A stretch of DNA of 64,000 bases from an uncultured Clostridia bacterium (GTDB taxonomy: Bacteria > Bacillota > Clostridia > Oscillospirales > Acutalibacteraceae), in the NCBI GenBank assembly GCA_946555465.1, contig CAMNST010000014.1, positions 1 to 64,000 of the forward strand. Direction: 5' to 3'. Positions 1-64,000 of the stretch are shown here, piece after piece; the stretch's first letter is position 1, and each line of letters starts with the position of its first letter. The position numbers and the translations under genes were made by a program. Under the pieces are notes generated by a model that worked only from the letters and a program-made list of their open reading frames with translations, searched no databases and was not told the origin of the DNA.

Positions 1-54
1 ACCGCATTTTCCGATAAATGCTATTTACATATGCAGCATATGCTCGGCAAATAA
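1..54 (+). CDS. possible 3' end of a gene entering from the left
   Basis: Frame 1 is open from the first base and stops at TAA 52-54, reading TAFSDKCYLHMQHMLGK. Nothing in so short a piece identifies a family. Frame 2 is also open, to about base 66, so the reading frame is uncertain and this may not be coding at all. Confidence 0.2.
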   Translation, partial: TAFSDKCYLHMQHMLGK

Positions 55-91
55 AAACAGGAATTAACTAATGTTTCTATCCTAAAAACAA

Positions 92-123
92 AAAAAGATA
101 TGGTGAAAAACCATATCTTTTTC
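92..123. terminator. terminator after the tRNA-Asp/tRNA-Thr pair
   Basis: An 11-base stem, AAAGATATGGT / ACCATATCTTT, with a short A-rich loop and runs of A and T on its two sides. It lies directly past the tRNA-Thr CCA end on the minus strand and would work in both directions. Confidence 0.8.
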
Positions 124-199
124 TGGAGCTGATAACCGGACTTGAACCGGTGACCTCATCCTTACCAAGGATGTGCTCTACCGCCTGAGCCATATCAGC
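124..199 (-). tRNA. tRNA-Thr (anticodon GGT)
   Basis: 76-nt cloverleaf on the minus strand with acceptor stem GCTGATA/TATCAGC, anticodon stem CATCC/GGATG, loop TTGGTAA and an encoded CCA. The T-loop is TTCAAGT. It is the second gene of a two-tRNA transcript after tRNA-Asp and is followed at once by a terminator. Confidence 0.96.
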
Positions 200-205
200 A
201 AAAAA

Positions 206-282
206 TGGCGACCCGAAACGGGCTCGAACCGTCGACCTCCAGCGTGACAGGCTGGCGTTCTAACCAACTGAACTACCGGGCC
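206..282 (-). tRNA. tRNA-Asp (anticodon GTC)
   Basis: 77-nt cloverleaf on the minus strand with acceptor GGCCCGG/TCGGGTC (two G-T pairs), anticodon stem CCAGC/GCTGG, loop CTGTCAC and an encoded CCA. It is the first gene of the pair, about 17 bases past a consensus -10 box. Confidence 0.96.
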
Positions 283-298
283 ATCTCTTGCGAATTGT

Positions 299-327
299 AT
301 TATATAGTAACTTTGCCGTCTTGTCAA
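299..327 (-). promoter_or_regulatory. promoter of tRNA-Asp/tRNA-Thr
   Basis: On the minus strand TTGACA (322-327), a 17-base spacer and TATAAT (299-304): an exact consensus vegetative promoter, as expected for stable RNA genes. Confidence 0.88.
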
Positions 328-354
328 GAAGTTTATAAAAAATTTATATTCTTC

Positions 355-383
355 TTGCAAGTTACCTTTACTTGTTGTATAAT
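355..383 (+). promoter_or_regulatory. promoter of the M28 peptidase gene
   Basis: TTGCAA (355-360), a 17-base spacer and TATAAT (378-383), 35 bases before the ATG. It is back to back with the tRNA promoter on the other strand. Confidence 0.75.
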
Positions 384-417
384 GAGACTATACAATTTAA
401 ATAGAGGAGGAAGTGCT

Positions 418-1716
418 ATGCGATTAACTAACGGAGCGTCAGAAAACACTTATAAGTTTATGACAGACGGTATTCGTTATATTTGTGAAAACTTTAAGGA
501 CCGCGGTCCGGGTACTCACAGCGAAAGAAAGGCACAAAAATTTCTGAAAGGTGAACTTGAACAGTGGGCCGACGAGGTTGAGATGGAGGATTTTGATCTT
601 CATCCCGCCGCTTTTATGGGTTGGATACCGCCGGCAGGTATTATAGGTATTATATCTGTAATCTTCTATTGGCTTACATATAAAAGTGTTGTTGAAAATG
701 CTGCTCTTGCAATTATTGCAACAGTACTTACCTGGTTTGCACTTTCCTGTCTTGTTGTTGAATTTTTAATGTACAGGGAATATGTTGATTTCCTTTTCCC
801 AAAAAAAACATCAAGAAATGTTATGGCAAGAAGAAAGCCTACGGGTGAAGTTAAAAGAAGAATCGTTTTCTGCGGTCATACGGATGCTGCAAATGAATGG
901 ACTTATTCTCTGCATGGCGGTCTTAAATCACTTGCACCGGTAATGGGCGGTTCAATCGGCGGCCTTATCGGAATCTGTATTTTCAATGTTATATGGATGA
1001 TTTATTCTCTTGCAGGCGGCGACTACACTTCAAAATTCTGGCTTGTTATGGGTATAATTCAGCTTGTTCTTGTTCCGTTTTTTATTGCAATTCTTTTCTT
1101 TATTAACTGGAAAGTAATTGTTTACGGTGCAAACGATAACCTTACTGCAGATTATATTTCAATGGCTGTTCTTAAAGAAATGGCTGATAATAACAAAAGA
1201 TATGAAAATACCGAAGTGTGCTGTTTGCTTTCAGGTTCTGAAGAGGCAGGTCTGCGCGGTGCTGTGGCATATGCAAAGCGCCACCAGGAAGAACTCAAGG
1301 AAATTGAAACCGTTGTAATTGCAATGGATACAATGCGCGAAATTGAACAACTTCAGATTTACACACAGGGCTGCACAGGTACGCAGAAAAACTCAAATGC
1401 CGTTGGCGAACTTGTTTATGAAGCAGGTGTAAACTGCGGTATTGAAATGAAAGAAACAGATATTTATCCCGGTGCAGTTGATGCCGAAGGATTTTCACGT
1501 TACGGTATCGAGGCAGTCGGTTTCTGCGGTGTAAACCATGATCCGAAAACCTATTATCATACCAGACTTGATACACCCGATAATATGAGTGAGGAATGTA
1601 TTAACCTTTCTCTTGATATTTGTCTTGAGGCTGCAGAACTCTATGATCAGAAGGGCGGAATTGAGGCTTTCCGTGAAGAAGGCAAAAAACGCTTCAAGAA
1701 GGGCTATAACAAATAA
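418..1716 (+). CDS. membrane-anchored M28-family zinc aminopeptidase-like protein
   Basis: 432 residues starting at the ATG after GAGGAGG. The M28 two-zinc site is visible in order: GHTD (153-156), Asp240 in GANDN, the Glu pair in SGSEEAG (272-278), Asp304 in AMDTM and a late His in YYHTRLDT. Four hydrophobic stretches (about 66-88, 94-116, 178-198, 206-230) are inserted before and inside the catalytic domain, so the enzyme is probably membrane-embedded. M28 enzymes remove N-terminal residues from peptides; the substrate here is unknown. It is monocistronic, with its own promoter and a terminator. The ligand set looks complete, so it is probably active. The membrane insertion inside the catalytic domain is unlike soluble M28 enzymes, but I cannot tell what it does. 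Confidence 0.85.
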   Translation: MRLTNGASENTYKFMTDGIRYICENFKDRGPGTHSERKAQKFLKGELEQWADEVEMEDFDLHPAAFMGWIPPAGIIGIISVIFYWLTYKSVVENAALAIIATVLTWFALSCLVVEFLMYREYVDFLFPKKTSRNVMARRKPTGEVKRRIVFCGHTDAANEWTYSLHGGLKSLAPVMGGSIGGLIGICIFNVIWMIYSLAGGDYTSKFWLVMGIIQLVLVPFFIAILFFINWKVIVYGANDNLTADYISMAVLKEMADNNKRYENTEVCCLLSGSEEAGLRGAVAYAKRHQEELKEIETVVIAMDTMREIEQLQIYTQGCTGTQKNSNAVGELVYEAGVNCGIEMKETDIYPGAVDAEGFSRYGIEAVGFCGVNHDPKTYYHTRLDTPDNMSEECINLSLDICLEAAELYDQKGGIEAFREEGKKRFKKGYNK

Positions 1717-1723
1717 AAAGCAA

Positions 1724-1757
1724 AAAAGATCGGGCAGTGGTTTCTGTCCGGTCTTTT
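1724..1757 (+). terminator. terminator after the M28 peptidase gene
   Basis: Stem AAAAGATCGGGCAG / CTGTCCGGTCTTTT with a short loop, ending in a T-run, just past the stop codon. The next gene starts 34 bases further on. Confidence 0.75.
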
Positions 1758-1790
1758 AATTATGTTAATTATAATTGTATTGGTGAAAAA

Positions 1791-2570
1791 ATGAAAGATC
1801 TGCACATACATATTGAAAAAGGTCCGTATACAGTTAACTGGATTGAGCAGTTTATTGAAAAGGCCGTTCAGATGAATCTCGATGAAATCTGTCTGCTTGA
1901 GCACAGTATAAGATTTACCGATTTTCATCCGTCTTTTAAAGAGGCAAGAGCGTATAATCTCTATCAGCGCAAATGGTTTGACGGTAAAGCGCCTTCCGCT
2001 CACAGTCTTGATGAATTTAAAACTCTTATAACCGAAATAAGGGGCAGAAATTACCCGATAAAAGTTTCTTTCGGTCTGGAAATATGCTATTTTGAACAGC
2101 ATATTGATTTAATAAGAGATTTAACTTCTGACGGTTTTTTTGATTATCTTTTAGGTTCTGTGCACTGGGTCGATAACTGGACTTTTAATCAGCGTAAATA
2201 TCAGTGGCTCGGCAAAGATATTAATCATATCTATAAGCGTTATTTTGAACTTGAAAATTCACTCGTTGAAAGCGGTGTTTTTGACATTATTGCACATCCC
2301 GATTTAATCAGATGCCACTCTCTTTATCCGGATTATGATTTGCGTGATACATATAAAAATCTGTGTGAAAGCATTAAATCTCACGATATGATGCTTGAAA
2401 TGAACACTTCAAAAAGTTTAGGCGTGAACAGTGAATTTTTTGAAATTGCGAAGAACACCGGCGTTGCGTTTTCAACAGGTTCAGATGCCCACAGGGTTGA
2501 AGATGTTGGAAAAAATATAGCAGAAGTAACCGAATTTATATCCCGTAAGTCGAATTTATCGGGTCTTTAA
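1791..2570 (+). CDS. PHP-domain phosphoesterase, histidinol-phosphatase-like
   Basis: 259 residues from ATG 1791, preceded by only a weak GGTG; an upstream in-frame GTG would lie in the terminator. The PHP metal motifs are in order: DLHIH at residues 3-7, a Glu near 36, Glu in GLEICYF, His in GSVHW, His in AHPDL and SDAH near the end. The family uses a trinuclear metal site to cleave phosphate esters, and the closest relatives are HisJ/HisK-type histidinol phosphatases. No other histidine genes are nearby, so the substrate is uncertain. The 3' end overlaps the convergent membrane-protein gene by 35 bases. Confidence 0.75.
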   Translation: MKDLHIHIEKGPYTVNWIEQFIEKAVQMNLDEICLLEHSIRFTDFHPSFKEARAYNLYQRKWFDGKAPSAHSLDEFKTLITEIRGRNYPIKVSFGLEICYFEQHIDLIRDLTSDGFFDYLLGSVHWVDNWTFNQRKYQWLGKDINHIYKRYFELENSLVESGVFDIIAHPDLIRCHSLYPDYDLRDTYKNLCESIKSHDMMLEMNTSKSLGVNSEFFEIAKNTGVAFSTGSDAHRVEDVGKNIAEVTEFISRKSNLSGL

Positions 2571-3063
2571 AAAGCGGGATAAACGGTGGCGCAACAGTGA
2601 AAATAACAAACAAAGCGCCGACAATAATAAATGCCGCTATGAAAATTGTATCGCATCTTATACTGCTTAATTTTTCTGATTTTATAATCATATAATCCGT
2701 TAAAAATGCGGCAAAAACACCTATGAAAAATGAAAGTATATTTAGTATTTCAATGCTTTTTCCGAAAATTCCCGTGTAAGTGTAAAAGAAAACTACGATT
2801 GCGGCAATACCTGTAAACACACCTATAAATTTTGCCGAAAAAACACCTTTTTGTTTCTTCAGCATAATATATTCCGCAATACTCCATATGAGATAGGGGA
2901 AAAATATCATTTTCAGATGTTCCCATGTACTTTCATTAATAGGGGCAAAAAGTCCGACAGCAGTATTGCACCCGCTCCATTCATATAAAAAATGCATAAG
3001 AGTTCCGAATACACTTACAAAAACAAATCCCGTTAAACTGTATTTAAATAAATCTTTTTTCAC
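2536..3063 (-). CDS. DUF6512-type integral membrane protein
   Basis: 175 residues, starting at GTG 3063 behind GGGTGA. Five hydrophobic segments can be seen. The motif NESTWEHLK after the first segment is the recognisable signature of a small clostridial membrane family that I know as DUF6512; its function is not known. The gene stands alone on the minus strand, overlaps the convergent PHP gene at its 3' end, and is divergent from the esterase gene with only 43 bases between the starts. Confidence 0.65.
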   Translation of the reverse strand: MKKDLFKYSLTGFVFVSVFGTLMHFLYEWSGCNTAVGLFAPINESTWEHLKMIFFPYLIWSIAEYIMLKKQKGVFSAKFIGVFTGIAAIVVFFYTYTGIFGKSIEILNILSFFIGVFAAFLTDYMIIKSEKLSSIRCDTIFIAAFIIVGALFVIFTVAPPFIPLFKDPINSTYGI

Positions 3064-3106
3064 ACGATCACCCGATAATATTTATGAAATTTTAAGGAGA
3101 ATTATT

Positions 3107-4009
3107 ATGGATATTTTTAAGCCGATACTAAAAACGATATGGTTTTTTACAGAGAAAGCAGATAACAAACGTATAGCCTCTCAGACAGCACCGCGCGGAA
3201 TCGTCTGCAAAGAGAACATTGCATATATTGATGATTACAATAAATATCATCTTCTTGATTTTTACTATCCTGAAAATACAACCGAAAATCTTCCTCTTAT
3301 AATTGATATACATGGCGGCGGCTGGTGGTATGGTACCAAGGAAATAAATAAGTATTATTGCATGGAACTTGCCAAAAGAGGTTTTATCGTTGCAAATATA
3401 AATTACCGCCTTGCCGACAGAGTTAATATAGCAGGGCAACTCGCTGATATTTTTGCCTGCCTTCAGTGGATTGATAAAAACAGTGACAAATATTATATCG
3501 ACAGAAATAATGTTTTTCTTACCGGTGACAGCGCAGGAGGGCAGTTCTGCTGCCTTACGGCTCAGATTAATGCTGACAGTGAATTGCAGAAAAAACTTCA
3601 TCTGCCTAAAAATAAACTCAGTTTTAATGCTGCAGCGGCAACATCACCGGTTATTGATTTGGTTTCACCTAATATAATGATGAATGTGAATCTCAATGCA
3701 CTTCTTTCAACAACGCATCATAAATCTTCTCCGTATTATTTCCTTATGCAGTTTAAAAATATTGCATCCGACAGTCTGCCGCCGTTTTTTGTTGTAACTT
3801 CAAGCGGCGATTTTGTGAGAGCGCAGGGGAGAGAACTGCATAAAATTCTTGATGAACTTAATGTTGAAAATGAATTTCATGATTATACCGAAAAACTTGA
3901 CGGAAGAAAACTTCCGCATGTTTTCAGCGTAACAATGCCGTTTACCGCGCCGTCACAAAAGTGTATTGATGATTTAGCAAAATTTTTTAAGCGGCATATT
4001 CATAATTAA
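3107..4009 (+). CDS. alpha/beta hydrolase, HSL/carboxylesterase type
   Basis: 300 residues from ATG 3107, behind a strong AAGGAGA. It has the oxyanion-hole motif HGGGW (69-73) and the nucleophile elbow GDSAG (140-144, Ser142). A late SSGDF and LPHVF probably supply the Asp and His of the triad. This layout is that of the hormone-sensitive-lipase group of esterases acting on short acyl or acetyl esters. There is no signal peptide, so it is cytoplasmic. In a gut plant-fibre degrader it could deacetylate imported oligosaccharides, but nothing next to it supports that. Reading frame continues upstream to 2966, but the ribosome site fixes the start. Confidence 0.8.
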   Translation: MDIFKPILKTIWFFTEKADNKRIASQTAPRGIVCKENIAYIDDYNKYHLLDFYYPENTTENLPLIIDIHGGGWWYGTKEINKYYCMELAKRGFIVANINYRLADRVNIAGQLADIFACLQWIDKNSDKYYIDRNNVFLTGDSAGGQFCCLTAQINADSELQKKLHLPKNKLSFNAAAATSPVIDLVSPNIMMNVNLNALLSTTHHKSSPYYFLMQFKNIASDSLPPFFVVTSSGDFVRAQGRELHKILDELNVENEFHDYTEKLDGRKLPHVFSVTMPFTAPSQKCIDDLAKFFKRHIHN

Positions 4010-4012
4010 GTA

Positions 4013-4041
4013 TTGACAATTAAGCAAAGTTGTGTTAAAGT
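4013..4041 (+). promoter_or_regulatory. promoter of tRNA-Ser(GCT)
   Basis: TTGACA (4013-4018), a 17-base spacer and TAAAGT (4036-4041). The first base is four past the esterase stop codon, and the tRNA starts 63 bases after the -10 box, so a short 5' leader must be removed. Confidence 0.8.
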
Positions 4042-4104
4042 ATAACACGCACCGAAAGTATTATTCTTTTGGTCAATATCTTGACAGGTAAAACCCGTCA
4101 ACTT

Positions 4105-4195
4105 GCAGAAGTACTCAAGTTGGTGACGAGGCGCCCCTGCTAAGGGCGTAGGTCGGGCAACCGGCGCGAGAGTTCGAGTCTCTCCTTCTGCGCCA
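4105..4195 (+). tRNA. tRNA-Ser (anticodon GCT)
   Basis: 91-nt class II tRNA: acceptor GCAGAAG/CTTCTGC, anticodon stem CGCCC/GGGCG, loop CTGCTAA, a long variable arm, T-stem GAGAG/CTCTC with T-loop TTCGAGT, and an encoded CCA. Its 3' part, from the G after TTC, is repeated 144 bases downstream. Confidence 0.96.
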
Positions 4196-4196
4196 T

Positions 4197-4226
4197 AAAA
4201 AGAGTGTGTTTTCACACTCTTTTTTG
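4197..4226. terminator. terminator 1 of tRNA-Ser(GCT)
   Basis: 12-base perfect stem AAAAAGAGTGTG / CACACTCTTTTT with a TTTT loop and a T-run, starting two bases after the CCA. A diverged second version lies at 4347-4376. Confidence 0.88.
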
Positions 4227-4238
4227 TTTTTTTATAGA

Positions 4239-4345
4239 GACGAGAAACGAACTCCGAATTTTGAACAGAGTGAAAAATTCGGGAGAAAGGTCCGGTGGAC
4301 CTTTCGATAGTTGAGAGGAGAGTCTCTCCTTCTGCGCCATAAAAA
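4239..4345 (+). repeat. two-hairpin tRNA-tail repeat, copy A
   Basis: The body (4239-4319) opens with GACGAGAAACGAA. Hairpin 1 pairs CTCCGAATTTT (from 4252) with AAAATTCGGGAG (to 4285), with one bulged G. Hairpin 2 pairs AAAGGTCC (4286-4293) with GGACCTTT (4297-4304) around GGT, and the unit closes with CGATAGTTGAGAGGA. It is followed at 4320-4345 by an exact 26-base copy of the tRNA-Ser 3' end (4176-4201), including CCA. The duplicate cannot form a complete tRNA. The same architecture recurs at 27962-28079 after tRNA-Arg. I do not recognise this as a named repeat. It could be a tRNA-targeting mobile element or a structured RNA. Confidence 0.75.
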
Positions 4346-4346
4346 A

Positions 4347-4376
4347 GAGAGTGTAAAAATACACTCTCCTTTTTTA
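4347..4376. terminator. terminator 2, shared with the cotF-like gene
   Basis: Stem GAGAGTGTA / TACACTCTC with flanking A and T runs. On the plus strand it ends the duplicated tRNA tail; on the minus strand it ends the coat-protein gene, whose stop codon it touches. It resembles terminator 1 but differs at several paired positions. Confidence 0.8.
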
Positions 4377-4625
4377 TTGCATTTGTGTGCCGAATTTCAT
4401 TTTTAAAGAATTGATTTTTGTCTCTTCTGCCTGGTCGGTCGAATACCAGCCTTTTTCAGACATTTTGTCATATACTGTATCCTGCATGGTCAATGCATTG
4501 TTAAGTGCATTGCTGAATGTTTGGTGAACGTTATCAGTTGAAGATTCAATAGCACCGTGCATATATAAATCACATACTCCTTTTTCAAGAAGTAAAATAT
4601 CTTCCATTAAATTCTTATCATCCAT
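4374..4625 (-). CDS. spore coat protein CotF-like
   Basis: 83 residues from ATG 4625 behind AAGGAG. The short, mostly helical sequence (LMEDILLLEKGVCDLYMHG, then TFSNALNNALTMQDTVYDKM and GWYSTDQAE) matches the Coat F family: helical-bundle proteins found in the coat or inside of endospores. It is the second gene of a two-gene minus-strand unit with the 57-residue protein 15 bases upstream, and shares its terminator with the tRNA-Ser repeat. The family call is from the motif order GWY-A at the C-terminus. It implies that the host makes spores, or descends from a spore former. No sporulation sigma promoter could be identified with confidence. Confidence 0.75.
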   Translation of the reverse strand: MDDKNLMEDILLLEKGVCDLYMHGAIESSTDNVHQTFSNALNNALTMQDTVYDKMSEKGWYSTDQAEETKINSLKMKFGTQMQ

Positions 4626-4640
4626 ATTTCTTTCTCCTTA

Positions 4641-4814
4641 TTAAAGCAAACCGTAAAAACTTTCAAAGATTTGCTGATGGTTTCTCTGCATCTGTTCAAC
4701 ACAGGCCTTAAGTTCTCTGTCCTGAATCTGATTTGCAGTCTGTTTGCATTTTGTTTGAAAATACTGTTCGTGACCGAGCGCATCTTCTATATACAGCAGT
4801 TCTTTTGATGTCAT
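4641..4814 (-). CDS. small coat-associated (CotF-like) protein, 57 residues
   Basis: A short gene reading MTSKELLYIEDALGHEQYF at its start and ending FESFYGLL. It starts at ATG 4814 behind GGGAGG, eight bases away, and ends at TAA 4641-4643, 15 bases before the cotF-like gene on the same strand. The opening (SKELLYIEDALGHE) resembles the N-terminal helix of CotF-family proteins, so the pair may be the two halves of a CotF-like helical bundle or two interacting coat proteins. The strong ribosome site, operon position and amphipathic helical pattern support it being a real gene. There is no catalytic motif. Confidence 0.7.
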   Translation of the reverse strand: MTSKELLYIEDALGHEQYFQTKCKQTANQIQDRELKACVEQMQRNHQQIFESFYGLL

Positions 4815-4965
4815 AATTTCAACCTCCCATAAGTTTCTGTGTTTTTAGTTTTGCTTTTGTTAATAGAATTATTCAAAATAATAAAGAATAAAATTGATGT
4901 ATTGTTTTTATTGATTTAATTTTGTTTGAAATTCAATGATTTATTTATTTTTTTCAAAAAATATC

Positions 4966-4994
4966 TTGACATATGCATACAACTGTGGTAATAT
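4966..4994 (+). promoter_or_regulatory. promoter of tRNA-Ser(TGA)
   Basis: TTGACA (4966-4971), a 17-base spacer and TAATAT (4989-4994), 15 bases before the tRNA. Confidence 0.8.
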
Positions 4995-5009
4995 TATCAA
5001 GCATCAAAC

Positions 5010-5098
5010 GCAGAGGTATCGAAGTGGTCATAACGAGGCGGTCTTGAAAACCGTTTGTCCGAAAGGGCGCGTGGGTTCGAATCCCACCCTCTGCGCCA
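5010..5098 (+). tRNA. tRNA-Ser (anticodon TGA)
   Basis: 89-nt class II tRNA: acceptor GCAGAGG/CCTCTGC, anticodon stem GCGGT/ACCGT, loop CTTGAAA, a long variable arm, T-loop TTCGAAT and an encoded CCA. Unlike tRNA-Ser(GCT) it has no tail repeat. Its terminator was hit by an IS element that begins 28 bases past the CCA. Confidence 0.96.
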
Positions 5099-5101
5099 AA
5101 A

Positions 5102-5125
5102 AAGAGAGTACGTATGTACTCTCTT
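5102..5125. terminator. tRNA-Ser(TGA) terminator, also left target duplication of the IS
   Basis: Stem AAGAGAGTAC / GTACTCTCTT around GTAT. The same 24 bases recur exactly at 6636-6659 on the other side of the IS, so this terminator was the insertion target. The hairpin is intact, but its downstream T-run is now replaced by the IS end. Confidence 0.88.
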
Positions 5126-5138
5126 CAGTCTGTAGAAA

Positions 5139-5167
5139 AACCCTAAATTCGGAACGGATTTAGGGTT
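5139..5167. terminator. bidirectional hairpin at the left end of the IS
   Basis: Stem AACCCTAAAT / ATTTAGGGTT with T-runs on both strands. It overlaps the last codons of the transposase gene and would end both its transcript and read-through from tRNA-Ser. Confidence 0.75.
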
Positions 5168-6561
5168 AATTTTTTGATGAATATGAAAAATAAGCTAAAA
5201 AGGTTAGAAAAAGCAGTCTGATTGGTCATATTCCACCTGTGTATTGCGAACTTTTTCAGATTCATGGCAGCAAATTTAAGCCTGACCCAATTTGTAACTT
5301 GAGTTAAGCCCCGATATGGCGTATATCGCATTGCATGCTTTTCCTTTGCATCGGCGAATACCCGTTCTATTGTTTCTTTTCGCCGTTCATACAGCTTTTT
5401 GTATTCAGGCGTGTGTCTGATGTCTTCTAATGTTTCAAGATAATCAGACCATATATGCTTTGTTACCGTTTTTTCTGACTTTGCATTTTCTGTACATAAA
5501 TGTCTTGACGGACAGTCTTTGCATATATATCCTTTGCTCTTAAACTCTTTGTAACCCTCGCGGTTTGTTGTTGCATAGCTTAATACTTGATTTTCCGGAC
5601 AGATAACACAATCATAGTATTTATCATATACATATTCATACGGCTTGAAAAAATCCTTTTTGCTCATTGGACATTTGTAGGGTAATACAGGTATTCTTCC
5701 GTCATCAAGAACCCTTTTGCTTATCCACGGTGTTTTGTAGCCTGCATCCGCTACTACTGTTTTAATCTCTGGATTTTTCTCTGTGAGTCTGTCATACAAT
5801 CCGTCAAAGGCTACGCTGTCGTGTACATTTCCCGGATTAACGGTTACATCCATTACATACCCGTTTTTGTCACAGCCTGTCTGTGCTGTGTATGCAAAGC
5901 ATTTCTTATGCTCCCCCTTGTGAAACACGCCGCTTTCAGGGTCTGTTGTAGATTGTGAGATTTCTTTATCCTGTGGCGGCTTTGTTTCATCAAACGGCTT
6001 TTTATCGTGACTCTCTCTGTCCTCGTTGATTTCTTCCATTAATTGTTTTTCATATGTTTTTGCCGCCTTTGGAACTGCCTTTTTTACAGCCTTCTTTAAA
6101 TTGGCATTTGCTTTGATATGTGTTCCGTCTACAAATACGGCTTCCGGTGATAAATATCCTGCATGATTGATTTCATCTAATATCCAATAGAATATTTCCT
6201 CTATGGTCTGTTCTGTATATCTGTGCTTGAAATTATAACTGATTGTGGAGAAGTGCGGTATTGGTTCGTTCATTAAATATCCTAAGAACCAGCGATAGGC
6301 TACATTCATTTTGATTTCTTCTACTGTTCTTCTTAATGATGGTATTCCATACAGATGCTGTATCAGTACCATTTTGAACAGAACCACAGGGTCTATACTC
6401 GGTCTGCCGTTGTCTGAACAATACAAATCTTCTACGATATCGTATATATGTGTAAAATCCACGGCGCTGTCTATTTTCCTTAACAGATGGTCTGAAGGTA
6501 CAAATTCCTCTATGCTGAATATTTCTACTTGTTCTCGCTTTTCTCTGTGCTTTTCTATCAT
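5143..6561 (-). CDS. IS1182-family transposase (DDE, IS5-like fold)
   Basis: 472 residues, full length for the family. An N-terminal helical domain (LRKIDSAVDF, SIDPVVLFKM, GIPSLRRTVEEI) is followed by the catalytic core with the DDE residues recognisable in VFVDGTHIKANAN, VVADAGYKTPW and ERVFADAKEKHAMRY. A cysteine cluster (CPENQ through CKDCPSRHLC) lies between the second and third motifs, as usual in IS1182 transposases. There is no frameshift or internal stop. The C-terminus runs to within three bases of the left inverted repeat. Codon use is close to that of the neighbours, so base composition alone does not mark it as foreign. The start ATG is 60 bases inside the right inverted repeat. 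Confidence 0.93.
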   Translation of the reverse strand: MIEKHREKREQVEIFSIEEFVPSDHLLRKIDSAVDFTHIYDIVEDLYCSDNGRPSIDPVVLFKMVLIQHLYGIPSLRRTVEEIKMNVAYRWFLGYLMNEPIPHFSTISYNFKHRYTEQTIEEIFYWILDEINHAGYLSPEAVFVDGTHIKANANLKKAVKKAVPKAAKTYEKQLMEEINEDRESHDKKPFDETKPPQDKEISQSTTDPESGVFHKGEHKKCFAYTAQTGCDKNGYVMDVTVNPGNVHDSVAFDGLYDRLTEKNPEIKTVVADAGYKTPWISKRVLDDGRIPVLPYKCPMSKKDFFKPYEYVYDKYYDCVICPENQVLSYATTNREGYKEFKSKGYICKDCPSRHLCTENAKSEKTVTKHIWSDYLETLEDIRHTPEYKKLYERRKETIERVFADAKEKHAMRYTPYRGLTQVTNWVRLKFAAMNLKKFAIHRWNMTNQTAFSNLFSLFFIFIKKLTLNPFRI

Positions 6562-6597
6562 CTTTCATCACCTACTCTATTTTACCATATATATGAC

Positions 6598-6625
6598 AAA
6601 AAGCATAGCATTTGCTATGCTTTTT
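6598..6625. terminator. bidirectional hairpin at the right end of the IS
   Basis: A 13-base perfect stem, AAAAAGCATAGCA / TGCTATGCTTTTT, with a TT loop, upstream of the transposase start and overlapping the right inverted repeat. It should block outside transcripts from entering the transposase gene. Confidence 0.78.
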
Positions 6626-6635
6626 CGACAAGCTG

Positions 6636-6659
6636 AAGAGAGTACGTATGTACTCTCTT
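6636..6659. repeat. right target-site duplication of the IS
   Basis: An exact 24-base copy of 5102-5125. It still carries its original T-run (TTTTATTTTT), showing that the sequence to the right of the IS is the original tRNA-Ser terminator flank. Confidence 0.92.
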
Positions 6660-6695
6660 TTATTTTTGTAATTGTGTTTTATCATAAATAATAGA

Positions 6696-6724
6696 AAAAG
6701 AGAGTACCGTGCGTACTCTCTTTT
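6696..6724. terminator. terminator of the zinc-ribbon gene
   Basis: Stem AAAAGAGAGTAC / GTACTCTCTTTT with loop CGTGC, 16 bases past the minus-strand stop codon. The stem is the same as that of the tRNA-Ser(TGA) terminator, 36 bases away; only the loop differs. Confidence 0.8.
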
Positions 6725-6739
6725 ATTTAAAGAACAATC

Positions 6740-7012
6740 CTATTCTTTGATTTTTGCAAAGCATTCGCTGCAATAAACAGGTTTTTCACCGTTTGGAATA
6801 AACGGAACCTTACATTCTGCACCGCATTCTGCGCAAACAGCATCGTGAAGTTCACGTGGTGCTCTTGCAGCGTTCTTTCTCTTGTCGCGGCATTCTTTGC
6901 ATCTCTGCGGCTCATTTACAAAGCCTTTTTCAGCATAGAATTCCTGTTCGCCTGCTGTAAACACAAATTCATTACCGCAGTCCTTACATACTAAAGTTTT
7001 GTCTTCGAACAT
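6740..7012 (-). CDS. small zinc-ribbon protein
   Basis: 90 residues from ATG 7012, behind GAGAGG. It contains three or four Cys pairs: CKDC (about 9-12), CKEC (about 38-41), CAEC (about 60-63) and CSEC (about 81-84), i.e. two probable treble-clef or ribbon zinc sites. The N-terminal half, with FTAGEQEFYAEKGF between the first two pairs, is the signature of the probable zinc-ribbon family often called CxxC-x-CxxC zinc-binding (zf-trcl). Its role is not known; such proteins are widespread in Clostridia and thought to bind nucleic acid or protein. It lies 46 bases downstream of the sigma factor gene on the same strand, so the two may be co-transcribed. Confidence 0.75.
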   Translation of the reverse strand: MFEDKTLVCKDCGNEFVFTAGEQEFYAEKGFVNEPQRCKECRDKRKNAARAPRELHDAVCAECGAECKVPFIPNGEKPVYCSECFAKIKE

Positions 7013-7058
7013 TTTTTGATACCTCTCAAATCAATTAATATAGTCGGTTTGACTTTAT

Positions 7059-7631
7059 TCACAGCGAAATATCAGATAATTTCCTGCGAACTCTTTGTAA
7101 GGCATTATCTACTGCCTTAGGTGTTTTGCATAATCTTTTTGCAATTTCATTGTAGCTGCAACCGACAATGTGCAACCTTAAGACTTCGTTTTCAAAATCT
7201 GAGAGATTTTCTCGAAGAACTTTTGTCAACAGTGAAACGCCTTCTTGAGCGATAAAAGCATCCTCGGCACTGTAAATTCCGCTCGAAAGGGGAATTTCCT
7301 CTTCCTGATACTCAACAACACTTTGCACGGGAATGTCCTTGAGTCTGTAGAATTTTCGCAGTGACGTCTGAATTGAATTTTCAATGCACGTTTTTGAATA
7401 AGTTTTAAAACTTGCACCCTTTTTGGGGTCATAAGATTTGGCAGCAGCCAAAAGACCAATCATGCCCTCCTGAATAAGGTCGTCCATTTCCATTGGAGAG
7501 TCCTTGTATTTTGATGCAATTTTTTCAACAAATTCTCTGTGTTCTTGAATTACAACAGCGAGTTTAAAATTATCGCCGGATTGCGCATCAGAAAGAATTT
7601 CGTCAAGTGTTTTATCGTTTACCTTTGACAT
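7059..7631 (-). CDS. sigma-70 family RNA polymerase sigma factor, SigH-like
   Basis: 190 residues from ATG 7631, behind GGGAGAGG. Region 2 is clear (DDLIQEGMIGLLAAAKSYD, then ASFKTYSKTCIENSI) and region 4 ends the protein (LSDFENEVLRLHIVGCSYNE, KTPKAVDNALQRVRRKL), with a short linker and no region 1 or 3. This is the layout of SigH and other alternative sigma factors. In Bacillus and Clostridium, SigH starts sporulation and stationary-phase transcription, which fits the nearby coat genes, but I cannot separate SigH from related small sigmas by eye. No anti-sigma factor gene is adjacent. It has its own strong promoter. Confidence 0.8.
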   Translation of the reverse strand: MSKVNDKTLDEILSDAQSGDNFKLAVVIQEHREFVEKIASKYKDSPMEMDDLIQEGMIGLLAAAKSYDPKKGASFKTYSKTCIENSIQTSLRKFYRLKDIPVQSVVEYQEEEIPLSSGIYSAEDAFIAQEGVSLLTKVLRENLSDFENEVLRLHIVGCSYNEIAKRLCKTPKAVDNALQRVRRKLSDISL

Positions 7632-7654
7632 AATCCTCTCCCACCTTAATTTTA

Positions 7655-7683
7655 ATAATATCAGAATTATATTATATAGTCAA
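7655..7683 (-). promoter_or_regulatory. promoter of the sigma factor gene
   Basis: On the minus strand TTGACT (7678-7683), a 17-base spacer and TATTAT (7655-7660), 23 bases before the start codon. It is a housekeeping-type promoter. Confidence 0.7.
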
Positions 7684-7781
7684 CAAAAATTGTTTGATTT
7701 GTGTGATTTTTTTGTCGGAATAAACAAAAAATGTCAATTTTTGATAAAATAATTCGTAAAACTTCTTTTTTTGCAAAATAA

Positions 7782-7808
7782 TTCGGCTTCTGTGTAACAA
7801 AAGCCGAA
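7782..7808 (-). terminator. terminator of ychF
   Basis: Stem TTCGGCTT / AAGCCGAA (7782-7789 with 7801-7808) just past the ychF stop, followed on the minus strand by a T-rich run. Confidence 0.6.
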
Positions 7809-7818
7809 AGTATAGTTA

Positions 7819-8913
7819 TTAAACATTGAATCTGAAAAGTACTATGTCGCCGTCTTTCATAACGTATTCTTTGCCTTCGGAACGAACAAGTCCCTTTTCT
7901 TTTGCAGCGTTCATACTTCCGCATTGCATAAGATCGTCAAAAGCAACAACTTCCGCACGTATAAATCCGCGTTCAAAATCTGTGTGTATTTTTCCTGCTG
8001 CCTGAGGTGCTTTAGTGCCTTTCTTTATCGTCCATGCTCTTACTTCCGGTTTGCCTGCAGTAAGATATGAAATCAGACCTAAGAGGGAATAACTCTTTTT
8101 AATAAGTCGGTCAAGTCCGCTTTTTTCAAGACCCATATCAGCAAGGAATAATGCTTTTTCTTCTTCATCAAGTTGTGCAATTTCTGCTTCCATTTCTGCG
8201 CATATCGGAAGTGTTTCGGCGCCTTCTTCAGCGGCAATTTCTTCAACTCTTTTAAAGTATGCATTGTTCTCAATTCCGTTTGCAAAATCGTTTTCACCCA
8301 TATTGCAGGCATAGATAACAGGTTTTATTGTGAGAAGAGAAACTTCTTTAAGATATTCTTCTTCATCTTCGGAAATTTCAACGCTTCTTGCAGTTTTACC
8401 CTGTTCCATTTCAGCCTGAAGCCTTTCAAGAAAGGCAACTTCGCCTGCAAGTGTTTTATCACCCTTCATTGCTTTTTTGCGTGAATCGATTCTTCGTGTT
8501 AAAATATCCAGATCGGAAAGAACAAGTTCAAGATTGATTGTTTCAATATCCCTTGCCGGGTCAACATTTCCATCGACGTGGGTTATATCGTCATTTTCAA
8601 AACAGCGAACAACGTGAATGATTGCGTCGACTTCTCTGATATGAGAAAGAAATTTGTTTCCAAGACCTTCACCCTGAGCAGCGCCCTTTACAAGTCCTGC
8701 AATATCAACAAATTCTATTGTTGCAGGGGTAAATTTGTCAGGTTGATACATTTCTGCAAGTTTGTCAAGTCTTTCGTCGGGAACACTTACCATTCCCACA
8801 TTCGGTTCGATTGTGCAAAATGGATAGTTTGCACTTTGTGCACCTGCATTTGTTATTGCGTTAAATAATGTGCTTTTGCCGACATTCGGCAAACCTACTA
8901 TACCAAGTTTCAT
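7819..8913 (-). CDS. ychF: redox-regulated ATPase YchF (Obg-family)
   Basis: 364 residues, the normal length. The P-loop is GLPNVGKST (7-15), followed by the switch region with FVDIAGLVKGAAQGEGLGN. The usual NKxD guanine motif is replaced by NMGE (in YACNMGEND), which is the known reason this Obg-family member prefers ATP. The C-terminal TGS domain is present (SYLTAGKPEVRAWTIKKG, TDFERGFIRAEVV). The family binds ribosomes and affects stress responses and translation. The start ATG follows GGAG by eight bases. It is monocistronic and divergent from ilvB. Confidence 0.96.
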   Translation of the reverse strand: MKLGIVGLPNVGKSTLFNAITNAGAQSANYPFCTIEPNVGMVSVPDERLDKLAEMYQPDKFTPATIEFVDIAGLVKGAAQGEGLGNKFLSHIREVDAIIHVVRCFENDDITHVDGNVDPARDIETINLELVLSDLDILTRRIDSRKKAMKGDKTLAGEVAFLERLQAEMEQGKTARSVEISEDEEEYLKEVSLLTIKPVIYACNMGENDFANGIENNAYFKRVEEIAAEEGAETLPICAEMEAEIAQLDEEEKALFLADMGLEKSGLDRLIKKSYSLLGLISYLTAGKPEVRAWTIKKGTKAPQAAGKIHTDFERGFIRAEVVAFDDLMQCGSMNAAKEKGLVRSEGKEYVMKDGDIVLFRFNV

Positions 8914-8988
8914 AGTAAAATCTCCATAATAAAAATTTTGATTTAAGTGAAATTACCAAATTCAACAAAATATTATATAACAATTTTT

Positions 8989-9019
8989 CTGCTATTACAA
9001 GTGAAATTTGTAATAGCAG
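8989..9019. promoter_or_regulatory. 12-bp inverted repeat upstream of ilvB, possible operator
   Basis: CTGCTATTACAA (8989-9000) and its exact complement TTGTAATAGCAG (9008-9019) around a 7-base spacer. It ends five bases before the ilvB -35 box and lies between the divergent genes ychF and ilvB. There is no T-run on either strand, so a regulator site is likelier than a terminator. Confidence 0.6.
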
Positions 9020-9023
9020 ATAC

Positions 9024-9052
9024 TTGACTTTATTGTTTAAATAATATATTAT
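9024..9052 (+). promoter_or_regulatory. promoter of the ilvBN-leuCD operon
   Basis: TTGACT (9024-9029), a 17-base spacer and TATTAT (9047-9052). The leader to the ATG is only about 48 bases, too short for a T-box or leucine attenuator. Confidence 0.72.
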
Positions 9053-9106
9053 ATTTCTAATCATTTTTTCTAAATAAATTTTTGACCGAAAAAGAGGGGC
9101 GATATA

Positions 9107-10768
9107 ATGAAACTTAATGGTTCGCAGATTGTTCTTGAAGTACTTAAAGAGCAGGGTGTTGATACTGTATTCGGTTATCCCGGCGGAACAATACTCAATA
9201 TTTTTGACGAACTTTATAAGTACGGAAAAACTTTTAATCATATTCTTACTGCACACGAGCAGGGTGCTTCACATGCCGCTGACGGTTACAGCAGAGCAAC
9301 CGGCAAGGTCGGTGTCTGCTTTGCAACTTCAGGTCCCGGTTCAACCAATCTTGTAACCGGTATAGCAACTGCTCATATGGATTCAATTCCAATGGTTGCA
9401 ATTACATGTAATGTCGGAACAAGTCTTATCGGTCGTGACTCATTCCAGGAAGTTGATATCAAAGGTATTACAATGCCTATAACCAAGCATAATTTTATGG
9501 TAAAAAATGTTGAGGAACTTGCCGATACACTCAGACAGGCTTTCAAAATTGCAATTTCAGGCAGAAAAGGACCTGTTCTTGTTGACATTCCTAAAGATAT
9601 TACCGCTGCGGAATGTGAGTATATATCTCAGCCTAAACAGGAAGCAGAAAGTCTTGTTAAACCTAAATCAAAATGTTTTGACAGAGCAGTTGAACTTTTG
9701 TCAAACTGCAAAAAACCGCTTATCTATGTTGGCGGCGGTGCCATACTTTCCGATGTTGGCAAAGATCTTATAACTTTTGCAGAAAAGATTGATGCTCCTG
9801 TTGTTTCTTCCCTTATGGGTCTCGGTGCATTTCCGAATGGCCATGAACTTCATGTCGGCTTTATCGGCATGCACGGCAGATTTGAAGCAAACAAGGCTGC
9901 TCATGACTGCGATGTTCTTATAACCTGCGGTGCTCGTTTTTCAGACCGTGTAGCAGGAAACAGAGCAAGATTTGCTCCGAATGCAGAGATTTTACATATT
10001 GATATTGATGCTGCCGAAATGGATAAGAACATCAATTCAAACTATCATCTCAGAGGCAATCTTAATGAGATTCTTCCGCAACTGACATGTGCGATTGAAC
10101 AACTTGACCACACAGAATGGAAACAAGAAATAAATTCATTCAAAAGACCTTTTAAACAAGTTCAGATAGAAGATTACGTAAATCCGCAGACTCTTATTGA
10201 AAAAGTTGATGAGTGTACACCTGATGACACCATAGTTGTAACGGACGTTGGTCAGCACCAGATGTGGGCTGCACAGTTCTATAAATATAAAATGCCGCGT
10301 ACGCTTCTTACATCAGGCGGTCTCGGAACCATGGGTTACTCAATGGGTGCTGCAATGGGTGCGGCAGTCGGCTGTTGCGGCAGACAGGTTGTAATGTTTG
10401 TGGGTGACGGCGGTTTTCATATGAATTTAAGCGAACTTGCAACAATGGCTTCGTATAATATTCCCGTTAAAATGTTTATAATGAATAACACCGTTCTCGG
10501 TATGGTACGCCAGTGGCAGAAGATTTTCTACGGAAATCGTTTTGCAGATACAGATCCGCACCGTGCCACCGATTTTGTTAAAGTTGCAGAAGCATTTGGT
10601 GTTAAAGGGATGCGTATAAATACCAATGACGAAATTGATGATGTTCTTAAAGAGGCTTTTGCTGTTGACGGACCTGTTCTTGTTGACTGCAGAATTTCAC
10701 CGGATTCAAATGTGCTTCCGATGATTCCGCCGGGCGGGGCAGCATCTGATATTATTGAAGAAATGTAG
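9107..10768 (+). CDS. ilvB: acetolactate synthase, large (catalytic) subunit
   Basis: 553 residues from ATG 9107, behind GAGGGGCG. It joins two pyruvates to acetolactate, or pyruvate and 2-oxobutyrate to acetohydroxybutyrate, the first shared step of valine, leucine and isoleucine synthesis. The thiamine diphosphate activating Glu51 is in AHEQGASHAADGY, and the cofactor/Mg motif is VGDGGFHMN followed by MNN about 30 residues later. The middle FAD-binding domain and the SGPGSTNLVTG segment are typical of the anabolic enzyme, as is pairing with a small subunit. It heads the operon with ilvN 11 bases behind. Confidence 0.97.
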   Translation: MKLNGSQIVLEVLKEQGVDTVFGYPGGTILNIFDELYKYGKTFNHILTAHEQGASHAADGYSRATGKVGVCFATSGPGSTNLVTGIATAHMDSIPMVAITCNVGTSLIGRDSFQEVDIKGITMPITKHNFMVKNVEELADTLRQAFKIAISGRKGPVLVDIPKDITAAECEYISQPKQEAESLVKPKSKCFDRAVELLSNCKKPLIYVGGGAILSDVGKDLITFAEKIDAPVVSSLMGLGAFPNGHELHVGFIGMHGRFEANKAAHDCDVLITCGARFSDRVAGNRARFAPNAEILHIDIDAAEMDKNINSNYHLRGNLNEILPQLTCAIEQLDHTEWKQEINSFKRPFKQVQIEDYVNPQTLIEKVDECTPDDTIVVTDVGQHQMWAAQFYKYKMPRTLLTSGGLGTMGYSMGAAMGAAVGCCGRQVVMFVGDGGFHMNLSELATMASYNIPVKMFIMNNTVLGMVRQWQKIFYGNRFADTDPHRATDFVKVAEAFGVKGMRINTNDEIDDVLKEAFAVDGPVLVDCRISPDSNVLPMIPPGGAASDIIEEM

Positions 10769-10779
10769 GTGAAAAGGAT

Positions 10780-11292
10780 ATGGCAGAAGAAAAACTTGTT
10801 TTATCGGTTCTTGTTGATAATGTTTCAGGCGTTCTTCAGCGTGTTGCAAGCCTTTTTTCAAGAAGAGGCTACAATATCAGTTCGCTTACAGTAAGTGAAA
10901 CTGAAGATTCTGCATTTTCAAGAATGACTATTGAAATTAATACCGAACCGGAAAATGTAAGACAGATTAAGTCACAGTTATTGAAACTTGAAATTGTAAA
11001 AAAGGTTGCCCAGTTAACAGATGCTAAATCAGTTTCTTCAGAACTTCTTTTGGTAAAAGTTAAGGCAGCAGGTGTTGAAAATAAAAATGCTCTTCTTGCT
11101 TTTAATATGAGATACGGAGCAAGAGTTCTTGATGTTTCTCTTTCAACCATCACATTTGAATTTACAGGTGAAGGCAGTGCTATTGACGAATTCCTTGCAG
11201 AAATTGAAAAGAATTTTGAAATAGTTGAACTTGCGCGAACAGGTGTCACATCACTTGAGCGCGGTGAGGGTTCCTTTACCGAAGATGTATAA
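10780..11292 (+). CDS. ilvN: acetolactate synthase, small (regulatory) subunit
   Basis: 170 residues, the usual length. The N-terminal ACT domain (LVLSVLVDNVSGVLQRVASLF, about 5-77) binds valine for feedback control and activates the large subunit. The C-terminal ACT-like domain follows (ELLLVKVKAAGVENKNALLAF and on). Its start is 11 bases after the ilvB stop, as usual for the pair, so the two should be made in step. The gene symbol could equally be ilvH, since the isoenzymes are not separated outside the enterics. Confidence 0.96.
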   Translation: MAEEKLVLSVLVDNVSGVLQRVASLFSRRGYNISSLTVSETEDSAFSRMTIEINTEPENVRQIKSQLLKLEIVKKVAQLTDAKSVSSELLLVKVKAAGVENKNALLAFNMRYGARVLDVSLSTITFEFTGEGSAIDEFLAEIEKNFEIVELARTGVTSLERGEGSFTEDV

Positions 11293-11324
11293 AATCGGAT
11301 ATTATTGAAATTAGGTGAATATAT

Positions 11325-12584
11325 ATGGGTATGACAATGACTCAAAAAATATTGGCTGACCATGCAGGGCTTGACAGCGTTGTTGCGGGTCAGTTGATAG
11401 AAGCAAATTTGGATATGGTACTCGGAAACGATGTAACATCTCCGGTTGCGATAAACGAAATGAATAAATTCGGCAAAGAAACTGTTTTTGATAAAACAAG
11501 AATTTCTCTTGTTATGGACCATTTTACCCCTAACAAAGATATTCAGTCTGCCGAAAACTGTAAGCAGGTTCGTGAATTTGCAAAGAAGAATGATATTCTT
11601 CATTATTATGATGTCGGCAATATGGGAATAGAACATGCTCTTCTTCCCGAAAAAGGTATTGTTACCTGCGGTGACTGCATTATCGGAGCGGATTCTCATA
11701 CATGTACCTATGGTGCTCTCGGTGCTTTTTCAACAGGTGTCGGTTCAACCGATATGGCAGCCGGTATGGCAACAGGCAAGGCATGGTTTAAAGTTCCGTC
11801 AGCAATTAAGGTTGTTATTACAGGCAAAAAAGCAGATTTTATCAGCGGCAAAGACGTTATTCTTCATCTTATCGGAATGATTGGCGTTGACGGTGCTTTA
11901 TATAAATCGCTTGAATTTACAGGTGACGGAATAAAAGAACTTTCTATGGACGACCGTCTCTGCATTTCAAATATGGCTATTGAGTGCGGTGCTAAAAACG
12001 GAATTTTTCCTGTTGACGATGTAACCCTTGATTATGTTAAAGGAAGAAGTCTGAGAGAATACAAAGTTTATACTGCCGATGAAGATGCCCGGTATGACAG
12101 CGTTGTTGAAATTGATTTATCAACGCTTCGTCCTACAGTTGCATGTCCTCATCTTCCTGAAAATACAAAGACCATAGATGAAATTGAAAAAATTGAAATT
12201 GATCAGGTTGTTATAGGTTCATGCACAAACGGACGTATGGAAGATATGCGCATTGCTGCATCCATTCTTAAAGGCAAAAAAGTTGCAAAAGGTATTCGCT
12301 GTATTGTGATTCCTGCAACACAGGCAATCTATCTTCAGTGTATTAAAGAAGGTATTGCCGAAATATTTGTTGAAGCAGGTGCCATTGTCTCAACACCTAC
12401 ATGCGGACCTTGTCTCGGCGGTCATATGGGTATTCTTGCAAGCGGCGAAAAAGCAGTTTCAACATCAAACCGTAACTTTGTAGGCAGAATGGGTCATACA
12501 AAGTCTGAAATTTATCTTGCGTCACCGGCAGTTGCTGCGGCTTCTGCAGTAAAGGGTTATATTGCTGACCCTGCAACAGTATAA
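11325..12584 (+). CDS. leuC: 3-isopropylmalate dehydratase, large subunit
   Basis: 419 residues, the length of the clostridial/archaeal-type LeuC (HacA-like) rather than the longer enterobacterial form. It isomerises 2-isopropylmalate to 3-isopropylmalate in leucine synthesis with a 4Fe-4S cluster. The three cluster cysteines are recognisable in SCTNGR and in [25 protein letters not shown] is the aconitase-family substrate motif. The ATG at 11325 is preceded by AGGTG; an ATG six bases further in could also serve. LeuD follows after 12 bases. The cluster links this operon to the isc genes at 29.6 kb, by function only. Confidence 0.96.
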
Positions 12585-12596
12585 GGAGGTATAGGA

Positions 12597-13082
12597 ATGA
12601 AAGCAAAAGGACTTGTGCATAAATTCGGTGACAACGTTGATACCGACGTAATCATTCCTGCTCGCTATCTTAATAAGAGTGATGAGGCTTGGCTTGCTTC
12701 TCACTGTATGGAAGATATTGACGCAGATTTTGTTAATAAAGTAAAAGTTGGGGATATTATGGTTGCTGAAGCAAATTTCGGTTGCGGTTCATCGCGTGAG
12801 CATGCACCTATTGCGATTAAGGCATCAGGCATTTCCTGCGTTATTGCATCAACATTTGCACGCATTTTTTACAGGAATGCCATTAATATCGGTCTTGCTA
12901 TTCTTGAGTGTGATGAAGCAGCCAAAGATATAAAAGAGGGCGATGAAGTGGAAGTCGATTTTGGCAGTGGTTTAATTACGAACTGCACAACCGGTAAAAC
13001 TTATCAGGCTCAGCCTTTTCCTGAATTTATTCAGAATATTATCAAAAACGGCGGCTTGATGAATTCCATCAACAATAAATAA
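12597..13082 (+). CDS. leuD: 3-isopropylmalate dehydratase, small subunit
   Basis: 161 residues, matching the short LeuD paired with this LeuC type. It is the swivelling domain of the aconitase fold, with the substrate-binding loop [13 protein letters not shown] (about 59-71) and the [16 protein letters not shown] start typical of the family. AAGGAGG lies ahead of the ATG, and the gene starts 12 bases after leuC. Neither leuA, leuB, ilvC nor ilvD is in the window, so the rest of the pathway must be elsewhere. No clear terminator follows within the 66 bases to the next gene. Confidence 0.96.
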
Positions 13083-13148
13083 TATTTTCTTTTTTGTGGA
13101 AAATATTTGTAATTTGTTATTTGTTTATATAGATTTAAAGGTAGAAAA

Positions 13149-13541
13149 ATGCAATTAGTTCTTAATCCTCAAACTCTTCGCTATGCGTGGGGTTCTTCTA
13201 CGGAATATTGGTTTTCCCGTATAGATTATTCAATCTACAATGTTTATGATCTGCCAAGTCAGGATCATAGCAAACTTGTTGAAAATGGTTTTATTCCTTT
13301 CTTAACAATAAGCAACGAAGAAGTTATACGTTCATACATAAAATCGCTTAACAATAAAAAAGTTGCTGATGTTTTTGACAAACTTTCAAGTTATGACTGT
13401 GTTGAAACTTTTTGGAAATATTTTAATGCTTATTCTGATATTTCTTCAGGATTTGATTCTTTTGAAAATGAATATGTTCAGAAAAAGGTTATAGACTGGT
13501 GTGAAGAAAACGGCGTAAATTATAAAATAGAAAGTGAATAA
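13149..13541 (+). CDS. uncharacterised 130-residue protein
   Basis: I do not recognise this family. It starts at ATG 13149 behind AAAGG and ends just before a strong terminator. The sequence is acidic and rich in aromatic residues (SSTEYWFSRIDYSIYNVYD near the start; two Trp-containing helices later, VETFWKYF and VIDWCEENGV). It has no signal peptide, membrane segment or metal motif. Position and direction suggest it is the last gene of the ilvBN-leuCD transcript or has its own weak promoter in the 66-base gap. Similar Asp/Tyr-rich proteins are often annotated UPF0158-like, but I see no clear match. Confidence 0.6.
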   Translation: MQLVLNPQTLRYAWGSSTEYWFSRIDYSIYNVYDLPSQDHSKLVENGFIPFLTISNEEVIRSYIKSLNNKKVADVFDKLSSYDCVETFWKYFNAYSDISSGFDSFENEYVQKKVIDWCEENGVNYKIESE

Positions 13542-13542
13542 T

Positions 13543-13587
13543 AAAACTGCGGTTATTAAGATTTTATGCTTAATAACCGCAGTTTTT
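13543..13587. terminator. bidirectional terminator
   Basis: An 18-base perfect stem, from AAAACTGCGG at 13543 to CCGCAGTTTTT at 13587, with an 8-base loop and T-runs on both strands. It sits between convergent genes and serves both. Confidence 0.93.
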
Positions 13588-14131
13588 ATTTGCCTGAGTT
13601 GAATTTTATTTCGTAAAAATAACCGTCGGAAATTCTTCCGTCAGGATATTTAAAACATTCTTTTCTGATTTGCGAACTTCTTTTCATATTTGCTTTTTCC
13701 ATAACCTTGTATGAACCGATGTTATCAACATCGCATTCACAACAGATATATTGCGCTCCTTCATCTTTCATAAATTCTATTACTTTAATAAGTGCTTCGC
13801 TCATATAGCCTTTTGAAAATAATTTAGGATTCAGAAAATAGTAAAATGAGAAAGCGTCTTCTTTGTTGCATAACGGAATTGCCTGAATCATCCCGTGAAT
13901 TTTATTGTTTATTGTTATTGCCCAGCAATAATAATCGGGGTTTTTATATTTTATTATTTTTCCTAATATAAAACGTGCAGTTCCGATAACATTGTTTTTC
14001 GTTCTGGATTCTGAAAATCTGCACAGTTCTTTTTTTCTGTACCATGTTAATGCATAGAAAAAATCAGTCGCCCTAAAACGCCGGAGCGTCAGTCTTTCAG
14101 TTTTTATTGTTTTTGTTCCGGAATGTTTCAT
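13586..14131 (-). CDS. GNAT-family N-acetyltransferase, RimJ/RimL type
   Basis: 181 residues. The opening (TKTIKTERLTLRRFRATDF) is the usual start of the RimJ/RimL and ribosomal-Ser/Ala acetyltransferase group. The acetyl-CoA loop lies in NPKLFSKGYMSEAL (about 118-131), a variant of Q/RxxGxG/A in which the last Gly is replaced by Met, and VDNIGSYKVMEKANMK follows as the usual N-x-x-S-x-x-V motif. It moves an acetyl group from acetyl-CoA to an amine; the target is not predictable. It is monocistronic. The unusual AcCoA loop is worth noting but also occurs in active relatives. Confidence 0.8.
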   Translation of the reverse strand: MKHSGTKTIKTERLTLRRFRATDFFYALTWYRKKELCRFSESRTKNNVIGTARFILGKIIKYKNPDYYCWAITINNKIHGMIQAIPLCNKEDAFSFYYFLNPKLFSKGYMSEALIKVIEFMKDEGAQYICCECDVDNIGSYKVMEKANMKRSSQIRKECFKYPDGRISDGYFYEIKFNSGK

Positions 14132-14226
14132 TATGAAATATACCTCTGCTTAATCTGTTGATATATACTATACCATATATTGTCGTATTATGTCAAATAC
14201 ATCGGATTATATATTTGTAATGTTTG

Positions 14227-14254
14227 TTGAATTATTTTTGTTGTATGTTATAAT
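14227..14254 (+). promoter_or_regulatory. promoter of the flavodoxin-family gene
   Basis: TTGAAT (14227-14232), a 16-base spacer and TATAAT (14249-14254), 15 bases before the ATG. Confidence 0.65.
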
Positions 14255-14269
14255 GGTCTTGGTGATGAA

Positions 14270-14818
14270 ATGAAAAAAGTGTTAATAATAAACGGTTCTC
14301 CGCGTGAAGATGGCGTATGCTCTCAACTGATAAATCAGGTTAAGCCCTATTTTATAGATTGTGAAATAAGACAGTATGATACATATAAAATGTCTCCTGC
14401 ACCATGCAATGACTGCAAATACTGTGAATATCATAACGGCTGTTCCAATAAAGATTTAGATGTGTTTTTTGAAGATTTTGAACAGGCAGATTATATTATA
14501 TTTTTCTCGCCTGTATACAATAATTTTTTTCCTGCACCGCTTAAAGCAATTATAGATCGTTTTCAGCGTTACTACAGTGCCAGATTTAAGCGCGGTGCAA
14601 AACCGCCGATTGAAAAGCATAAAAGAGTGGGGCTCCTTGTGGCAAGCGGTTCAAATGCACGTCAGTGTGCCGATTATATGGCATCTACATTAAAACAGGC
14701 TTTTACGGTTCTTAACGGTGAGGTCTGTTCGCGTTATTATATTCCTGATACAGATTCAAATAAATATACTTTCAATGTTGTTGAACTTGAAAAATTTATA
14801 CATTTTCTGAAAAAATAA
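14270..14818 (+). CDS. NAD(P)H-dependent oxidoreductase, flavodoxin-like fold
   Basis: 182 residues. It opens with KKVLIINGSPREDGVCSQL, the FMN phosphate-binding loop of the NADPH-dependent FMN reductase group, and continues with SPVYNNFFPAPLKAIIDRFQ, the standard second FMN contact. A cysteine cluster, CNDCKYCEYHNGC (about 45-57), lies between them, as in the iron-sulfur flavoprotein-like subset of this family, though with few residues between them a full 4Fe-4S site is uncertain. It is likely a cytoplasmic electron-transfer or quinone/azo-reducing flavoprotein. It is a single gene with its own promoter, and a structured RNA candidate follows its stop codon. Confidence 0.83.
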   Translation: MKKVLIINGSPREDGVCSQLINQVKPYFIDCEIRQYDTYKMSPAPCNDCKYCEYHNGCSNKDLDVFFEDFEQADYIIFFSPVYNNFFPAPLKAIIDRFQRYYSARFKRGAKPPIEKHKRVGLLVASGSNARQCADYMASTLKQAFTVLNGEVCSRYYIPDTDSNKYTFNVVELEKFIHFLKK

Positions 14819-14825
14819 TATCATC

Positions 14826-14935
14826 TTTTTCGCTGTGTGTTGTTTCAGAGGGGAGCAACTTATTAAAGCGAAAATTACTGTGAGATGGCTGATTTAAAGT
14901 TTTTAACGGAGGGAAAAGTGCCCTCCGTTTTTAGT
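14826..14935 (+). ncRNA. candidate structured RNA or 3' UTR ending in a terminator
   Basis: An outer helix TTTTCGCT / AGCGAAAA (14827-14834 with 14867-14874) encloses an inner helix GTTGTTTC / GGAGCAAC (14839-14846 with 14852-14859, two G-U pairs) with loop AGAGG. Then comes a strong terminator, ACGGAGGG / CCCTCCGT (14906-14928), and a T-run. It matches no riboswitch class I know. It may be the flavodoxin mRNA tail or a separate small RNA. Confidence 0.45.
14906..14935 (+). terminator. terminator before ruvC
   Basis: An 8-base GC-rich stem ACGGAGGG / CCCTCCGT with loop AAAAGTG, followed by TTTTT. Confidence 0.9.
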
Positions 14936-14975
14936 TTTTTAATATATCCTTAATATATAATTTATATATTATATA

Positions 14976-15004
14976 TTGCATAAAATAGTTTGGTGTGGTA
15001 TAAT
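14976..15004 (+). promoter_or_regulatory. promoter of the ruvCAB-glmM block
   Basis: TTGCAT (14976-14981), a 17-base spacer and TATAAT (14999-15004), 28 bases before the ruvC ATG. It probably drives much of the following one-way block. Confidence 0.75.
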
Positions 15005-15032
15005 CTGTTAAATGTAAAATGGAGAAGTGTGT

Positions 15033-15524
15033 ATGATTATTCTTGGCATAGATCCCGGTTATGCAATCGTCGGCTGGGGAGTTCTTGAATACAAAGCAAA
15101 TAAGTTTCGGGTGCTGGGTTACGGTGCAATAACCACAGAGGCACACACCCCTTTTCCGCTGCGTCTTCAAACCATATATAACGATATGGGATATATTTTT
15201 GAAAAATATAAACCTCAGGTTATGAGTATGGAAAAACTTTTTTATAACAATAATGCCAAAACAGTAATTGATGTTGCGCAGGCAAGGGGTGTTATAACGC
15301 TTGCCGCACAGAATTACGGTGTTGATATTTTTGAATATACACCGCTTCAGGTTAAACAGTCGGTTGTCGGCTACGGAAGAGCCGAAAAAAAACAGGTGCA
15401 GGAAATGACAAGAATTATGCTTAATCTTGAAAAAATACCAAAGCCCGATGATACTGCCGATGCACTTGCAATGGCAATCTGTCATGGTCACTGCAGCGGC
15501 TCGCTGATGACATCTTTCAGATGA
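15033..15524 (+). CDS. ruvC: Holliday junction resolvase RuvC
   Basis: 163 residues. ATG 15033 is chosen over the GTG six bases upstream because it sits eight bases after GGAG. The acidic catalytic residues of the RNase H-like fold are visible: Asp7 in ILGIDPG, Glu in SMEKLFYNNN, and the pair in PDDTADALAMAICH. It cuts four-way DNA junctions symmetrically and works with the RuvAB motor. RuvA and ruvB follow in the same direction. This ruvCAB order is common in Firmicutes that use RuvC; Bacillus relatives use RecU instead. Confidence 0.97.
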   Translation: MIILGIDPGYAIVGWGVLEYKANKFRVLGYGAITTEAHTPFPLRLQTIYNDMGYIFEKYKPQVMSMEKLFYNNNAKTVIDVAQARGVITLAAQNYGVDIFEYTPLQVKQSVVGYGRAEKKQVQEMTRIMLNLEKIPKPDDTADALAMAICHGHCSGSLMTSFR

Positions 15525-15548
15525 TATTTCCTAAACAGAGGTGGATTT

Positions 15549-16154
15549 ATGCTTTATAATTTAAATGGAATTTTAACGGTAAGCGATGTTAATTATGTTG
15601 TGGTTGAATGCGGCGGAGTCGGATTTAAATGCTTTACCTCTCTGAATACGGTGAAAAGTCTCGGCAAGGTCGGTGATAAGGTTAATATATTTACTTATCT
15701 TGCCGTTCGCGAAGATGCAATGGATTTATACGGCTTTGCCGATAATGCTGAACTTGATGCGTTCAAACTGCTTATCAGTGTTTCTGGTATTGGTCCTAAA
15801 GCAGCGATTGCAATTCTTTCGCAACTCAGTCCGGACAGACTGGCGCTTTGCATTGCATCCGGTGATGCAAAATCAATTACCAAAGCACAGGGCGTCGGCA
15901 AAAAAACAGCAGAAAGAGTTGTGCTTGAACTGAAAGATAAAATGGTTAATATTTCATCCGGTGATGTTTCTTCGGCTGTCAGCAGTGCTGCATCCGCCGG
16001 CGAAAATTCAAATTCAGCAGAGGCTGTTGAAGCACTCGTGGCACTTGGATATTCTCAATCCGATGCCGCAGTTGTTGTAGGTGCAATGGATAAATCGCTT
16101 TCTGTTGACGAAATGATAAGACAGGGACTTAAGCAACTTGCAAAAAAATTGTAA
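15549..16154 (+). CDS. ruvA: Holliday junction branch-migration protein RuvA
   Basis: 201 residues, normal length. The N-terminal OB-fold domain (MLYNLNGILTVSDVNYVVVECGGVGF) is followed by paired helix-hairpin-helix motifs (ISVSGIGPKAAIAILS and ITKAQGVGKKTAERVVLEL), a Ser/Ala-rich flexible linker near 140-156 and the C-terminal three-helix RuvB-binding domain (AVEALVALGYSQSDA). A tetramer binds the open four-way junction and loads RuvB. The ribosome site is AGAGGTGG. It lies 24 bases after ruvC. Confidence 0.97.
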   Translation: MLYNLNGILTVSDVNYVVVECGGVGFKCFTSLNTVKSLGKVGDKVNIFTYLAVREDAMDLYGFADNAELDAFKLLISVSGIGPKAAIAILSQLSPDRLALCIASGDAKSITKAQGVGKKTAERVVLELKDKMVNISSGDVSSAVSSAASAGENSNSAEAVEALVALGYSQSDAAVVVGAMDKSLSVDEMIRQGLKQLAKKL

Positions 16155-16185
16155 TATTACTCATGATTTTATTTAGGAGAAAATT

Positions 16186-17220
16186 ATGCAGGAAACGGAA
16201 ATGGATTTTGAAAACAGAATAATTACTTCTGATTTCACCCCTGAAGATAGCGATATAGAAAATTCGCTGAGACCCAAAACGCTTGACGATTATATCGGTC
16301 AGGAAAAAATTAAGGAAAACCTGAAAATATATATTGAGGCCGCTAAAGGAAGAGGGGAGGCCCTCGATCACGTTTTGCTTTACGGTCCTCCCGGACTCGG
16401 AAAAACGACTCTTGCAGGCATTATTGCCAATGAGATGGGTGTTAATATCAGAATAACAAGCGGTCCTGCTATTGAAAAACAGGGCGATCTTGCTGCCCTT
16501 TTAACAAATCTTCAGGAAGGTGATGTGCTTTTCATTGATGAGATTCACCGCCTTAACCGCCAGGTTGAAGAAGTTCTTTATCCGGCTATGGAAGATGGTG
16601 CACTTGATATAATTATCGGTAAAGGTCCTTCGGCAAGATCAATAAGACTTGATCTTCCGCATTTTACCCTTATCGGTGCAACCACACGTGCAGGTCAGTT
16701 GTCTGCACCGCTGCGTGACAGATTCGGCGTGATTTTCAGACTTGAAATGTACAGCAATGATCAACTTGCCACAATAGTCAAAAGAAGTGCAGGAATTTTG
16801 GATGTAGCAGTTGATGATAAGGGAGCGTGCGAAATAGCCTCGCGTTCAAGAGGAACGCCGCGTATCGCTAACAGACTTCTTAAAAGAGGGCGTGATTTTG
16901 CTCAGGTTAAATATGACGGAGTAATCAGTAAAGAGGCAGCGGTCGATGCCCTCGGAAGAATGGAAATAGACGAACTCGGCCTTGATAATATTGATCGTAT
17001 TCTTTTAACAACAATGATAAAAAATTATAACGGCGGTCCTGTAGGTCTTGAAACCATAGCGGCAGCAATCGGTGAAGAGGCTGTTACGATAGAGGATGTT
17101 TATGAACCGTATCTTATGCAGATTGGTTTTCTTTCAAGAACACCGAGAGGAAGATGCGTTACACCGCTTGCTTATAAGCATCTCGGATTTGAGCAGGATA
17201 GTCAGCAATCTTTAATATAA
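16186..17220 (+). CDS. ruvB: Holliday junction ATPase RuvB
   Basis: 344 residues. An AAA+ module with Walker [10 protein letters not shown], Walker B FIDEIHRL, sensor 1 in IGATTRAG and the arginine finger region PLRDRFG, ending in the winged-helix domain that binds DNA ([22 protein letters not shown]). The hexamer drives branch migration with RuvA. AGGAG precedes the ATG. It lies 31 bases after ruvA, and glmM follows after 36 bases with no terminator between them. Confidence 0.98.
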
Positions 17221-17256
17221 TTAATATCAAATTACAGTAAAGAGAGGATTTTGATT

Positions 17257-18609
17257 ATGGGTAGATTATTCGGAACAGATGGTGTAAGAGGAATAGCAAA
17301 TAAAGATTTAACAGTTGAACTTGCCCTTCAGATCGGCAGAGCAGCAGCAATGGTGCTTATTAAAGAAAGCAAGTCATCTAAGCCGACGGTTCTTATCGGT
17401 AAGGACACAAGAGCATCAGGAGATATGTTGGAGGCTGCTTTAACAGCGGGCTTGACTTCGGTAGGATGCAATGTTCTTTCTGTAGGTATTGTTCCCACTC
17501 CCGCAGTTGCTCATCTTGTCTGTCAGTATGGATGTGAGGCGGGAATTATGATTTCTGCATCTCATAATCCCTGTGAGTATAACGGAATAAAGATTTTTCA
17601 GAAAACCGGTTATAAACTTGATGATGCAATAGAAGAAGAGATTGAGGCTATTGTTTTGGATGGTGCTGAAGAAATTCCGGTTATGCTGGGAGGAGATGTC
17701 GGCAACAGACTTTACTGCAAAACTGCAGTTAAGGATTATGTTAATCATGTTGTTTCAACGGCAAATGTCCGTTTTGACGGTATGTCGATTGCACTTGACT
17801 GCGCAAACGGAAGTGCATCTGTTTGTGCTAAGGATATTTTTACCGCACTCGGTGCAAAATGCCTTATGCTTTCAGATACTCCTGACGGCACAAATATCAA
17901 CAGAAACTGCGGTTCAACTCATCCTGAAGAACTGATGGATTTTGTTAAAAATGCTTCACTTGATTTAGGTCTTGCTTTCGACGGTGATGCCGACAGAATG
18001 CTTGCTGTTGATGAAAACGGTGAACTTGTTGACGGAGACAAGGTTATTGCAATCTGCTCAAAACGCATGAAAGATGAGGGCAAACTGAAAAAGAATACTG
18101 CTGTTGTTACCGTTATGAGCAATATGGGCTTTTTCAAATTCTGCAAAGAGAACGATATTGAATGCGCAAAAACCGCTGTCGGAGACAGATATGTTCTTGA
18201 AAGAATGTTAAAGGATGGCTATAATATCGGCGGAGAGCAGAGCGGACACGTTATTTTTCTTGACTATGCAACAACAGGAGATGGTGAACTTTCAGGTGTT
18301 CAGTTGGTTGAAACTGTTGTTAAGTCAGGCAAAAAACTTTCTGAACTTGCTGAAATAATGAGAGTTTATCCTCAGGTGCTTATCAATGTTACTGTTACTC
18401 CCGAAGGCAAGCAAAAATACAATAATGACGAATATATTATTTCTGCTGTGCAGCAGGCTGAAATGGAACTTTCAGGCGAAGGCAGGGTTTTGGTTCGTGT
18501 CAGCGGAACAGAACCGCTTGTCCGCGTAATGCTCGAGGGCAGTGATATTGAGCAGATAACAAAACTCGGCAACAGCATCGCAGATGTAGTTCGTGAACGT
18601 CTGTCATAA
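17257..18609 (+). CDS. glmM: phosphoglucosamine mutase
   Basis: 450 residues from ATG 17257; a TTG two codons earlier is less well placed relative to AGAGAGG. It converts glucosamine-6-phosphate to glucosamine-1-phosphate on the way to UDP-GlcNAc for the cell wall. The phosphoserine loop is ISASHNP with Ser102, the metal loop is DGDADR, the sugar loop is GGEQSGH, and the C-terminal phosphate site is RVSGTEPLVRV. All four domains are present. It is downstream of ruvB in the same block, which also carries other envelope and housekeeping genes. Confidence 0.98.
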   Translation: MGRLFGTDGVRGIANKDLTVELALQIGRAAAMVLIKESKSSKPTVLIGKDTRASGDMLEAALTAGLTSVGCNVLSVGIVPTPAVAHLVCQYGCEAGIMISASHNPCEYNGIKIFQKTGYKLDDAIEEEIEAIVLDGAEEIPVMLGGDVGNRLYCKTAVKDYVNHVVSTANVRFDGMSIALDCANGSASVCAKDIFTALGAKCLMLSDTPDGTNINRNCGSTHPEELMDFVKNASLDLGLAFDGDADRMLAVDENGELVDGDKVIAICSKRMKDEGKLKKNTAVVTVMSNMGFFKFCKENDIECAKTAVGDRYVLERMLKDGYNIGGEQSGHVIFLDYATTGDGELSGVQLVETVVKSGKKLSELAEIMRVYPQVLINVTVTPEGKQKYNNDEYIISAVQQAEMELSGEGRVLVRVSGTEPLVRVMLEGSDIEQITKLGNSIADVVRERLS

Positions 18610-18640
18610 TAAAAAATGATTACAAGGATTATAAAATAAA

Positions 18641-19513
18641 ATGAGATATACAACTGATTGGGAGGATTATGAATTAATCGATTGTTCCTGCGGCGAAAAA
18701 CTGGAGCGCTGGAGAAGAGAAATTTTAATCCGTCCTGACCCCCAGGTTATCTGGAAAAGTGAAAAAGAACACAGATTGTGGTATCAGCCCTGTGCACGCT
18801 ATGTCCGTTCCAGAACAGGCGGCGGAAAATGGCAGGTTTATAAGCGTATTCCGGATGCCTGGCAGATTAAATATAAAGATTTGACTTTTAATATAAAAAC
18901 CATGGGCTTTAAGCATACGGGAATTTTTCCGGAACAGGCTGTTAACTGGGATTATACAAGAAAACTTATTCGTGAAAGCGGAAGAGATGATGTTAAAGTT
19001 CTCAATCTTTTCGCCTATACAGGCGGTGCAACTGTTGCGTGCCTCAAGGAAGGGGCAAGCGTTGTTCATGTTGATGCATCAAAAGGTATGGTTCAGTGGG
19101 CAAAGGAGAATGCTGCTGCCAGCGGTGTTAAAGACGGAGATGTCCGCTGGATTATTGATGACTGTATAAAATTTGTTCAGCGTGAAATCAGACGCGGAAA
19201 TAAATATGATATCATTATCCTTGACCCGCCGAGTTACGGCAGAGGTCCCAAAGGTGAAATATGGCACCTTGAAGACAGTATTTATGATTTTGTAAAACTT
19301 GTTTCTCAGGTTCTTTCTGATGAGCCGATAATGGTTTTGCTTAATTCATATACAACAGGGCTTTCAGCCTCTGTTATGAAATATATTCTTGATGATGTAA
19401 TTACTTCGGAAAAAGGCGGCAGGGTAGATGCTGATGAAATCGGACTTCCTGTTTCATCAAAAAATCAGGTGCTGCCATGCGGTTCTTCCGCTATATGGAC
19501 TAAAAATATTTAA
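18641..19513 (+). CDS. SAM-dependent methyltransferase, RlmI/RlmK-like
   Basis: 290 residues. The Rossmann methyltransferase core has the SAM loop NLFAYTGGATVACLKEGA (about 124-141), an acidic residue after the next strand (VHVDASKGMV), and the catalytic motif LDPPSYGRG (about 194-202). The last of these is like the N/DPPY motif of rRNA methyltransferases of the RlmI/RlmK group, so it probably methylates an rRNA base. The N-terminal third is rich in Trp and lacks a PUA domain, unlike RlmI. The next gene (ecfA1) begins 12 bases later. The exact target base is not predictable. Confidence 0.85.
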   Translation: MRYTTDWEDYELIDCSCGEKLERWRREILIRPDPQVIWKSEKEHRLWYQPCARYVRSRTGGGKWQVYKRIPDAWQIKYKDLTFNIKTMGFKHTGIFPEQAVNWDYTRKLIRESGRDDVKVLNLFAYTGGATVACLKEGASVVHVDASKGMVQWAKENAAASGVKDGDVRWIIDDCIKFVQREIRRGNKYDIIILDPPSYGRGPKGEIWHLEDSIYDFVKLVSQVLSDEPIMVLLNSYTTGLSASVMKYILDDVITSEKGGRVDADEIGLPVSSKNQVLPCGSSAIWTKNI

Positions 19514-19525
19514 GGAAAATTTTCA

Positions 19526-20422
19526 ATGAACATAATTGAATTTAAGAATGTTGATTTTTCTTATACCATTGATGAGGATACAGGTGAAAATCCTGATCTT
19601 CCCGACAGGGTTAACGGCGACAGCGTAAATACGCAGGAAAGAAAAATCACTGTAATCAAAAACTTAAATTTGAATATAGAAAAAGGTTCTTTTGTGGCAA
19701 TTCTCGGTCATAACGGCTCAGGTAAATCGACTATTGCCAAACTGACTAACGGTATTCTTTTTGCCGATAAAGGCGAGGTTGTTATTGATGGTCAGTCAGT
19801 GAAAGATGATGATACCATTTTTGATATAAGAAAAAAAGTGGGTATGGTATTCCAGAATCCCGACAATCAGATTGTTTCTTCAATCGTTGAAGAAGACGTT
19901 GCCTTTGGTGTTGAAAACCTCGGTATTCCTTCCGACGAATGCCGCAGAAGAGTTGACGAGGCGCTTAAAACAGTCGGTATGTATGACTATCGTCTAAAAT
20001 CGCCAAGCAAACTTTCGGGCGGTCAGAAACAACGTGTCGCCGTTGCAGGTATTCTTGCAATGAAACCTCAGTGTATTGTTCTTGATGAACCTACTGCTAT
20101 GCTTGACCCCAGCGGCAGAAAAGAAGTTATTGAAACTGTAAAAAAACTCAACAAGCAGGAAGGTATTACCATTGTTCTGATTACCCATTATATGGATGAA
20201 GCCGTTCAGGCCGACCGTGTTGTTATTGTTGATGACGGTGTTATTGAAATGGATGATACACCTGAAAATGTTTTTTTGCAGGTTGACAGAATAAAAAAAC
20301 TCGGTCTTGATGTTCCGCAGTCAACCGAACTTATATACAGAATGGGATTTAAAGCGGATAAAACCGTTCTTAATGCGGATGATTGTGTTGATTTTATAAA
20401 AAGAAAGTTGGAGGCAAGGTAA
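19526..20422 (+). CDS. ecfA1: ECF transporter ATPase EcfA1
   Basis: 298 residues. A full ABC ATPase: Walker A GHNGSGKST, Q-loop in VFQNPDNQ, signature LSGGQKQR, Walker B CIVLDEPT and H-loop ITHYMDEA. With EcfA2 and EcfT it forms the shared energising module for vitamin and metal S components, which are encoded elsewhere. A stretch of about 25 residues with many Asp/Asn between the first two strands (near 13-38, GENPDLPDRVNGDSVN) is longer than in typical EcfA1. It directly abuts ecfA2: the next ATG follows the stop without a gap. Confidence 0.95.
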   Translation: MNIIEFKNVDFSYTIDEDTGENPDLPDRVNGDSVNTQERKITVIKNLNLNIEKGSFVAILGHNGSGKSTIAKLTNGILFADKGEVVIDGQSVKDDDTIFDIRKKVGMVFQNPDNQIVSSIVEEDVAFGVENLGIPSDECRRRVDEALKTVGMYDYRLKSPSKLSGGQKQRVAVAGILAMKPQCIVLDEPTAMLDPSGRKEVIETVKKLNKQEGITIVLITHYMDEAVQADRVVIVDDGVIEMDDTPENVFLQVDRIKKLGLDVPQSTELIYRMGFKADKTVLNADDCVDFIKRKLEAR

Positions 20423-21295
20423 ATGGCGTTTCTCGTCTGTGAAAATTTAAAATATCTTTACAGCGTCGGCACGCCTTTTGAAACAGCCGCTATTGACGAT
20501 ATCAGTTTCAGTGTTGAAAAAGGTGATCTTATCGGTGTTATCGGTCATACAGGATCGGGCAAATCAACCCTTATTCAACACTTAAACGGTCTTTTACAGC
20601 CTCATAAAGGCAAAGTTTTTGTTGACGGAAAAGATATCTGGGCAAAAGGAAATAAAAAGAATATCAGACAGGTACGCTTTGCTGTCGGTCTGTGTTTTCA
20701 GTATCCTGAATATCAGATTTTTGAGGAAACTGTATATAAAGAAATTGCATTCGGGCCGAAACAGATGGGTCTTGATAAAAATGAAATAGATAAACGTGTC
20801 AGAAACAGTATTGCTTATGTGGGTGTTTCCGAAGATATACTAAAAAAATCACCTTTCGATTTATCGGGCGGTCAGAAACGCAGGGTTGCAATCGCTTCGA
20901 TTATTGCAATGCAGCCGCAGGTTCTTATTCTTGATGAACCGTGTGCAGGTCTTGACCCGAAAGGCAGAGATATAATTTTGAAACTGATACAGAATTATCA
21001 GCAGTCTATGGGCAATACGGTTATTCTTGTATCTCATTCTATGGAGGATGTTGCCAAAATCTGCCGTAAAGTTCTTGTTATGAATAAGGGCAGACTTGCC
21101 ATGTTCGGAAGTGTGGAAGATGTGTATTCACGCGGTGAAGAACTTAAAAGCATGGGTCTTAATGTTCCCGAGATAACCGATATTTTCCTGAAACTTAAGG
21201 CACAGGGTATTGACTGCAAAACAAATATTTTTACGGTTGAGCAGGGTGTAAGCGAACTACACCGTATAATGGGAGGTACTCTTGATGATATCTGA
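20423..21295 (+). CDS. ecfA2: ECF transporter ATPase EcfA2
   Basis: 290 residues with Walker A GHTGSGKST, Q-loop in CFQYPEYQ, signature LSGGQKRR, Walker B LILDEPCAG and H-loop VSHSMEDV. The FQYPEYQ form and the C-terminal domain fit the A2 partner. It pairs with EcfA1 as the ATPase heterodimer. Its ATG directly follows the ecfA1 stop, with the ribosome site (GGAGG) inside the end of ecfA1. Its own end overlaps ecfT by 11 bases, which suggests coupled translation of the complex. Confidence 0.95.
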   Translation: MAFLVCENLKYLYSVGTPFETAAIDDISFSVEKGDLIGVIGHTGSGKSTLIQHLNGLLQPHKGKVFVDGKDIWAKGNKKNIRQVRFAVGLCFQYPEYQIFEETVYKEIAFGPKQMGLDKNEIDKRVRNSIAYVGVSEDILKKSPFDLSGGQKRRVAIASIIAMQPQVLILDEPCAGLDPKGRDIILKLIQNYQQSMGNTVILVSHSMEDVAKICRKVLVMNKGRLAMFGSVEDVYSRGEELKSMGLNVPEITDIFLKLKAQGIDCKTNIFTVEQGVSELHRIMGGTLDDI

Positions 21296-22103
21296 TATTA
21301 CAATCGGGCAGTATTTCCCGGGCAATTCCTTGCTTTATAAGATGGATGCAAGAATGAAAATTGTTCTTACAATGCTTCTTCTTGTTTCAATATTTATATG
21401 TAAAAACTTTTTTTCTCTCGGTGCGGTGGTTCTGCTTACCGTTATTATTGTTGCAATATCAAAAGTGCCTGTAAAAACAGTTCTTAAAAGTATAAAACCT
21501 CTTGCGGTTATTATCATATTTACTTCTGTTTTAAATCTGTTTTACGGCGAAGGAGAAGCACTCCTTCAACTTGGCAGATTAAAGATAACTTACAGCGGAA
21601 TTGAAACGGCAATTTTTATGGCGGTGCGTATAATTGCACTTGTGGTTCTGAGTTCAATACTGACTTATACCACTTCGCCGACAGAACTGACCGATGCCCT
21701 GGAAAGGCTTCTTAAACCGCTGAAAGTTTTAAAAATAGATGTTCACGCAATATCAATGACAATGACAATCGCACTCAGGTTTATTCCTACGCTTATTGAA
21801 GAAATTCAAAAGATAACAGCGGCTCAGAAATCACGCGGTGCACAGATGGATTCAGGTAATATTATAAGCAGGGTTAAGGCCCTTATTCCTGTTATTATCC
21901 CTTTGTTTGTTTCTTCTTTCAGACGTGCGGGTGAACTTGCCTATGCTATGGAATGCAGGTGCTATCGCGGCGGACAGGGCAGAACCAAAATGAAAACAGT
22001 AAAAATGGAGACACGGGATTATATTGCTTTTGTTATCGTTATCCTTTTTATTGTTTCACTTGTTCTTATGAATCATTTTTTTAACGATATCAGAATTATA
22101 TGA
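21285..22103 (+). CDS. ecfT: ECF transporter membrane subunit EcfT
   Basis: 272 residues from ATG 21285, eight bases after GGGAGG; a TTG one codon earlier is possible. There are five to six hydrophobic segments. The two EcfT coupling-helix signatures are visible as AQKSRGAQMD (near 180) and AMECRCYRGG (near 222), where an Ala-Arg-Gly-type motif docks to the ATPases. The opening YFPGNSLLYKMDARMK is the family standard. It completes the energising module; no S component is adjacent, so this is a group II (shared) ECF module. It overlaps truA by four bases (ATGA). Confidence 0.95.
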   Translation: MISDITIGQYFPGNSLLYKMDARMKIVLTMLLLVSIFICKNFFSLGAVVLLTVIIVAISKVPVKTVLKSIKPLAVIIIFTSVLNLFYGEGEALLQLGRLKITYSGIETAIFMAVRIIALVVLSSILTYTTSPTELTDALERLLKPLKVLKIDVHAISMTMTIALRFIPTLIEEIQKITAAQKSRGAQMDSGNIISRVKALIPVIIPLFVSSFRRAGELAYAMECRCYRGGQGRTKMKTVKMETRDYIAFVIVILFIVSLVLMNHFFNDIRII

Positions 22104-22834
22104 GAAATTTACTTATAACAATTCAATATGATGGTTCCCGTTACCATGGCTGGCAGGTCCAGAAAAATGCCCTTACGGTTCAGGAAGTTTTTCAGAATGC
22201 AGTTGAAAAGGTATTCGGCAAAAGGCTTGATGTAATCGGCTGCAGCAGAACGGATTCAGGTGTGCATGCAAATATGTACTGTTTAACGCTTAAAACAGAT
22301 ATGAATATTTCTGATGAAGGTGTTGTAATGGCACTTAATACGCATCTGCCAAAAGATATTGCTGCTGTTTTTTGCACCGAGGCCGATGCTGATTTTCACC
22401 CGCGGTATTCCTGCAAGTCAAAAGAGTATGTCTATAAATTATATAACGGAAAAGTAAGAAATCCTTTTTATGCCGATTACGCTTATTATTACAGATATCC
22501 TGTCGATGCCGATTATCTTAATAAGGAATGCAAAGCATTTATCGGAACATATGACTTCTGCGGATTTTGTTCTGCTCACAGTGATGTTGAAGATACTGTG
22601 CGTACGGTTAAAAATTTTGAAGTCAGCCGTGACGGTGATATGGTGTATTTTAAAGTTGAGGCAGACGGTTTTCTTTATAATATGGTTCGTATTATGGTGG
22701 GAACGCTTCTGTTTGTTGCAGAAGGTAAAATTAAAAGCGGCGAACTTATAAATGTTATCAAATCAAAGGATCGTAAAAGTGCGGGTAAAACTGCACCTGC
22801 GAACGGACTTTATCTTAACCAAATCAATTATTAG
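22100..22834 (+). CDS. truA: tRNA pseudouridine(38-40) synthase TruA
   Basis: 244 residues. It isomerises uridines 38-40 in the anticodon arm of many tRNAs. The catalytic Asp is in GCSRTDSGVHA (near 52), and FHPRYSCKSKEYVYKL and the C-terminal FLYNMVRIMVGTLL are family motifs. The ecfA1A2T-truA order is widespread in Firmicutes. Translation is likely coupled to ecfT by the ATGA overlap. Confidence 0.97.
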   Translation: MRNLLITIQYDGSRYHGWQVQKNALTVQEVFQNAVEKVFGKRLDVIGCSRTDSGVHANMYCLTLKTDMNISDEGVVMALNTHLPKDIAAVFCTEADADFHPRYSCKSKEYVYKLYNGKVRNPFYADYAYYYRYPVDADYLNKECKAFIGTYDFCGFCSAHSDVEDTVRTVKNFEVSRDGDMVYFKVEADGFLYNMVRIMVGTLLFVAEGKIKSGELINVIKSKDRKSAGKTAPANGLYLNQINY

Positions 22835-22845
22835 GCGGTGATTCT

Positions 22846-24033
22846 ATGGCAGGCAATCAGCGTGAAATTGCACGAAGTGAAAAAAGACTGAAAAAAGATA
22901 AAAGAAATAAAAAAATTGTATGGATTATAATAGCAGTCATCATTGTGATTCTTGTTATTATGAAAGTCTGCGAAATTAATATTAATTCTGTTAAAGACCA
23001 TTTTACGGACGAAAATGGTAATTTCACCCTTACCGAGGGTGTGGTTGAAGATCATTATCCCTATACGATTGATGCCTCACGTGATGTATTTATGTCAAAC
23101 ATAAATAACAGAATAGGTGTTTTAACACCAAACAGTTTTACTGTTATCGACAGCAGTGACGCCCAAACAGAATATGTTTTTGAACACGGCTATTCAAATC
23201 CGCTTATGAAAAGTTCGGGCGTTTATTCACTTGTTTATGACCAGGGCGGAAACACCTACAGACTTGATACAACAAGTGATGCAGTCTATGAGCGTGAAGT
23301 TTCAAATTCTATTCTTTGTGCTGATGTTTCAAAAAACGGAACAGCAGCCATTGCAACAACTTCAAATGAAACAGTATGTGATGTTTATGCTTATAACAAA
23401 TCGCTTAAGGAACTTTTAAAAGTAAGCATTTCTTATGGATATGCAGTTGATATAGCCGTTTCGGATAACGGCAAAAAGGTGTCTGTTGTCTGTATCAACA
23501 GTGAAAATGCCAATCTTAAAACGATTGTTTATTCCTATGAGATAGGGTATACGGAACCTGCCGCTGTTGAACTTCCTCAGGGGCTTATTACAGATATCAG
23601 ATACAGCGGAAACAATCTGCTTGTTGTTGGCGACAGTTATGCCGGTGTTATCAGGAAAAATAACACTTATGAACCGATATTTGAGCAGGGTACGATTAAA
23701 ACAACTTCGCTTTGTTATACTCCATCGGGAGAACTTATTCTTGTTTATAATAAATTCAGCAATTCCACGGAAAATGTGATTTCATATATAAAACCAAATG
23801 GCAAAATAAAAAATGAAATAACCGTTTCAGGCAATATAAAATCTGTTTCGGCATCTTCAAATCTTGTAAGTATTTTAACGAATAATCAGATAATCAGTTA
23901 CAGTCTGAGCAAAGGTGAAGAAAAAAACAAAATGCAGACAGATGATTCATCAAAATCAATTTGTCAGATGGGTAATCAGGTCTTTGTTCACCGACAATCT
24001 TTAATTGACAGGGGGGCGGATCAGACCGAATGA
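22846..24033 (+). CDS. DUF5711 single-pass membrane protein
   Basis: 395 residues with a basic N-terminus (ARSEKRLKKDKRNKK), one membrane segment (about 26-43) and a long outside domain made of repeating short beta strands with patterns such as Gly-x-Tyr-Ser-Leu-Val-Tyr and Asn-Gly-Lys-Lys-Val-Ser-Val-Val, suggesting a beta-propeller. This is the pattern of the clostridial family I know as DUF5711; its function is unknown. It lies 11 bases after truA and overlaps the CvpA-like gene by four bases (ATGA), so the two are likely translated together and may act together in the envelope. Confidence 0.7.
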   Translation: MAGNQREIARSEKRLKKDKRNKKIVWIIIAVIIVILVIMKVCEININSVKDHFTDENGNFTLTEGVVEDHYPYTIDASRDVFMSNINNRIGVLTPNSFTVIDSSDAQTEYVFEHGYSNPLMKSSGVYSLVYDQGGNTYRLDTTSDAVYEREVSNSILCADVSKNGTAAIATTSNETVCDVYAYNKSLKELLKVSISYGYAVDIAVSDNGKKVSVVCINSENANLKTIVYSYEIGYTEPAAVELPQGLITDIRYSGNNLLVVGDSYAGVIRKNNTYEPIFEQGTIKTTSLCYTPSGELILVYNKFSNSTENVISYIKPNGKIKNEITVSGNIKSVSASSNLVSILTNNQIISYSLSKGEEKNKMQTDDSSKSICQMGNQVFVHRQSLIDRGADQTE

Positions 24034-24710
24034 ATTATATAGATATTGCCTTTCTGGTGATTGCCGCTGTAATGATTTTGCTTGGTGCAAAAAGAGGATT
24101 TCTGGTGTCAATGCTTAATGTTTTAAAATATATTGTGGCTGTGCCGGCTGCTTATTACGCATCTGATTCCTGCAGCGAAGTGATATATGATAAGTATCTG
24201 AGCCAATATGTTCAGAAAAAAGTGGAAGAAAAATTAAGCAGTGCCGATACACTTAACGAATTAATAAACAGTTTGAAAGAAAGTGCCGAGTCAATTTCGT
24301 CTGTTTTTCCTGAGTACACGGATTTATCAAATCTTAACAATCTGACAGGAGAGCGTTTGCGTGATTATATATGTATTGATATTATCCGTCCTCTGTCCCT
24401 AATTGTTATCAGTTTAGTTGTATTTTTGCTCGTTCTGATTTTTGTATTGGTTATTGCTAATATAATTATACATATTTTTAAGCAGCACAGAAAAAATGCC
24501 GATGAAAAAAACGGCAGGGGTATGCTTTCAATAACCAACGGCCTACTCGGTGCTTTGTTCGGACTTGTTAAATCGGTAATATTTTTGCTTGTTGTCTGTA
24601 TGGTTTTTGAATATGCTGCAAGTCTTGCAGGCAGTTCAACTTCTTTTTATCAACAGGTTGAAAGCAGCCGTATAATAGAATTTGTAAATACCTATAATCC
24701 GCTTATTTAG
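24030..24710 (+). CDS. CvpA-family membrane protein
   Basis: 226 residues with four hydrophobic segments (about 3-20, 24-42, 118-146, 172-195). The opening MNYIDIAFLVIAAVMILLGA and the KRGFLVSMLNVLKYIV stretch are characteristic of CvpA/colicin V production-like proteins. In E. coli CvpA affects colicin V release and envelope integrity; here only the family is supported. A long charged loop lies between the second and third segments. It is the second of a coupled pair with the DUF5711 gene and precedes pgsA by ten bases. Confidence 0.8.
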   Translation: MNYIDIAFLVIAAVMILLGAKRGFLVSMLNVLKYIVAVPAAYYASDSCSEVIYDKYLSQYVQKKVEEKLSSADTLNELINSLKESAESISSVFPEYTDLSNLNNLTGERLRDYICIDIIRPLSLIVISLVVFLLVLIFVLVIANIIIHIFKQHRKNADEKNGRGMLSITNGLLGALFGLVKSVIFLLVVCMVFEYAASLAGSSTSFYQQVESSRIIEFVNTYNPLI

Positions 24711-24720
24711 GAGGTAGAAT

Positions 24721-25350
24721 ATGAGCGATTTAAAAAAAACTGTTAATGAACTTTTTGAAGGCTGGAACACAATTCCAAACTGGCTTTCGTTTTTGAGAAT
24801 TGCGTTAATTCCCGTTTTTGTTGTTTTGTTTTTGAAGGGATATGTTTTAGCCGCTGTTATTGTTATGGCATGTGCTGCGATTACAGATTTGTTTGACGGC
24901 AAAATCGCAAGAAAATTTAATCAGGTTTCAAATCTTGGCAAACTTCTTGATCCGATTGCTGATAAACTTTCACAGATGGCGATTGTTATTGTTCTCATTG
25001 TAACTTACTGGGATAATGCAATAAGATATCTGTTTATGTTTTTTATTCTTAAAGAAATCATTATGCTGTTAGGCGGTGCAATTCTGCTTTCAAAAGGTAT
25101 GCGTCCTACTGCAGCCGAAATCTGGGGCAAAGTTGCAACAACCATTTTCTATATCGGAATGATTATTCTTCTTGCTCTCGGAGAAAACGGAGCGCTCTGT
25201 CCGTATCTCAATGATTTCTGCCTTCCGGGTGTTGTAACATGGATTATAGTTGCCGTTGCAGCAGCAGCAACGCTTATATCTCTGCTTGGATACGCTCCGG
25301 GATTTATTCGTCAGATAAAAGAAAACAAGCAAAGTAATAAGCAAAAATAA
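24721..25350 (+). CDS. pgsA: CDP-diacylglycerol-glycerol-3-phosphate 3-phosphatidyltransferase
   Basis: 209 residues. It makes phosphatidylglycerol phosphate, the first committed step to anionic lipids. The CDP-alcohol phosphotransferase motif is complete: DGKIAR, then eight residues, Gly, three, Asp, three, Asp (near 60-83). Five or so membrane segments surround it. The N-terminus (LFEGWNTIPNWLSFLRIALIPVFVV) is standard. AGGAGG precedes the ATG. It is the last gene of the block starting at ruvC, and a 71-base gap follows. Confidence 0.95.
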   Translation: MSDLKKTVNELFEGWNTIPNWLSFLRIALIPVFVVLFLKGYVLAAVIVMACAAITDLFDGKIARKFNQVSNLGKLLDPIADKLSQMAIVIVLIVTYWDNAIRYLFMFFILKEIIMLLGGAILLSKGMRPTAAEIWGKVATTIFYIGMIILLALGENGALCPYLNDFCLPGVVTWIIVAVAAAATLISLLGYAPGFIRQIKENKQSNKQK

Positions 25351-25421
25351 TTTTTAAACAAATATTTTTAATATTATGTTTAAATTATGTAATATAACCA
25401 ACCATTCTAAGAGGTGATGTA

Positions 25422-27737
25422 ATGAAACAGCAAATGTGCTCCCGATGCGGTGAAAGACCTGCAGTTATTTTTATCCAGAAAATGGATGGAGATAAGGCTG
25501 TTCCGGAGGGACTTTGTATAAAATGCGCAAGGGAAATGAATATAGGTTCAATTAATCAGATGATTGATAAGATGGGAATTTCCGATGAAGAACTTGAAAT
25601 GGCTTCTGAGCAGATGGCTAATTTTATGGAAAATATGGGCGATTTCGATTTTGGAAACTTAGGTGAGATGTTCAATCCCGAAAATATGGACGGTGCTCAA
25701 ACTATGCCGTTTTCACAACTTTTCGGCGGCGGTGAACTCAGTCCGTCAAATCATTCCGACGATTCAAATTCAAAAGGCTCAAAAAGACGCTCAAAGCGCC
25801 CTAAAAAGAATTCTCAGGATGAATCAAGAAAATTCCTTAACACATATTGTAATAATCTTACAGACCGTGCCAAAGAGGGGAAAATTGATAATATAATCGG
25901 AAGAGAAAATGAAATTTCACGCGCCATTCAGATTCTTTGCAGAAGAACAAAAAACAATCCTTGTTTAATCGGTGAGCCGGGTGTGGGCAAAACTGCAATC
26001 GCAGAAGGTCTTGCTATCCGAATTGCCAAAGGTCAGGTTCCTGCAAGGCTTGCCGATAAAGAAATCTATTTGCTTGACTTAACTGCCCTTGTAGCCGGCA
26101 CTCAGTTCAGAGGTCAGTTTGAGGGCAGAATCAAGGGCCTTGTTGATGAGGTTAAGCACGAGGGAAATATTATTCTTTTCATTGATGAGGTTCATAACCT
26201 TGTGGGTACAGGTGACTCAGAAGGAACAATGAATGCTGCCAATATTTTAAAGCCGGCACTGTCAAGAGGCGAGATTCAGGTTATCGGTGCAACAACATTT
26301 AACGAATACCGAAAATATATTGAAAAAGACGCTGCACTTGAAAGAAGATTCCAGCCGATTAAAATTGAAGAACCCTCTATTGATGATGCTTACAGAATGC
26401 TGCTTGGCATAAAAGAGTATTATGAAGATTATCACAGAGTAAAGATTTCCGATTCTCTTGTATATCGTGCAGTAACCATGTCTGAACGCTTTGTAACGGA
26501 CCGCTATCTGCCGGATAAGGCTATTGACCTTCTTGATGAAGGCTGTACGTGTGCTAATCTCAGAAACCCTGCTATAAGCGAATATCAGATTAGTCTTGAC
26601 AGAAAAAAACTTCTTGAAGAAAATATTGAAAAACTTTCTTCACCTGAAGAAAATGATACGATTGATTATGAACTTATAACAAAAATCAAAGGCGAAATTA
26701 TTCAGTTGGATTCTTCACTTAAAGAACTTGAAGAAAAGGCAAAAGATAATCAGGTGCTTGAATCAGACCTTGCCAAGGTTATTTCATTATGGACCGGAAT
26801 ACCTGCTACGAAAATTGAAGAGAATGATATCAAAAAGTTAGCATCTCTTGAAGATGAACTGAAAGCAAATATAATCGGTCAGGATGAGGCGATTGAAAAA
26901 GTTTCAAACGCAGTAAGACGCGGCAGAGTTCAGATCAGTCCGAAAAAGAGACCTCAGTCATTTATTTTTGTAGGCCCTACGGGCGTAGGTAAAACAGAAC
27001 TTGTAAAAAGACTTGCAGATGCTCTTTTCGACAGTCCTGATAATCTTATAAGGCTTGATATGTCTGAATTTATGGAAAAATTCAGCGTTTCAAGAATAAT
27101 TGGTTCTCCTCCGGGCTATGTCGGCTACGATGATGCCGGTCAACTCACTGAAAAGGTCAGAAGAAAACCATACAGTGTAATTCTTTTTGATGAAATTGAA
27201 AAGGCTCATAAAGATGTTCTCAACATTCTCTTACAGATTCTTGACGAAGGCAGAATAACAGATGCCCAGGGCAGAACTGTTAATTTTGAGAATACTGTTA
27301 TTATTATGACTTCAAATGCAGGCTCAACTGATTCAGCCTCACTCGGTTTTAATAAATCGGCAGGGGATATTAATGCTGAAGTCACAATGAAAGCACTCGA
27401 AAGATTTCTCCGTCCGGAATTTCTCGGCAGGGTTGATGAAATTATTATTTTCAATCAACTTACCCACGGTAACTTTGAAAAAATTGCAAGACTTATGATA
27501 GATGAACTTGTTGAAAGTTTAAAAGATAAAGCAATTTCTTTAACTTATGATGATACCGTGCCTGTATTTCTTGCGAAACAGGCATTTGGTTCTAAAAAGA
27601 ATGCCAGAGGGCTTCGTGATGCGGTAAGAAGGGAAGTTGAAGAGAAACTTGCAAATGCCCTTGTTTTCAGCAATGATGAGAAAATTGAGCGTTTCCACCT
27701 CACTGCAAATGAAAAAATTGAAATAAAAATAAATTAA
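25422..27737 (+). CDS. Clp ATPase with N-terminal zinc finger, ClpE-type
   Basis: 771 residues. Residues 6-35 hold a CX2C-X22-CX2C zinc finger, the hallmark of ClpE, and there is no ClpC-type N-domain. A Met/Asn/Gly- and Ser/Lys-rich linker (about 50-130) follows, longer than in described ClpE proteins (near 700 residues). Two AAA+ modules follow with Walker [10 protein letters not shown] (near 188) and GPTGVGKTE (near 525), separated by a coiled-coil middle domain. SLGFNKS in the second module looks like the ClpP-docking loop, so it should unfold proteins for ClpP. No clpP or ctsR gene and no CtsR box is visible nearby. AGAGGTG precedes the ATG. It is monocistronic, running up to the tRNA promoter. 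Confidence 0.87.
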
Positions 27738-27751
27738 TTTTAAAAAAGTAC

Positions 27752-27780
27752 TTGACATATCGGCGGTTGTTATGTATAAT
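27752..27780 (+). promoter_or_regulatory. promoter of the Gly-Arg-His-Gln-Lys tRNA cluster
   Basis: TTGACA (27752-27757), a 17-base spacer and TATAAT (27775-27780), an exact consensus, starting 15 bases past the clpE-like stop codon. Confidence 0.92.
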
Positions 27781-27796
27781 AATGACCGTTGCGAAT

Positions 27797-27870
27797 GCGG
27801 GTGTAGTTCAATGGTAGAATCCCAGCCTTCCAAGCTGGTCGTGTGGGTTCGATTCCCATCACCCGCTCCA
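27797..27870 (+). tRNA. tRNA-Gly (anticodon TCC)
   Basis: 74-nt cloverleaf: acceptor GCGGGTG/CACCCGC (the T pairs with A), anticodon stem CCAGC/GCTGG, loop CTTCCAA, T-loop TTCGATT and an encoded CCA. First gene of the cluster. Confidence 0.96.
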
Positions 27871-27873
27871 TAT

Positions 27874-27950
27874 GCGCTGATAGCTCAGCTGGATAGAGCA
27901 ACTGCCTTCTAAGCAGTAGGTCGGGGGTTCGAGTCCCTCTCAGCGCGCCA
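27874..27950 (+). tRNA. tRNA-Arg (anticodon TCT)
   Basis: 77-nt cloverleaf: acceptor GCGCTGA/TCAGCGC, anticodon stem ACTGC/GCAGT, loop CTTCTAA, T-stem GGGGG/CCCTC (one G-U) with T-loop TTCGAGT, and an encoded CCA. Its 3' end, from the G after TTC, is repeated 116 bases downstream. Confidence 0.96.
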
Positions 27951-27961
27951 GCGCTAATGGG

Positions 27962-28079
27962 GATGAGAAACGAAATTCAAAAGTTTTGATTTTATAAAAA
28001 CTTTTGACAGAAAATAGTCCGGTGGACTGTTTTCGCATTGAGAAGAGAGTCCCTCTCAGCGCGCTAGCGCTAGTGAGGA
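27962..28079 (+). repeat. two-hairpin tRNA-tail repeat, copy B
   Basis: The body (27962-28046) opens with GATGAGAAACGAA. Hairpin 1 pairs TCAAAAGTTTT (27977-27987) with AAAACTTTTGA (27997-28007). Hairpin 2 pairs AAAATAGTCC (28011-28020) with GGACTGTTTT (28024-28033) around GGT, and the unit closes with CGCATTGAGAAGA. Then follows a 33-base copy (28047-28079, three mismatches) of the tRNA-Arg 3' end and its flank (27931-27963); here the CCA has become CTA. It has the same plan as copy A at 4239-4345. There is no terminator between tRNA-Arg and this repeat, so it should be transcribed inside the tRNA precursor. Confidence 0.75.
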
Positions 28080-28145
28080 CGAGATGTACGTTCTGAAAAG
28101 TTCCTTTCGGCATACCGGCGTGTAACTAATGTGTTAAATAAATAT

Positions 28146-28223
28146 GGTGGGATTAGTTCAGTTGGTTAGAGCGCCAGTTTGTGGCACTGGAGGTCATCGG
28201 TTCGAATCCGATATCCCACCCCA
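28146..28223 (+). tRNA. tRNA-His (anticodon GTG)
   Basis: Cloverleaf with acceptor GTGGGAT/ATCCCAC, anticodon stem CCAGT/ACTGG, loop TTGTGGC, T-loop TTCGAAT, discriminator C and encoded CCA. The base before the stem (28146) is the G-1 that pairs with the discriminator C, as required for tRNA-His. Confidence 0.96.
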
Positions 28224-28243
28224 CTATTTTTAATTCCCTATAA

Positions 28244-28318
28244 TGGGGAGTAGCCAAGCGGTAAGGCAACGGACTTTGACTCCGTCATGCGTGGGTTCGA
28301 ATCCCGCCTCCCCAGCCA
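28244..28318 (+). tRNA. tRNA-Gln (anticodon TTG)
   Basis: 75-nt cloverleaf: acceptor TGGGGAG/CTCCCCA, anticodon stem ACGGA/TCCGT, loop CTTTGAC, T-loop TTCGAAT and an encoded CCA. Confidence 0.96.
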
Positions 28319-28345
28319 ACTCCCTGAAAATAAAAAATTCAATAT

Positions 28346-28421
28346 GATCCATTAGCTCAGATGGCAGAGCACTTGACTTTTAATCAAGGTGTCCGGGGTT
28401 CGACTCCCCGATGGGTCACCA
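28346..28421 (+). tRNA. tRNA-Lys (anticodon TTT)
   Basis: 76-nt cloverleaf: acceptor GATCCAT/ATGGGTC, anticodon stem CTTGA/TCAAG, loop CTTTTAA, T-loop TTCGACT and an encoded CCA. Last gene of the cluster. Confidence 0.96.
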
Positions 28422-28422
28422 A

Positions 28423-28460
28423 AAAACCTTTGAACAACTTCGGTAGTTCAAAGGTTTTCT
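28423..28460 (+). terminator. terminator of the tRNA cluster
   Basis: A 13-base stem AAAACCTTTGAAC / GTTCAAAGGTTTT with a 10-base loop and a T-rich end, directly after the tRNA-Lys CCA. Confidence 0.88.
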
Positions 28461-28466
28461 TTTACA

Positions 28467-28508
28467 TCATTAAAGCCCTGAGAAGAAGTGCTCAGGGCTT
28501 TAATGATT
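28467..28508. terminator. bidirectional terminator after the YitT gene
   Basis: A 17-base perfect stem, from ATCATTAAAG at 28467 to CTTTAATGAT at 28508, loop AAGAAGTG, overlapping the stop codon of the minus-strand gene. Confidence 0.8.
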
Positions 28509-29406
28509 ATTTATTACTCTCGTTTTTAATTTGGTCAGATCCGAAAATATCTGCAACCTCTGTTATGGATATGTAAGCATTTGGGTCTATGCTGTGAACG
28601 ATTTCGCGCATTTTGCTGACCTGAAATCTGTTTAATACGAAGTAAATCATGGTTTTATCGGAATCTGAATAGTAACCTTTTGCATTGAGAAAGGTGATTC
28701 CGTTTTCAAAAGCAGATGATAATTTTTCGCATATTTCTTCTTGTTTTTCCGTAATGATTATAGCGGATTTTGAACGGTCAAAGCCTTCAATAATAAAGTC
28801 GATTGTTTTTAGTGCTGCACCGTATGTCACGATTGAATAAAGAGGGAGTATCCAACTGTGAATTACAATACCGCAAATAATGTAAAGAATAATATTGTAA
28901 ATCATAACAAACGTTCCGACAGTTATTCCAAGGCGTTTTGCAAAAATAACAGCAAAAACTTCTATTCCGTCCATTGCTCCGCCGTATCTTACGGCAAGAC
29001 CGCTTCCGATACCCGATATAAGTCCTCCGAAAAGTGCACAGAGAAATAAATCGGATTTTGCAAGGGGCGATACTGTGCTTACGTCAATAGGCAGCACATC
29101 CGTGATCAGCCATGCACTGAGTGCGTAAATACCTACAGTGAATACCGAATATATGGTAAATTCTATGCCTTGCTTTTTTAAACCGAATATAAATATAGGA
29201 ATATTAAGAATAATAAGGAAAAAAGAAAGGGGAAGATATTCCGGGGTAACCTGAGACAAAAGTATGGACGTTCCTGAGATTCCGCTGTCATATAATTTGA
29301 CCGGCTGAAGAAAAATTGTTACACCTGCAGCATTAATTATACCTGCAAAAAATAATATAACAAAATTTTTAATTTTTAAATTTTTTAAAAAATTTGGTTT
29401 TTTCAT
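28507..29406 (-). CDS. YitT-family membrane protein (DUF161/DUF2179)
   Basis: 299 residues, taking ATG 29406, which sits behind AGGAAAGG; reading frame continues 12 codons upstream without a ribosome site. Five to six membrane segments fill the first two thirds, with the family motif GLISGIGSGLAVRYGGAMDGIE (residues cover the fourth segment). The soluble DUF2179 domain (about 215-290, IIITEKQEEICEKL, GYYSDSDKTMIYFVLNR) ends the protein. YitT proteins are common in Firmicutes and of unknown transport function. It is monocistronic, convergent with the tRNA cluster and divergent from the isc operon. Confidence 0.88.
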   Translation of the reverse strand: MKKPNFLKNLKIKNFVILFFAGIINAAGVTIFLQPVKLYDSGISGTSILLSQVTPEYLPLSFFLIILNIPIFIFGLKKQGIEFTIYSVFTVGIYALSAWLITDVLPIDVSTVSPLAKSDLFLCALFGGLISGIGSGLAVRYGGAMDGIEVFAVIFAKRLGITVGTFVMIYNIILYIICGIVIHSWILPLYSIVTYGAALKTIDFIIEGFDRSKSAIIITEKQEEICEKLSSAFENGITFLNAKGYYSDSDKTMIYFVLNRFQVSKMREIVHSIDPNAYISITEVADIFGSDQIKNESNK

Positions 29407-29514
29407 AAATTTTTCCTTTCCTGTTTTAATATATTGTACCATTTAATGACTTTTTTGTCTTTTGGGTTTTCTTAATCTTTACAGAAAGTTAACATAGTAA
29501 AATTGCTTATAATA

Positions 29515-29531
29515 CCTATTGACAAAGTAGG
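29515..29531. promoter_or_regulatory. upstream operator candidate at the isc promoter
   Basis: CCTA-N9-TAGG (29515-29518 and 29528-29531), overlapping the -35 box of the isc promoter. The same spaced half-sites recur 35 bases downstream. They resemble Rrf2/IscR-type inverted repeats, but the regulator is not in the window. Confidence 0.55.
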
Positions 29532-29547
29532 AAATTAGTGGTATCAT
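29519..29547 (+). promoter_or_regulatory. promoter of the iscS-iscU-nadA-mnmA operon
   Basis: TTGACA (29519-29524), a 17-base spacer and TATCAT (29542-29547), 27 bases before the iscS ATG. Confidence 0.8.
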
Positions 29548-29570
29548 TGCCTATTAGAAAGGTAGGCAAT
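29546..29570. promoter_or_regulatory. downstream operator candidate at the isc start site
   Basis: ATTGCCTA-N9-TAGGCAAT (29546-29553 and 29563-29570), an 8-base inverted repeat containing the same CCTA-N9-TAGG core as the upstream site. It covers the expected transcription start and the ribosome site. It could also act as an RNA hairpin over the ribosome site. Confidence 0.58.
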
Positions 29571-29574
29571 AAAT

Positions 29575-30750
29575 ATGAAGATTTATGCAGATAATGCTGC
29601 AACAACAAAAATCAGTGATGAAGCACTTGATGTTATGATAAAATCAATGAAAAGCAATTATGCAAATCCATCATCCCTTCATACATTGGGTCAGCAAGCA
29701 AAATCAGAACTTGAAAATGCAAGAGAAATAATTGCTCGATGTATAAATGCATCTCCTAAAGAAATATATTTTACCTCGGGCGGAAGTGAATCGGACAATC
29801 AGGCAATCAGAAGTGCCGCCTATCTTGGAAAGAAAAAAGGCTGCACACATATTGTGTCTTCAAAATTTGAACATCATGCTGTTTTGCATACTCTGAAAGC
29901 CCTTGAAAAAGAAGGTTTTTCTGTTACTCTTGTCAATGTAAATTCAAACGGTGTTATCAAAGCCGATGATGTTGACAAGGCAATCACAGATAAAACATGT
30001 CTTGTTACAATTATGACCGCAAATAATGAAATCGGAACCATTCAGCCGATAGCCGAGATAGGGCGGATCTGCCGTGAAAAAGGTGTTCTTTTCCATACCG
30101 ATGCTGTTCAAGCAGTCGGTCATATCTGTGTTGATGTTGAAAAAATGAATTGTGATATGCTTTCTCTTTCTGCCCATAAGTTCCACGGGCCGAAAGGTGC
30201 AGGCGTTTTGTATGCAAAAAAGGGGATTATACTTAGAAACATTATTGAAGGAGGAGCACAGGAAAGAGGGAAAAGAGCCGGAACAGAAAATTTGCCTGCT
30301 GTTTCCGGTATGGCAGTTGCAATGAGGGAATCGATTGATAAACTTGAAGTAAATGCGAAAAAAATTCTTTCAATGCGTGATTTTCTTATTGATGGATTGA
30401 AAAATATTGAACGAAGCAGAATAAATGGTGATTTGGAGAAAAGCCTTCCCGGTACCTTAAATATGTGTTTTGAGGGCATAGAAGGCGAGAGTTTGCTCCT
30501 TTTGCTCGATTCAAAGGGAATATGTGTTTCAAGCGGTTCTGCCTGTACAAGCGGAAGCCTTGAACCGTCTCACGTGCTGCTTTCTATCGGTGTTCCTGTT
30601 GAGACAGCCCATGGCTCACTCAGAATTTCTTTAAGTGAAAACAATACAATGGAAGAAATGGAATACATCGTAAAATCAGTGAAAGAGGTTGTATCATATC
30701 TTCGTTCAATATCACCTGTGTGGGAAAAAATTATGTCGGAGGAAAAATAA
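29575..30750 (+). CDS. iscS: cysteine desulfurase, NifS/IscS family
   Basis: 391 residues. A PLP enzyme that takes sulfur from cysteine and passes a persulfide to IscU and to MnmA. The PLP lysine is Lys202 in LSAHKFHGPKG and the persulfide cysteine is Cys324 in SSGSACTSG, on the long flexible loop typical of group I (NifS/IscS) enzymes. The opening IYADNAATTKIS is the family start. It leads a four-gene operon with its scaffold, a cluster enzyme (NadA) and a sulfur-using tRNA enzyme (MnmA), which together account for both outlets of the sulfur. It may equally be named nifS. Confidence 0.95.
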   Translation: MKIYADNAATTKISDEALDVMIKSMKSNYANPSSLHTLGQQAKSELENAREIIARCINASPKEIYFTSGGSESDNQAIRSAAYLGKKKGCTHIVSSKFEHHAVLHTLKALEKEGFSVTLVNVNSNGVIKADDVDKAITDKTCLVTIMTANNEIGTIQPIAEIGRICREKGVLFHTDAVQAVGHICVDVEKMNCDMLSLSAHKFHGPKGAGVLYAKKGIILRNIIEGGAQERGKRAGTENLPAVSGMAVAMRESIDKLEVNAKKILSMRDFLIDGLKNIERSRINGDLEKSLPGTLNMCFEGIEGESLLLLLDSKGICVSSGSACTSGSLEPSHVLLSIGVPVETAHGSLRISLSENNTMEEMEYIVKSVKEVVSYLRSISPVWEKIMSEEK

Positions 30751-30752
30751 TT

Positions 30753-31190
30753 ATGTCATTATATTCAGAAAAAGTTATGGACCACTTTACAAATCCGCGA
30801 AATGTTGGTAAAATTGAAAATGCAGACGGTGTCGGTGAAGTCGGCAATGCAAGATGCGGCGATATTATGAAAATATATATCAATGTGTCCGACTCGGGAA
30901 TTATTGAAGATGTTAAATTCAATACTTTCGGCTGTGCTTCTGCCATTGCATCAAGTTCAATGGCAACCGAAATGATAAAAGGTAAGCCCGTTAATGAAGC
31001 GCTTGAACTGACGAATAAAGCGGTTGTTGAGGCTCTCGACGGATTGCCGCCCGTCAAAGTTCACTGTTCCGTTCTTGCAGAAGAGGCAGTCAAGGCTGCC
31101 GTTAAAGATTACTATAATAAAAAAGGCATTGCATATGACCATTCTGTTTTACCTGAGTCGTCATGCTGCAGTTGCTGTGGAGAAAAATAA
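30753..31190 (+). CDS. iscU: iron-sulfur cluster scaffold IscU/NifU-like
   Basis: 145 residues from ATG 30753, behind GGAGG; an upstream in-frame GTG would overlap iscS. The three cluster ligands are Cys35 (GNARCGD), Cys61 (TFGCASA) and Cys105 (VHCSVLA). It has the Asp in the first motif that keeps the cluster labile. The C-terminus carries an extra CCSCCG tail, common in clostridial NifU-like scaffolds and perhaps a metal-transfer site. It starts two bases after iscS and its stop overlaps the nadA start by one base (TAATG). It builds 2Fe-2S or 4Fe-4S clusters using sulfur from IscS. Confidence 0.93.
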   Translation: MSLYSEKVMDHFTNPRNVGKIENADGVGEVGNARCGDIMKIYINVSDSGIIEDVKFNTFGCASAIASSSMATEMIKGKPVNEALELTNKAVVEALDGLPPVKVHCSVLAEEAVKAAVKDYYNKKGIAYDHSVLPESSCCSCCGEK

Positions 31191-32101
31191 TGATAAAAGA
31201 TATTCAGCAAGAGATTATTAAACTGAAAAAGGAAAAAGATATCTGCATCTTGGCACACTGTTATCAGTCACCTGAAATTCTTGAAATTGCCGATTTTACG
31301 GGAGATTCCTTTGCGCTTTCTGTTGAGGCTTCAAAAGTTAAAAACAAAACAGTTATTATGTGCGGCGTACGTTTTATGGCAGAAACTGTTAAGATTTTAT
31401 CGCCCGATAAAACGGTTATACTTTCAAATGGTGATGCCGGATGCCCTATGGCAGAAATGATGGATAAGCAAACGATTGCTCAGGTTAAAGAGCAGTATCC
31501 TGATTATACCGTTGTTGCATATATTAACACTACAAGTACGCTTAAAACAATCTGCGATGTTTGTGTAACATCATCTTCAGCACTGAAGATTTGCAGCAAA
31601 CTTGAAAATGATAATATTCTTTTTATTCCCGACTGCAATCTTGGCAACTGGATTTCAAAACAAATTCCGCAAAAGAATTTTAAACTTTTGAATGGCTGCT
31701 GTCCGACCCATGCAAAAATGAGTGTTAAAGATGTTGAAAAAGCAAAAGCGGCTCATCCTGATGCACTGTTTCTTGTTCATCCCGAATGTACACCTGATGT
31801 TGTTTCTTTGGCGGATTATGTCGGTTCAACAACAGGAATCATGAATTTTGCAAAAGAAAGTGATGCAAAAGAATTTATTATCGGAACAGAAAACAGCATT
31901 GTTTCGCATCTTCAGTTGGAATGCCCCGACAAGCAGTTTTATCCGCTTTCAAAAGACTGCATATGCCATAATATGAAAGCAACAACGCTTGTTGACGTTC
32001 TCAACTGCTGTAAAGGAACTTTCGGCGAGGAAATTATTCTTGATGAAGAAACTTATGCCGGTGCAAAAAGATGTATTGATGAAATGATAAGATTAGGATA
32101 A
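31190..32101 (+). CDS. nadA: quinolinate synthase NadA
   Basis: 303 residues from ATG 31190, which overlaps the iscU stop. It condenses iminoaspartate with dihydroxyacetone phosphate to quinolinate for NAD, using an oxygen-sensitive 4Fe-4S cluster. The opening ILAHCYQSPEILEIADF binds substrate, and cluster cysteines are expected in MCGVRFMAET, HPECTP and DCICHNMKAT. Its usual partners nadB and nadC are absent here, so it seems to have been drawn into the isc operon for its cluster need. MnmA starts four bases after its stop. Confidence 0.95.
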   Translation: MIKDIQQEIIKLKKEKDICILAHCYQSPEILEIADFTGDSFALSVEASKVKNKTVIMCGVRFMAETVKILSPDKTVILSNGDAGCPMAEMMDKQTIAQVKEQYPDYTVVAYINTTSTLKTICDVCVTSSSALKICSKLENDNILFIPDCNLGNWISKQIPQKNFKLLNGCCPTHAKMSVKDVEKAKAAHPDALFLVHPECTPDVVSLADYVGSTTGIMNFAKESDAKEFIIGTENSIVSHLQLECPDKQFYPLSKDCICHNMKATTLVDVLNCCKGTFGEEIILDEETYAGAKRCIDEMIRLG

Positions 32102-32105
32102 TCAT

Positions 32106-33170
32106 ATGGCAAAGAAGGCAATTATAGCAATGAGCGGTGGCGTTGATTCCAGCGTTGCCGCTTTTCTGATGAAAGAAAAGGGTTTTGACTGCATCGGTGC
32201 AACAATGAAACTCTATGATAACGAAGATATAAATGTAAGTGATGAAAAAACATGCTGTTCTGCAGATGATGTTGAAGATGCGCGCAGTGTTGCTGCAAAA
32301 CTTTCAATGCCGTTTTATGTTTTCAACTTTAAATCGGAATTTAAAGAAAAAGTGATTGATAAGTTTGTTTCCGATTATGAAAACGGTGCAACGCCCAATC
32401 CCTGTATTGAATGCAACAGATATTTAAAATTTGAAAAGTTCTATCAGCGAATGGAAGAACTGCAGTTTGATTATCTTGTAACAGGTCACTATGCAAAAAT
32501 TGAAGAAAAAGACGGTTGGTTTTATCTGAAAAAAGCGGTGGATAACACTAAGGACCAGAGTTATGTTCTTTATTCACTGAGGCAGAGCCAACTTTCGCAT
32601 ATTCTTTTTCCGCTGGGTGAATTTTCAAAAAATGAGATACGTGAAATTGCAGAAAAAGAGGGCTTTCTGAATGCCCGTAAGAAAGACAGCCAGGATATCT
32701 GTTTCGTACCCGATGGCGATTATGTAAGTTTTATTGAACGGTATTCGGGTAAAAAATATCCCGAAGGTGATTTTGTTGATATTAACGGAAATGTTATCGG
32801 CAGGCATCAGGGGATTATCAGATATACAAACGGTCAGCGCAAAGGGCTTGGTGTTGCGTTCGGCAGACCAATGTATGTTGCGGGTAAAGATATTGAAAAA
32901 AATACAGTGACACTCTGCACAAATGAAGAACTTTTTTCAAAAGAACTTATTGCTGATAATTTCAACTGGCTTGTGCCGAATCCCGAAAAGGTAATAAAGT
33001 GTATGGCAAGGGTCAGATACAATATGAAAGAACAGCCTGCAACTGTTTATCAACTTGATGACGGCAGGGTTAAAATTGTTTTTGATGAACTCCAGCGTGC
33101 CATAACAAAAGGGCAGGCGGCTGTGCTTTATGACGATGATATCGTTGTAGGCGGCGGAACAATCGTATAG
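32106..33170 (+). CDS. mnmA: tRNA-specific 2-thiouridylase MnmA
   Basis: 354 residues. It puts sulfur on U34 of tRNAs for Lys, Glu and Gln, with ATP and a persulfide relayed from IscS. The PP-loop is AMSGGVDSSVAA (near 8-19). The catalytic cysteine is in NPCIECNRYLKF and the second, persulfide, cysteine in QDICFVPDGDY. The C-terminal beta-barrel (GQAAVLYDDDIVVGGG) is complete. It is the last gene of the isc operon; tRNA-Lys and tRNA-Gln, two of its substrates, are encoded 4 kb upstream. Confidence 0.96.
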   Translation: MAKKAIIAMSGGVDSSVAAFLMKEKGFDCIGATMKLYDNEDINVSDEKTCCSADDVEDARSVAAKLSMPFYVFNFKSEFKEKVIDKFVSDYENGATPNPCIECNRYLKFEKFYQRMEELQFDYLVTGHYAKIEEKDGWFYLKKAVDNTKDQSYVLYSLRQSQLSHILFPLGEFSKNEIREIAEKEGFLNARKKDSQDICFVPDGDYVSFIERYSGKKYPEGDFVDINGNVIGRHQGIIRYTNGQRKGLGVAFGRPMYVAGKDIEKNTVTLCTNEELFSKELIADNFNWLVPNPEKVIKCMARVRYNMKEQPATVYQLDDGRVKIVFDELQRAITKGQAAVLYDDDIVVGGGTIV

Positions 33171-33258
33171 TTTTAATAAAAATACAAAAGAAAATCCTTG
33201 CCGCCAATAAAAGATAAATATTCAGATTATCGTCTGAAGAATAAGGGGATAATGTAAG

Positions 33259-34413
33259 TTGAAGAAACTAAAAGATTTTATAAAAGAGTTATCTTTTGTC
33301 AAAAAATTGCGTACTCGGAAAAAAGTAAACTATTACGGACGCAGATACATTCTGCCGGAAAAATCAGTAAAACGCGCAGAAAATGATATGGCTTACCGAA
33401 AATTGGCTGTTGCCAGACAAACAAAAAAGTGGCCCGAAAAAACTTCAGTTTTGACCGGGAAAATCAGAGAGGTTCTTGCTGCAGGATACTATGAAGGAGA
33501 CAGCGAAGAACTTGCGGCAGATATGCTCTTTTGCTACTTTGCATATGGTTTTTCACCGAATGAATATTTATGTTATGAACTGAACAAAAAGAGTGTACAG
33601 GAGCGTCGGAGTTTTGTGTCTGACAGAGAAAGTGTCTGCTATGGCTATCTGATGAATGATATTGACCAGATGCGTGTGTTTAGGAATAAGATGCAGTCCT
33701 ATGAGAAGTTTAAAAATTATTATAAGAGAGAGGCCATATCCATCGCTGCATCGCAGGATAAAGAAAAGTACCTCGATTTTGTAAAGCGGCATCCGGTGTT
33801 TGTGAAAAAAAGAGTCGGAGAATCCTGTGGACGCAGTGTGGAATTAATAGATACAAATTCTGCAGACAAAGAGCAGTTGTTTGAATCGCTGATCTTAGAC
33901 GGAGAAATGATTTTGGAAGAGCAGGTAATCCAGACGGGGGTATTGAAGCAACTCAATGGCTCCAGTGTTAATACAGTCCGGTGTATAACCCTGAATACAG
34001 GAAAAGGGATTTATACTCCATTCTGTTTTTTGAAGGTTGGGAGAAAAGGTGCTTTTGTGGATAACGGCGGAGCAGGCGGAATTTTAGTCGGAATCGACAG
34101 CAAATCCGGAACACTGAATACGGATGGAGTAGATGAGGTAAACCACTGCTATTCGATTCATCCTGACTCAAAAGTAAAGTTTAAAGGGCTGCAACTTCCG
34201 GAATGGGAACAGATGATTTCTGTGTGCAGGGAAATGGCTTTGCAGATTGAAAAAGTGCGTTTTATAGGCTGGGATATGGCTTATTCGGATAAAGGCTGGG
34301 TTGTCATTGAGGGGAATGCCCTGAGTGAAGTTATCGGACCGCAGGCAACATCGAAAAAGGGGATTCGCAAGGAACTGAACAACTATATAACAGAGATGGG
34401 AGTAAAAATGTAA
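33259..34413 (+). CDS. sugar-transfer-associated ATP-grasp protein
   Basis: 384 residues, starting at TTG 33259 behind AAGGGG. The second half is an ATP-grasp fold: FVKKRVGESCGRSVELID (about 178-195), EEQVIQTGVLKQLNGSSVNTVRC (residues near 220-242) and the metal-binding end IGWDMAYSDKGWVVIEGNAL. It fits the ATP-grasp family found beside sugar-transfer and capsule genes; substrates are unknown. No such genes lie beside it. Codon choice differs from its neighbours (more CAG, GGA, CTG and AGG, fewer GGT and CTT), and odd non-coding sequence follows, so recent transfer is likely. Confidence 0.78.
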   Translation: MKKLKDFIKELSFVKKLRTRKKVNYYGRRYILPEKSVKRAENDMAYRKLAVARQTKKWPEKTSVLTGKIREVLAAGYYEGDSEELAADMLFCYFAYGFSPNEYLCYELNKKSVQERRSFVSDRESVCYGYLMNDIDQMRVFRNKMQSYEKFKNYYKREAISIAASQDKEKYLDFVKRHPVFVKKRVGESCGRSVELIDTNSADKEQLFESLILDGEMILEEQVIQTGVLKQLNGSSVNTVRCITLNTGKGIYTPFCFLKVGRKGAFVDNGGAGGILVGIDSKSGTLNTDGVDEVNHCYSIHPDSKVKFKGLQLPEWEQMISVCREMALQIEKVRFIGWDMAYSDKGWVVIEGNALSEVIGPQATSKKGIRKELNNYITEMGVKM

Positions 34414-34451
34414 TCGGTCTGACAAAGACATATAAAAACGCAGGTTTAAGC

Positions 34452-34489
34452 AAGACAAAGAAGAATTTCTGTGGTAACATTGTCTTTTT
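34452..34489 (+). terminator. weak terminator after the ATP-grasp gene
   Basis: Stem AAGACAA / TTGTCTT (34452-34458 with 34480-34486), followed by a T-run. The loop is long, 21 bases. Confidence 0.45.
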
Positions 34490-34619
34490 CTCCGGTTAAA
34501 AATCGTCGGGCTTATCGATAAAAGTGTGTAAATTTTTTGATTAAATAAAAAATTATCTATTCCTATCAGATTTGGTATGCAAGAACCCAATTACCTGATA
34601 AAGCAATTTCCTTATTTAC

Positions 34620-34650
34620 CGGACTTCCGCTCGCTCGGAAGTCTGTTTTT
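34620..34650 (+). terminator. strong terminator hairpin
   Basis: A 10-base stem CGGACTTCCG / CGGAAGTCTG (one G-U) with loop CTCGCT and TTTTT. Confidence 0.85.
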
Positions 34651-34672
34651 ATCTTTTTGGCAAATAAAATTC

Positions 34673-34707
34673 GGGCTGCCTCACGAAGTGTTTTCGTGAG
34701 ACAGCCC
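34673..34707 (-). terminator. terminator of the Gfo/Idh/MocA gene
   Basis: Stem GGGCTG-C-CTCACGAA / TTCGTGAG-A-CAGCCC with one mismatch, 21 bases past the minus-strand stop codon. A T-rich stretch follows on the minus strand. Confidence 0.75.
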
Positions 34708-34727
34708 CTTTGTGTTTTTCAAATCTA

Positions 34728-36038
34728 TTATAATTTAACATCAATAGGCATTCCGCCGTTTTCCCTTGACTGATCTGCAAGATAAACGCAGAGGTGACCT
34801 GCAACCGAGTCAAATATTGATGTGCAGGCAAGACTTGGCTGTTCACCGCGGATAAACTTAACAAAATCAGCAGTAAGCCTTTCGTCTCCGCCGCCATGTC
34901 CGCCGTATGCACCAACCATATCACCCGTAACATTAAGGTCAACTTCTTCAATGTCGCATTCTTCATTGTGCGCATCAGGAGAAGGATTGATTTTTGAAAC
35001 ATAAAACTTTGATTCTTCAAAGTTGCCGTAAATTTCGCCTTCTGTGCCTATAATATGAATTCTTCTCAGTGACTGCGATGATCCGCCGACCATATTGTGT
35101 GTGCCTGTTGCTCCGCTTTCAAAGTTTACTAAAACAGACTGATGGTCAACAACATTGTTGTCACATTTGTAAATACATCTTGCATACGGGCTGTCGCTCT
35201 TCATAAGTGCAATTTTATCTTCAATAGTCGGATTTTCAATATGTTCAAGTTTATCCCAAACATAAAATGCCCAGCGGTCGGGATGGTCAATATAAAGTTT
35301 CTTTGTTGAAAATTTGCATGTGTCAACAAGCGGACAGTCTTTCATACAGATTGTTCCTGCACCCTCGGGTGCATTTTCAGGTTTAAACTGATATTTGCTG
35401 CCGAATGAAGAAACCTTAACCGGTTTTGTTTCTGCCATCATCCACATCATAAGGTCAATGTCGTGGCAGCATTTTGCAAGAAGCATTGTTGTGTGGCACT
35501 TGTCTGAATTTGCCCATTTGCCTCTTATGTACGAAGTTGAAAGATGATGATAAGATACGTGTTCGGTTGTCTGAATATTTATGATTTTTCCGATTTCGCC
35601 TTTTGCGATTCTTTCTTTAATTGCATAGTAGAAAGGACTATATCTCAGAACATGGCAAATCATAACCTTGGAGTTATGATTTTTTGCACAGTCAACAAGT
35701 TTTCTCATTTCCTCTTCATTAACTGCAAACGGTTTTTCAAGAAGCATATCATATCCGCATTCAAGAAGGGGAATTGATGTTTCAATATGAACTTCATCCA
35801 TTGTTCCGTTAATGATTGTGTCGGCAAGTTTGCCTTTTGCGGCAAGTTCTTCGGCTGATTCAAAACACATATCTTCACCGAAACCAAAATATTCCATACA
35901 ATGTTTTCTTCTTACGGGATTTGGATCCGCAACGCCGACTATTTTGAGCATTTCAGGATTTGTTTTTGCAAGTTCGCTGTATACCAGCGCCCTGTGTCCC
36001 GCACCTACAATTATTGCAGTAACAGGTTTCTGTTCCAT
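34728..36038 (-). CDS. Gfo/Idh/MocA-family oxidoreductase with Cys cluster
   Basis: 436 residues. The N-terminal Rossmann fold carries VGAGHRA (11-17) and the family motif EKP (101-103). The C-terminal substrate domain has HVSYHHLSTSY and CCHDIDLMMWM, where a His/Asp pair (near 192-195) usually serves catalysis. A cysteine-rich insert (Cys231, Cys235, Cys241, then Cys288 and Cys292) could bind metal, an uncommon feature for the family. Members oxidise or reduce sugars and inositols with NAD(P). The gene stands alone, so the substrate cannot be inferred; sugar-acid or amino-sugar breakdown would suit a gut organism. The start is at ATG 36038, behind GAGGTAA. Confidence 0.87.
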   Translation of the reverse strand: MEQKPVTAIIVGAGHRALVYSELAKTNPEMLKIVGVADPNPVRRKHCMEYFGFGEDMCFESAEELAAKGKLADTIINGTMDEVHIETSIPLLECGYDMLLEKPFAVNEEEMRKLVDCAKNHNSKVMICHVLRYSPFYYAIKERIAKGEIGKIINIQTTEHVSYHHLSTSYIRGKWANSDKCHTTMLLAKCCHDIDLMMWMMAETKPVKVSSFGSKYQFKPENAPEGAGTICMKDCPLVDTCKFSTKKLYIDHPDRWAFYVWDKLEHIENPTIEDKIALMKSDSPYARCIYKCDNNVVDHQSVLVNFESGATGTHNMVGGSSQSLRRIHIIGTEGEIYGNFEESKFYVSKINPSPDAHNEECDIEEVDLNVTGDMVGAYGGHGGGDERLTADFVKFIRGEQPSLACTSIFDSVAGHLCVYLADQSRENGGMPIDVKL

Positions 36039-36131
36039 AGTTAATTACCTCTTCTTCAATTTTTTATCCATTATAGTCTAATTGTATACAAAAATAAAGT
36101 CCTATTTTAAATTTTTAATATTTATTTTATG

Positions 36132-36160
36132 TTGACAGTATGAATTGGTGGACATATAAT
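36132..36160 (+). promoter_or_regulatory. promoter of the ABC exporter operon
   Basis: TTGACA (36132-36137), a 17-base spacer and TATAAT (36155-36160), 37 bases before the ATG; an exact consensus. Confidence 0.9.
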
Positions 36161-36197
36161 AACTATATTAATATATAGAATCATTTTAAGGTGAATT

Positions 36198-37913
36198 ATG
36201 AAAAGATTACTTATATATTTAAAAGATTATACGCTTCAGTCCGTTATGGCACCGCTTTTCAAACTTCTTGAGGCTTCTTTTGAATTGATAGTGCCGCTTG
36301 TTATTGCTTCAATAATTGATATCGGTATTGCAAACGGTGACAAAACTTATGTTCTCGGCAGATGCGGTATTCTCATTCTTCTTGCTCTTGTTGGTATGGC
36401 TGCTGCTATTACCGCCCAATATTTTGCTGCCAAGGCCGCAACCGGTTTCGGAAAAGGTCTAAGGCATTCTCTTTATGAAAAAATTCAAAGCCTTTCTTTC
36501 AGCGAACTTGACAATCTCGGAACATCAACACTTATTACCCGAATGACAAATGATGTCAATCAGGTGCAAAACGGTGTTAATCTTGTGCTGAGGCTGTTTC
36601 TGCGTTCTCCGTTTATTGTTATCGGTGCAATGGTAATGGCATTTTTTATTGATGTAAAATGTGCATTGATTTTTGCAGTTGCCATTGTTCTGCTCTCGGT
36701 TGTGGTTTTCTCAATTATGGCATACACAATACCGAAGCATAAAGAAGTTCAGGGAAAACTTGACAGCGTTACGCTCATTACACGCGAAAACCTTAACGGC
36801 GCAAGAGTAATAAGGGCATTTACAGGCGAAGAAAATGAAATAAAAGAATTTGATAAAAGAAATACGGCTTTGTCTGTTCTTCAGAAAACAGTCGGCAGAA
36901 TTTCCGCTCTTCTCAATCCTGTAACATACGTAATTATCAATGCCGCTGTCATAGCACTGATTTATTCAGGTGCTTTAAGGGTAGATGCGGGAGATTTATC
37001 GCAGGGTCAGGTTGTTGCTCTTTATAACTATATGAGCCAGATTCTTGTGGAACTCATTAAACTTGCAAATCTTATTGTTACCGTAACAAAAGCCTTTGCA
37101 TCAGCAGGAAGAATCAACAGTGTTTTTGAGCAGGAAAATACACTTTCTCATAATGATAATAAGAAAAAATCGGACAAGTATATCAAATTTGATAATGTGT
37201 CTCTGATTTATAAAAATGCCTCTGCCGAATCACTCAGCAATATTTCGTTTGATGCGGATAAGGGCGATGTTATCGGAATTATCGGCGGTACAGGTTCGGG
37301 CAAGTCAAGCCTTGTTTCACTTATTCCTCATTTTTATGATGCGGCAGATGGTGCTGTATATGTTTTCGGACATGATGTAAAATCATTTGATGATAATGAA
37401 CTGCGCAGCAGAATAGGTTATGTTCAGCAAAAAGCGGCCCTCTTCAAAGGAACTGTGCGCGATAATATGAAATGGGGCAAAAAGGATGCCACTGATGATG
37501 AAATAATAACTGCACTTAAGGCGGCCCAGATTTATGATACTGTTGCAGAAAAGGGCGGTCTTGATTTTGAAATTTCACAAAATGGCTCCAATCTCTCAGG
37601 CGGTCAAAAACAAAGACTTTCTGTTGCCAGAGCATTGGTAAGAAAACCCGATATTCTTATTCTTGATGATTCTTCATCCGCTCTTGATTTTGCAACTGAA
37701 GCAAAACTGAGAGATGAAATTTATGCTCTTGATTATAATCCAACTGTATTTATTGTTTCTCAGAGAGCATCTTCCGTTATGAGTGCAGATAAAATTATTG
37801 TGCTTGATGACGGGGAATGTGCCGGCGTGGGAACACACGATGATCTTCTTGAAAACTGTCAGGTATATAATGAGATATATACTTCTCAGTTTGGAAAGGA
37901 GAATGAATCATGA
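36198..37913 (+). CDS. ABC exporter half-transporter with degenerate ATP site
   Basis: 571 residues: six-helix exporter membrane domain (about 1-305), then an ATPase domain. Walker A is GGTGSGKSS and the signature NLSGGQKQR is normal, but the catalytic Glu after Walker B is Asp (ILILDDSSSALD) and the switch His is Gln (FIVSQRASS). This is the known mark of the degenerate subunit in heterodimeric exporters such as BmrC/BmrD, LmrC/LmrD and TM287/288. The next gene is the canonical partner and overlaps it by four bases (ATGA). Substrates of the family include drugs, peptides and lipids; none can be assigned here. Confidence 0.92.
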   Translation: MKRLLIYLKDYTLQSVMAPLFKLLEASFELIVPLVIASIIDIGIANGDKTYVLGRCGILILLALVGMAAAITAQYFAAKAATGFGKGLRHSLYEKIQSLSFSELDNLGTSTLITRMTNDVNQVQNGVNLVLRLFLRSPFIVIGAMVMAFFIDVKCALIFAVAIVLLSVVVFSIMAYTIPKHKEVQGKLDSVTLITRENLNGARVIRAFTGEENEIKEFDKRNTALSVLQKTVGRISALLNPVTYVIINAAVIALIYSGALRVDAGDLSQGQVVALYNYMSQILVELIKLANLIVTVTKAFASAGRINSVFEQENTLSHNDNKKKSDKYIKFDNVSLIYKNASAESLSNISFDADKGDVIGIIGGTGSGKSSLVSLIPHFYDAADGAVYVFGHDVKSFDDNELRSRIGYVQQKAALFKGTVRDNMKWGKKDATDDEIITALKAAQIYDTVAEKGGLDFEISQNGSNLSGGQKQRLSVARALVRKPDILILDDSSSALDFATEAKLRDEIYALDYNPTVFIVSQRASSVMSADKIIVLDDGECAGVGTHDDLLENCQVYNEIYTSQFGKENES

Positions 37914-39658
37914 ACAGTAAAGAAACACTTAAAAAGGTTTTAAAATATATTGATAAATACAAGTATTTTCTTATTCTTTCAATGCTGCTTGCTGTTGTAA
38001 GTGTGGCGCTTACGCTCTATGCACCTATCCTTGTCGGCAGGGCAATAGACTGTATTATTGACAAAGGAAATGTTGATTTTGCCTCAATTAAAGATACGCT
38101 TATTCTTCTTGGTATAATTATAGGCATAACTGCTGTTTCTCAGTGGCTTATGAATGTATGCAACAATAAGATAACTTATAATGTATCGCGTGATATGAGG
38201 CAGAAAGCATTTGAAAAAATCGAAGTTCTTCCGTGCTCCTATCTTGACAGCCATCAGAGCGGTGATATAGTAAGCAGAGTTATCAGTGATGTTGACCAGT
38301 TGTCAGACGGTCTTTTAATGGGATTTACCCAGTTTTTTACGGGCATTATAACGATTATAGGAACGCTTGCATTTATGCTTTCCATAAATTTCTGGATTAC
38401 GCTTGCAGTAGTTGTTGTAACACCCGTGTCATTTTTGATTGCACGTTTTATTGCTAAAAAAACATATAAAATGTTTACGCTTCAGTCCAAAACAAGAGGA
38501 GAGCAGACATCCTTTATTGATGAAATGATTTCAAATCAGAAGGTTGCCGATGCCTATAATATGGACGAAAAAAATCTTGAAAGATTTGACGGAATAAATG
38601 AAAGACTCACGGATTACTCTCTTAAAGCAACATTCTTTTCTTCCATAACAAACCCGGCAACAAGATTTGTAAACAGTATTGTTTATGCGGCCGTTGCTCT
38701 TTTCGGTGCCCTTCTTGCAATTAAAGGGGGAGAGGGTGCGATAACCGTTGGTATTCTTTCGTGCTTTCTTTCATATGCCAATCAGTATACAAAGCCGTTC
38801 AATGAAATAAGCAGTGTTGTAACCGAACTTCAGAATGCGCTTGCCTGTGCCTCACGCGTACTTGCTCTGATTGAAGAGGAAAGTGTCACTGAGGATAAAG
38901 AGAATGCTGTTAAACTTGAAAATCCTGAGGGAAATATTGATATCAGAAATCTGACGTTTTCATACTCTCCCGAAAAAGAACTTATAAAAAATCTGAATCT
39001 TAGTATTAAGCATGGTATGACTGTTGCCATTGTTGGTCCTACAGGATGCGGAAAAACAACGCTTATTAATCTTCTGATGCGTTTCTATGATCCGGTAAAA
39101 GGCAATATAGAAATTGACGGAATAAAAACTTCAGATATTACCCGAAAGTCACTCAGACAGAATTTTGGTATGGTTTTGCAGGATACATGGCTTAAATCAG
39201 GCACTATTGAAGAAAACATTAAACTCGCCAATATGAATGCAACAAGGGAAGAAGTCATAAAGGCAGCAAAAGCAGCACACGCTCATTCTTTTATCAAAAG
39301 GCTTCCGGACGGTTATGATACTTTTATAGGTGAAGATGGCGGTTCTCTTTCTCAGGGGCAGAAGCAACTTCTCTGCATAACAAGGCTTATGCTTTCACCA
39401 CCGCCGATGCTTATTCTTGATGAGGCAACTTCGTCAATAGATACCAGAACAGAGATTAAAATCCAAAATGCATTTAATAAACTTATGAAAGGCAGAACAA
39501 CTTTTATTGTTGCCCATAGGCTTTCCACAATAAAAAATGCCGATATGATTCTTGTAATGAATAACGGCGATATTGTTGAATACGGAAATCATAATGAATT
39601 GTTTGAAAAGAAAGGTTTTTATTATAATCTATACAATTCACAGTTTCCAAAACAGTAA
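37910..39658 (+). CDS. ABC exporter half-transporter, catalytic partner
   Basis: 582 residues, six-helix membrane domain then ATPase. Here Walker A is GPTGCGKTT, Walker B ends in the normal Glu (LILDEATSSIDTR) and the switch His is present (FIVAHRLST), while the signature is altered to LSQGQ. In the dimer the altered signature faces the degenerate site of the first subunit, leaving one good and one bad ATP site. The two genes overlap by ATGA, so they should be made in equal amounts. Next come trkA and trkH, probably an independent function. Confidence 0.93.
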   Translation: MNSKETLKKVLKYIDKYKYFLILSMLLAVVSVALTLYAPILVGRAIDCIIDKGNVDFASIKDTLILLGIIIGITAVSQWLMNVCNNKITYNVSRDMRQKAFEKIEVLPCSYLDSHQSGDIVSRVISDVDQLSDGLLMGFTQFFTGIITIIGTLAFMLSINFWITLAVVVVTPVSFLIARFIAKKTYKMFTLQSKTRGEQTSFIDEMISNQKVADAYNMDEKNLERFDGINERLTDYSLKATFFSSITNPATRFVNSIVYAAVALFGALLAIKGGEGAITVGILSCFLSYANQYTKPFNEISSVVTELQNALACASRVLALIEEESVTEDKENAVKLENPEGNIDIRNLTFSYSPEKELIKNLNLSIKHGMTVAIVGPTGCGKTTLINLLMRFYDPVKGNIEIDGIKTSDITRKSLRQNFGMVLQDTWLKSGTIEENIKLANMNATREEVIKAAKAAHAHSFIKRLPDGYDTFIGEDGGSLSQGQKQLLCITRLMLSPPPMLILDEATSSIDTRTEIKIQNAFNKLMKGRTTFIVAHRLSTIKNADMILVMNNGDIVEYGNHNELFEKKGFYYNLYNSQFPKQ

Positions 39659-39686
39659 AATTTTGCATTTATAAGCGAGGAGAATT

Positions 39687-41048
39687 ATGGACATTATTAT
39701 TGTCGGTATAGGAAAAATCGGTAAAAAACTTGCAAAGGTGCTTTCAGAAGAAAATCATAATATCACGGTTGTGGATATCAATGAAGAAAAAGTTGAAAGA
39801 ACGGTTGAAATGTATGATGTAAAGGGCGTTTCGGGCAGCGGAACACACTGTGATGATTTGCTTGAGGCTGATGTCAGAACCTGTGATCTTCTTATTTCTG
39901 TTACACCTATGGATGAAAATAACATTCTTACATGCCTTATTGCAAGGCGGATGGGTGCAAAAAATACCATTGCAAGAGTAAGAAATCCCGAATACATTTC
40001 ACAGGTTAATTTTATGAGGGATGAATTGGGCATTTCCATGATGATTAACCCTGATTTTCAGGCTGCTCTTGAACTTTTCAGAATGCTTCAGTTTCCATCG
40101 GTAATGAATGTTGAAAGTTTTGCCAACGGCAGAATAGATATGGCTGAAATAAAAATAAAAGATGAAAGCCCTCTTTGTGATACAAAATTAAGTAATCTTT
40201 CGCCGAAACTTTCAAAAAATATGCTTATTTGTGCTGTCTGCAGAGATGATGAAGTCTATATTCCCAATGGTGATTTCGTTATCAGAAAGGGTGACAGTGT
40301 TTATGTGACGGGTTCTCATAAGGAACTCGGAAGAATTGTTAAGGATCTTTCGGGAATAAGAAAAAGCAATTCAATCAAAAATGTTATGCTTATCGGCGGT
40401 TCAAGAATTTCAATTTATCTTGCCAAACTGCTTATTTCATCGGGCAAAGATGTGGTTATTATTGAAAAAGACAAAATTAAATGCCGAAATATTCTTGAGC
40501 ATTGCCCTAAGGCAACTGTTGTTCTTGCCGACGCAAATAATCAGGACGTGCTTATTGAAGAGGGTATAGAAAGTGTTGATGCTGTTGCAACTCTTACAGG
40601 TGCGGATGAAACAAACTTTCTTGTTTCAATGTTTTCCGAAAGTCTTGGTGTAGAACATGGTATAACAAAAATCAATAATAACAGCCTTGTAAAAATACTG
40701 AAAAAAATTGAAGGATATTCATATATTAATGTATCTGAAGTCACATGTGATATAATAACACAGTATGTACGTGCAAAAAAAGGTGTAAACTCTTCTTATA
40801 TGAAAACCCTCTACAAACTTGTTGACGGAAAAATTGAAGCAATAGAATTTCTTGCCGAAGATTATGTTAAATTTCTCGGCAAACCGCTATCGTCTGTTAA
40901 AATTAAGAACAATACGCTGATTGCAGCAGTAAACCGCAAAAACAAGATTTTTGTTCCGGGAGGTAATGACACCATTGAAAAAGGCGATACAGTAATTGTT
41001 GTTTCAAAAGATTATGCAATGTATAATCTTAATGATATTCTGGCGTAG
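39687..41048 (+). CDS. trkA: Trk potassium-uptake regulatory protein TrkA
   Basis: 453 residues in the full two-repeat form: RCK-N (Rossmann, opening DIIIVGIGKIGKKLAKVL), RCK-C, then a second RCK-N (NVMLIGGSRISIYLAKLL) and RCK-C. The first nucleotide loop is the classic GxGxxG; in the second the glycines are fewer (GGSRIS), as in many TrkA proteins. It binds NAD(H) or nucleotides and gates the TrkH channel. It lies 28 bases after the exporter pair and eight bases before trkH. Confidence 0.95.
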   Translation: MDIIIVGIGKIGKKLAKVLSEENHNITVVDINEEKVERTVEMYDVKGVSGSGTHCDDLLEADVRTCDLLISVTPMDENNILTCLIARRMGAKNTIARVRNPEYISQVNFMRDELGISMMINPDFQAALELFRMLQFPSVMNVESFANGRIDMAEIKIKDESPLCDTKLSNLSPKLSKNMLICAVCRDDEVYIPNGDFVIRKGDSVYVTGSHKELGRIVKDLSGIRKSNSIKNVMLIGGSRISIYLAKLLISSGKDVVIIEKDKIKCRNILEHCPKATVVLADANNQDVLIEEGIESVDAVATLTGADETNFLVSMFSESLGVEHGITKINNNSLVKILKKIEGYSYINVSEVTCDIITQYVRAKKGVNSSYMKTLYKLVDGKIEAIEFLAEDYVKFLGKPLSSVKIKNNTLIAAVNRKNKIFVPGGNDTIEKGDTVIVVSKDYAMYNLNDILA

Positions 41049-41056
41049 GTGAAAAT

Positions 41057-42535
41057 ATGAATTATAAATCAGTTTTATATGTTATCGGCAGAATATTTAT
41101 TATTCTCGGTCTTCTGATGCTTCTGCCTCTTTTTGTATGTGTCTATTACAATCTGAACGGCTTTGAAGAAGCTTCCTATGCAAGTTTTGTCATTCCGATT
41201 ATTCTTCTCATTATAACGGGGATTCTGCTTAAACTGTTCAAGCCGAAGCAGATAAGAATATATGCAAGGGAAGGATTTGTAATCTGCGGTTTAAGTTGGA
41301 TTGTTATATCTCTTTTCGGTGCTTTGCCATTTGTAATCAGCGGTTGTATCCCCAATTTTATTGATGCTTTTTTTGAAACGGCGTCGGGTTTTACAACGAC
41401 AGGCGCAACAATACTGAAAGAAATCCATTCGCTTCCCAAGTCCATTCTTTTTTGGCGCAGTTTTACCCACTGGATAGGCGGTATGGGCATACTTTCTTTT
41501 ATGATTGCCGTTGTTCCCAAATCAAAAGGCAATTCCATGTATATTATGAAGGCGGAAGTTCCCGGCCCGAAGGCAGGAAAAGTTACGGCAAAGATTTCCC
41601 GAAGCGCAAGAATTCTTTACATAATATATTTTGTAATGACAATTCTTGAAGTGCTCATTTTATTTGCCGGCGGAAGAATAAACGGAGATAATATACGTTT
41701 CTATGACAGTGTGGTAACTGCATTTTCAACTGCGGGAACAGGCGGTTTCAGTGTTTTAAATAATTCCATTCTCGGTTATAACAGTTCTTTTGTTGAATGG
41801 ACAGTAATTATTTTTATGTTTTTGTTCGGTGTTAATTTTAATCTGTACTTTTTCCTTCTGACAAAGAATTTCAAATCAATTTTTAAAGATGAAGAATTCA
41901 GGGCATATATTATTATCAATGTTATGAGCGTATTGCTGATTACGTTTAATATTGCCTCACTTTATAATAATATTGAAACGGCTGTCAGAGATTCGTTTTT
42001 TGCGGTAAATACCGTTATGAGCACTACCGGTTTCTGCACCGCTGATTTTAACCTATGGCCCACATTCTCCAAAATTCTGCTTGTAATACTGATGTTTACG
42101 GGCTGCTCGGCCGGTTCAACAGGCGGCGGAATCAAGATTGCAAGAATTGTTTTGTATTTCAAGCAGGCCGTGCGTGATTTTAAACAGATGATAAGGCCGA
42201 ATAATGTTTTAAGTGTTCGTATGAACGGCAGATTGGTTGAAGATAATGTAATGAAAGGCGTTAATTCATATCTTCTTGCATATGTTATTATTCTTTTTCT
42301 TTCTGTTATATTAATTTCAATAAACGGATTTGATACAACAACAAGTCTTACCTCGGTAATAACCTGCATAAATAATGTCGGTCCGGGTCTTGAAATGGTT
42401 GGTCCGGTGGGAAATTATGCCGATTTCAGTGCATTTTCAAAAATAGTTCTTATTGTTGATATGCTTGCAGGAAGGCTTGAACTCTTCCCGATTTTACTGC
42501 TCTTTGTTCCCAATACATGGAAAAAATCAAAATAA
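41057..42535 (+). CDS. trkH: Trk potassium-uptake membrane protein TrkH
   Basis: 492 residues with about ten membrane segments organised as four M1-P-M2 repeats. The pore-loop filter sequences are visible: ASGFTTTGATIL, FSTAGTGGFS, MSTTGFCTADF and NNVGPGLEMVG, each contributing one Gly to the potassium filter. It works with TrkA from the gene just upstream as a gated K+ uptake system driven by the membrane potential. A strong bidirectional terminator ends the transcript. Confidence 0.96.
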   Translation: MNYKSVLYVIGRIFIILGLLMLLPLFVCVYYNLNGFEEASYASFVIPIILLIITGILLKLFKPKQIRIYAREGFVICGLSWIVISLFGALPFVISGCIPNFIDAFFETASGFTTTGATILKEIHSLPKSILFWRSFTHWIGGMGILSFMIAVVPKSKGNSMYIMKAEVPGPKAGKVTAKISRSARILYIIYFVMTILEVLILFAGGRINGDNIRFYDSVVTAFSTAGTGGFSVLNNSILGYNSSFVEWTVIIFMFLFGVNFNLYFFLLTKNFKSIFKDEEFRAYIIINVMSVLLITFNIASLYNNIETAVRDSFFAVNTVMSTTGFCTADFNLWPTFSKILLVILMFTGCSAGSTGGGIKIARIVLYFKQAVRDFKQMIRPNNVLSVRMNGRLVEDNVMKGVNSYLLAYVIILFLSVILISINGFDTTTSLTSVITCINNVGPGLEMVGPVGNYADFSAFSKIVLIVDMLAGRLELFPILLLFVPNTWKKSK

Positions 42536-42551
42536 ACTTTCATAACCGAAA

Positions 42552-42583
42552 AAAACACGGATGAAATTCATCCGTGTTTTTTG
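42552..42583. terminator. bidirectional terminator between trkH and copZ
   Basis: A 14-base stem with the core ACACGGATG / CATCCGTGT, loop AAATT and T-runs on both strands, between convergent genes. Confidence 0.92.
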
Positions 42584-42595
42584 TTTCTTCATTTG

Positions 42596-42811
42596 TTATT
42601 TTTCTATAACGGAAACAGGGGTAAATCCGGCATTTGTTACTGCTGCGCTTAAAACGTCATCAGCAACATTTTCGCTGAGTTTTACCGTTGCTGATTTTTT
42701 CTTGAGTTCAACTTTTGCAGATTTAACTCCATCAAGTTCTTCAAGAGCGTTTTTTACTGCTGCTGCACAGTGCTCGCAACTCATACCTTCAACCGATATA
42801 ATTTTTTTCAT
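42596..42811 (-). CDS. copZ: copper chaperone CopZ-like
   Basis: 71 residues, one heavy-metal-associated domain (ferredoxin-like fold). The Cu(I) motif GMSCEHC is at residues 9-15, in the standard place after the first strand. It would ferry copper to the CopA ATPase encoded just upstream. Its start overlaps the copA stop by four bases (ATGA), so the chaperone and pump are translated together. It is the last gene of the pepP-copA-copZ operon. Confidence 0.93.
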   Translation of the reverse strand: MKKIISVEGMSCEHCAAAVKNALEELDGVKSAKVELKKKSATVKLSENVADDVLSAAVTNAGFTPVSVIEK

Positions 42812-44922
42812 CCTTTAAACCTCCTTAATCTTAAAGCGTTTGAAACAACTGTTACGGAACTTAAACTCATACACGCCGCTGCAATCATCGGGTTAAGAGT
42901 AAGCCCTGTTAACCCGTACAGACAGCCTGCTGCAAGCGGTATTCCGAGACAGTTGTAGAAAAATGCCCAAAACAAATTCTCTCTTATGTTTTTCAGTGTT
43001 TTTTTAGAAAGTTTTATTGCTTTTGCCACATCGGTGAGTCTGTCGGAAACAAGAACAACATCTGCTGATTCTATGGCAATGTCAGAGCCGGCACCGATTG
43101 CTATGCCGACATCGGCTCTTGTAAGGGCAGGTGAGTCATTGATGCCGTCGCCGATCATTGCAACTGTCTTTCCTTCTTCAATCAGTTCTTTTATTTTTCT
43201 TTCCTTATCATCAGGAAGTGCAGATGCAATGAAATTTTTAATTCCCGCCTGCTGTGTAATTGCATATGCGGTGAGTTCATTGTCACCTGTAATCATAATT
43301 GTATCGGCGCTGATATTTTCAATCGCCTCTTTTGCATCGCCTTTTATTTTATCTGCAACTGCAACCGTGCAGATATATTCATCATCACAGGTGAAAATTA
43401 TAGGCGTTTTGCCGCTGTAAGCAAATTCGTTGTCAGCAAAACCTGTCAGTTTTTCATTGCCGGCTTTATATGTTTTTCCGTTTATTTCTGCAACAATGCC
43501 TTTTCCGATAATGTATTCACTTTTTTCAATATCAAGCAGTTTTGCATTTTTTTCTCTGCAGTAATTGCATATTGCCTGCGATAACGGATGATCGGATATG
43601 TTTTCTACAGTGTATATTATATCAAGGTATTTTTCATCTGTTATATCGGTAACAAACATTTCACCTTTTGTAATGGTGCCTGTTTTGTCAAAAACAATGG
43701 TGTTGCATTTTCCGAGGTTTTCAAGTGCAGAGGCATCTTTAAAAAGTATTCCGTTTTCAGCACCTTTACCTGTGCTTACCATAATTGCACACGGTGTTGC
43801 AAGACCAAGTGCGCATGGGCAACTGATTACAAGCACGGAAACACCTATTGAAAAAGCAAATTCAAATCCTTTGCCAAGGAACATCCATACTGCAAATGCA
43901 ATAATTGAAATAAGAATTACAACGGGAACAAATACAGACGAAATTTTATCGGCAAGCCTTTGTGCCGGTGCTTTTGAAGATGAAGCATCTTCAACCAAAG
44001 AAATGATTCTTGAAAGTGTGGATTCATCGCCGACCTGCGTTGCTTTAAATGTGAAATTACCGTTGGTGTTTACTGTTCCGCTGATTACTTTGTCGCCTTC
44101 AGTAAGGTCAACAGGCACGCTTTCTCCCGTAACAGCACTCTGATCAACCGAACCCGCACCTCCTGAAATAATGCCGTCAACAGGAATTCTCATTCCCGGT
44201 TTAATAACAACAATATCACCGCTCTGAATAAGTGCAGAGTCAATTTCCGTTTCTTTACCGTTTTTAAGAATAATGCTTTTTTCGGGAACAAGGTCAATAA
44301 GTGAATTAATAGCCTGCTTTGTTTTTCCTTTGCTGAATGTTTCAAGAAATTTTCCTGTCGTTATAAATACAAGAATCATTCCTGCCGATTCAAAATAAAG
44401 ATGGCTGTTTTCAAAGAATATCAGTGCAATTATACTGTAGATAAAAGATGCACCTGAACCCACAGCCACAAGACTATCCATATTCGGATTTAATTTTATG
44501 AGCGTTTTGAAACCGTTAATAAAGAAATTTCTGTTTATAATCATAATCGGAACGGTAAAAATTATCTGACCTATTCCGTTTGGTATATGTTCACCTAAAA
44601 TCCATGGCAGGGAATAGTTAAGCATATGAGCCATTGAAAGATACATAAGCGGAATTAAAAGAATAACCGATATGATTAATCTTTTTTTCATTGCCTTTAT
44701 TTCATCTGAGTTGTCGGATTTTTTCAGTTTGAATGGTTCGCAACCGTATCCTGCTTTTTTGACAGCGTCAATAATATCTTGTGTTTCACAGTTATATTCT
44801 GCTGTCATGGTTCCTGCAAGCAGATTAACATTTGATTCGCTGCAAAGCGGTGCAACTGCTTTTTCCACTCTTGCCGAACAAGCAGCGCAACTCATACCTG
44901 TTACTAAAAATTTCTGTTTCAT
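42808..44922 (-). CDS. copA: copper-exporting P-type ATPase CopA
   Basis: 704 residues. One N-terminal metal domain with CAAC (12-15) precedes eight membrane helices. Key P-type motifs are present: TGES in the actuator domain, the CPC membrane metal site, DKTGT with the phosphorylated Asp, the conserved HP in SDHPLSQ, and GDGINDSPAL. It pumps Cu(I) out of the cell. Most CopA proteins have one or two metal domains, so one is normal. Its ATG overlaps the stop of the upstream peptidase gene by one base. No CsoR or CopY gene or a clear binding site lies near, so copper control is not evident from the sequence. Confidence 0.95.
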   Translation of the reverse strand: MKQKFLVTGMSCAACSARVEKAVAPLCSESNVNLLAGTMTAEYNCETQDIIDAVKKAGYGCEPFKLKKSDNSDEIKAMKKRLIISVILLIPLMYLSMAHMLNYSLPWILGEHIPNGIGQIIFTVPIMIINRNFFINGFKTLIKLNPNMDSLVAVGSGASFIYSIIALIFFENSHLYFESAGMILVFITTGKFLETFSKGKTKQAINSLIDLVPEKSIILKNGKETEIDSALIQSGDIVVIKPGMRIPVDGIISGGAGSVDQSAVTGESVPVDLTEGDKVISGTVNTNGNFTFKATQVGDESTLSRIISLVEDASSSKAPAQRLADKISSVFVPVVILISIIAFAVWMFLGKGFEFAFSIGVSVLVISCPCALGLATPCAIMVSTGKGAENGILFKDASALENLGKCNTIVFDKTGTITKGEMFVTDITDEKYLDIIYTVENISDHPLSQAICNYCREKNAKLLDIEKSEYIIGKGIVAEINGKTYKAGNEKLTGFADNEFAYSGKTPIIFTCDDEYICTVAVADKIKGDAKEAIENISADTIMITGDNELTAYAITQQAGIKNFIASALPDDKERKIKELIEEGKTVAMIGDGINDSPALTRADVGIAIGAGSDIAIESADVVLVSDRLTDVAKAIKLSKKTLKNIRENLFWAFFYNCLGIPLAAGCLYGLTGLTLNPMIAAACMSLSSVTVVSNALRLRRFKG

Positions 44923-45992
44923 TAAAGTATGATTAACTCCTTTGTTATTTTTGACAGATTTTCAGGTCCGTGCGGTGATAAGTAGAGTAAATCCTCAATT
45001 CTTATTCCGTATTTATCGGGAATATAAATTCCGGGTTCAACAGAAGTTACGTTTCCTGTTTTATATGTGTCGCTGCTTTTAGGTGAAGCGTTATAGCCCT
45101 CGTGTATATCCAAGCCTACTCCGTGACCAAGACTGTGCCTGAAATATTTCGCTCTGTTCCTGCTTTCCAGAACATCATAAGCCGCTTTATAAACATCTGC
45201 ACATTTTGCACCATCTGAAAGTGCTTTGATTCCTGCCATCTGTGCTTTTAAAACAAGATTGTAGTCTTCAATCATTTCGTCTGTGGCGTAGCCTACTGCA
45301 ACAGTTCTTGTCATGTCTGAATGATAACCCTGACATGTTGCTCCGAAATCAAATAAAACAAAGTCACCTTCTTTTATAACTTTGTCACCGGGAACTCCGT
45401 GGGGCATGGATGTATGTTCGCCTGTAAGCAGTATTGTGTCAAAACTTACACCGTCTGAAGCGTTTTTTGCCATCAGATAATCAAACAGGGCAGCAAGTTC
45501 TTTTTCTGTTTTTCCTGCCTTTACCTCCGGCAGAAGTTCCATAAATGATTTTTCTGCAATATTATTTGCATCTTTAATAAGATTTATTTCAGCAATGTCC
45601 TTTATGTTTCGCAGTTGCATAAGTTTATTATCAAGATTAATAAATTCTGCATAGTGAAGAACTTTGCTGTAATCATTATACTTGGCAAACGAAATGGTTT
45701 CATTTTCAAACAGAATGGTTTTTACGTTGTGCTTTTTTGCAATTTTGTCAACTTCATCCGTGAATTTTGAACTTATTTCAATAACGTTAAGACCTGTTCT
45801 TTTTGCATGATTTTCAGCAGTTTCCGTATAACGTGAATCAACTATGTGATAACCTGCGCCGTCTGCAGTTATGAAAACGGCTCCCTCACTTGGTGAAAAA
45901 CCGCAGGCATAATGCATATTGCTTTCGTTTAAAAGCAGTATTGCATCTGCATGATTTTCTTTTATGAGATTAATAATTTTTTCAGTATTCAT
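44922..45992 (-). CDS. pepP: Xaa-Pro aminopeptidase, M24 family
   Basis: 356 residues. The creatinase-like N-terminal domain (about 1-120) is followed by the pita-bread fold with all five metal ligands: Asp in LFDFGAT, Asp in HSDMTRT, His in LGHGVGLDIHEG, Glu in SVEPGIY and Glu in GIRIEDLL. HTSMPHG is the usual substrate His region. It removes N-terminal residues preceding proline. It heads the operon with copA and copZ, and the junctions overlap. The link between a proline peptidase and copper export is unexplained. Start ATG 45992, behind AGGAAATTG. The symbol pepQ is possible. Confidence 0.92.
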   Translation of the reverse strand: MNTEKIINLIKENHADAILLLNESNMHYACGFSPSEGAVFITADGAGYHIVDSRYTETAENHAKRTGLNVIEISSKFTDEVDKIAKKHNVKTILFENETISFAKYNDYSKVLHYAEFINLDNKLMQLRNIKDIAEINLIKDANNIAEKSFMELLPEVKAGKTEKELAALFDYLMAKNASDGVSFDTILLTGEHTSMPHGVPGDKVIKEGDFVLFDFGATCQGYHSDMTRTVAVGYATDEMIEDYNLVLKAQMAGIKALSDGAKCADVYKAAYDVLESRNRAKYFRHSLGHGVGLDIHEGYNASPKSSDTYKTGNVTSVEPGIYIPDKYGIRIEDLLYLSPHGPENLSKITKELIIL

Positions 45993-46020
45993 ATCAATTT
46001 CCTATCTTTTTTATAGGAAT

Positions 46021-46049
46021 ATAATAGCACTTGATTTTTACCTTGTCAA
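46021..46049 (-). promoter_or_regulatory. promoter of pepP-copA-copZ
   Basis: On the minus strand TTGACA (46044-46049), a 17-base spacer and TATTAT (46021-46026), 28 bases before the start codon. Confidence 0.82.
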
Positions 46050-46157
46050 TAGCAAATAACACGATTTATTATTGCATCTTTTTTGCAGAAAAAGATATTG
46101 AAACAGTAACTTTTCAAGTGAGTATTTTTATTTAATGTTATTTTATATTTTTTATTA

Positions 46158-46186
46158 TTGACATTTAATTATGCATATGATATTGT
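46158..46186 (+). promoter_or_regulatory. promoter of the arabinofuranosidase gene
   Basis: TTGACA (46158-46163), a 17-base spacer and TATTGT (46181-46186). An ATGCAT palindrome lies in the spacer. No catabolite (cre) site was recognised. Confidence 0.7.
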
Positions 46187-46215
46187 GAAGAAAATTAATT
46201 TTTCAGGAGTGAATT

Positions 46216-47703
46216 ATGGAAAAATATTTAATAAACCCTAATCAGAAAATAAGCAAAATTAATAAAGATATATACGGGCATTTTTCAGAACATCTCGGCA
46301 GATGTATTTATGAGGGAATTTATGTAGGCGAAAACTCCAAAATACCGAACGTGAACGGTATGAGATGTGATGTGGTAAATGCACTTAAGGAAATGGGTTT
46401 GCCTGTTTTAAGATGGCCGGGGGGCTGTTTTGCCGATGAATATCATTGGAAAGACGGAATAGGTCCTAAAGAAAACAGAAAGAAAATGGTAAATACCCAT
46501 TGGGGCGGTGTTGTTGAAGATAATTCTTTTGGTACACACGAATATTTTGAACTTTGCCGTCAGATTGGCTGTGATACATATATCAACGGCAATGTCGGTT
46601 CAGGTACCGTTCAGGAGATGAATGAGTGGGTTGAATATATGACATTTGACGGCGTGTCACCGATGGCTGAACTCAGAAAGAGAAACGGTCAGGAAAAACC
46701 ATGGCAAATTAAATATTTCGGTGTCGGAAACGAGTCATGGGGATGCGGCGGAAATATGGATCCCGAATATTACGGCTGTCTTTATAAAAGATATAATACA
46801 TATGTAAGAAACTATAATCCCGATGCACCTATAAAGCGCGTTGCCTGCGGTCCTAATGCAGATGATTATCACTGGACCCGTGAGGTAATGGATAAAGTTA
46901 AACATCACGCACAGGGGATAGCGCTTCACTATTATACCATTCCCGGTGATACATGGGCGCATAAAGGTTCCGCAACTGATTTTACGCAGAAAGAATACTA
47001 CAAAACAATCTGCAAGGCATATAAAATGGAAGAACTGATTAATAATCATCTTGCAGTTATGAATTCAATAAATCCGCAGCAGTGGGTAAATCTTATTGTT
47101 GATGAATGGGGAACATGGTATGATGTTGAGCCGGGTACAAATCCGGGATTTCTTTATCAGCAGAATACAATGCGTGATGCTGTTGTTGCAGCACTGACTC
47201 TTAACATTTTCAACAAACACAGTGACAGGGTTATTATGGCAAATATTGCCCAGACCGTTAATGTTCTTCAGGCAGTAATTCTTACCGATGCCGAAAAAAT
47301 GGTTCTTACCCCTACTTATCATGTGTTTAAAATGTATAAAGATCATCAGGAAAATACGCTTGTCGGTTCATATATTACTACTGATGAAATTAAATCGGAA
47401 GAAGCAAAGAGAACTTGCCCCCAACTTATTGAGTCGGCATCTGTTGATGAAAACGGCGTTATTTATTCCACAATTACAAATATTTCCGCAACAAAATCTT
47501 CTAAGATAAAATGTCAGATTGCTGATACAAAAGTAAAAAGTATAAAGGCAGAGATTATCTGCGGTGATATTCATGATAAAAATGATTTTGATAATGTCGA
47601 TAATATAAAAACAAAGGAGTTTACCGATTTCAGAAAATTATCGGATGGCTTTACTGCCAATATCCCTCCTTGCAGCGTTGTTAAATTCGTTATTGAAAAA
47701 TGA
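46216..47703 (+). CDS. alpha-L-arabinofuranosidase, GH51
   Basis: 495 residues, the usual length for GH51. It removes arabinofuranose side groups from arabinan or arabinoxylan oligosaccharides. The acid/base is Glu173 in VGNESWG and the nucleophile Glu297 in IVDEWGTW, on the expected strands of the TIM barrel. [20 protein letters not shown] is the family's substrate-binding loop. The C-terminal beta domain is present. There is no signal peptide, so it acts inside the cell on imported oligosaccharides. No transporter or other glycoside hydrolase is adjacent. It overlaps the next gene by four bases (ATGA). The symbol abfA or arfA would fit. Confidence 0.93.
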
Positions 47704-47966
47704 TTCATCAGTGTAAAAAATGCCTTCTTCTTGAAGCAGGGGAAAAGCAGTCGCATAAAACCGTTACAGATTATATTGATAATCTTGAAAGCAGTCTGAA
47801 AGTAACTGACTACGAATATAAAAGGCGTCTTCAACTTTGCAGAAACTGCGATAATCTTATTTCGGGTATGTGCCTTAAATGCGGCTGTTATGTTGAAATC
47901 AGGGCAGTTCTCAAGTCGGAATCATGCCCTGATTATAATGATATAAAATGGCATAAGGTTGATTGA
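47700..47966 (+). CDS. DUF6171 small zinc-binding protein
   Basis: 88 residues with cysteine pairs CKKC (5-8), CRNC (about 47-50) and CLKCGC (about 57-62), likely one or two zinc sites. The arrangement, with YIDNL between the first and second pairs and GCYVEIRA near the end, is that of a clostridial family I know as DUF6171, function unknown. Its ATG overlaps the arabinofuranosidase stop by four bases and no separate ribosome site is obvious, so it depends on translation of that gene. A terminator follows. Confidence 0.72.
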
Positions 47967-47992
47967 TAAAGAAATTAATTATCTGAATTTTT

Positions 47993-48032
47993 AAGCGATG
48001 CTTTGTCTTAGTGGCTGAGCATCGCTTTTTTA
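47993..48032 (+). terminator. terminator after the DUF6171 gene
   Basis: A 10-base stem AAGCGATGCT / AGCATCGCTT with a 15-base loop and a T-run. Confidence 0.85.
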
Positions 48033-48107
48033 AACTTTCTCTATTGCATAAATCGGCATATTTTGATAAAATTAACAAAAAAGTATTAATATAATTAAGG
48101 AGTAAAA

Positions 48108-48797
48108 ATGGCGGAACTTAGTCGCGAAGGTCACAGAAGCAGAATGCGTAAACTCTATCTTTCGGGTGGTATGGAAAATACTCATGACCATAATTTGCTG
48201 GAACTTTTCCTTACCGGAATTATTGCCAGAAAAGATGTAAAACCGCTCTCATATGCATTGATAAATAAATTCGGCTCTCTTGAGGGTGTGTTTAATGCAT
48301 CGCCTGAAGATTTAATGACCGTTGACGGTGTTGGTGAGGCCGTTGCTGTACATATTTGTCTTATAAAAGACATTACAAAAAGAATTGAAATTAATAAAAA
48401 CAGTAAGATAAAAAAGATTACTTCAACGAATTCTGCTTTTGAATACTGTAAAAATATTCTCGGAAAAGAGGAAACCGAAAAACTTTTGCTGATTAATCTG
48501 GAAAATGACGGAAAAATTATAAATCACTATATTGTCGGTTCAGGTACGGTTAACACCGCCTGTGCAGATATAAGGCTGATTGTTGAAAATGTTATAAAAG
48601 ATAAGGCAGCAAGTGTTATTATCGCGCATAACCATCCCGGCGGAAGTGCCGCTGCATCGGCACAGGATATTAACTTTACTCTTGAACTGAGAAACACTTT
48701 GAATAAAATCAGTGTAAGCCTTATTGATCATATAATTGTCGGCGAAGATTCCTGCGAGGCTCTGAGAAATAATCCGAGGTACTCGCTTCATATTTAA
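48108..48797 (+). CDS. radC: RadC-family JAB-domain protein
   Basis: 229 residues. The N-terminal helix-hairpin-helix part (LLELFLTGII, KFGSLEGVFNASPEDLMTVDGVGEAVA) is followed by the JAB/MPN domain with zinc motif HNHPGGSAAASAQD (near 171-184) and an upstream Glu. This is the normal RadC layout, thought to act on DNA, though its role in repair is disputed. AAGGAG precedes the ATG. It is monocistronic; the next gene starts 42 bases later. Confidence 0.92.
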   Translation: MAELSREGHRSRMRKLYLSGGMENTHDHNLLELFLTGIIARKDVKPLSYALINKFGSLEGVFNASPEDLMTVDGVGEAVAVHICLIKDITKRIEINKNSKIKKITSTNSAFEYCKNILGKEETEKLLLINLENDGKIINHYIVGSGTVNTACADIRLIVENVIKDKAASVIIAHNHPGGSAAASAQDINFTLELRNTLNKISVSLIDHIIVGEDSCEALRNNPRYSLHI

Positions 48798-48839
48798 TTA
48801 AGATGTTTAAAAATTTTCACGCATGTCAATAATGACTGT

Positions 48840-50090
48840 ATGAGAATTTTTAAATATTTAAACAGGTTTCAGAATGCATCTGCTGTTGCTTTTATATTTG
48901 CAGGTGTGATGATTCTTGCAGGCGAAATTACAAATCTTATAGGTTTTGAAGCAAGTGGAAATGTTCAGACATTTTTTTATGGTTTTTCAAAATTGTTTTA
49001 TGCGCTTATACCATATGTGTTCTGCTATTTCCTTACAATGATGCTCACAACAGGCAGGCGTTGGTTTAAAGCCTTCTGGAGCATACTCTGTTTTGCTCTT
49101 TTTGATACGGCTTTCTCTTCGCTTTGTGATGAGCAAAGCATATTTGTTTTTGGAATTATCATTTCACTGCTGTGTGTGTTTATGTTTAATAATACCGATA
49201 AAGTGCTTTCTATGCCTTTAACTATTGCAGCCTCAATCATATTCGGTCTGCTTTTCGGTTATGTATATGAAATATGGAATAACGCAGCAATGCGGGCAGC
49301 AGATTTTATTTCTGACAAAGGAATGCTGTCGTCCCTGCTTTACGGTGCAGCAAATTCTCTCCTTTCGGTTTTTGATATTGATACGCTGAATGAAATGTTT
49401 TTTTATAAGAGTTACGGCGGTTCCATGCTTATTGATGAAAATATTGTAACCGGTGTTAAAGATTTGTTTGCAGCAGGCTACAGCGGCGAACTCCTTTCAA
49501 CTTATTTGTCGGGTCACTATTTTGTGCTTTTTGCTTTTTCGGGTATGGCGTTGGCGCTTTTCAGTGATTTAAAGGGCAGTGAAAAAACGGTTATCGCCGT
49601 TTGTGCCGTGAGTTGCATTGTCAGCGGAAATGTAAGCCTTCTTATGTTCTTTTTTCTGATTGAAAGTCCGTTTCTTTTTGTCTGTGCGGTTGCTGTTTGC
49701 ACACTTTGTTTTTTGGCTTCGCACTTGCTTAATCTTGAAATGGGGTACCTTTCAGGCGGTGGGCTTATAGAAATGTTTATAAATCTTAATAATCCTGTTT
49801 ATTTATTTGCCGGCGGAGCAGTTTTTGTTGCAATAGGTTATTTCGTTTTTAAATACAGTATCGAAAAACACGGCATATCTTCCTGCCTTAATATTTATAT
49901 ACCTACGCGCCTTAATAATATTGTAAGTAATCTCGGCGGTATAGAGAATATTATTCGTTTTAAAGATGATGTAATTGAAGTGCGAAATCCAAAACTTGTA
50001 AATACTTTTAAGTTTGATTGCAATATAGATGAAAATATTGTAAAATCAGATGATAAGAGTTTTTTGGAATTGAAAGAATATTTGGAGTAA
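48840..50090 (+). CDS. degenerate PTS EIIC-like membrane protein with EIIB-like tail
   Basis: 416 residues. The first 330 or so form about ten membrane segments with a glucose-type EIIC look (MLIDENIVTGVKDLFAAGYSGELL, GLIEMFINLNNPVYLFAGG). A tail at about 345-385 (RLNNIVSNLGGIENIIRFKDDVIEVRNPKLV) resembles the start of an EIIB domain, where LGG-x-ENI precedes the phosphorylated Cys-x-Thr-Arg. That Cys motif is missing here. There is no EIIA part and no HPr or EI gene near. It is therefore probably not a working PTS permease, but may be a sensor or uncoupled transporter. There is no clear ribosome site, so the start is uncertain. Confidence 0.6.
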   Translation: MRIFKYLNRFQNASAVAFIFAGVMILAGEITNLIGFEASGNVQTFFYGFSKLFYALIPYVFCYFLTMMLTTGRRWFKAFWSILCFALFDTAFSSLCDEQSIFVFGIIISLLCVFMFNNTDKVLSMPLTIAASIIFGLLFGYVYEIWNNAAMRAADFISDKGMLSSLLYGAANSLLSVFDIDTLNEMFFYKSYGGSMLIDENIVTGVKDLFAAGYSGELLSTYLSGHYFVLFAFSGMALALFSDLKGSEKTVIAVCAVSCIVSGNVSLLMFFFLIESPFLFVCAVAVCTLCFLASHLLNLEMGYLSGGGLIEMFINLNNPVYLFAGGAVFVAIGYFVFKYSIEKHGISSCLNIYIPTRLNNIVSNLGGIENIIRFKDDVIEVRNPKLVNTFKFDCNIDENIVKSDDKSFLELKEYLE

Positions 50091-50094
50091 AAAG

Positions 50095-50760
50095 ATGAAT
50101 GTAAGAGAAGAATTGTTTAAATATCAGGAGTTGCAGTACCGTGATTTTCATTCAAAACTGATTCCGGGCATTGATAAGTCAAAACTAATCGGTGTCCGTA
50201 TGCCTAAAATAAGGCAGATTGCCAGACAGGCAGTAAAAGAGAATGCGGAATTTGAGCCGGAATATTACGAGGAATTTATGGTTTACGGGCTTAAAATCGG
50301 TTATGAAAAATGTTCCTTGCAAAAACATCTTGAAAAACTCAGAATTTTTGTTCCTATGATAGATAACTGGGCAGTTTGTGACTGCTGCTGTTCTACTTAT
50401 AAATTTGCAAACCGATATCAGAAAGAAGTATGGGATTTTATTTTGCCGTATTTAAACGGCAGTACATATGAAATAAGATTTGCCGTTGTTATGATGATGG
50501 ATTATTATCTTAATGATGTTTATATTGATGAAGTGATTAAATTTCTGCTGAAACTTAAGTCGGAAGAATACTATGTTAATATGGCGGCTGCATGGGCGTT
50601 TTCCGTTATTTATGTTAAATATAAAGATAAAATGCTTCCGATACTTCAGAATAAACAACTTGATACATGGGTTCATAATAAAACCATACAAAAGATATGT
50701 GAGTCGTACAGAGTTGATAAAGAAGATAAGGATTATTTGAAAACGCTGAAAATAAAATAA
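50095..50760 (+). CDS. DNA alkylation repair protein, AlkD-like
   Basis: 221 residues built of HEAT-like helical repeats. The stretch GVRMPKIRQIARQAVKENAEF opens the family, and DNWAVCDCCCSTYKFANRY and MAAAWAFSVIYVKYKD follow, containing the conserved Trp, Asp and Trp that in AlkD face the damaged base (Trp/Asp in DNW and the Trp in AAWAFS). It removes N3- and N7-alkylated purines without flipping the base. The Cys-rich spot CDCCC is odd but at a surface position in the fold. It begins four bases after the previous gene and ends with a terminator. Confidence 0.83.
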   Translation: MNVREELFKYQELQYRDFHSKLIPGIDKSKLIGVRMPKIRQIARQAVKENAEFEPEYYEEFMVYGLKIGYEKCSLQKHLEKLRIFVPMIDNWAVCDCCCSTYKFANRYQKEVWDFILPYLNGSTYEIRFAVVMMMDYYLNDVYIDEVIKFLLKLKSEEYYVNMAAAWAFSVIYVKYKDKMLPILQNKQLDTWVHNKTIQKICESYRVDKEDKDYLKTLKIK

Positions 50761-50761
50761 G

Positions 50762-50806
50762 AAAAAACAGGCTTGAAATTTTTAAGTTTCAAGCCTGTTT
50801 TTATAT
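50762..50806. terminator. bidirectional terminator
   Basis: A stem of more than 14 bases with core ACAGGCTTGAAA / TTTCAAGCCTGT and A/T runs, between convergent genes. Confidence 0.93.
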
Positions 50807-50816
50807 GAATTAAATA

Positions 50817-51698
50817 TTATAATTTGGCTGCTTCTGCTGCAACACCTAATAAAGCGGCGTCGCTTCCGAGTTTTGATCTTACAATATTTACGCCTCTGAA
50901 ATTTTCCATAAGCATATTGTAGATTTTTCTGTCAATCAAATCTATGATATAGCCCTCGTTCATGATTCCTCCTCCGATAACAATAAGCGGGGGATTAAAA
51001 ATATAAATCAGATTTACAAGGCCGATAATGATTTCGTCAATCCATTTATCAATGACCGATCTGATTTCCGGTTTCTGGAAATTTTCTTTTGCAAAAACCT
51101 GAAAACCATCCATATCGGCACAAACACCTTTGTTTACTGCCTTGATAAGGGCGCTTGTTGAGGCATAACATTCATAACATCCTTCACCGCCGCAGTTGCA
51201 CTGCTTGCCGCCTGCGTGGGTAATCATATGTCCGAATTCTCCTGCTGAAGAACCCATTCCTTTATAAAGTTTGTTATCAAGATAAAGCGCACCGCCGATT
51301 CCCGTGCCGTAAGTCAGGCAGAGAAAATTTGATTCACCTTTTGCTGCGCCGAACTGTGCTTCACCAAGTGCAAAAGCATTTACGTCGTTTTCAACAAAAG
51401 TCGGTATTCCCGTTTTATTTTCAATAATTTTTTTTACCATCATTCCGGTATAATACGGAATATTGCCTGTAGAGTAAACAACGATACCGTTTTTACTGTC
51501 AACCTGACCTGCAGTTGAGATTGCTACTCTGTCAATATGATCATATTCTTCAATTATTGATATTACCTTTTTAACAAGATGTTGTCCGCCCTTATGTGCT
51601 TCTGTAGGTATGGTGTGTTTGTCTGTAATAACAAAATTTTCGTTGCAAAGTGCGTATTTTATATTGGTTCCGCCAATATCAAAAGCCAGTATTTTCAT
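50817..51698 (-). CDS. ROK-family sugar kinase
   Basis: 293 residues. The ATP motif FDIGGTNIKYALC opens the protein. The ROK zinc site is present as GKQCNCGGEGCYECYAS, preceded by the catalytic ENDVNAFALGE region with Asp. ROK kinases phosphorylate glucose, N-acetylmannosamine, fructose, allose or similar sugars; the length and lack of an N-terminal helix-turn-helix show it is a kinase, not a NagC-type repressor. It is monocistronic, with CGGAGG ahead of the ATG. The sugar cannot be told from sequence alone. Confidence 0.9.
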   Translation of the reverse strand: MKILAFDIGGTNIKYALCNENFVITDKHTIPTEAHKGGQHLVKKVISIIEEYDHIDRVAISTAGQVDSKNGIVVYSTGNIPYYTGMMVKKIIENKTGIPTFVENDVNAFALGEAQFGAAKGESNFLCLTYGTGIGGALYLDNKLYKGMGSSAGEFGHMITHAGGKQCNCGGEGCYECYASTSALIKAVNKGVCADMDGFQVFAKENFQKPEIRSVIDKWIDEIIIGLVNLIYIFNPPLIVIGGGIMNEGYIIDLIDRKIYNMLMENFRGVNIVRSKLGSDAALLGVAAEAAKL

Positions 51699-51792
51699 AT
51701 TTACCTCCGAGGATGAACATAATCTTAGTTTTTACAGTATTTTCTATATTAACAACAAGTATATCATTTTTATTTATGAAATTCAATACTTA

Positions 51793-51821
51793 TTGAAAAA
51801 TGAAACAATATGTGTTAAAAT
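51793..51821 (+). promoter_or_regulatory. promoter of the 221-residue membrane protein gene
   Basis: TTGAAA (51793-51798), a 17-base spacer and TAAAAT (51816-51821), 40 bases before the ATG. Confidence 0.6.
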
Positions 51822-51861
51822 TAGTTTGCATTTAATAAAACAATAATTTTGAGGTACATAT

Positions 51862-52527
51862 ATGTCTGATGAAATAAAAGAAGAGAAACTGGACAGCCCC
51901 TTGGTTGTTCACAAAAAAAGTGATGCGTCTTATCAGGAAACTGCGTCTGAGGTAAGCATGAGTGCCACGCATACCGATGAGGAGGCAGATGATGTTCCCA
52001 CTCTTGAACGTCACCGTTTTAAAAAGACCAAAAAGAGAAATCGTTTTCCGCTGTTTTTGCTGTTTGCAGCAGTAATAGTGGGTGTTATTTGTGCGTTGGT
52101 TTACAGCGGTGTTATTCCGATAGGCGAAAAAGAAACAACCACCACAACTCAGAAATCATATACAACCAGTCCGGTTAACGAATTTGAAGGCATTATCACA
52201 GTAAAAGGAACTTATATTTTCTTTGAAGGCGAAGAACTCGGCGGAATAAAAGATCTTGAACGCCAGGTAAAATATCTTAATGCCGGAACAAAATTTGTTG
52301 TTCAGGACGAAAAGGCAGACAGCGATTTTCTTAATTTTGAGGTTCTTTCCATACTGTCAAAATATAATATTGATTATGATATAACCCATATTGTTTCTTC
52401 GGGTCTTATCTCTCAGTACGAAACCACTGCACCAAAGAGCACAGCCCCCGCTTCCTCGTCAACTGCGGCGCCATCAACTTCAACGTCCGCTCCTTCAACT
52501 TCTGCCCAGAATAATACGGAAAACTGA
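51862..52527 (+). CDS. uncharacterised single-pass membrane protein
   Basis: 221 residues; I do not recognise the family. An acidic N-terminal part (1-50), a basic stop-transfer stretch (RFKKTKKRNR, 52-61), one membrane segment (62-82), then a Thr-rich spacer (ETTTTTQ), a compact domain of about 90 residues starting GIITVKGTYIFFEG, and a low-complexity Ser/Thr/Ala/Pro tail (about 188-217). The basic side faces inward, so the compact domain should be outside. The GEELGGIKDLERQVKYL region could bind a ligand or wall component. It is followed after three bases by the GNAT_C gene, so it may act with it. Confidence 0.6.
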   Translation: MSDEIKEEKLDSPLVVHKKSDASYQETASEVSMSATHTDEEADDVPTLERHRFKKTKKRNRFPLFLLFAAVIVGVICALVYSGVIPIGEKETTTTTQKSYTTSPVNEFEGIITVKGTYIFFEGEELGGIKDLERQVKYLNAGTKFVVQDEKADSDFLNFEVLSILSKYNIDYDITHIVSSGLISQYETTAPKSTAPASSSTAAPSTSTSAPSTSAQNNTEN

Positions 52528-52530
52528 TTT

Positions 52531-53337
52531 ATGACTGATTTAATGAATGACATCAATCTTGATGAAGATTTAAAAAGAAAAGTAACTGACCTCTTCCGAA
52601 ACGAAGAGGCAGTTGTTTTATCACTGGCAAGGAAATGCAGCAAAGGAAAGTTTTCCTGCCTGAAAAATAAAAGTGATTTAATGCGTCTTGCTGTTATTCT
52701 TGAATGTGCTGAAAAAACAAGAGCATTTTATAACGAAAAAGGCATCAGCGAAAAAACACTTGCGGATACGCTTGATGATATTCGTATATGGTGTGAAAAT
52801 AATGATAATAAAGGGCTTGCAAATTATAACTGGATAAAAAATCATATTAATGGTGAGTTGTTCAGAATAGGCAGACTTCAGTATCAGATGTTTAAATGCA
52901 AAAGCAGAACCCTTCGTTATTCAAAACTGCCGTTTCGGTATGGCGAAAACGTTCTTTATGTTCATATCCCTCAGGGTGAAAAACTGGTTTATTCGGATTG
53001 TGTCAGATCTCTGAAAGATGCTGTGGCATTTTTTGATAAGTATTTTCCCGATTTTAAGTACAATTTTTTCTTCAGCGAAAGTTGGCTTTTGTATGGAGAA
53101 AATTGGCAGTTTATGGAGCCTTCCTGCAATATTCTTCAGTTTTCAGCGCTGTTTGATGTTGCGTATTCGGTAAATAATGAAAGTCAGGCGATTGAGCGTA
53201 TATTCGGCAGGAGACAGGCTGAAAAAGAAAATTATCCCGAAAAAACCACCCTGCAGAGAAATGCAAAGGCATTTATGCAGGGCGGAGGTGAACTTGGTGT
53301 GGGAATAGGTTTTATTTATAAACAAAGCCTTTTATAA
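52531..53337 (+). CDS. acyltransferase with NAT_N/GNAT_C-like domains
   Basis: 268 residues. The second half matches the GNAT_C type pattern: VLYVHIPQGEKLVYSDCVRS (about 150-169), a helix DAVAFFDKYFPDF, then FFSESWLLYGENWQF and NILQFSALFDV. This family pairs with an N-terminal helical NAT_N domain, here about 1-135. Members are predicted acyltransferases of unknown substrate, common in Actinobacteria and Clostridia. It starts three bases after the membrane-protein gene, so the two are co-transcribed. The ribosome site is poor, suggesting translational coupling. It is convergent with rnhA. Confidence 0.65.
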   Translation: MTDLMNDINLDEDLKRKVTDLFRNEEAVVLSLARKCSKGKFSCLKNKSDLMRLAVILECAEKTRAFYNEKGISEKTLADTLDDIRIWCENNDNKGLANYNWIKNHINGELFRIGRLQYQMFKCKSRTLRYSKLPFRYGENVLYVHIPQGEKLVYSDCVRSLKDAVAFFDKYFPDFKYNFFFSESWLLYGENWQFMEPSCNILQFSALFDVAYSVNNESQAIERIFGRRQAEKENYPEKTTLQRNAKAFMQGGGELGVGIGFIYKQSLL

Positions 53338-53353
53338 CAGCCGATATATTTTG

Positions 53354-53788
53354 TTACATATTTAGATAAAAATGAACTGCAAGTTCGTCGCAGCGTTCGT
53401 TATAAGGGTGGCCGTTATGACCTTTTACCCATTTGAAAGTTACATTATGTTCTTCAAGAAGCGGCAGCAGTTTCATCCATAAATCAACATTGAGGGCAGG
53501 CTTTTTGTCTGCCTTTTTCCAACCGTTTTTCTGCCATGAATAAACCCATTTTTTTTCAACAGCATCACATACATATTTTGAATCTGTGGTAACAAGAACT
53601 TCGCAGGGTTCTTTTAACTGGGAAAGTGCCTCAATAACGGCGGTCAATTCCATTCTGTTATTTGTGGTTTCTGCCTCACCGCCGCAGATTTCTTTTTCCT
53701 TGCCTTTATACACGAGTATTGCACCCCAGCCGCCTTTGCCGGGATTTCCGCTGCAGGCACCGTCGGTGTATATTTCAATCTGTTTCAT
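53354..53788 (-). CDS. rnhA: ribonuclease HI
   Basis: 144 residues. It cuts RNA in RNA-DNA hybrids. The four acidic catalytic residues are all present: Asp in [10 protein letters not shown], Glu in [10 protein letters not shown], Asp in VTTDSKYV and Asp in NERCDELA, with His in KGHNGH. The basic handle seen in the E. coli enzyme is retained ([19 protein letters not shown]). The start ATG is behind AGAGGTT. It is a single gene convergent with the acyltransferase gene and divergent from rnj. No terminator is obvious. Confidence 0.96.
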
Positions 53789-53865
53789 CTGAAAACCTCT
53801 AAAACTTTTTTAATTTAAACATATTTTACCATTAAAAGTGGTAATAATCAATATATAGGTACGAC

Positions 53866-53894
53866 TTGACAACAGTTAAATTTTGCCTTATTAT
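53866..53894 (+). promoter_or_regulatory. promoter of the RNase J gene
   Basis: TTGACA (53866-53871), a 17-base spacer and TATTAT (53889-53894), 51 bases before the ATG. Confidence 0.85.
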
Positions 53895-53945
53895 ATAAAC
53901 AATTTATATGTTCGGAAAAAATAATAATTAAAACGGAGGAAATTT

Positions 53946-55721
53946 ATGTCAAATCAAGATAGGCAAAACGGTAAGAACGCCTATGGAAAACGGAATTCCA
54001 AAAAGCGTTATGTAACTTACCGCAAAACGCCTAAAAACAAAACTCTTCAGCAGCATAAGGCTAAGGAGTCTGTTCGTATTGCCTTTTTGGGCGGTATGAA
54101 TGAAATCGGAAAAAATATGACCCTTTATGAATACGGCGGTGACATGTTTATTGTTGACTGCGGTCTTGCTTTTCCTAATTCTGATTTGCCCGGTGTAGAT
54201 ATTGTTATACCGGATTTTACTTATGTTGAAAGCAATGCAGATAAAATTAAGGGCATTATCATTACACACGGTCACGAAGATCATATTGGCGGACTTGCAT
54301 ATTTATTGAAAAAAATCAATGTTCCTATTTATTCAACAAAACTTACAATCGGACTTATCAAAGGTAAGTTTGAAGAACACAATCTTTTGAAAAGAGCAAA
54401 ACTCGTTGAAGTTAAACCGGGGGATAATATTACGCTCGGAAAGTTCAATGTTGAATTTATTCATGTTAATCATTCAATTCCCGATGCAATCGCCATAGCA
54501 GTAAGAACACCGTCAGGTATAATTGTGCAGACAGGTGACTTTAAAATTGATACAACCCCTGTTGACGGCGAAATGATTGACCTTGCGCGATTTGCCGAAC
54601 TCGGAAAAAAAGGGGTGCTTGCTCTTCTTTCAGATTCCACAAATGCTGAAAGACCGGGGTATACGCAAAGCGAAAAATCGGTCGGCGAATCTTTTGAAAT
54701 GCTTTTCAGAAGGGCTAAAAACAAAAGAATTGTTGTTGCAACATTTGCTTCAAATATTCACCGTGTGCAGCAGATTATTGATGTTGCACAGTCGCGCGGC
54801 AGAAAGGTTGCCGTAATCGGACGCAGTCTTGAAAATCTTGTTAATGTCGGTTCAGAACTCGGTTATCTCAATATTCCAAAGGGTATTCTTATAGATATTA
54901 ATTTGATTAAAAACTATCCTGATGAAAAACTTGTTATAATAACAACAGGCTCGCAGGGTGAACCGATGTCTGCCCTGACGAAAATGGCATTCGGCGAACA
55001 CAGGAAAGTTAATCTTACACCAAATGACTATGTTATTATTTCGGCAACCCCGATTCCGGGAAATGAAAAAATGGTCGGTAATGTAGTTAATGAACTAATG
55101 AAACGCAATGTGGAAGTTATATATGAAAAAATGTATGATGTTCACGTATCGGGTCACGCCTGCCAGGAAGAGTTAAAACTCATAATGGGTCTGGTTAAAC
55201 CTAAATATTTTATTCCTGTTCACGGTGAGCAGAAGCATCTGCAGAAGCATGCTGCACTTGCTGTTGCCATGGGAATAAACGAGGAAAATATTTTTATCGG
55301 AAATATCGGTGATAAAATAGAACTTACCCGAAATCAAATAAAAAAACTGGAACCTGTTCCTGCCGGTGAAATTTATGTTGACGGTATCGGTGTGGGTGAT
55401 GTCGGAAACATTGTTCTCAATGACCGTAAGCATCTTTCGGAGGACGGCATAATAATTGTTGTCGCAACGATTGACAGTTCAAGCGGATATGTTGTCAGCG
55501 GTCCTGATATTGTATCACGCGGATTTGTTTATGTAAAAGAAAATGAGGGTCTTATGAAAACTGCACAGAATACGGCATGCAGGGTTATAAAAGAATGTTA
55601 TGACAGCCGGTATAATGACTGGAACAGTGTAAAATCCAGACTTCGTGAAGAAGTTTCAAAACTTATGTATGAAAAAACCAAACGCAAACCCATGATACTT
55701 CCAATTTTAATGGAAATATAA
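53946..55721 (+). CDS. rnj: ribonuclease J
   Basis: 591 residues. An MBL/beta-CASP RNase with 5'-3' exo and endo activity, central to mRNA turnover in Gram-positives. The two-zinc motif is HGHEDH (108-113), with further ligands in HVNHSIPD and TGDFKID. The beta-CASP domain follows (SDSTNAERPGYTQSE, TFASNIHRVQQI), then the HVSGHACQEE and IPVHGE motifs and a C-terminal domain. The N-terminus has a 40-residue basic extension (KNAYGKRNSKKRYVTYRKTPK) before the core, probably for RNA binding. rnjA or rnjB cannot be told apart. CGGAGG precedes the ATG. RplI follows after 27 bases. Confidence 0.95.
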   Translation: MSNQDRQNGKNAYGKRNSKKRYVTYRKTPKNKTLQQHKAKESVRIAFLGGMNEIGKNMTLYEYGGDMFIVDCGLAFPNSDLPGVDIVIPDFTYVESNADKIKGIIITHGHEDHIGGLAYLLKKINVPIYSTKLTIGLIKGKFEEHNLLKRAKLVEVKPGDNITLGKFNVEFIHVNHSIPDAIAIAVRTPSGIIVQTGDFKIDTTPVDGEMIDLARFAELGKKGVLALLSDSTNAERPGYTQSEKSVGESFEMLFRRAKNKRIVVATFASNIHRVQQIIDVAQSRGRKVAVIGRSLENLVNVGSELGYLNIPKGILIDINLIKNYPDEKLVIITTGSQGEPMSALTKMAFGEHRKVNLTPNDYVIISATPIPGNEKMVGNVVNELMKRNVEVIYEKMYDVHVSGHACQEELKLIMGLVKPKYFIPVHGEQKHLQKHAALAVAMGINEENIFIGNIGDKIELTRNQIKKLEPVPAGEIYVDGIGVGDVGNIVLNDRKHLSEDGIIIVVATIDSSSGYVVSGPDIVSRGFVYVKENEGLMKTAQNTACRVIKECYDSRYNDWNSVKSRLREEVSKLMYEKTKRKPMILPILMEI

Positions 55722-55748
55722 TTTAAGAAGAAAACAGGAGAAATCGCA

Positions 55749-56192
55749 ATGAAAGTAATTCTTAAACAAGATGTAAAAAGCCTTGGCAAAAAGGGCGACC
55801 TTGTAAATGCTTCAGACGGATATGCAAGAAATTTTCTTTTTCCGAAAGGTCTTGCCATTGAGGCAAATGCATCAGCAATGAATGAATTCAATAATAAGGA
55901 ATCTGCCAAAAAATTTCATAAGGCAGAAGAGATTAAGGCTGCTCAGGAAGTTGCTGACAAACTCAGCGGAAAAACCTTTAAACTGAAAGCAAAAGCAGGC
56001 GCTAACGGAAAACTCTTTGGTTCGGTAACATCAAAAGATGTTGCAAAACAGATTAAAGAGGATCTTGGCCTTGATATAGACAAAAGAAAAATTGTTATGG
56101 CTGATATGAAAGCCTTCGGAACAGTTCAGGCTGAAATAAAAGTTTATCAGGGAATTACTGCAAATATTTTTGTTCAGGTTTCCGAAGCATAA
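55749..56192 (+). CDS. rplI: ribosomal protein bL9
   Basis: 147 residues, normal length. The opening [20 protein letters not shown] and [14 protein letters not shown] form the rRNA-binding N-domain. A long linker helix (about 42-78, [20 protein letters not shown]) leads to the C-domain ([16 protein letters not shown]). CAGGAG is ahead of the ATG. rplI followed by dnaB is a standard Firmicutes order. Confidence 0.97.
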
Positions 56193-56269
56193 ATTCTAAA
56201 GATTAATTTTTATGAAAGGAAAGATAAAATAATCTATTAATCAGATTGGTTATTTTATCCCGCTTTATT

Positions 56270-57634
56270 ATGGCTGGAACAAATTTATCAGCAGGTGCTG
56301 TGCCTTTTAATCTTGAAGCGGAACAGTCTGTTCTCGGTTCGGTTCTTATAGATTCAGATTGTATGGAAGATGTTGTTGCAGAACTGAATGCAGACAGTTT
56401 TTTCCTTCCTCAGCATCGATCAATTTTCAGTGCAATGATGTTGATGTATTCCTCTTCAAAGGCGATTGACCCTGTTATTATTGCCGATACTCTGACAAAA
56501 GAGGGGCATTATGACTCGGCAGGCGGAAGAGATTACCTTGTTCAACTTGCGCAGGCTGTACCTTCAACTGCCAATATAGAATACTATATTAAAATAGTTA
56601 AAGAGCAATATTATCTGCGCCGTCTTGTAGATATATCCAATAATATTATAGATAAGGCAACTTCAGGTGAAACCGAAGCCTCGGCCCTTCTTGACCATGC
56701 CGAGCAGATGATTTATGAAGTTCGCCAGGGCAAAGAAAAAAACGGTCCGACAAAAGTCAGCGAAATCATTGTTAATGATGTATATAACAAACTTGCTCTG
56801 ATTACAGGCGAAAACAAAGATCAGTATAAAGGTATTCCGACAGGTTTCGGCATACTTGATAAATACCTTACAGGTTTGAATAAATCAGATTTTATTCTTA
56901 TCGGTGCCCGTCCTGCTATGGGTAAAACGAGTTTTGCACTCAATCTTGCACAGAATATAACAATGAATGCAAGAAAAAAGTGCGTCTTTTTCAGCCTTGA
57001 AATGACGAAGGAACAACTTGCTGAAAGACTCCTGTCTGCCCAGGCAGGTGTTGAATCTCAGAAACTCAAAACCGGCGAACTTACGAATGATGAATGGGTA
57101 AGACTCGGTAATGCGGCAGGGCAGTTCAATGATGTTGAACTTTATCTTGATGATACATCTTCAATTACGGTTCCTGAAATAAAATCAAGAGTGCGCAGAA
57201 TGAAAAATGTCGACTGTATTCTTATCGACTATCTCGGTCTGATAACTTCTGCAACGAAAAAAGAAAACCGTGTTCAGGAAGTTTCTGAAATAACACGAAA
57301 TCTTAAAATGATGGCAAAAGATTTGAATATTCCCGTAATATGCTGTGCCCAGTTGTCACGTGCAACCGAGGGCCACGGAAAGAATCATAAACCGCAACTT
57401 GCGGATTTGCGTGAATCCGGTTCTATTGAACAGGATGCAGATATTGTTCTTTTTCTTTATCGTGAAGATTATTACAGAAATGATGTTTCCGAAGATAAAC
57501 AGGATGATATTGATGCAAACAAAACAGAACTGATTATTGCTAAAAACCGTCACGGCGCAACAGGCTCTGTTGAAATGACATTTGATAAAGAATTTACAAG
57601 ATTCAGAGCCATTGATAAATCTCATTATGAATAA
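56270..57634 (+). CDS. dnaB: replicative DNA helicase DnaB
   Basis: 454 residues from ATG 56270. The N-domain has VPFNLEAEQSVLGSVL, the family start. The RecA-like motor has Walker A GARPAMGKTS (near 224) and Walker B DCILIDYLGLI, plus the motif QLSRATEG and the arginine-finger region LRESGSIEQDAD. It unwinds DNA ahead of the replisome as a hexamer (called DnaC in Bacillus). The start is uncertain: neither ATG 56270 nor TTG 56246 has a good ribosome site, and the nearest, GGAAAG, is about 46 bases before the ATG. Its last eight bases overlap tilS. Confidence 0.94.
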   Translation: MAGTNLSAGAVPFNLEAEQSVLGSVLIDSDCMEDVVAELNADSFFLPQHRSIFSAMMLMYSSSKAIDPVIIADTLTKEGHYDSAGGRDYLVQLAQAVPSTANIEYYIKIVKEQYYLRRLVDISNNIIDKATSGETEASALLDHAEQMIYEVRQGKEKNGPTKVSEIIVNDVYNKLALITGENKDQYKGIPTGFGILDKYLTGLNKSDFILIGARPAMGKTSFALNLAQNITMNARKKCVFFSLEMTKEQLAERLLSAQAGVESQKLKTGELTNDEWVRLGNAAGQFNDVELYLDDTSSITVPEIKSRVRRMKNVDCILIDYLGLITSATKKENRVQEVSEITRNLKMMAKDLNIPVICCAQLSRATEGHGKNHKPQLADLRESGSIEQDADIVLFLYREDYYRNDVSEDKQDDIDANKTELIIAKNRHGATGSVEMTFDKEFTRFRAIDKSHYE

Positions 57635-58904
57635 CAGAATTGATAAAACCGTTAAAAAGTTTAATATGCTTTCAAAGGGTGACAGGGTGCTGGCCGCTGT
57701 TTCAGGCGGTGCAGATTCAATGCTGCTTATAAATTATCTGCTTTATGCCAAAGAACGTTTTGATTTAACCCTGTGCGTTGCCCATGTTGAACACGGAATA
57801 AGAGGGCAGGCTTCACTTGACGATGCAAATTTTGTAAAGGATTTCTGCAAAAAAAATTCTCTTGAATATCATCAACTGCATATTGATGCCGTTAATGAAT
57901 CTCTCGAAGCCAAAATGAGTGTTGAGGAATATTCAAGAAAACGGAGATACGAATTTTTTAACAGTATTTCCTGTGATAAGATTGCAACGGCACATAATCT
58001 TTCAGATAATGTTGAAACTGCTTTGTTCAGACTCAGCAGAGGAACGGGGCTTAAAGGCGCGTGTTCAATTCCTGCGGTAAGAGGAAAAATTATAAGGCCT
58101 CTTATTGAAATTCCTTCGGATGATATACGAAATTACTGTAATGAGAACTTAATTGAGTACAGATATGACAGCACCAACAGTTCAAATGAATACAGCAGAA
58201 ATTATATCAGAAATGTAATTATACCTGATTTTATTAAATTAAATGGTGCTTTTGAAAATAATATTAACAGTTTTATAGAAAGTGCAAATGAAGATAATCA
58301 TTTTATTGAAAATGCTGTGAATTGTGCTTTTGGTGAAACTGTAAAAGACAATAAAATACTTCTCTCAAAATTGAGAAAATTCGATATTGCTGTTTCTAAA
58401 CGCGTAATAAAAAAATATTTTTATGAAAACGGTATAGAAATTGACAAATTTCATCTTGGTGAAATTGTTATGCTAATGAACAAATGCGGCAAAATTCAGA
58501 TTAAAGGCAGTTATTTTGCAGTATCGGATAAAGAAAATCTGCGTCTTGCAGATTTTTCAAAGCAGAAAAATAATTTCTCTTTTGTTTCAAAAATTTTAAA
58601 TATTTCTGAATTTAATGATAATTCAGTTGATTTTTATTGCGACTGTGATAAAATTATTGGAAAAGTTGCAGTAAAATCGAGAAATCCCGGTGATACCATA
58701 AGACCTGCAGGAAGAAATTGCAGAAAAACGCTGAAAAAACTTTTTAATGAACTGAAAATTCCTCAGGAAAAGCGTGATTCAACAGCAGTTTTTTATGATG
58801 ATAAGGGTGTTATAGGTGTTGCGGGCTACTGTGTTGACGAACGTGTTTGTGTAGACCGCACAACAAAAAATATATTGTCAATCAAACTTTGCACGGAGGA
58901 CTGA
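57627..58904 (+). CDS. tilS: tRNA(Ile)-lysidine synthase TilS
   Basis: 425 residues from ATG 57627, which lies inside the end of dnaB. It attaches lysine to C34 of tRNA-Ile so that it reads AUA. The PP-loop is SGGADS (26-31). The N-terminal ATPase domain (HVEHGIRGQASLDDANFV, KIATAHNLSDNVETALFRL, YDSTNSSNEYSRNYIRN) is followed by the central and the C-terminal substrate domain (NPGDTIRPAGRNCRKTLKKL). Often hpt lies between tilS and ftsH; here ftsH follows directly, three bases after the stop. Confidence 0.96.
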   Translation: MNNRIDKTVKKFNMLSKGDRVLAAVSGGADSMLLINYLLYAKERFDLTLCVAHVEHGIRGQASLDDANFVKDFCKKNSLEYHQLHIDAVNESLEAKMSVEEYSRKRRYEFFNSISCDKIATAHNLSDNVETALFRLSRGTGLKGACSIPAVRGKIIRPLIEIPSDDIRNYCNENLIEYRYDSTNSSNEYSRNYIRNVIIPDFIKLNGAFENNINSFIESANEDNHFIENAVNCAFGETVKDNKILLSKLRKFDIAVSKRVIKKYFYENGIEIDKFHLGEIVMLMNKCGKIQIKGSYFAVSDKENLRLADFSKQKNNFSFVSKILNISEFNDNSVDFYCDCDKIIGKVAVKSRNPGDTIRPAGRNCRKTLKKLFNELKIPQEKRDSTAVFYDDKGVIGVAGYCVDERVCVDRTTKNILSIKLCTED

Positions 58905-58907
58905 TAA

Positions 58908-60899
58908 ATGGAAAATATGGCAAAGAACTGGAAATCAATAATATGGTATGTATTGATTCCCATTGCGCTTATTGGTGCAATCGTCTTTATGACAAATCAG
59001 CAGGCTAAGGATGAACTGAAGTATTCCGAAGTTGTAAGTATGTTTGAAAACTATGAAGTTAAAGAATTTACACTTGATCTTTCAAAAGGAAAACTTGTTT
59101 ATAAAACTTTTGAAAAACCTGATGACGAACAGGTTTATGATGTTCCGAGTGTGAGTTATTTTCTTGAAGACATAAGAGACAGTGTGGATGAGTATAATTC
59201 TCAGAATGAAGATGCTCCCATTGTCTATGACTATAAGGCGGGAACGTCAAATGCTGTGTTTATCAGCATGCTTCCGAGCGCCCTTATGCTTATTTCCATA
59301 ATTCTTCTTGCCGTTTTCGGTTTCAGACGAATGAGTAAGGAAATGAATAATGAAACAAACAGAACCCTCAGTTTCGGCAAAATAAGAACCAAAAACCTTG
59401 TTGACGATGAGAAAAGAAAAACCACTTTTAAAGATGTTGCAGGCTGTGACGAGGAAAAGGAAGAGTTGGAAGAAATTGTTGAATTCCTTAAGGACTCCGA
59501 CAGATTTACCCAACTTGGCGCAAGAATACCAAAGGGTGTTCTTCTTGTGGGTCCTCCGGGTACAGGTAAAACCCTTCTTGCCCGTGCAGTTGCAGGTGAG
59601 GCAGGTGTGCCGTTTCTTTCAATTTCAGGTTCAGACTTTGTTGAAATGTATGTAGGTGTCGGTGCATCGCGTGTTCGTGACCTTTTTGACCAGGCAAAGA
59701 AAAAATCTCCTGCAATTATCTTTATTGACGAAATTGATGCAGTAGGCCGTCAGAGAGGTGCCGGCATGGGTAACGGTCATGACGAACGTGAACAGACTCT
59801 TAACCAACTTCTTGTTGAAATGGATGGTTTTGGTGCTAACGAAGGTGTTATTATCATTGCTGCCACAAACCGTCCCGATGTTCTTGACCCTGCTCTTTTA
59901 AGACCGGGCAGATTTGACCGTCAGGTAACAGTAGGAAGACCGGATACAAAAGGCAGAGAAGAAATTCTTAAAGTTCACTCCAAAAATAAACCACTTGGAC
60001 CCGATGTTGATTTAAAAGATGTTGCAAAGGGAACAATCGGTTTTGTGGGTGCCGATCTTGAAAATCTTATGAATGAGGCAGCGCTTCTTGCTGCAAGAAG
60101 AAAATATAAGGCCATTACAAGACAGGAAATTCAGGATGCAATGTTAAAGGTTATTATGGGTACGGAAAAGAAATCCCATAAAATGTCTGAAAAAGAAGTA
60201 AAACTGACTTCTTTCCACGAGGCCGGTCATGCTATTGCAACCTATTATCTTGATACCCAGGATGATGTTCATGAAATAAGCATTATCCCGCGCGGTATGG
60301 CAGGCGGCTATACAATGAGCCTTCCTAATGAAGACAAGAGTTATCATTCACGCCTTGAAATGCTTGATGAACTTGTTGTTCTTCTCGGCGGAAGGGTTGC
60401 CGAAGCCCTTACAATGGGCGATATTTCAACAGGTGCTTCAAATGATATTCAAAGAGTATCAACTGTTGCAAGAGAAATGGTAACAAAATACGGTATGAGC
60501 GAAACTCTCGGACCGATTAATTACGGCGGAGATAATCAGGAAGTATTTATCGGCAGAGACTATGGCCATATCAAAAACTATTCCGAAGAGACTGCCGGAA
60601 GAATTGACGAGGAAGTGTCAAGACTCATTAATGACGCTTACAAGAGAACCGAGGATATTCTTAAAGAGCATATGGATAAACTTGAACTTGTTGCAAATAC
60701 TCTTATGGAAAGAGAAAAACTTGATAAAGATGAATTCAGAGACCTTATTGAAAAGGGTTATATTGAAGAAAAAAAAGAAATCATTTCAAGTGAAAAGGCT
60801 GATGAAAAATCAGCAGATGAAAAAACGGAAGCAGAAAGCACTGATTCGGTTCAGGAAATATCTGAAGATACAACAGATTCTGACAATTCTGCTGAATAA
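58908..60899 (+). CDS. ftsH: ATP-dependent zinc metalloprotease FtsH
   Basis: 663 residues. Two membrane segments (about 11-27 and 120-138) frame an outside domain. The AAA+ module has Walker A GPPGTGKT (215-222), Walker [12 protein letters not shown] and the second region of homology ([20 protein letters not shown]). The zinc protease site is HEAGH (437-441) with a later Asp ligand near [12 protein letters not shown]. The acidic Glu/Ser/Asp-rich tail (about 615-663) is long. It degrades unassembled membrane and regulatory proteins. CGGAGG precedes the ATG. A terminator follows. Confidence 0.97.
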
Positions 60900-60914
60900 A
60901 CAAAATAAATTAAT

Positions 60915-60946
60915 TGCGGTAGTTTTACTAATACTACCGCTTTTAT
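60915..60946 (+). terminator. terminator of the rnj-rplI-dnaB-tilS-ftsH block
   Basis: An 8-base stem GCGGTAGT / ACTACCGC (60915-60922 with 60933-60940) and a T-run. Confidence 0.87.
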
Positions 60947-60955
60947 TTTGATTTC

Positions 60956-60984
60956 TTGACTTTTTACACAAGATATAGTAAGAT
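60956..60984 (+). promoter_or_regulatory. promoter of the divergent topoisomerase pair
   Basis: TTGACT (60956-60961), a 17-base spacer and TAAGAT (60979-60984), 36 bases before the TTG start. Confidence 0.7.
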
Positions 60985-61020
60985 AAATCGGAATGTGAAC
61001 TTCAGTTCGGAGGGATAAAT

Positions 61021-63000
61021 TTGGCAAAGAAAAAAGAGTACGGTAACGAAAGCATCAAATCTTTGAAAGGTGCCGACAGGGTAAGAAAAAGGCCCGCGGT
61101 TATTTTCGGATCAGATGGTCTTGAGGGCTGTCAGCACTCGGTATTTGAAATAATGTCTAACTCTATAGATGAGGCAAGAGAGGGGTTCGGCAGCAAAATT
61201 GTTGTAACTCGTTTTCTTGACGGTTCGGTTGAGGTTCAGGATTTCGGACGCGGTATACCTGTTGATTATAATAAGAATGAAGAAAAATATAACTGGGAAC
61301 TTCTTTTCTGTGAGATGTATGCAGGCGGCAAGTATGATAATGACGGTGAAAATTATGAGTTTTCTCTCGGTCTTAACGGACTTGGCCTTTGTGCTACCCA
61401 GTATGCTTCCGAATATATGGATGCCGAAGTTCATTCAAACGGATATAAATATACCCTTCATTTTGAAAAGGGAGAAAATATCGGCGGACTTCAGAAAGAA
61501 GAGTGGAAGAAAAAAGAAACCGGTACAAGAATAAGATGGAAGCCGGATCTTGATGTTTTTACCGATATTAATATTCCGCTTGAATATTATATGGACACGA
61601 TAAAAAGACAGGCTATTGTTAATGACGGTGTTCAGTTTATTCTCAGAAATCAGATAAATGCATCAAAGTTTGACACATATGAATACCGTTATAATGACGG
61701 TATATCCGATTATGTAAAAGAACTTGCAGGCGACAGTGCCATGACAAATGTTCAGTACTGGGAATGCGAACGAAAGGGAAGAGACCGTGAAGATTTACCC
61801 GATTATAAACTTAAAATAAAATCGGCACTGTGTTTTTCTTTAAAAACACAGTTAAAAGAATATTTCCACAACTCAAGTTTTCTTGAACACGGCGGTGCTC
61901 CTGAAAAAGCGTTTAAAAGTGCATTTACAAATCAGATTAATGCTTATCTTAAAGCAAATAATAAATATTCAAAAAGCGACGGTCAGATAAACATTCAGGA
62001 TGTTGAAGACTGTATCATTTTTGTTGTATCGTCTTTCTCAACGCAGACTTCGTATGAAAACCAGACGAAAAAGGCAATTACAAATAAGTTTATTCAGGAT
62101 GCTATGACGGATTTCTTCCGCAAACAACTTGAAGTGTATTTTATTGAAAATAAGATGGATGCCGAAAAAATAGCCAATCAGATTCTTATTAATATGCGTG
62201 CAAGAGTTAAGGCGGAAAATACACGTAAAACACTTAAAACTTCACTCCAGTCAAAAATGGATATGACAAACCGTATTCAGAAGTTTGTTGACTGCCGTTC
62301 AAAAGATGTAAATGAACGTGAAGTGTTTATAGTAGAGGGTGATTCTGCTCTCGGTGCCTGCAAACAGGCAAGAGATGCAAACTTTCAGGCAATAATACCT
62401 GTAAGAGGTAAAATTCTGAATTGTTTAAAATCAGATTACGACAAAATATTCAAGAGTGAAATTATTACAGATTTGATAAAAGTTCTCGGCTGCGGAGTTG
62501 AAGTTAAAAGCAAAGCAGCAAAAGATTTGTCGGTGTTTGATATGGATAATCTGCGCTGGTCAAAGGTTCTTATCTGTACGGATGCCGATGTCGACGGTTT
62601 CCATATAAGAACTCTTATTTTAACAATGATATACCGACTTATGCCGAAACTTATTGAAGCAGGCAAAGTTTATATTGCCGAATCACCGCTGTATGAAGTA
62701 ACCTGCAAAGATCAGACTTATTTTGCCTATAATGAAGTTGAGATGGACGAAATAAAAAAAGAAATCGGCGATGAAAAATATACGGTTCAGCGTTCAAAAG
62801 GTCTTGGTGAAAATGAGGCCGAAATGATGGCGCTGACAACTATGAATCCGGCAACAAGAAGACTTATTAAGGTAACGCCTGACGATGCGGAAAAAACATC
62901 TCAGATATTTGATTTGCTTCTCGGGGATAATCTTGAGGGCCGTAAGGAATACATTGCCGATTACGGTCATCTTTATCTTGATGCCGCAGACGTAAGTTAA
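61021..63000 (+). CDS. divergent type IIA topoisomerase subunit B (ParE/GyrB paralogue)
   Basis: 659 residues, starting at TTG 61021 behind CGGAGG. The GHKL ATPase has SNSIDEA (where GyrB and ParE have DNSIDEA), DFGRGIP and SLGLNGLG (usually SGGLHGVG). The Toprim domain has EGDSALG and DADVDG, and QRSKGLGENEAEMM near the end corresponds to QRYKGLGEM. A middle insert around 255-300 is unlike GyrB. This fits a divergent ParE-like paralogue known in clostridia in addition to GyrB. The usual GyrB insertion is absent. It forms an operon with the ParC-like gene 13 bases later. parE is used loosely for it. Confidence 0.88.
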   Translation: MAKKKEYGNESIKSLKGADRVRKRPAVIFGSDGLEGCQHSVFEIMSNSIDEAREGFGSKIVVTRFLDGSVEVQDFGRGIPVDYNKNEEKYNWELLFCEMYAGGKYDNDGENYEFSLGLNGLGLCATQYASEYMDAEVHSNGYKYTLHFEKGENIGGLQKEEWKKKETGTRIRWKPDLDVFTDINIPLEYYMDTIKRQAIVNDGVQFILRNQINASKFDTYEYRYNDGISDYVKELAGDSAMTNVQYWECERKGRDREDLPDYKLKIKSALCFSLKTQLKEYFHNSSFLEHGGAPEKAFKSAFTNQINAYLKANNKYSKSDGQINIQDVEDCIIFVVSSFSTQTSYENQTKKAITNKFIQDAMTDFFRKQLEVYFIENKMDAEKIANQILINMRARVKAENTRKTLKTSLQSKMDMTNRIQKFVDCRSKDVNEREVFIVEGDSALGACKQARDANFQAIIPVRGKILNCLKSDYDKIFKSEIITDLIKVLGCGVEVKSKAAKDLSVFDMDNLRWSKVLICTDADVDGFHIRTLILTMIYRLMPKLIEAGKVYIAESPLYEVTCKDQTYFAYNEVEMDEIKKEIGDEKYTVQRSKGLGENEAEMMALTTMNPATRRLIKVTPDDAEKTSQIFDLLLGDNLEGRKEYIADYGHLYLDAADVS

Positions 63001-63013
63001 GGAGGGAATTATT

Positions 63014-64000
63014 TTGGCTAAAAGAAAAAAAGAAGATTCAAATAATAAAAATAATTCTCTTTCCGAGAATGTTCATATCAAAGGTGCGGGTCAGGTTCAG
63101 GATGAGGTTATCACAAACACTCTGACCGGAAATTTTATGCCGTATGCTATGAGCGTTATTCTTTCGCGTGCAATTCCTGAGATTGACGGTCTGAAACCGT
63201 CTCACAGAAAACTCCTTTATACTATGTATAATATGGGGCTTCTTCAGGGCGGAACAATAAAGAGTGCAAATATTGTTGGCAGAACGATGCAATTAAATCC
63301 GCACGGTGATGCTGCAATATATGAAACAATGGTGCGTCTTTCACGTGGTAATGAAAGTCTGCTTTATCCTTTTGTTGAATCAAAGGGTAACTTCGGTAAA
63401 GCATACAGCAAAAATATGATGTATGCCGCCTCTCGTTATACAGAAGCAAAACTGGCGCCTATTTGTCATGAATTGTTTGACGACATAAAATCAGATACGG
63501 TTGATTTTGTTGATAACTATGATAATACCATGAAAGAGCCGACTCTTCTGCCGGTAACTTTCCCTTCCGTTCTCTGCAATGTAACAACAGGTATCGCTGC
63601 AGGTATGGCTTCATCAATCGCATCATTCAATCTTAAAGAAATATGCGAAACAACCGCTGCGCTTATGAAAAATCCGGATCATATTATAAGTGATACTCTT
63701 ATTGCCCCTGATTTTGTCGGCGGTGGATTTATAATTTATGATAAAGCCGAACTTGATAAGATTTATGAAACCGGCCGAGGTTCCGTGAAGGTTCGGGCAA
63801 AATATACTTATGATAAAAAATATAACTGTATTGATGTTACGGAAATTCCGCCCACAACTACCTCGGAAGCAATTATTGATAAAATAATTGAACTTGTTAA
63901 ATCCAACAAAATTAAAGAGATAAGTGATATACGAGATGAAACAGACCTTTCGGGTCTGAAAATTACAATAGATTTAAAACGCGGAGTGGATGCTGATAAG
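63014..64000 (+). CDS. divergent type IIA topoisomerase subunit A (ParC/GyrA paralogue), partial
   Basis: 329 codons are visible; the gene is open to the last base of the window. It starts at TTG 63014 behind GGAGGG, with a basic Asn/Lys-rich first 20 residues. The catalytic tyrosine is Tyr142 in AASRYTEAKL. The quinolone-contact stretch reads PHGDAAIYETM: Ala100 replaces the usual Ser and Glu104 is the acidic partner. TGIAAGMASSIASFN continues the winged-helix/tower region. With the ParE-like subunit it should make a topoisomerase distinct from gyrase. The C-terminal domain, which decides between gyrase and topo IV activity, lies outside the window. Confidence 0.9.
   Translation, partial: MAKRKKEDSNNKNNSLSENVHIKGAGQVQDEVITNTLTGNFMPYAMSVILSRAIPEIDGLKPSHRKLLYTMYNMGLLQGGTIKSANIVGRTMQLNPHGDAAIYETMVRLSRGNESLLYPFVESKGNFGKAYSKNMMYAASRYTEAKLAPICHELFDDIKSDTVDFVDNYDNTMKEPTLLPVTFPSVLCNVTTGIAAGMASSIASFNLKEICETTAALMKNPDHIISDTLIAPDFVGGGFIIYDKAELDKIYETGRGSVKVRAKYTYDKKYNCIDVTEIPPTTTSEAIIDKIIELVKSNKIKEISDIRDETDLSGLKITIDLKRGVDADK

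Follow-up and report, generated by a model that had tools for sequence, protein, structure and literature searches.

A family of tiny gene-free inserts at tRNA and housekeeping gene ends in gut Clostridia

Near the start of the window, by which we mean the whole stretch of 64,000 nucleotides analysed, tRNA-Ser(GCT) is followed by a terminator, a body of two hairpins, an exact 26-base copy of the 3' end of the tRNA and a second terminator. What is this insert, and how does it come to carry a copy of the gene behind which it lies? A preliminary description had read this layout from the letters alone, together with the same body plan behind another tRNA at 27.96 kb, and had proposed either a small mobile element moved by enzymes in trans or a functional RNA. 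Both layouts are in the sequence as described, the second being a copy behind tRNA-Arg, and the analysis adds what that description lacked: an outer stem, a left arm that is an inverted copy of the tRNA T-arm, and the same layout behind protein genes. The insert belongs to a family of tiny gene-free inserts found where tRNA and housekeeping genes of gut Clostridia end, most of them with both a direct and an inverted copy of the gene; a unit consists of a portable, strongly covarying core between two locally derived arms. Our preferred reading, to which we assign a probability of roughly 0.38, is a gene-free, non-autonomous micro-element of integrative type, moved in trans by a site-specific recombinase and with arms that template copying keeps matched to the target.

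Two copies in the window and the core family

In what follows, A is the copied stretch of the target gene, A' the left arm of the unit, an inverted copy of roughly 10–24 bp of that gene, K the core, A2 the right arm, with which a direct copy of the gene 3' end starts, and B whatever separates A from A', including the first terminator of copy 1 (Table 1). Copy 1 spans 4235–4345 as a whole and copy 2, with the same order of parts, 27959–28064. Both bodies fold better than shuffled sequences: that of copy 1 (4235–4319) forms two hairpins at −24.4 kcal/mol (z −2.57; 1 of 200 shuffles equally good), and that of copy 2 (27962–28046) has a z of −3.89 (0 of 200). The covariance model described below matches copy 1 at 4245–4322 with 34.4 bits and copy 2 at 27973–28048 with 27.9 bits. 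As judged by eye, 4236–4241 of the left arm of copy 1 pairs with 4178–4183 and 4248–4254 with 4170–4176, separated by an interruption of 6 nt, and this arm scores under the threshold of our inverted-arm test, as does copy 2. The right arm of copy 1 is identical to 4176–4201 at 26 of 26 positions (direct-copy score 57; copy 2, 34). No terminator lies between tRNA-Arg and the left arm of copy 2, which leaves an inverted spacing of no more than about 22 nt and sets this copy apart from most others; the stretch behind its right arm is probably the remnant of a further unit. Copy 2 sits between the Arg and His genes of a five-tRNA cluster (Gly, Arg, His, Gln, Lys; 27797–28421).

Table 1. Features of the two window copies
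Feature	Position	Strand	Basis
tRNA-Ser(GCT), target gene of copy 1	4105..4195	+	ARAGORN, sequence
A of copy 1, T-arm part of tRNA-Ser(GCT)	about 4170-4185	+	sequence
First terminator of copy 1	4197..4230	+	sequence
Left arm A' of copy 1, interrupted inverted T-arm copy	4235..4254	+	by eye
Core K of copy 1	4250..4312	+	folds, covariance model
Outer stem of copy 1	4250-4253/4309-4312	+	fold
Hairpin 1 of copy 1	4253-4283	+	fold
Hairpin 2 of copy 1, triloop GGT	4285-4305	+	fold
Right arm of copy 1, start of direct copy of tRNA 3' end	4320..4345	+	sequence
Second terminator of copy 1	4340..4378	+	sequence; resembles the first terminator without being identical
tRNA-Arg(TCT), target gene of copy 2	27874..27950	+	ARAGORN
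Short left arm and core K of copy 2	27959..28046	+	sequence, fold, model match
Hairpin 2 of copy 2	around 28017-28027	+	fold
Right arm of copy 2, repeating 27931-27948 over 18 nt	28047..28064	+	sequence
Candidate remnant of a further unit, resembles 27950-27969	28065..28084	+	by eye

The 11-mer GTCCGGTGGAC of hairpin 2 occurs 11 times in the 2.23 Mb of the genome to which the window belongs (reversed control, 0), and a covariance model built from five cores of this genome has 16 matches in it at E ≤ 0.01. Among 60 genomes, 39 contain model matches, comprising 31 of the 37 of the genus (own genome included) and 8 of the 23 outside it, with up to 24 matches in one genus genome and a best E value outside the genus of 2.6e-5. 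Across the class the exact hairpin pattern has a patchy distribution (18 matches in 6 of 118 genomes; reversed control, 0), and a hairpin scan of genome contigs returned at least 120 stretches, many of them matching hairpin 2 alone and in other contexts; 18 two-armed tRNA units from these stretches, on other contigs and mostly of Clostridia, differ in hairpin 1 and the outer stem. The family is thus one of many copies, which the preliminary description had named as support to be sought by a covariance search of related genomes, and the statement that no named repeat has this layout holds as far as Rfam goes: of its 4227 families only those of tRNAs reach the gathering score in the window, and scans at low threshold gave nothing beyond sub-threshold matches to unrelated families. 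The fetched loci hold 104 model matches, of which the best 93 were kept for the counts below.

The core consists of an outer stem that encloses hairpin 1 and hairpin 2, the latter with triloop RGN (GGT 44, AGT 20, GGG 9 and GGC 6 among 79 cores, identical repeats within a locus being counted once and four cores that lack a clean hairpin-2 centre being set aside). An alignment of all 104 matches, 92 of them distinct, was made to fit the structure and is therefore biased towards it; within it, two-sided change is seen at 21 of 23 core pairs, none of 500 shuffles reaches any of five measures, and paired cells amount to 94.1%, against 80.0% in shuffles and 24–48% with slid partners. Stem changes are two-sided in 262 cells and one-sided in 12, and G-U makes up 14 of about 1835 standard pairs in the core, against 135 of 1928 in the tRNA stems of the same loci. 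We take two-sided changes joined with so little G-U as a sign of DNA copying between the arms. Among mismatches, however, G-U exceeds A-C (9 to 3 in A:A', 5 to 0 in hairpin 2), which speaks instead for a sense RNA that folds. A structured RNA acting at the 3' ends of genes, in termination, 3'-end protection or attenuation under selection on A:A' and the core stems, would account for the two-sided changes, for the mismatch ratios, expected if the sense strand folds, and for the persistence of one unit type within clades at gyrB with A' in step. We consider it improbable nonetheless, as G-U is about nine times rarer than in tRNA stems, the unit sits past a terminator at tRNA loci, and no complete unit is present at 19 of 30 gyrB and 27 of 30 serC loci.

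Target genes and the arms copied from them

Of the 93 hits, 33 lie directly behind a tRNA gene and 9 further behind one, most of the latter being tandem copies, while for 23 the gene whose 3' end precedes the core is, by our own reading, recognisably protein-coding: gyrB (7), guaA (4), serC (3), rubrerythrin (3), groEL (2) and, once each, pyruvate phosphate dikinase, malic enzyme, rpsI and a sugar kinase. One hit is at the 5' end of dapF, which was among ten example target genes confirmed with NCBIfam and Pfam. The tRNA 3' end, which the preliminary description had taken as the defining feature, naming its presence beside all copies as support, therefore gives way to a wider set of gene ends. 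That description had also named copies lying mostly away from tRNA genes as an outcome that would speak against it, and with 23 of 93 hits behind protein genes, the count goes part of the way there.

Both arms match the local gene, and it is the core that is portable. At the left end, 50 of the 86 hits with enough left flank carry an upstream stretch in inverted copy; so do 75 of 1720 swapped pairs, which include pairs with a common target, and none of 86 reversed controls. The spacing from A to A' has a median of 64.5 nt (47–75, a range partly bounded by the search window). At the right end, a direct copy of the upstream stretch begins a median of 2 nt past the core in 53 of the 82 hits with enough flanks, compared with 49 of 1640 swapped pairs and none of 82 reversed controls. 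The 36 of 86 hits with no detectable inverted arm include second copies in arrays, four guaA units, units within a longer repeat and both window copies, whose inverted arm is short or interrupted. The guaA units (L100, L102, L048 and L091) are devoid of an inverted copy of guaA and have as left arm a small hairpin past the stop codon, GAGTGGGAGTGA; the same 12 nt precede the cores in L039 and L090. The longer repeat, a hairpin sequence 'CTTTTGCTCGG.GGAGTGAATTGTGCGAAGCACAAGAGACACGTGGCTCC', encloses the core in three loci of one genome (L083, L084 and L085 of G028), where the core is identical, and in L078 and L043, where it is similar; it is possibly a MITE that carries the core.

The same pairing of arms is seen at the tRNAs themselves. 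Among 98 distinct tRNAs in the fetched loci, which were chosen for holding a core or hairpin and so give no genome-wide rates, 54 are followed by an inverted T-arm; a direct copy of the tRNA 3' end is present as well in 39 of these, compared with 6 of the 44 that have no inverted T-arm. An inverted T-arm accompanies 46 of 64 tRNAs with the hairpin-2 pattern downstream and 7 of 34 without it (reversed control, 0); in 5 of these 7, inspection by eye revealed hairpin-2 variants that the pattern had missed. In 22 of the 39 tRNA units with both arms, the terminator on the element side is unlike the one past the second tRNA 3' end, and in one locus (L041) two unlike terminators are each followed by an inverted arm, both of which fit site-specific accretion of units. 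The two B stretches of fresh copies are, in turn, nearly identical (for example 85/88 in L005, 76/80 in L004 and 71/74 in L003), as local copying would produce more readily than transfer from another species.

These two observations pull towards different origins. The close rival of the recombinase dispenses with a dedicated enzyme and derives the order gene-B-A'-K-A2-B from two template switches at a replication fork, an event of the tandem-inversion-duplication type in which only K comes from elsewhere. Two such switches yield a forward-inverted-forward order with A' and the second B both locally templated, the very low G-U content agrees with it, and so do the sizes in the data set of PMC8604942, where template switching homogenises inverted arms of at least 7 bp across spacers of up to 70 bp. 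It leaves unexplained how K reaches new sites, why the same T-arm position is used repeatedly across tRNA families, and why 22 of 39 tRNA units carry unlike element-side terminators. Since the terminators fit accretion and the near-identity of the B stretches fits copying, we place the recombinase ahead and hold the template-switch origin to be a doubtful yet serious competitor.

Core similarity was compared with target and genome over 57 of the 93 hits (named target, one per locus). For the whole core the permutation p is 0.000 for target and 0.059 for genome; for the inner core the values of 0.012 and 0.079 are ambiguous. That whole-core lineages track the target more than the genome would suit an RNA-guided element, in which A' and A2 might act as guide segments pairing with both strands of A; the target loop of the IS110 bridge RNA and the homing guides of CRISPR-associated transposons pair with their targets in this manner. 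The two arms do flank a hairpin core at fairly constant spacing, and each could pair with a different strand of one target. We nevertheless think such an element very unlikely: IS110 (PF02371) has no match in any of ten K-rich genomes, and a perfect match to each species' own gene variant demands extra assumptions.

Filled and empty sites, and candidate enzymes

That the unit inserts is shown by filled and empty sites at serC. Of 30 species loci, 3 are filled (G010, G036 and G024) and 27 are without K. In G010, the serC stop is separated from the native start of the next gene by 308 bp, made up of two 154-bp units, the last B running into that start; in G006, the sister of G010 on the gyrB tree, stop and start overlap as TAATG with no insert, and at least 14 empty loci, G006 included, have a stop that overlaps the next start. 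Units of about 150–220 bp sit at 3' ends, in one case at a 5' end, and the target gene stays whole because its end is duplicated. Of the earlier proposal of a small element moved in trans, insertion is borne out, and empty sites exist in related species, where it had named those of sister strains as support; the enzyme acting in trans would be its conjectural part.

At gyrB, A'-K is present at 11 of 30 loci, A' alone or in part at 2, and neither at 17. Over 12 of these loci (the 11 with A'-K and G006 with A' only, an 8-nt remnant in G031 being omitted), A' matches A of its own species over 11–14 bp free of mismatches (16/17 in G000), and the A' of other species averages lower (8.7 against 11–14.5), though variants common to several species bring 31 of 132 cross-species comparisons up to the lowest own value. 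Each of core types II and III stays within a clade, type I not wholly so (G014 stands apart). Confinement of types together with the own-species match indicates that the arm has changed in step with the gene within a clade, either by selection or by copying. Two contigs of the own genome (C3 and C8; loci L003 and L007) stop within the gyrB unit, and so tandem units probably broke the assembly.

Enzymes were searched for next to the units and genome-wide. The own genome, 97% complete, has no match to RVT_1, Y1_Tnp or IS110. Retrotransposition could in principle produce the long duplication, through target-primed synthesis at two distant nicks, but with RVT_1 in 9 of 38 genus genomes and missing from six K-rich ones (G002, G007, G008, G024, G034 and G036) we regard it as scarcely credible. 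A Y1 transposase is found in 19 of 38 genus genomes, unrelated to copy number, which makes this enzyme unlikely, as is IS110, found in 0 of 10 K-rich genomes. Phage_integrase is found in all ten K-rich genomes (1–13 each; 11 in the own genome). The absence of an integrase near the copies, noted previously, extends to the own genome, where 0 of 15 core positions lie within 12 kb of an integrase match, and across the ten genomes just 4 of 90 core positions have one within 5 kb. In two of these four that were inspected, the integrase belongs to a larger element, of about 8 and 19 kb, sitting in tRNA-Leu(GAG) or tRNA-Met between the tRNA and the terminator-A'-K, and the tRNA-side end of both elements is without K; integrase elements at the same tRNAs mean that other elements use K-unit sites. 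The attL/attR ends of larger elements, expected at units that have no near direct copy, were sought in eleven longer stretches behind such units, and no integrase was recognised by eye beside the core in the listed ORF ends.

In the recombinase reading, a trans-acting site-specific enzyme, in all likelihood a tyrosine recombinase supplied by resident mobile elements with the same sites, would join target A to the right arm, perhaps on a folded A'-K-A2 hairpin; folded single-strand recombination sites exist in integrons and CTX phage. DNA template switching between the inverted arms would afterwards keep A' and the K stems perfect, and through it A' would follow the host gene as the gene evolves. 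The choice of sites counts for this reading: the sites listed for tyrosine-integrase elements in PMC5704250 are tRNA genes, rpsI and further housekeeping genes, each at the 3' end, and K-unit sites are the same. Against it stand the lack of an enzyme linked to the element (the 4 of 90 above), the near-identity of the B stretches, the 36 of 86 hits with no detectable inverted arm, and an A' that extends past any plausible crossover and that recombination alone does not explain; moreover, over a dozen different targets share one core, so that a single tyrosine integrase would hardly serve.

A bolder version, which we put forward tentatively and as the less likely outcome, is a self-customising mobile element, of which only the folded core of 60–90 nt travels and writes both arms from the target. 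The same core would then settle harmlessly at unrelated gene ends and re-adapt its arm as the host gene evolves; we know of no class of mobile DNA that writes its own arms from the target at insertion.

Likeness to known elements

The nearest relatives in behaviour are CIMEs and integrative mobilizable elements, which share the gene 3'-end sites (tRNA, rpsI and others), the direct repeats on either side by which the gene stays whole, and tandem accretion, according to PMC5704250. K units have such attL/attR-like repeats with the gene end (the 53 of 82 hits and 39 of 54 inverted-arm tRNAs above) and a clean empty site in a relative (G006 against G010), and as a rule no integrase was found close to them or in a larger relative that shares their ends (4 of 90 within 5 kb). 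CIMEs are decayed elements, whereas the K unit is repeated and gene-free; its folded core is conserved, and its inverted arm derives from the target. Like REP/BIME sequences, other small palindromic bacterial repeats and MITEs, K units are short, gene-free, multicopy, intergenic and built of hairpins; unlike in these, their arms differ per target and copy it, and Y1 transposase is not tied to their copy number. Integron attC sites and the folded attP of CTX phage also form a long imperfect hairpin whose stem may serve as recombination site, but the likeness of fold is only broad, K units are located at gene ends, and to our knowledge the K core is unrelated to either in sequence. We likewise know of no target-derived arms in the mitochondrial double or repetitive hairpin elements. 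These belong to another type of genome, though they too are small, mobile-looking and gene-free (PMC2800124). In sum of likenesses the K unit is CIME-like in its use of sites and of small-palindromic-repeat size, and its target-derived inverted arm sets it apart from both. Its layout was not found described among open-licence PMC papers, and the matches listed for the hairpin letters were unrelated, mostly on human or cell-biology subjects.

The K unit offers a testable case of mobility without coding capacity, with arms taken from the host gene. It would show very small elements using gene ends as safe harbours, and its 262 two-sided against 12 one-sided changes would be a natural record of template switching between inverted repeats. 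It also explains part of the spurious small ORFs, and of the contig breaks beside tRNA and gyrB genes, in Clostridia assemblies. Such ORFs, read from stop to stop through the core and antisense T-arm, contain strings that recur, among them NSPVDCF and RTCDPL (L071, L103 and other K loci). Further afield, a hairpin AACAGTCCGGTGGACTGTT occurs in Streptococcus sobrinus DSM 20742 (L148, 1647–1665), near further tandem copies of its inner part and in an unrelated context, and similar hairpins precede 'AGCGAGGGGCCAG' in Algoriphagus (L152, L176 and L186).
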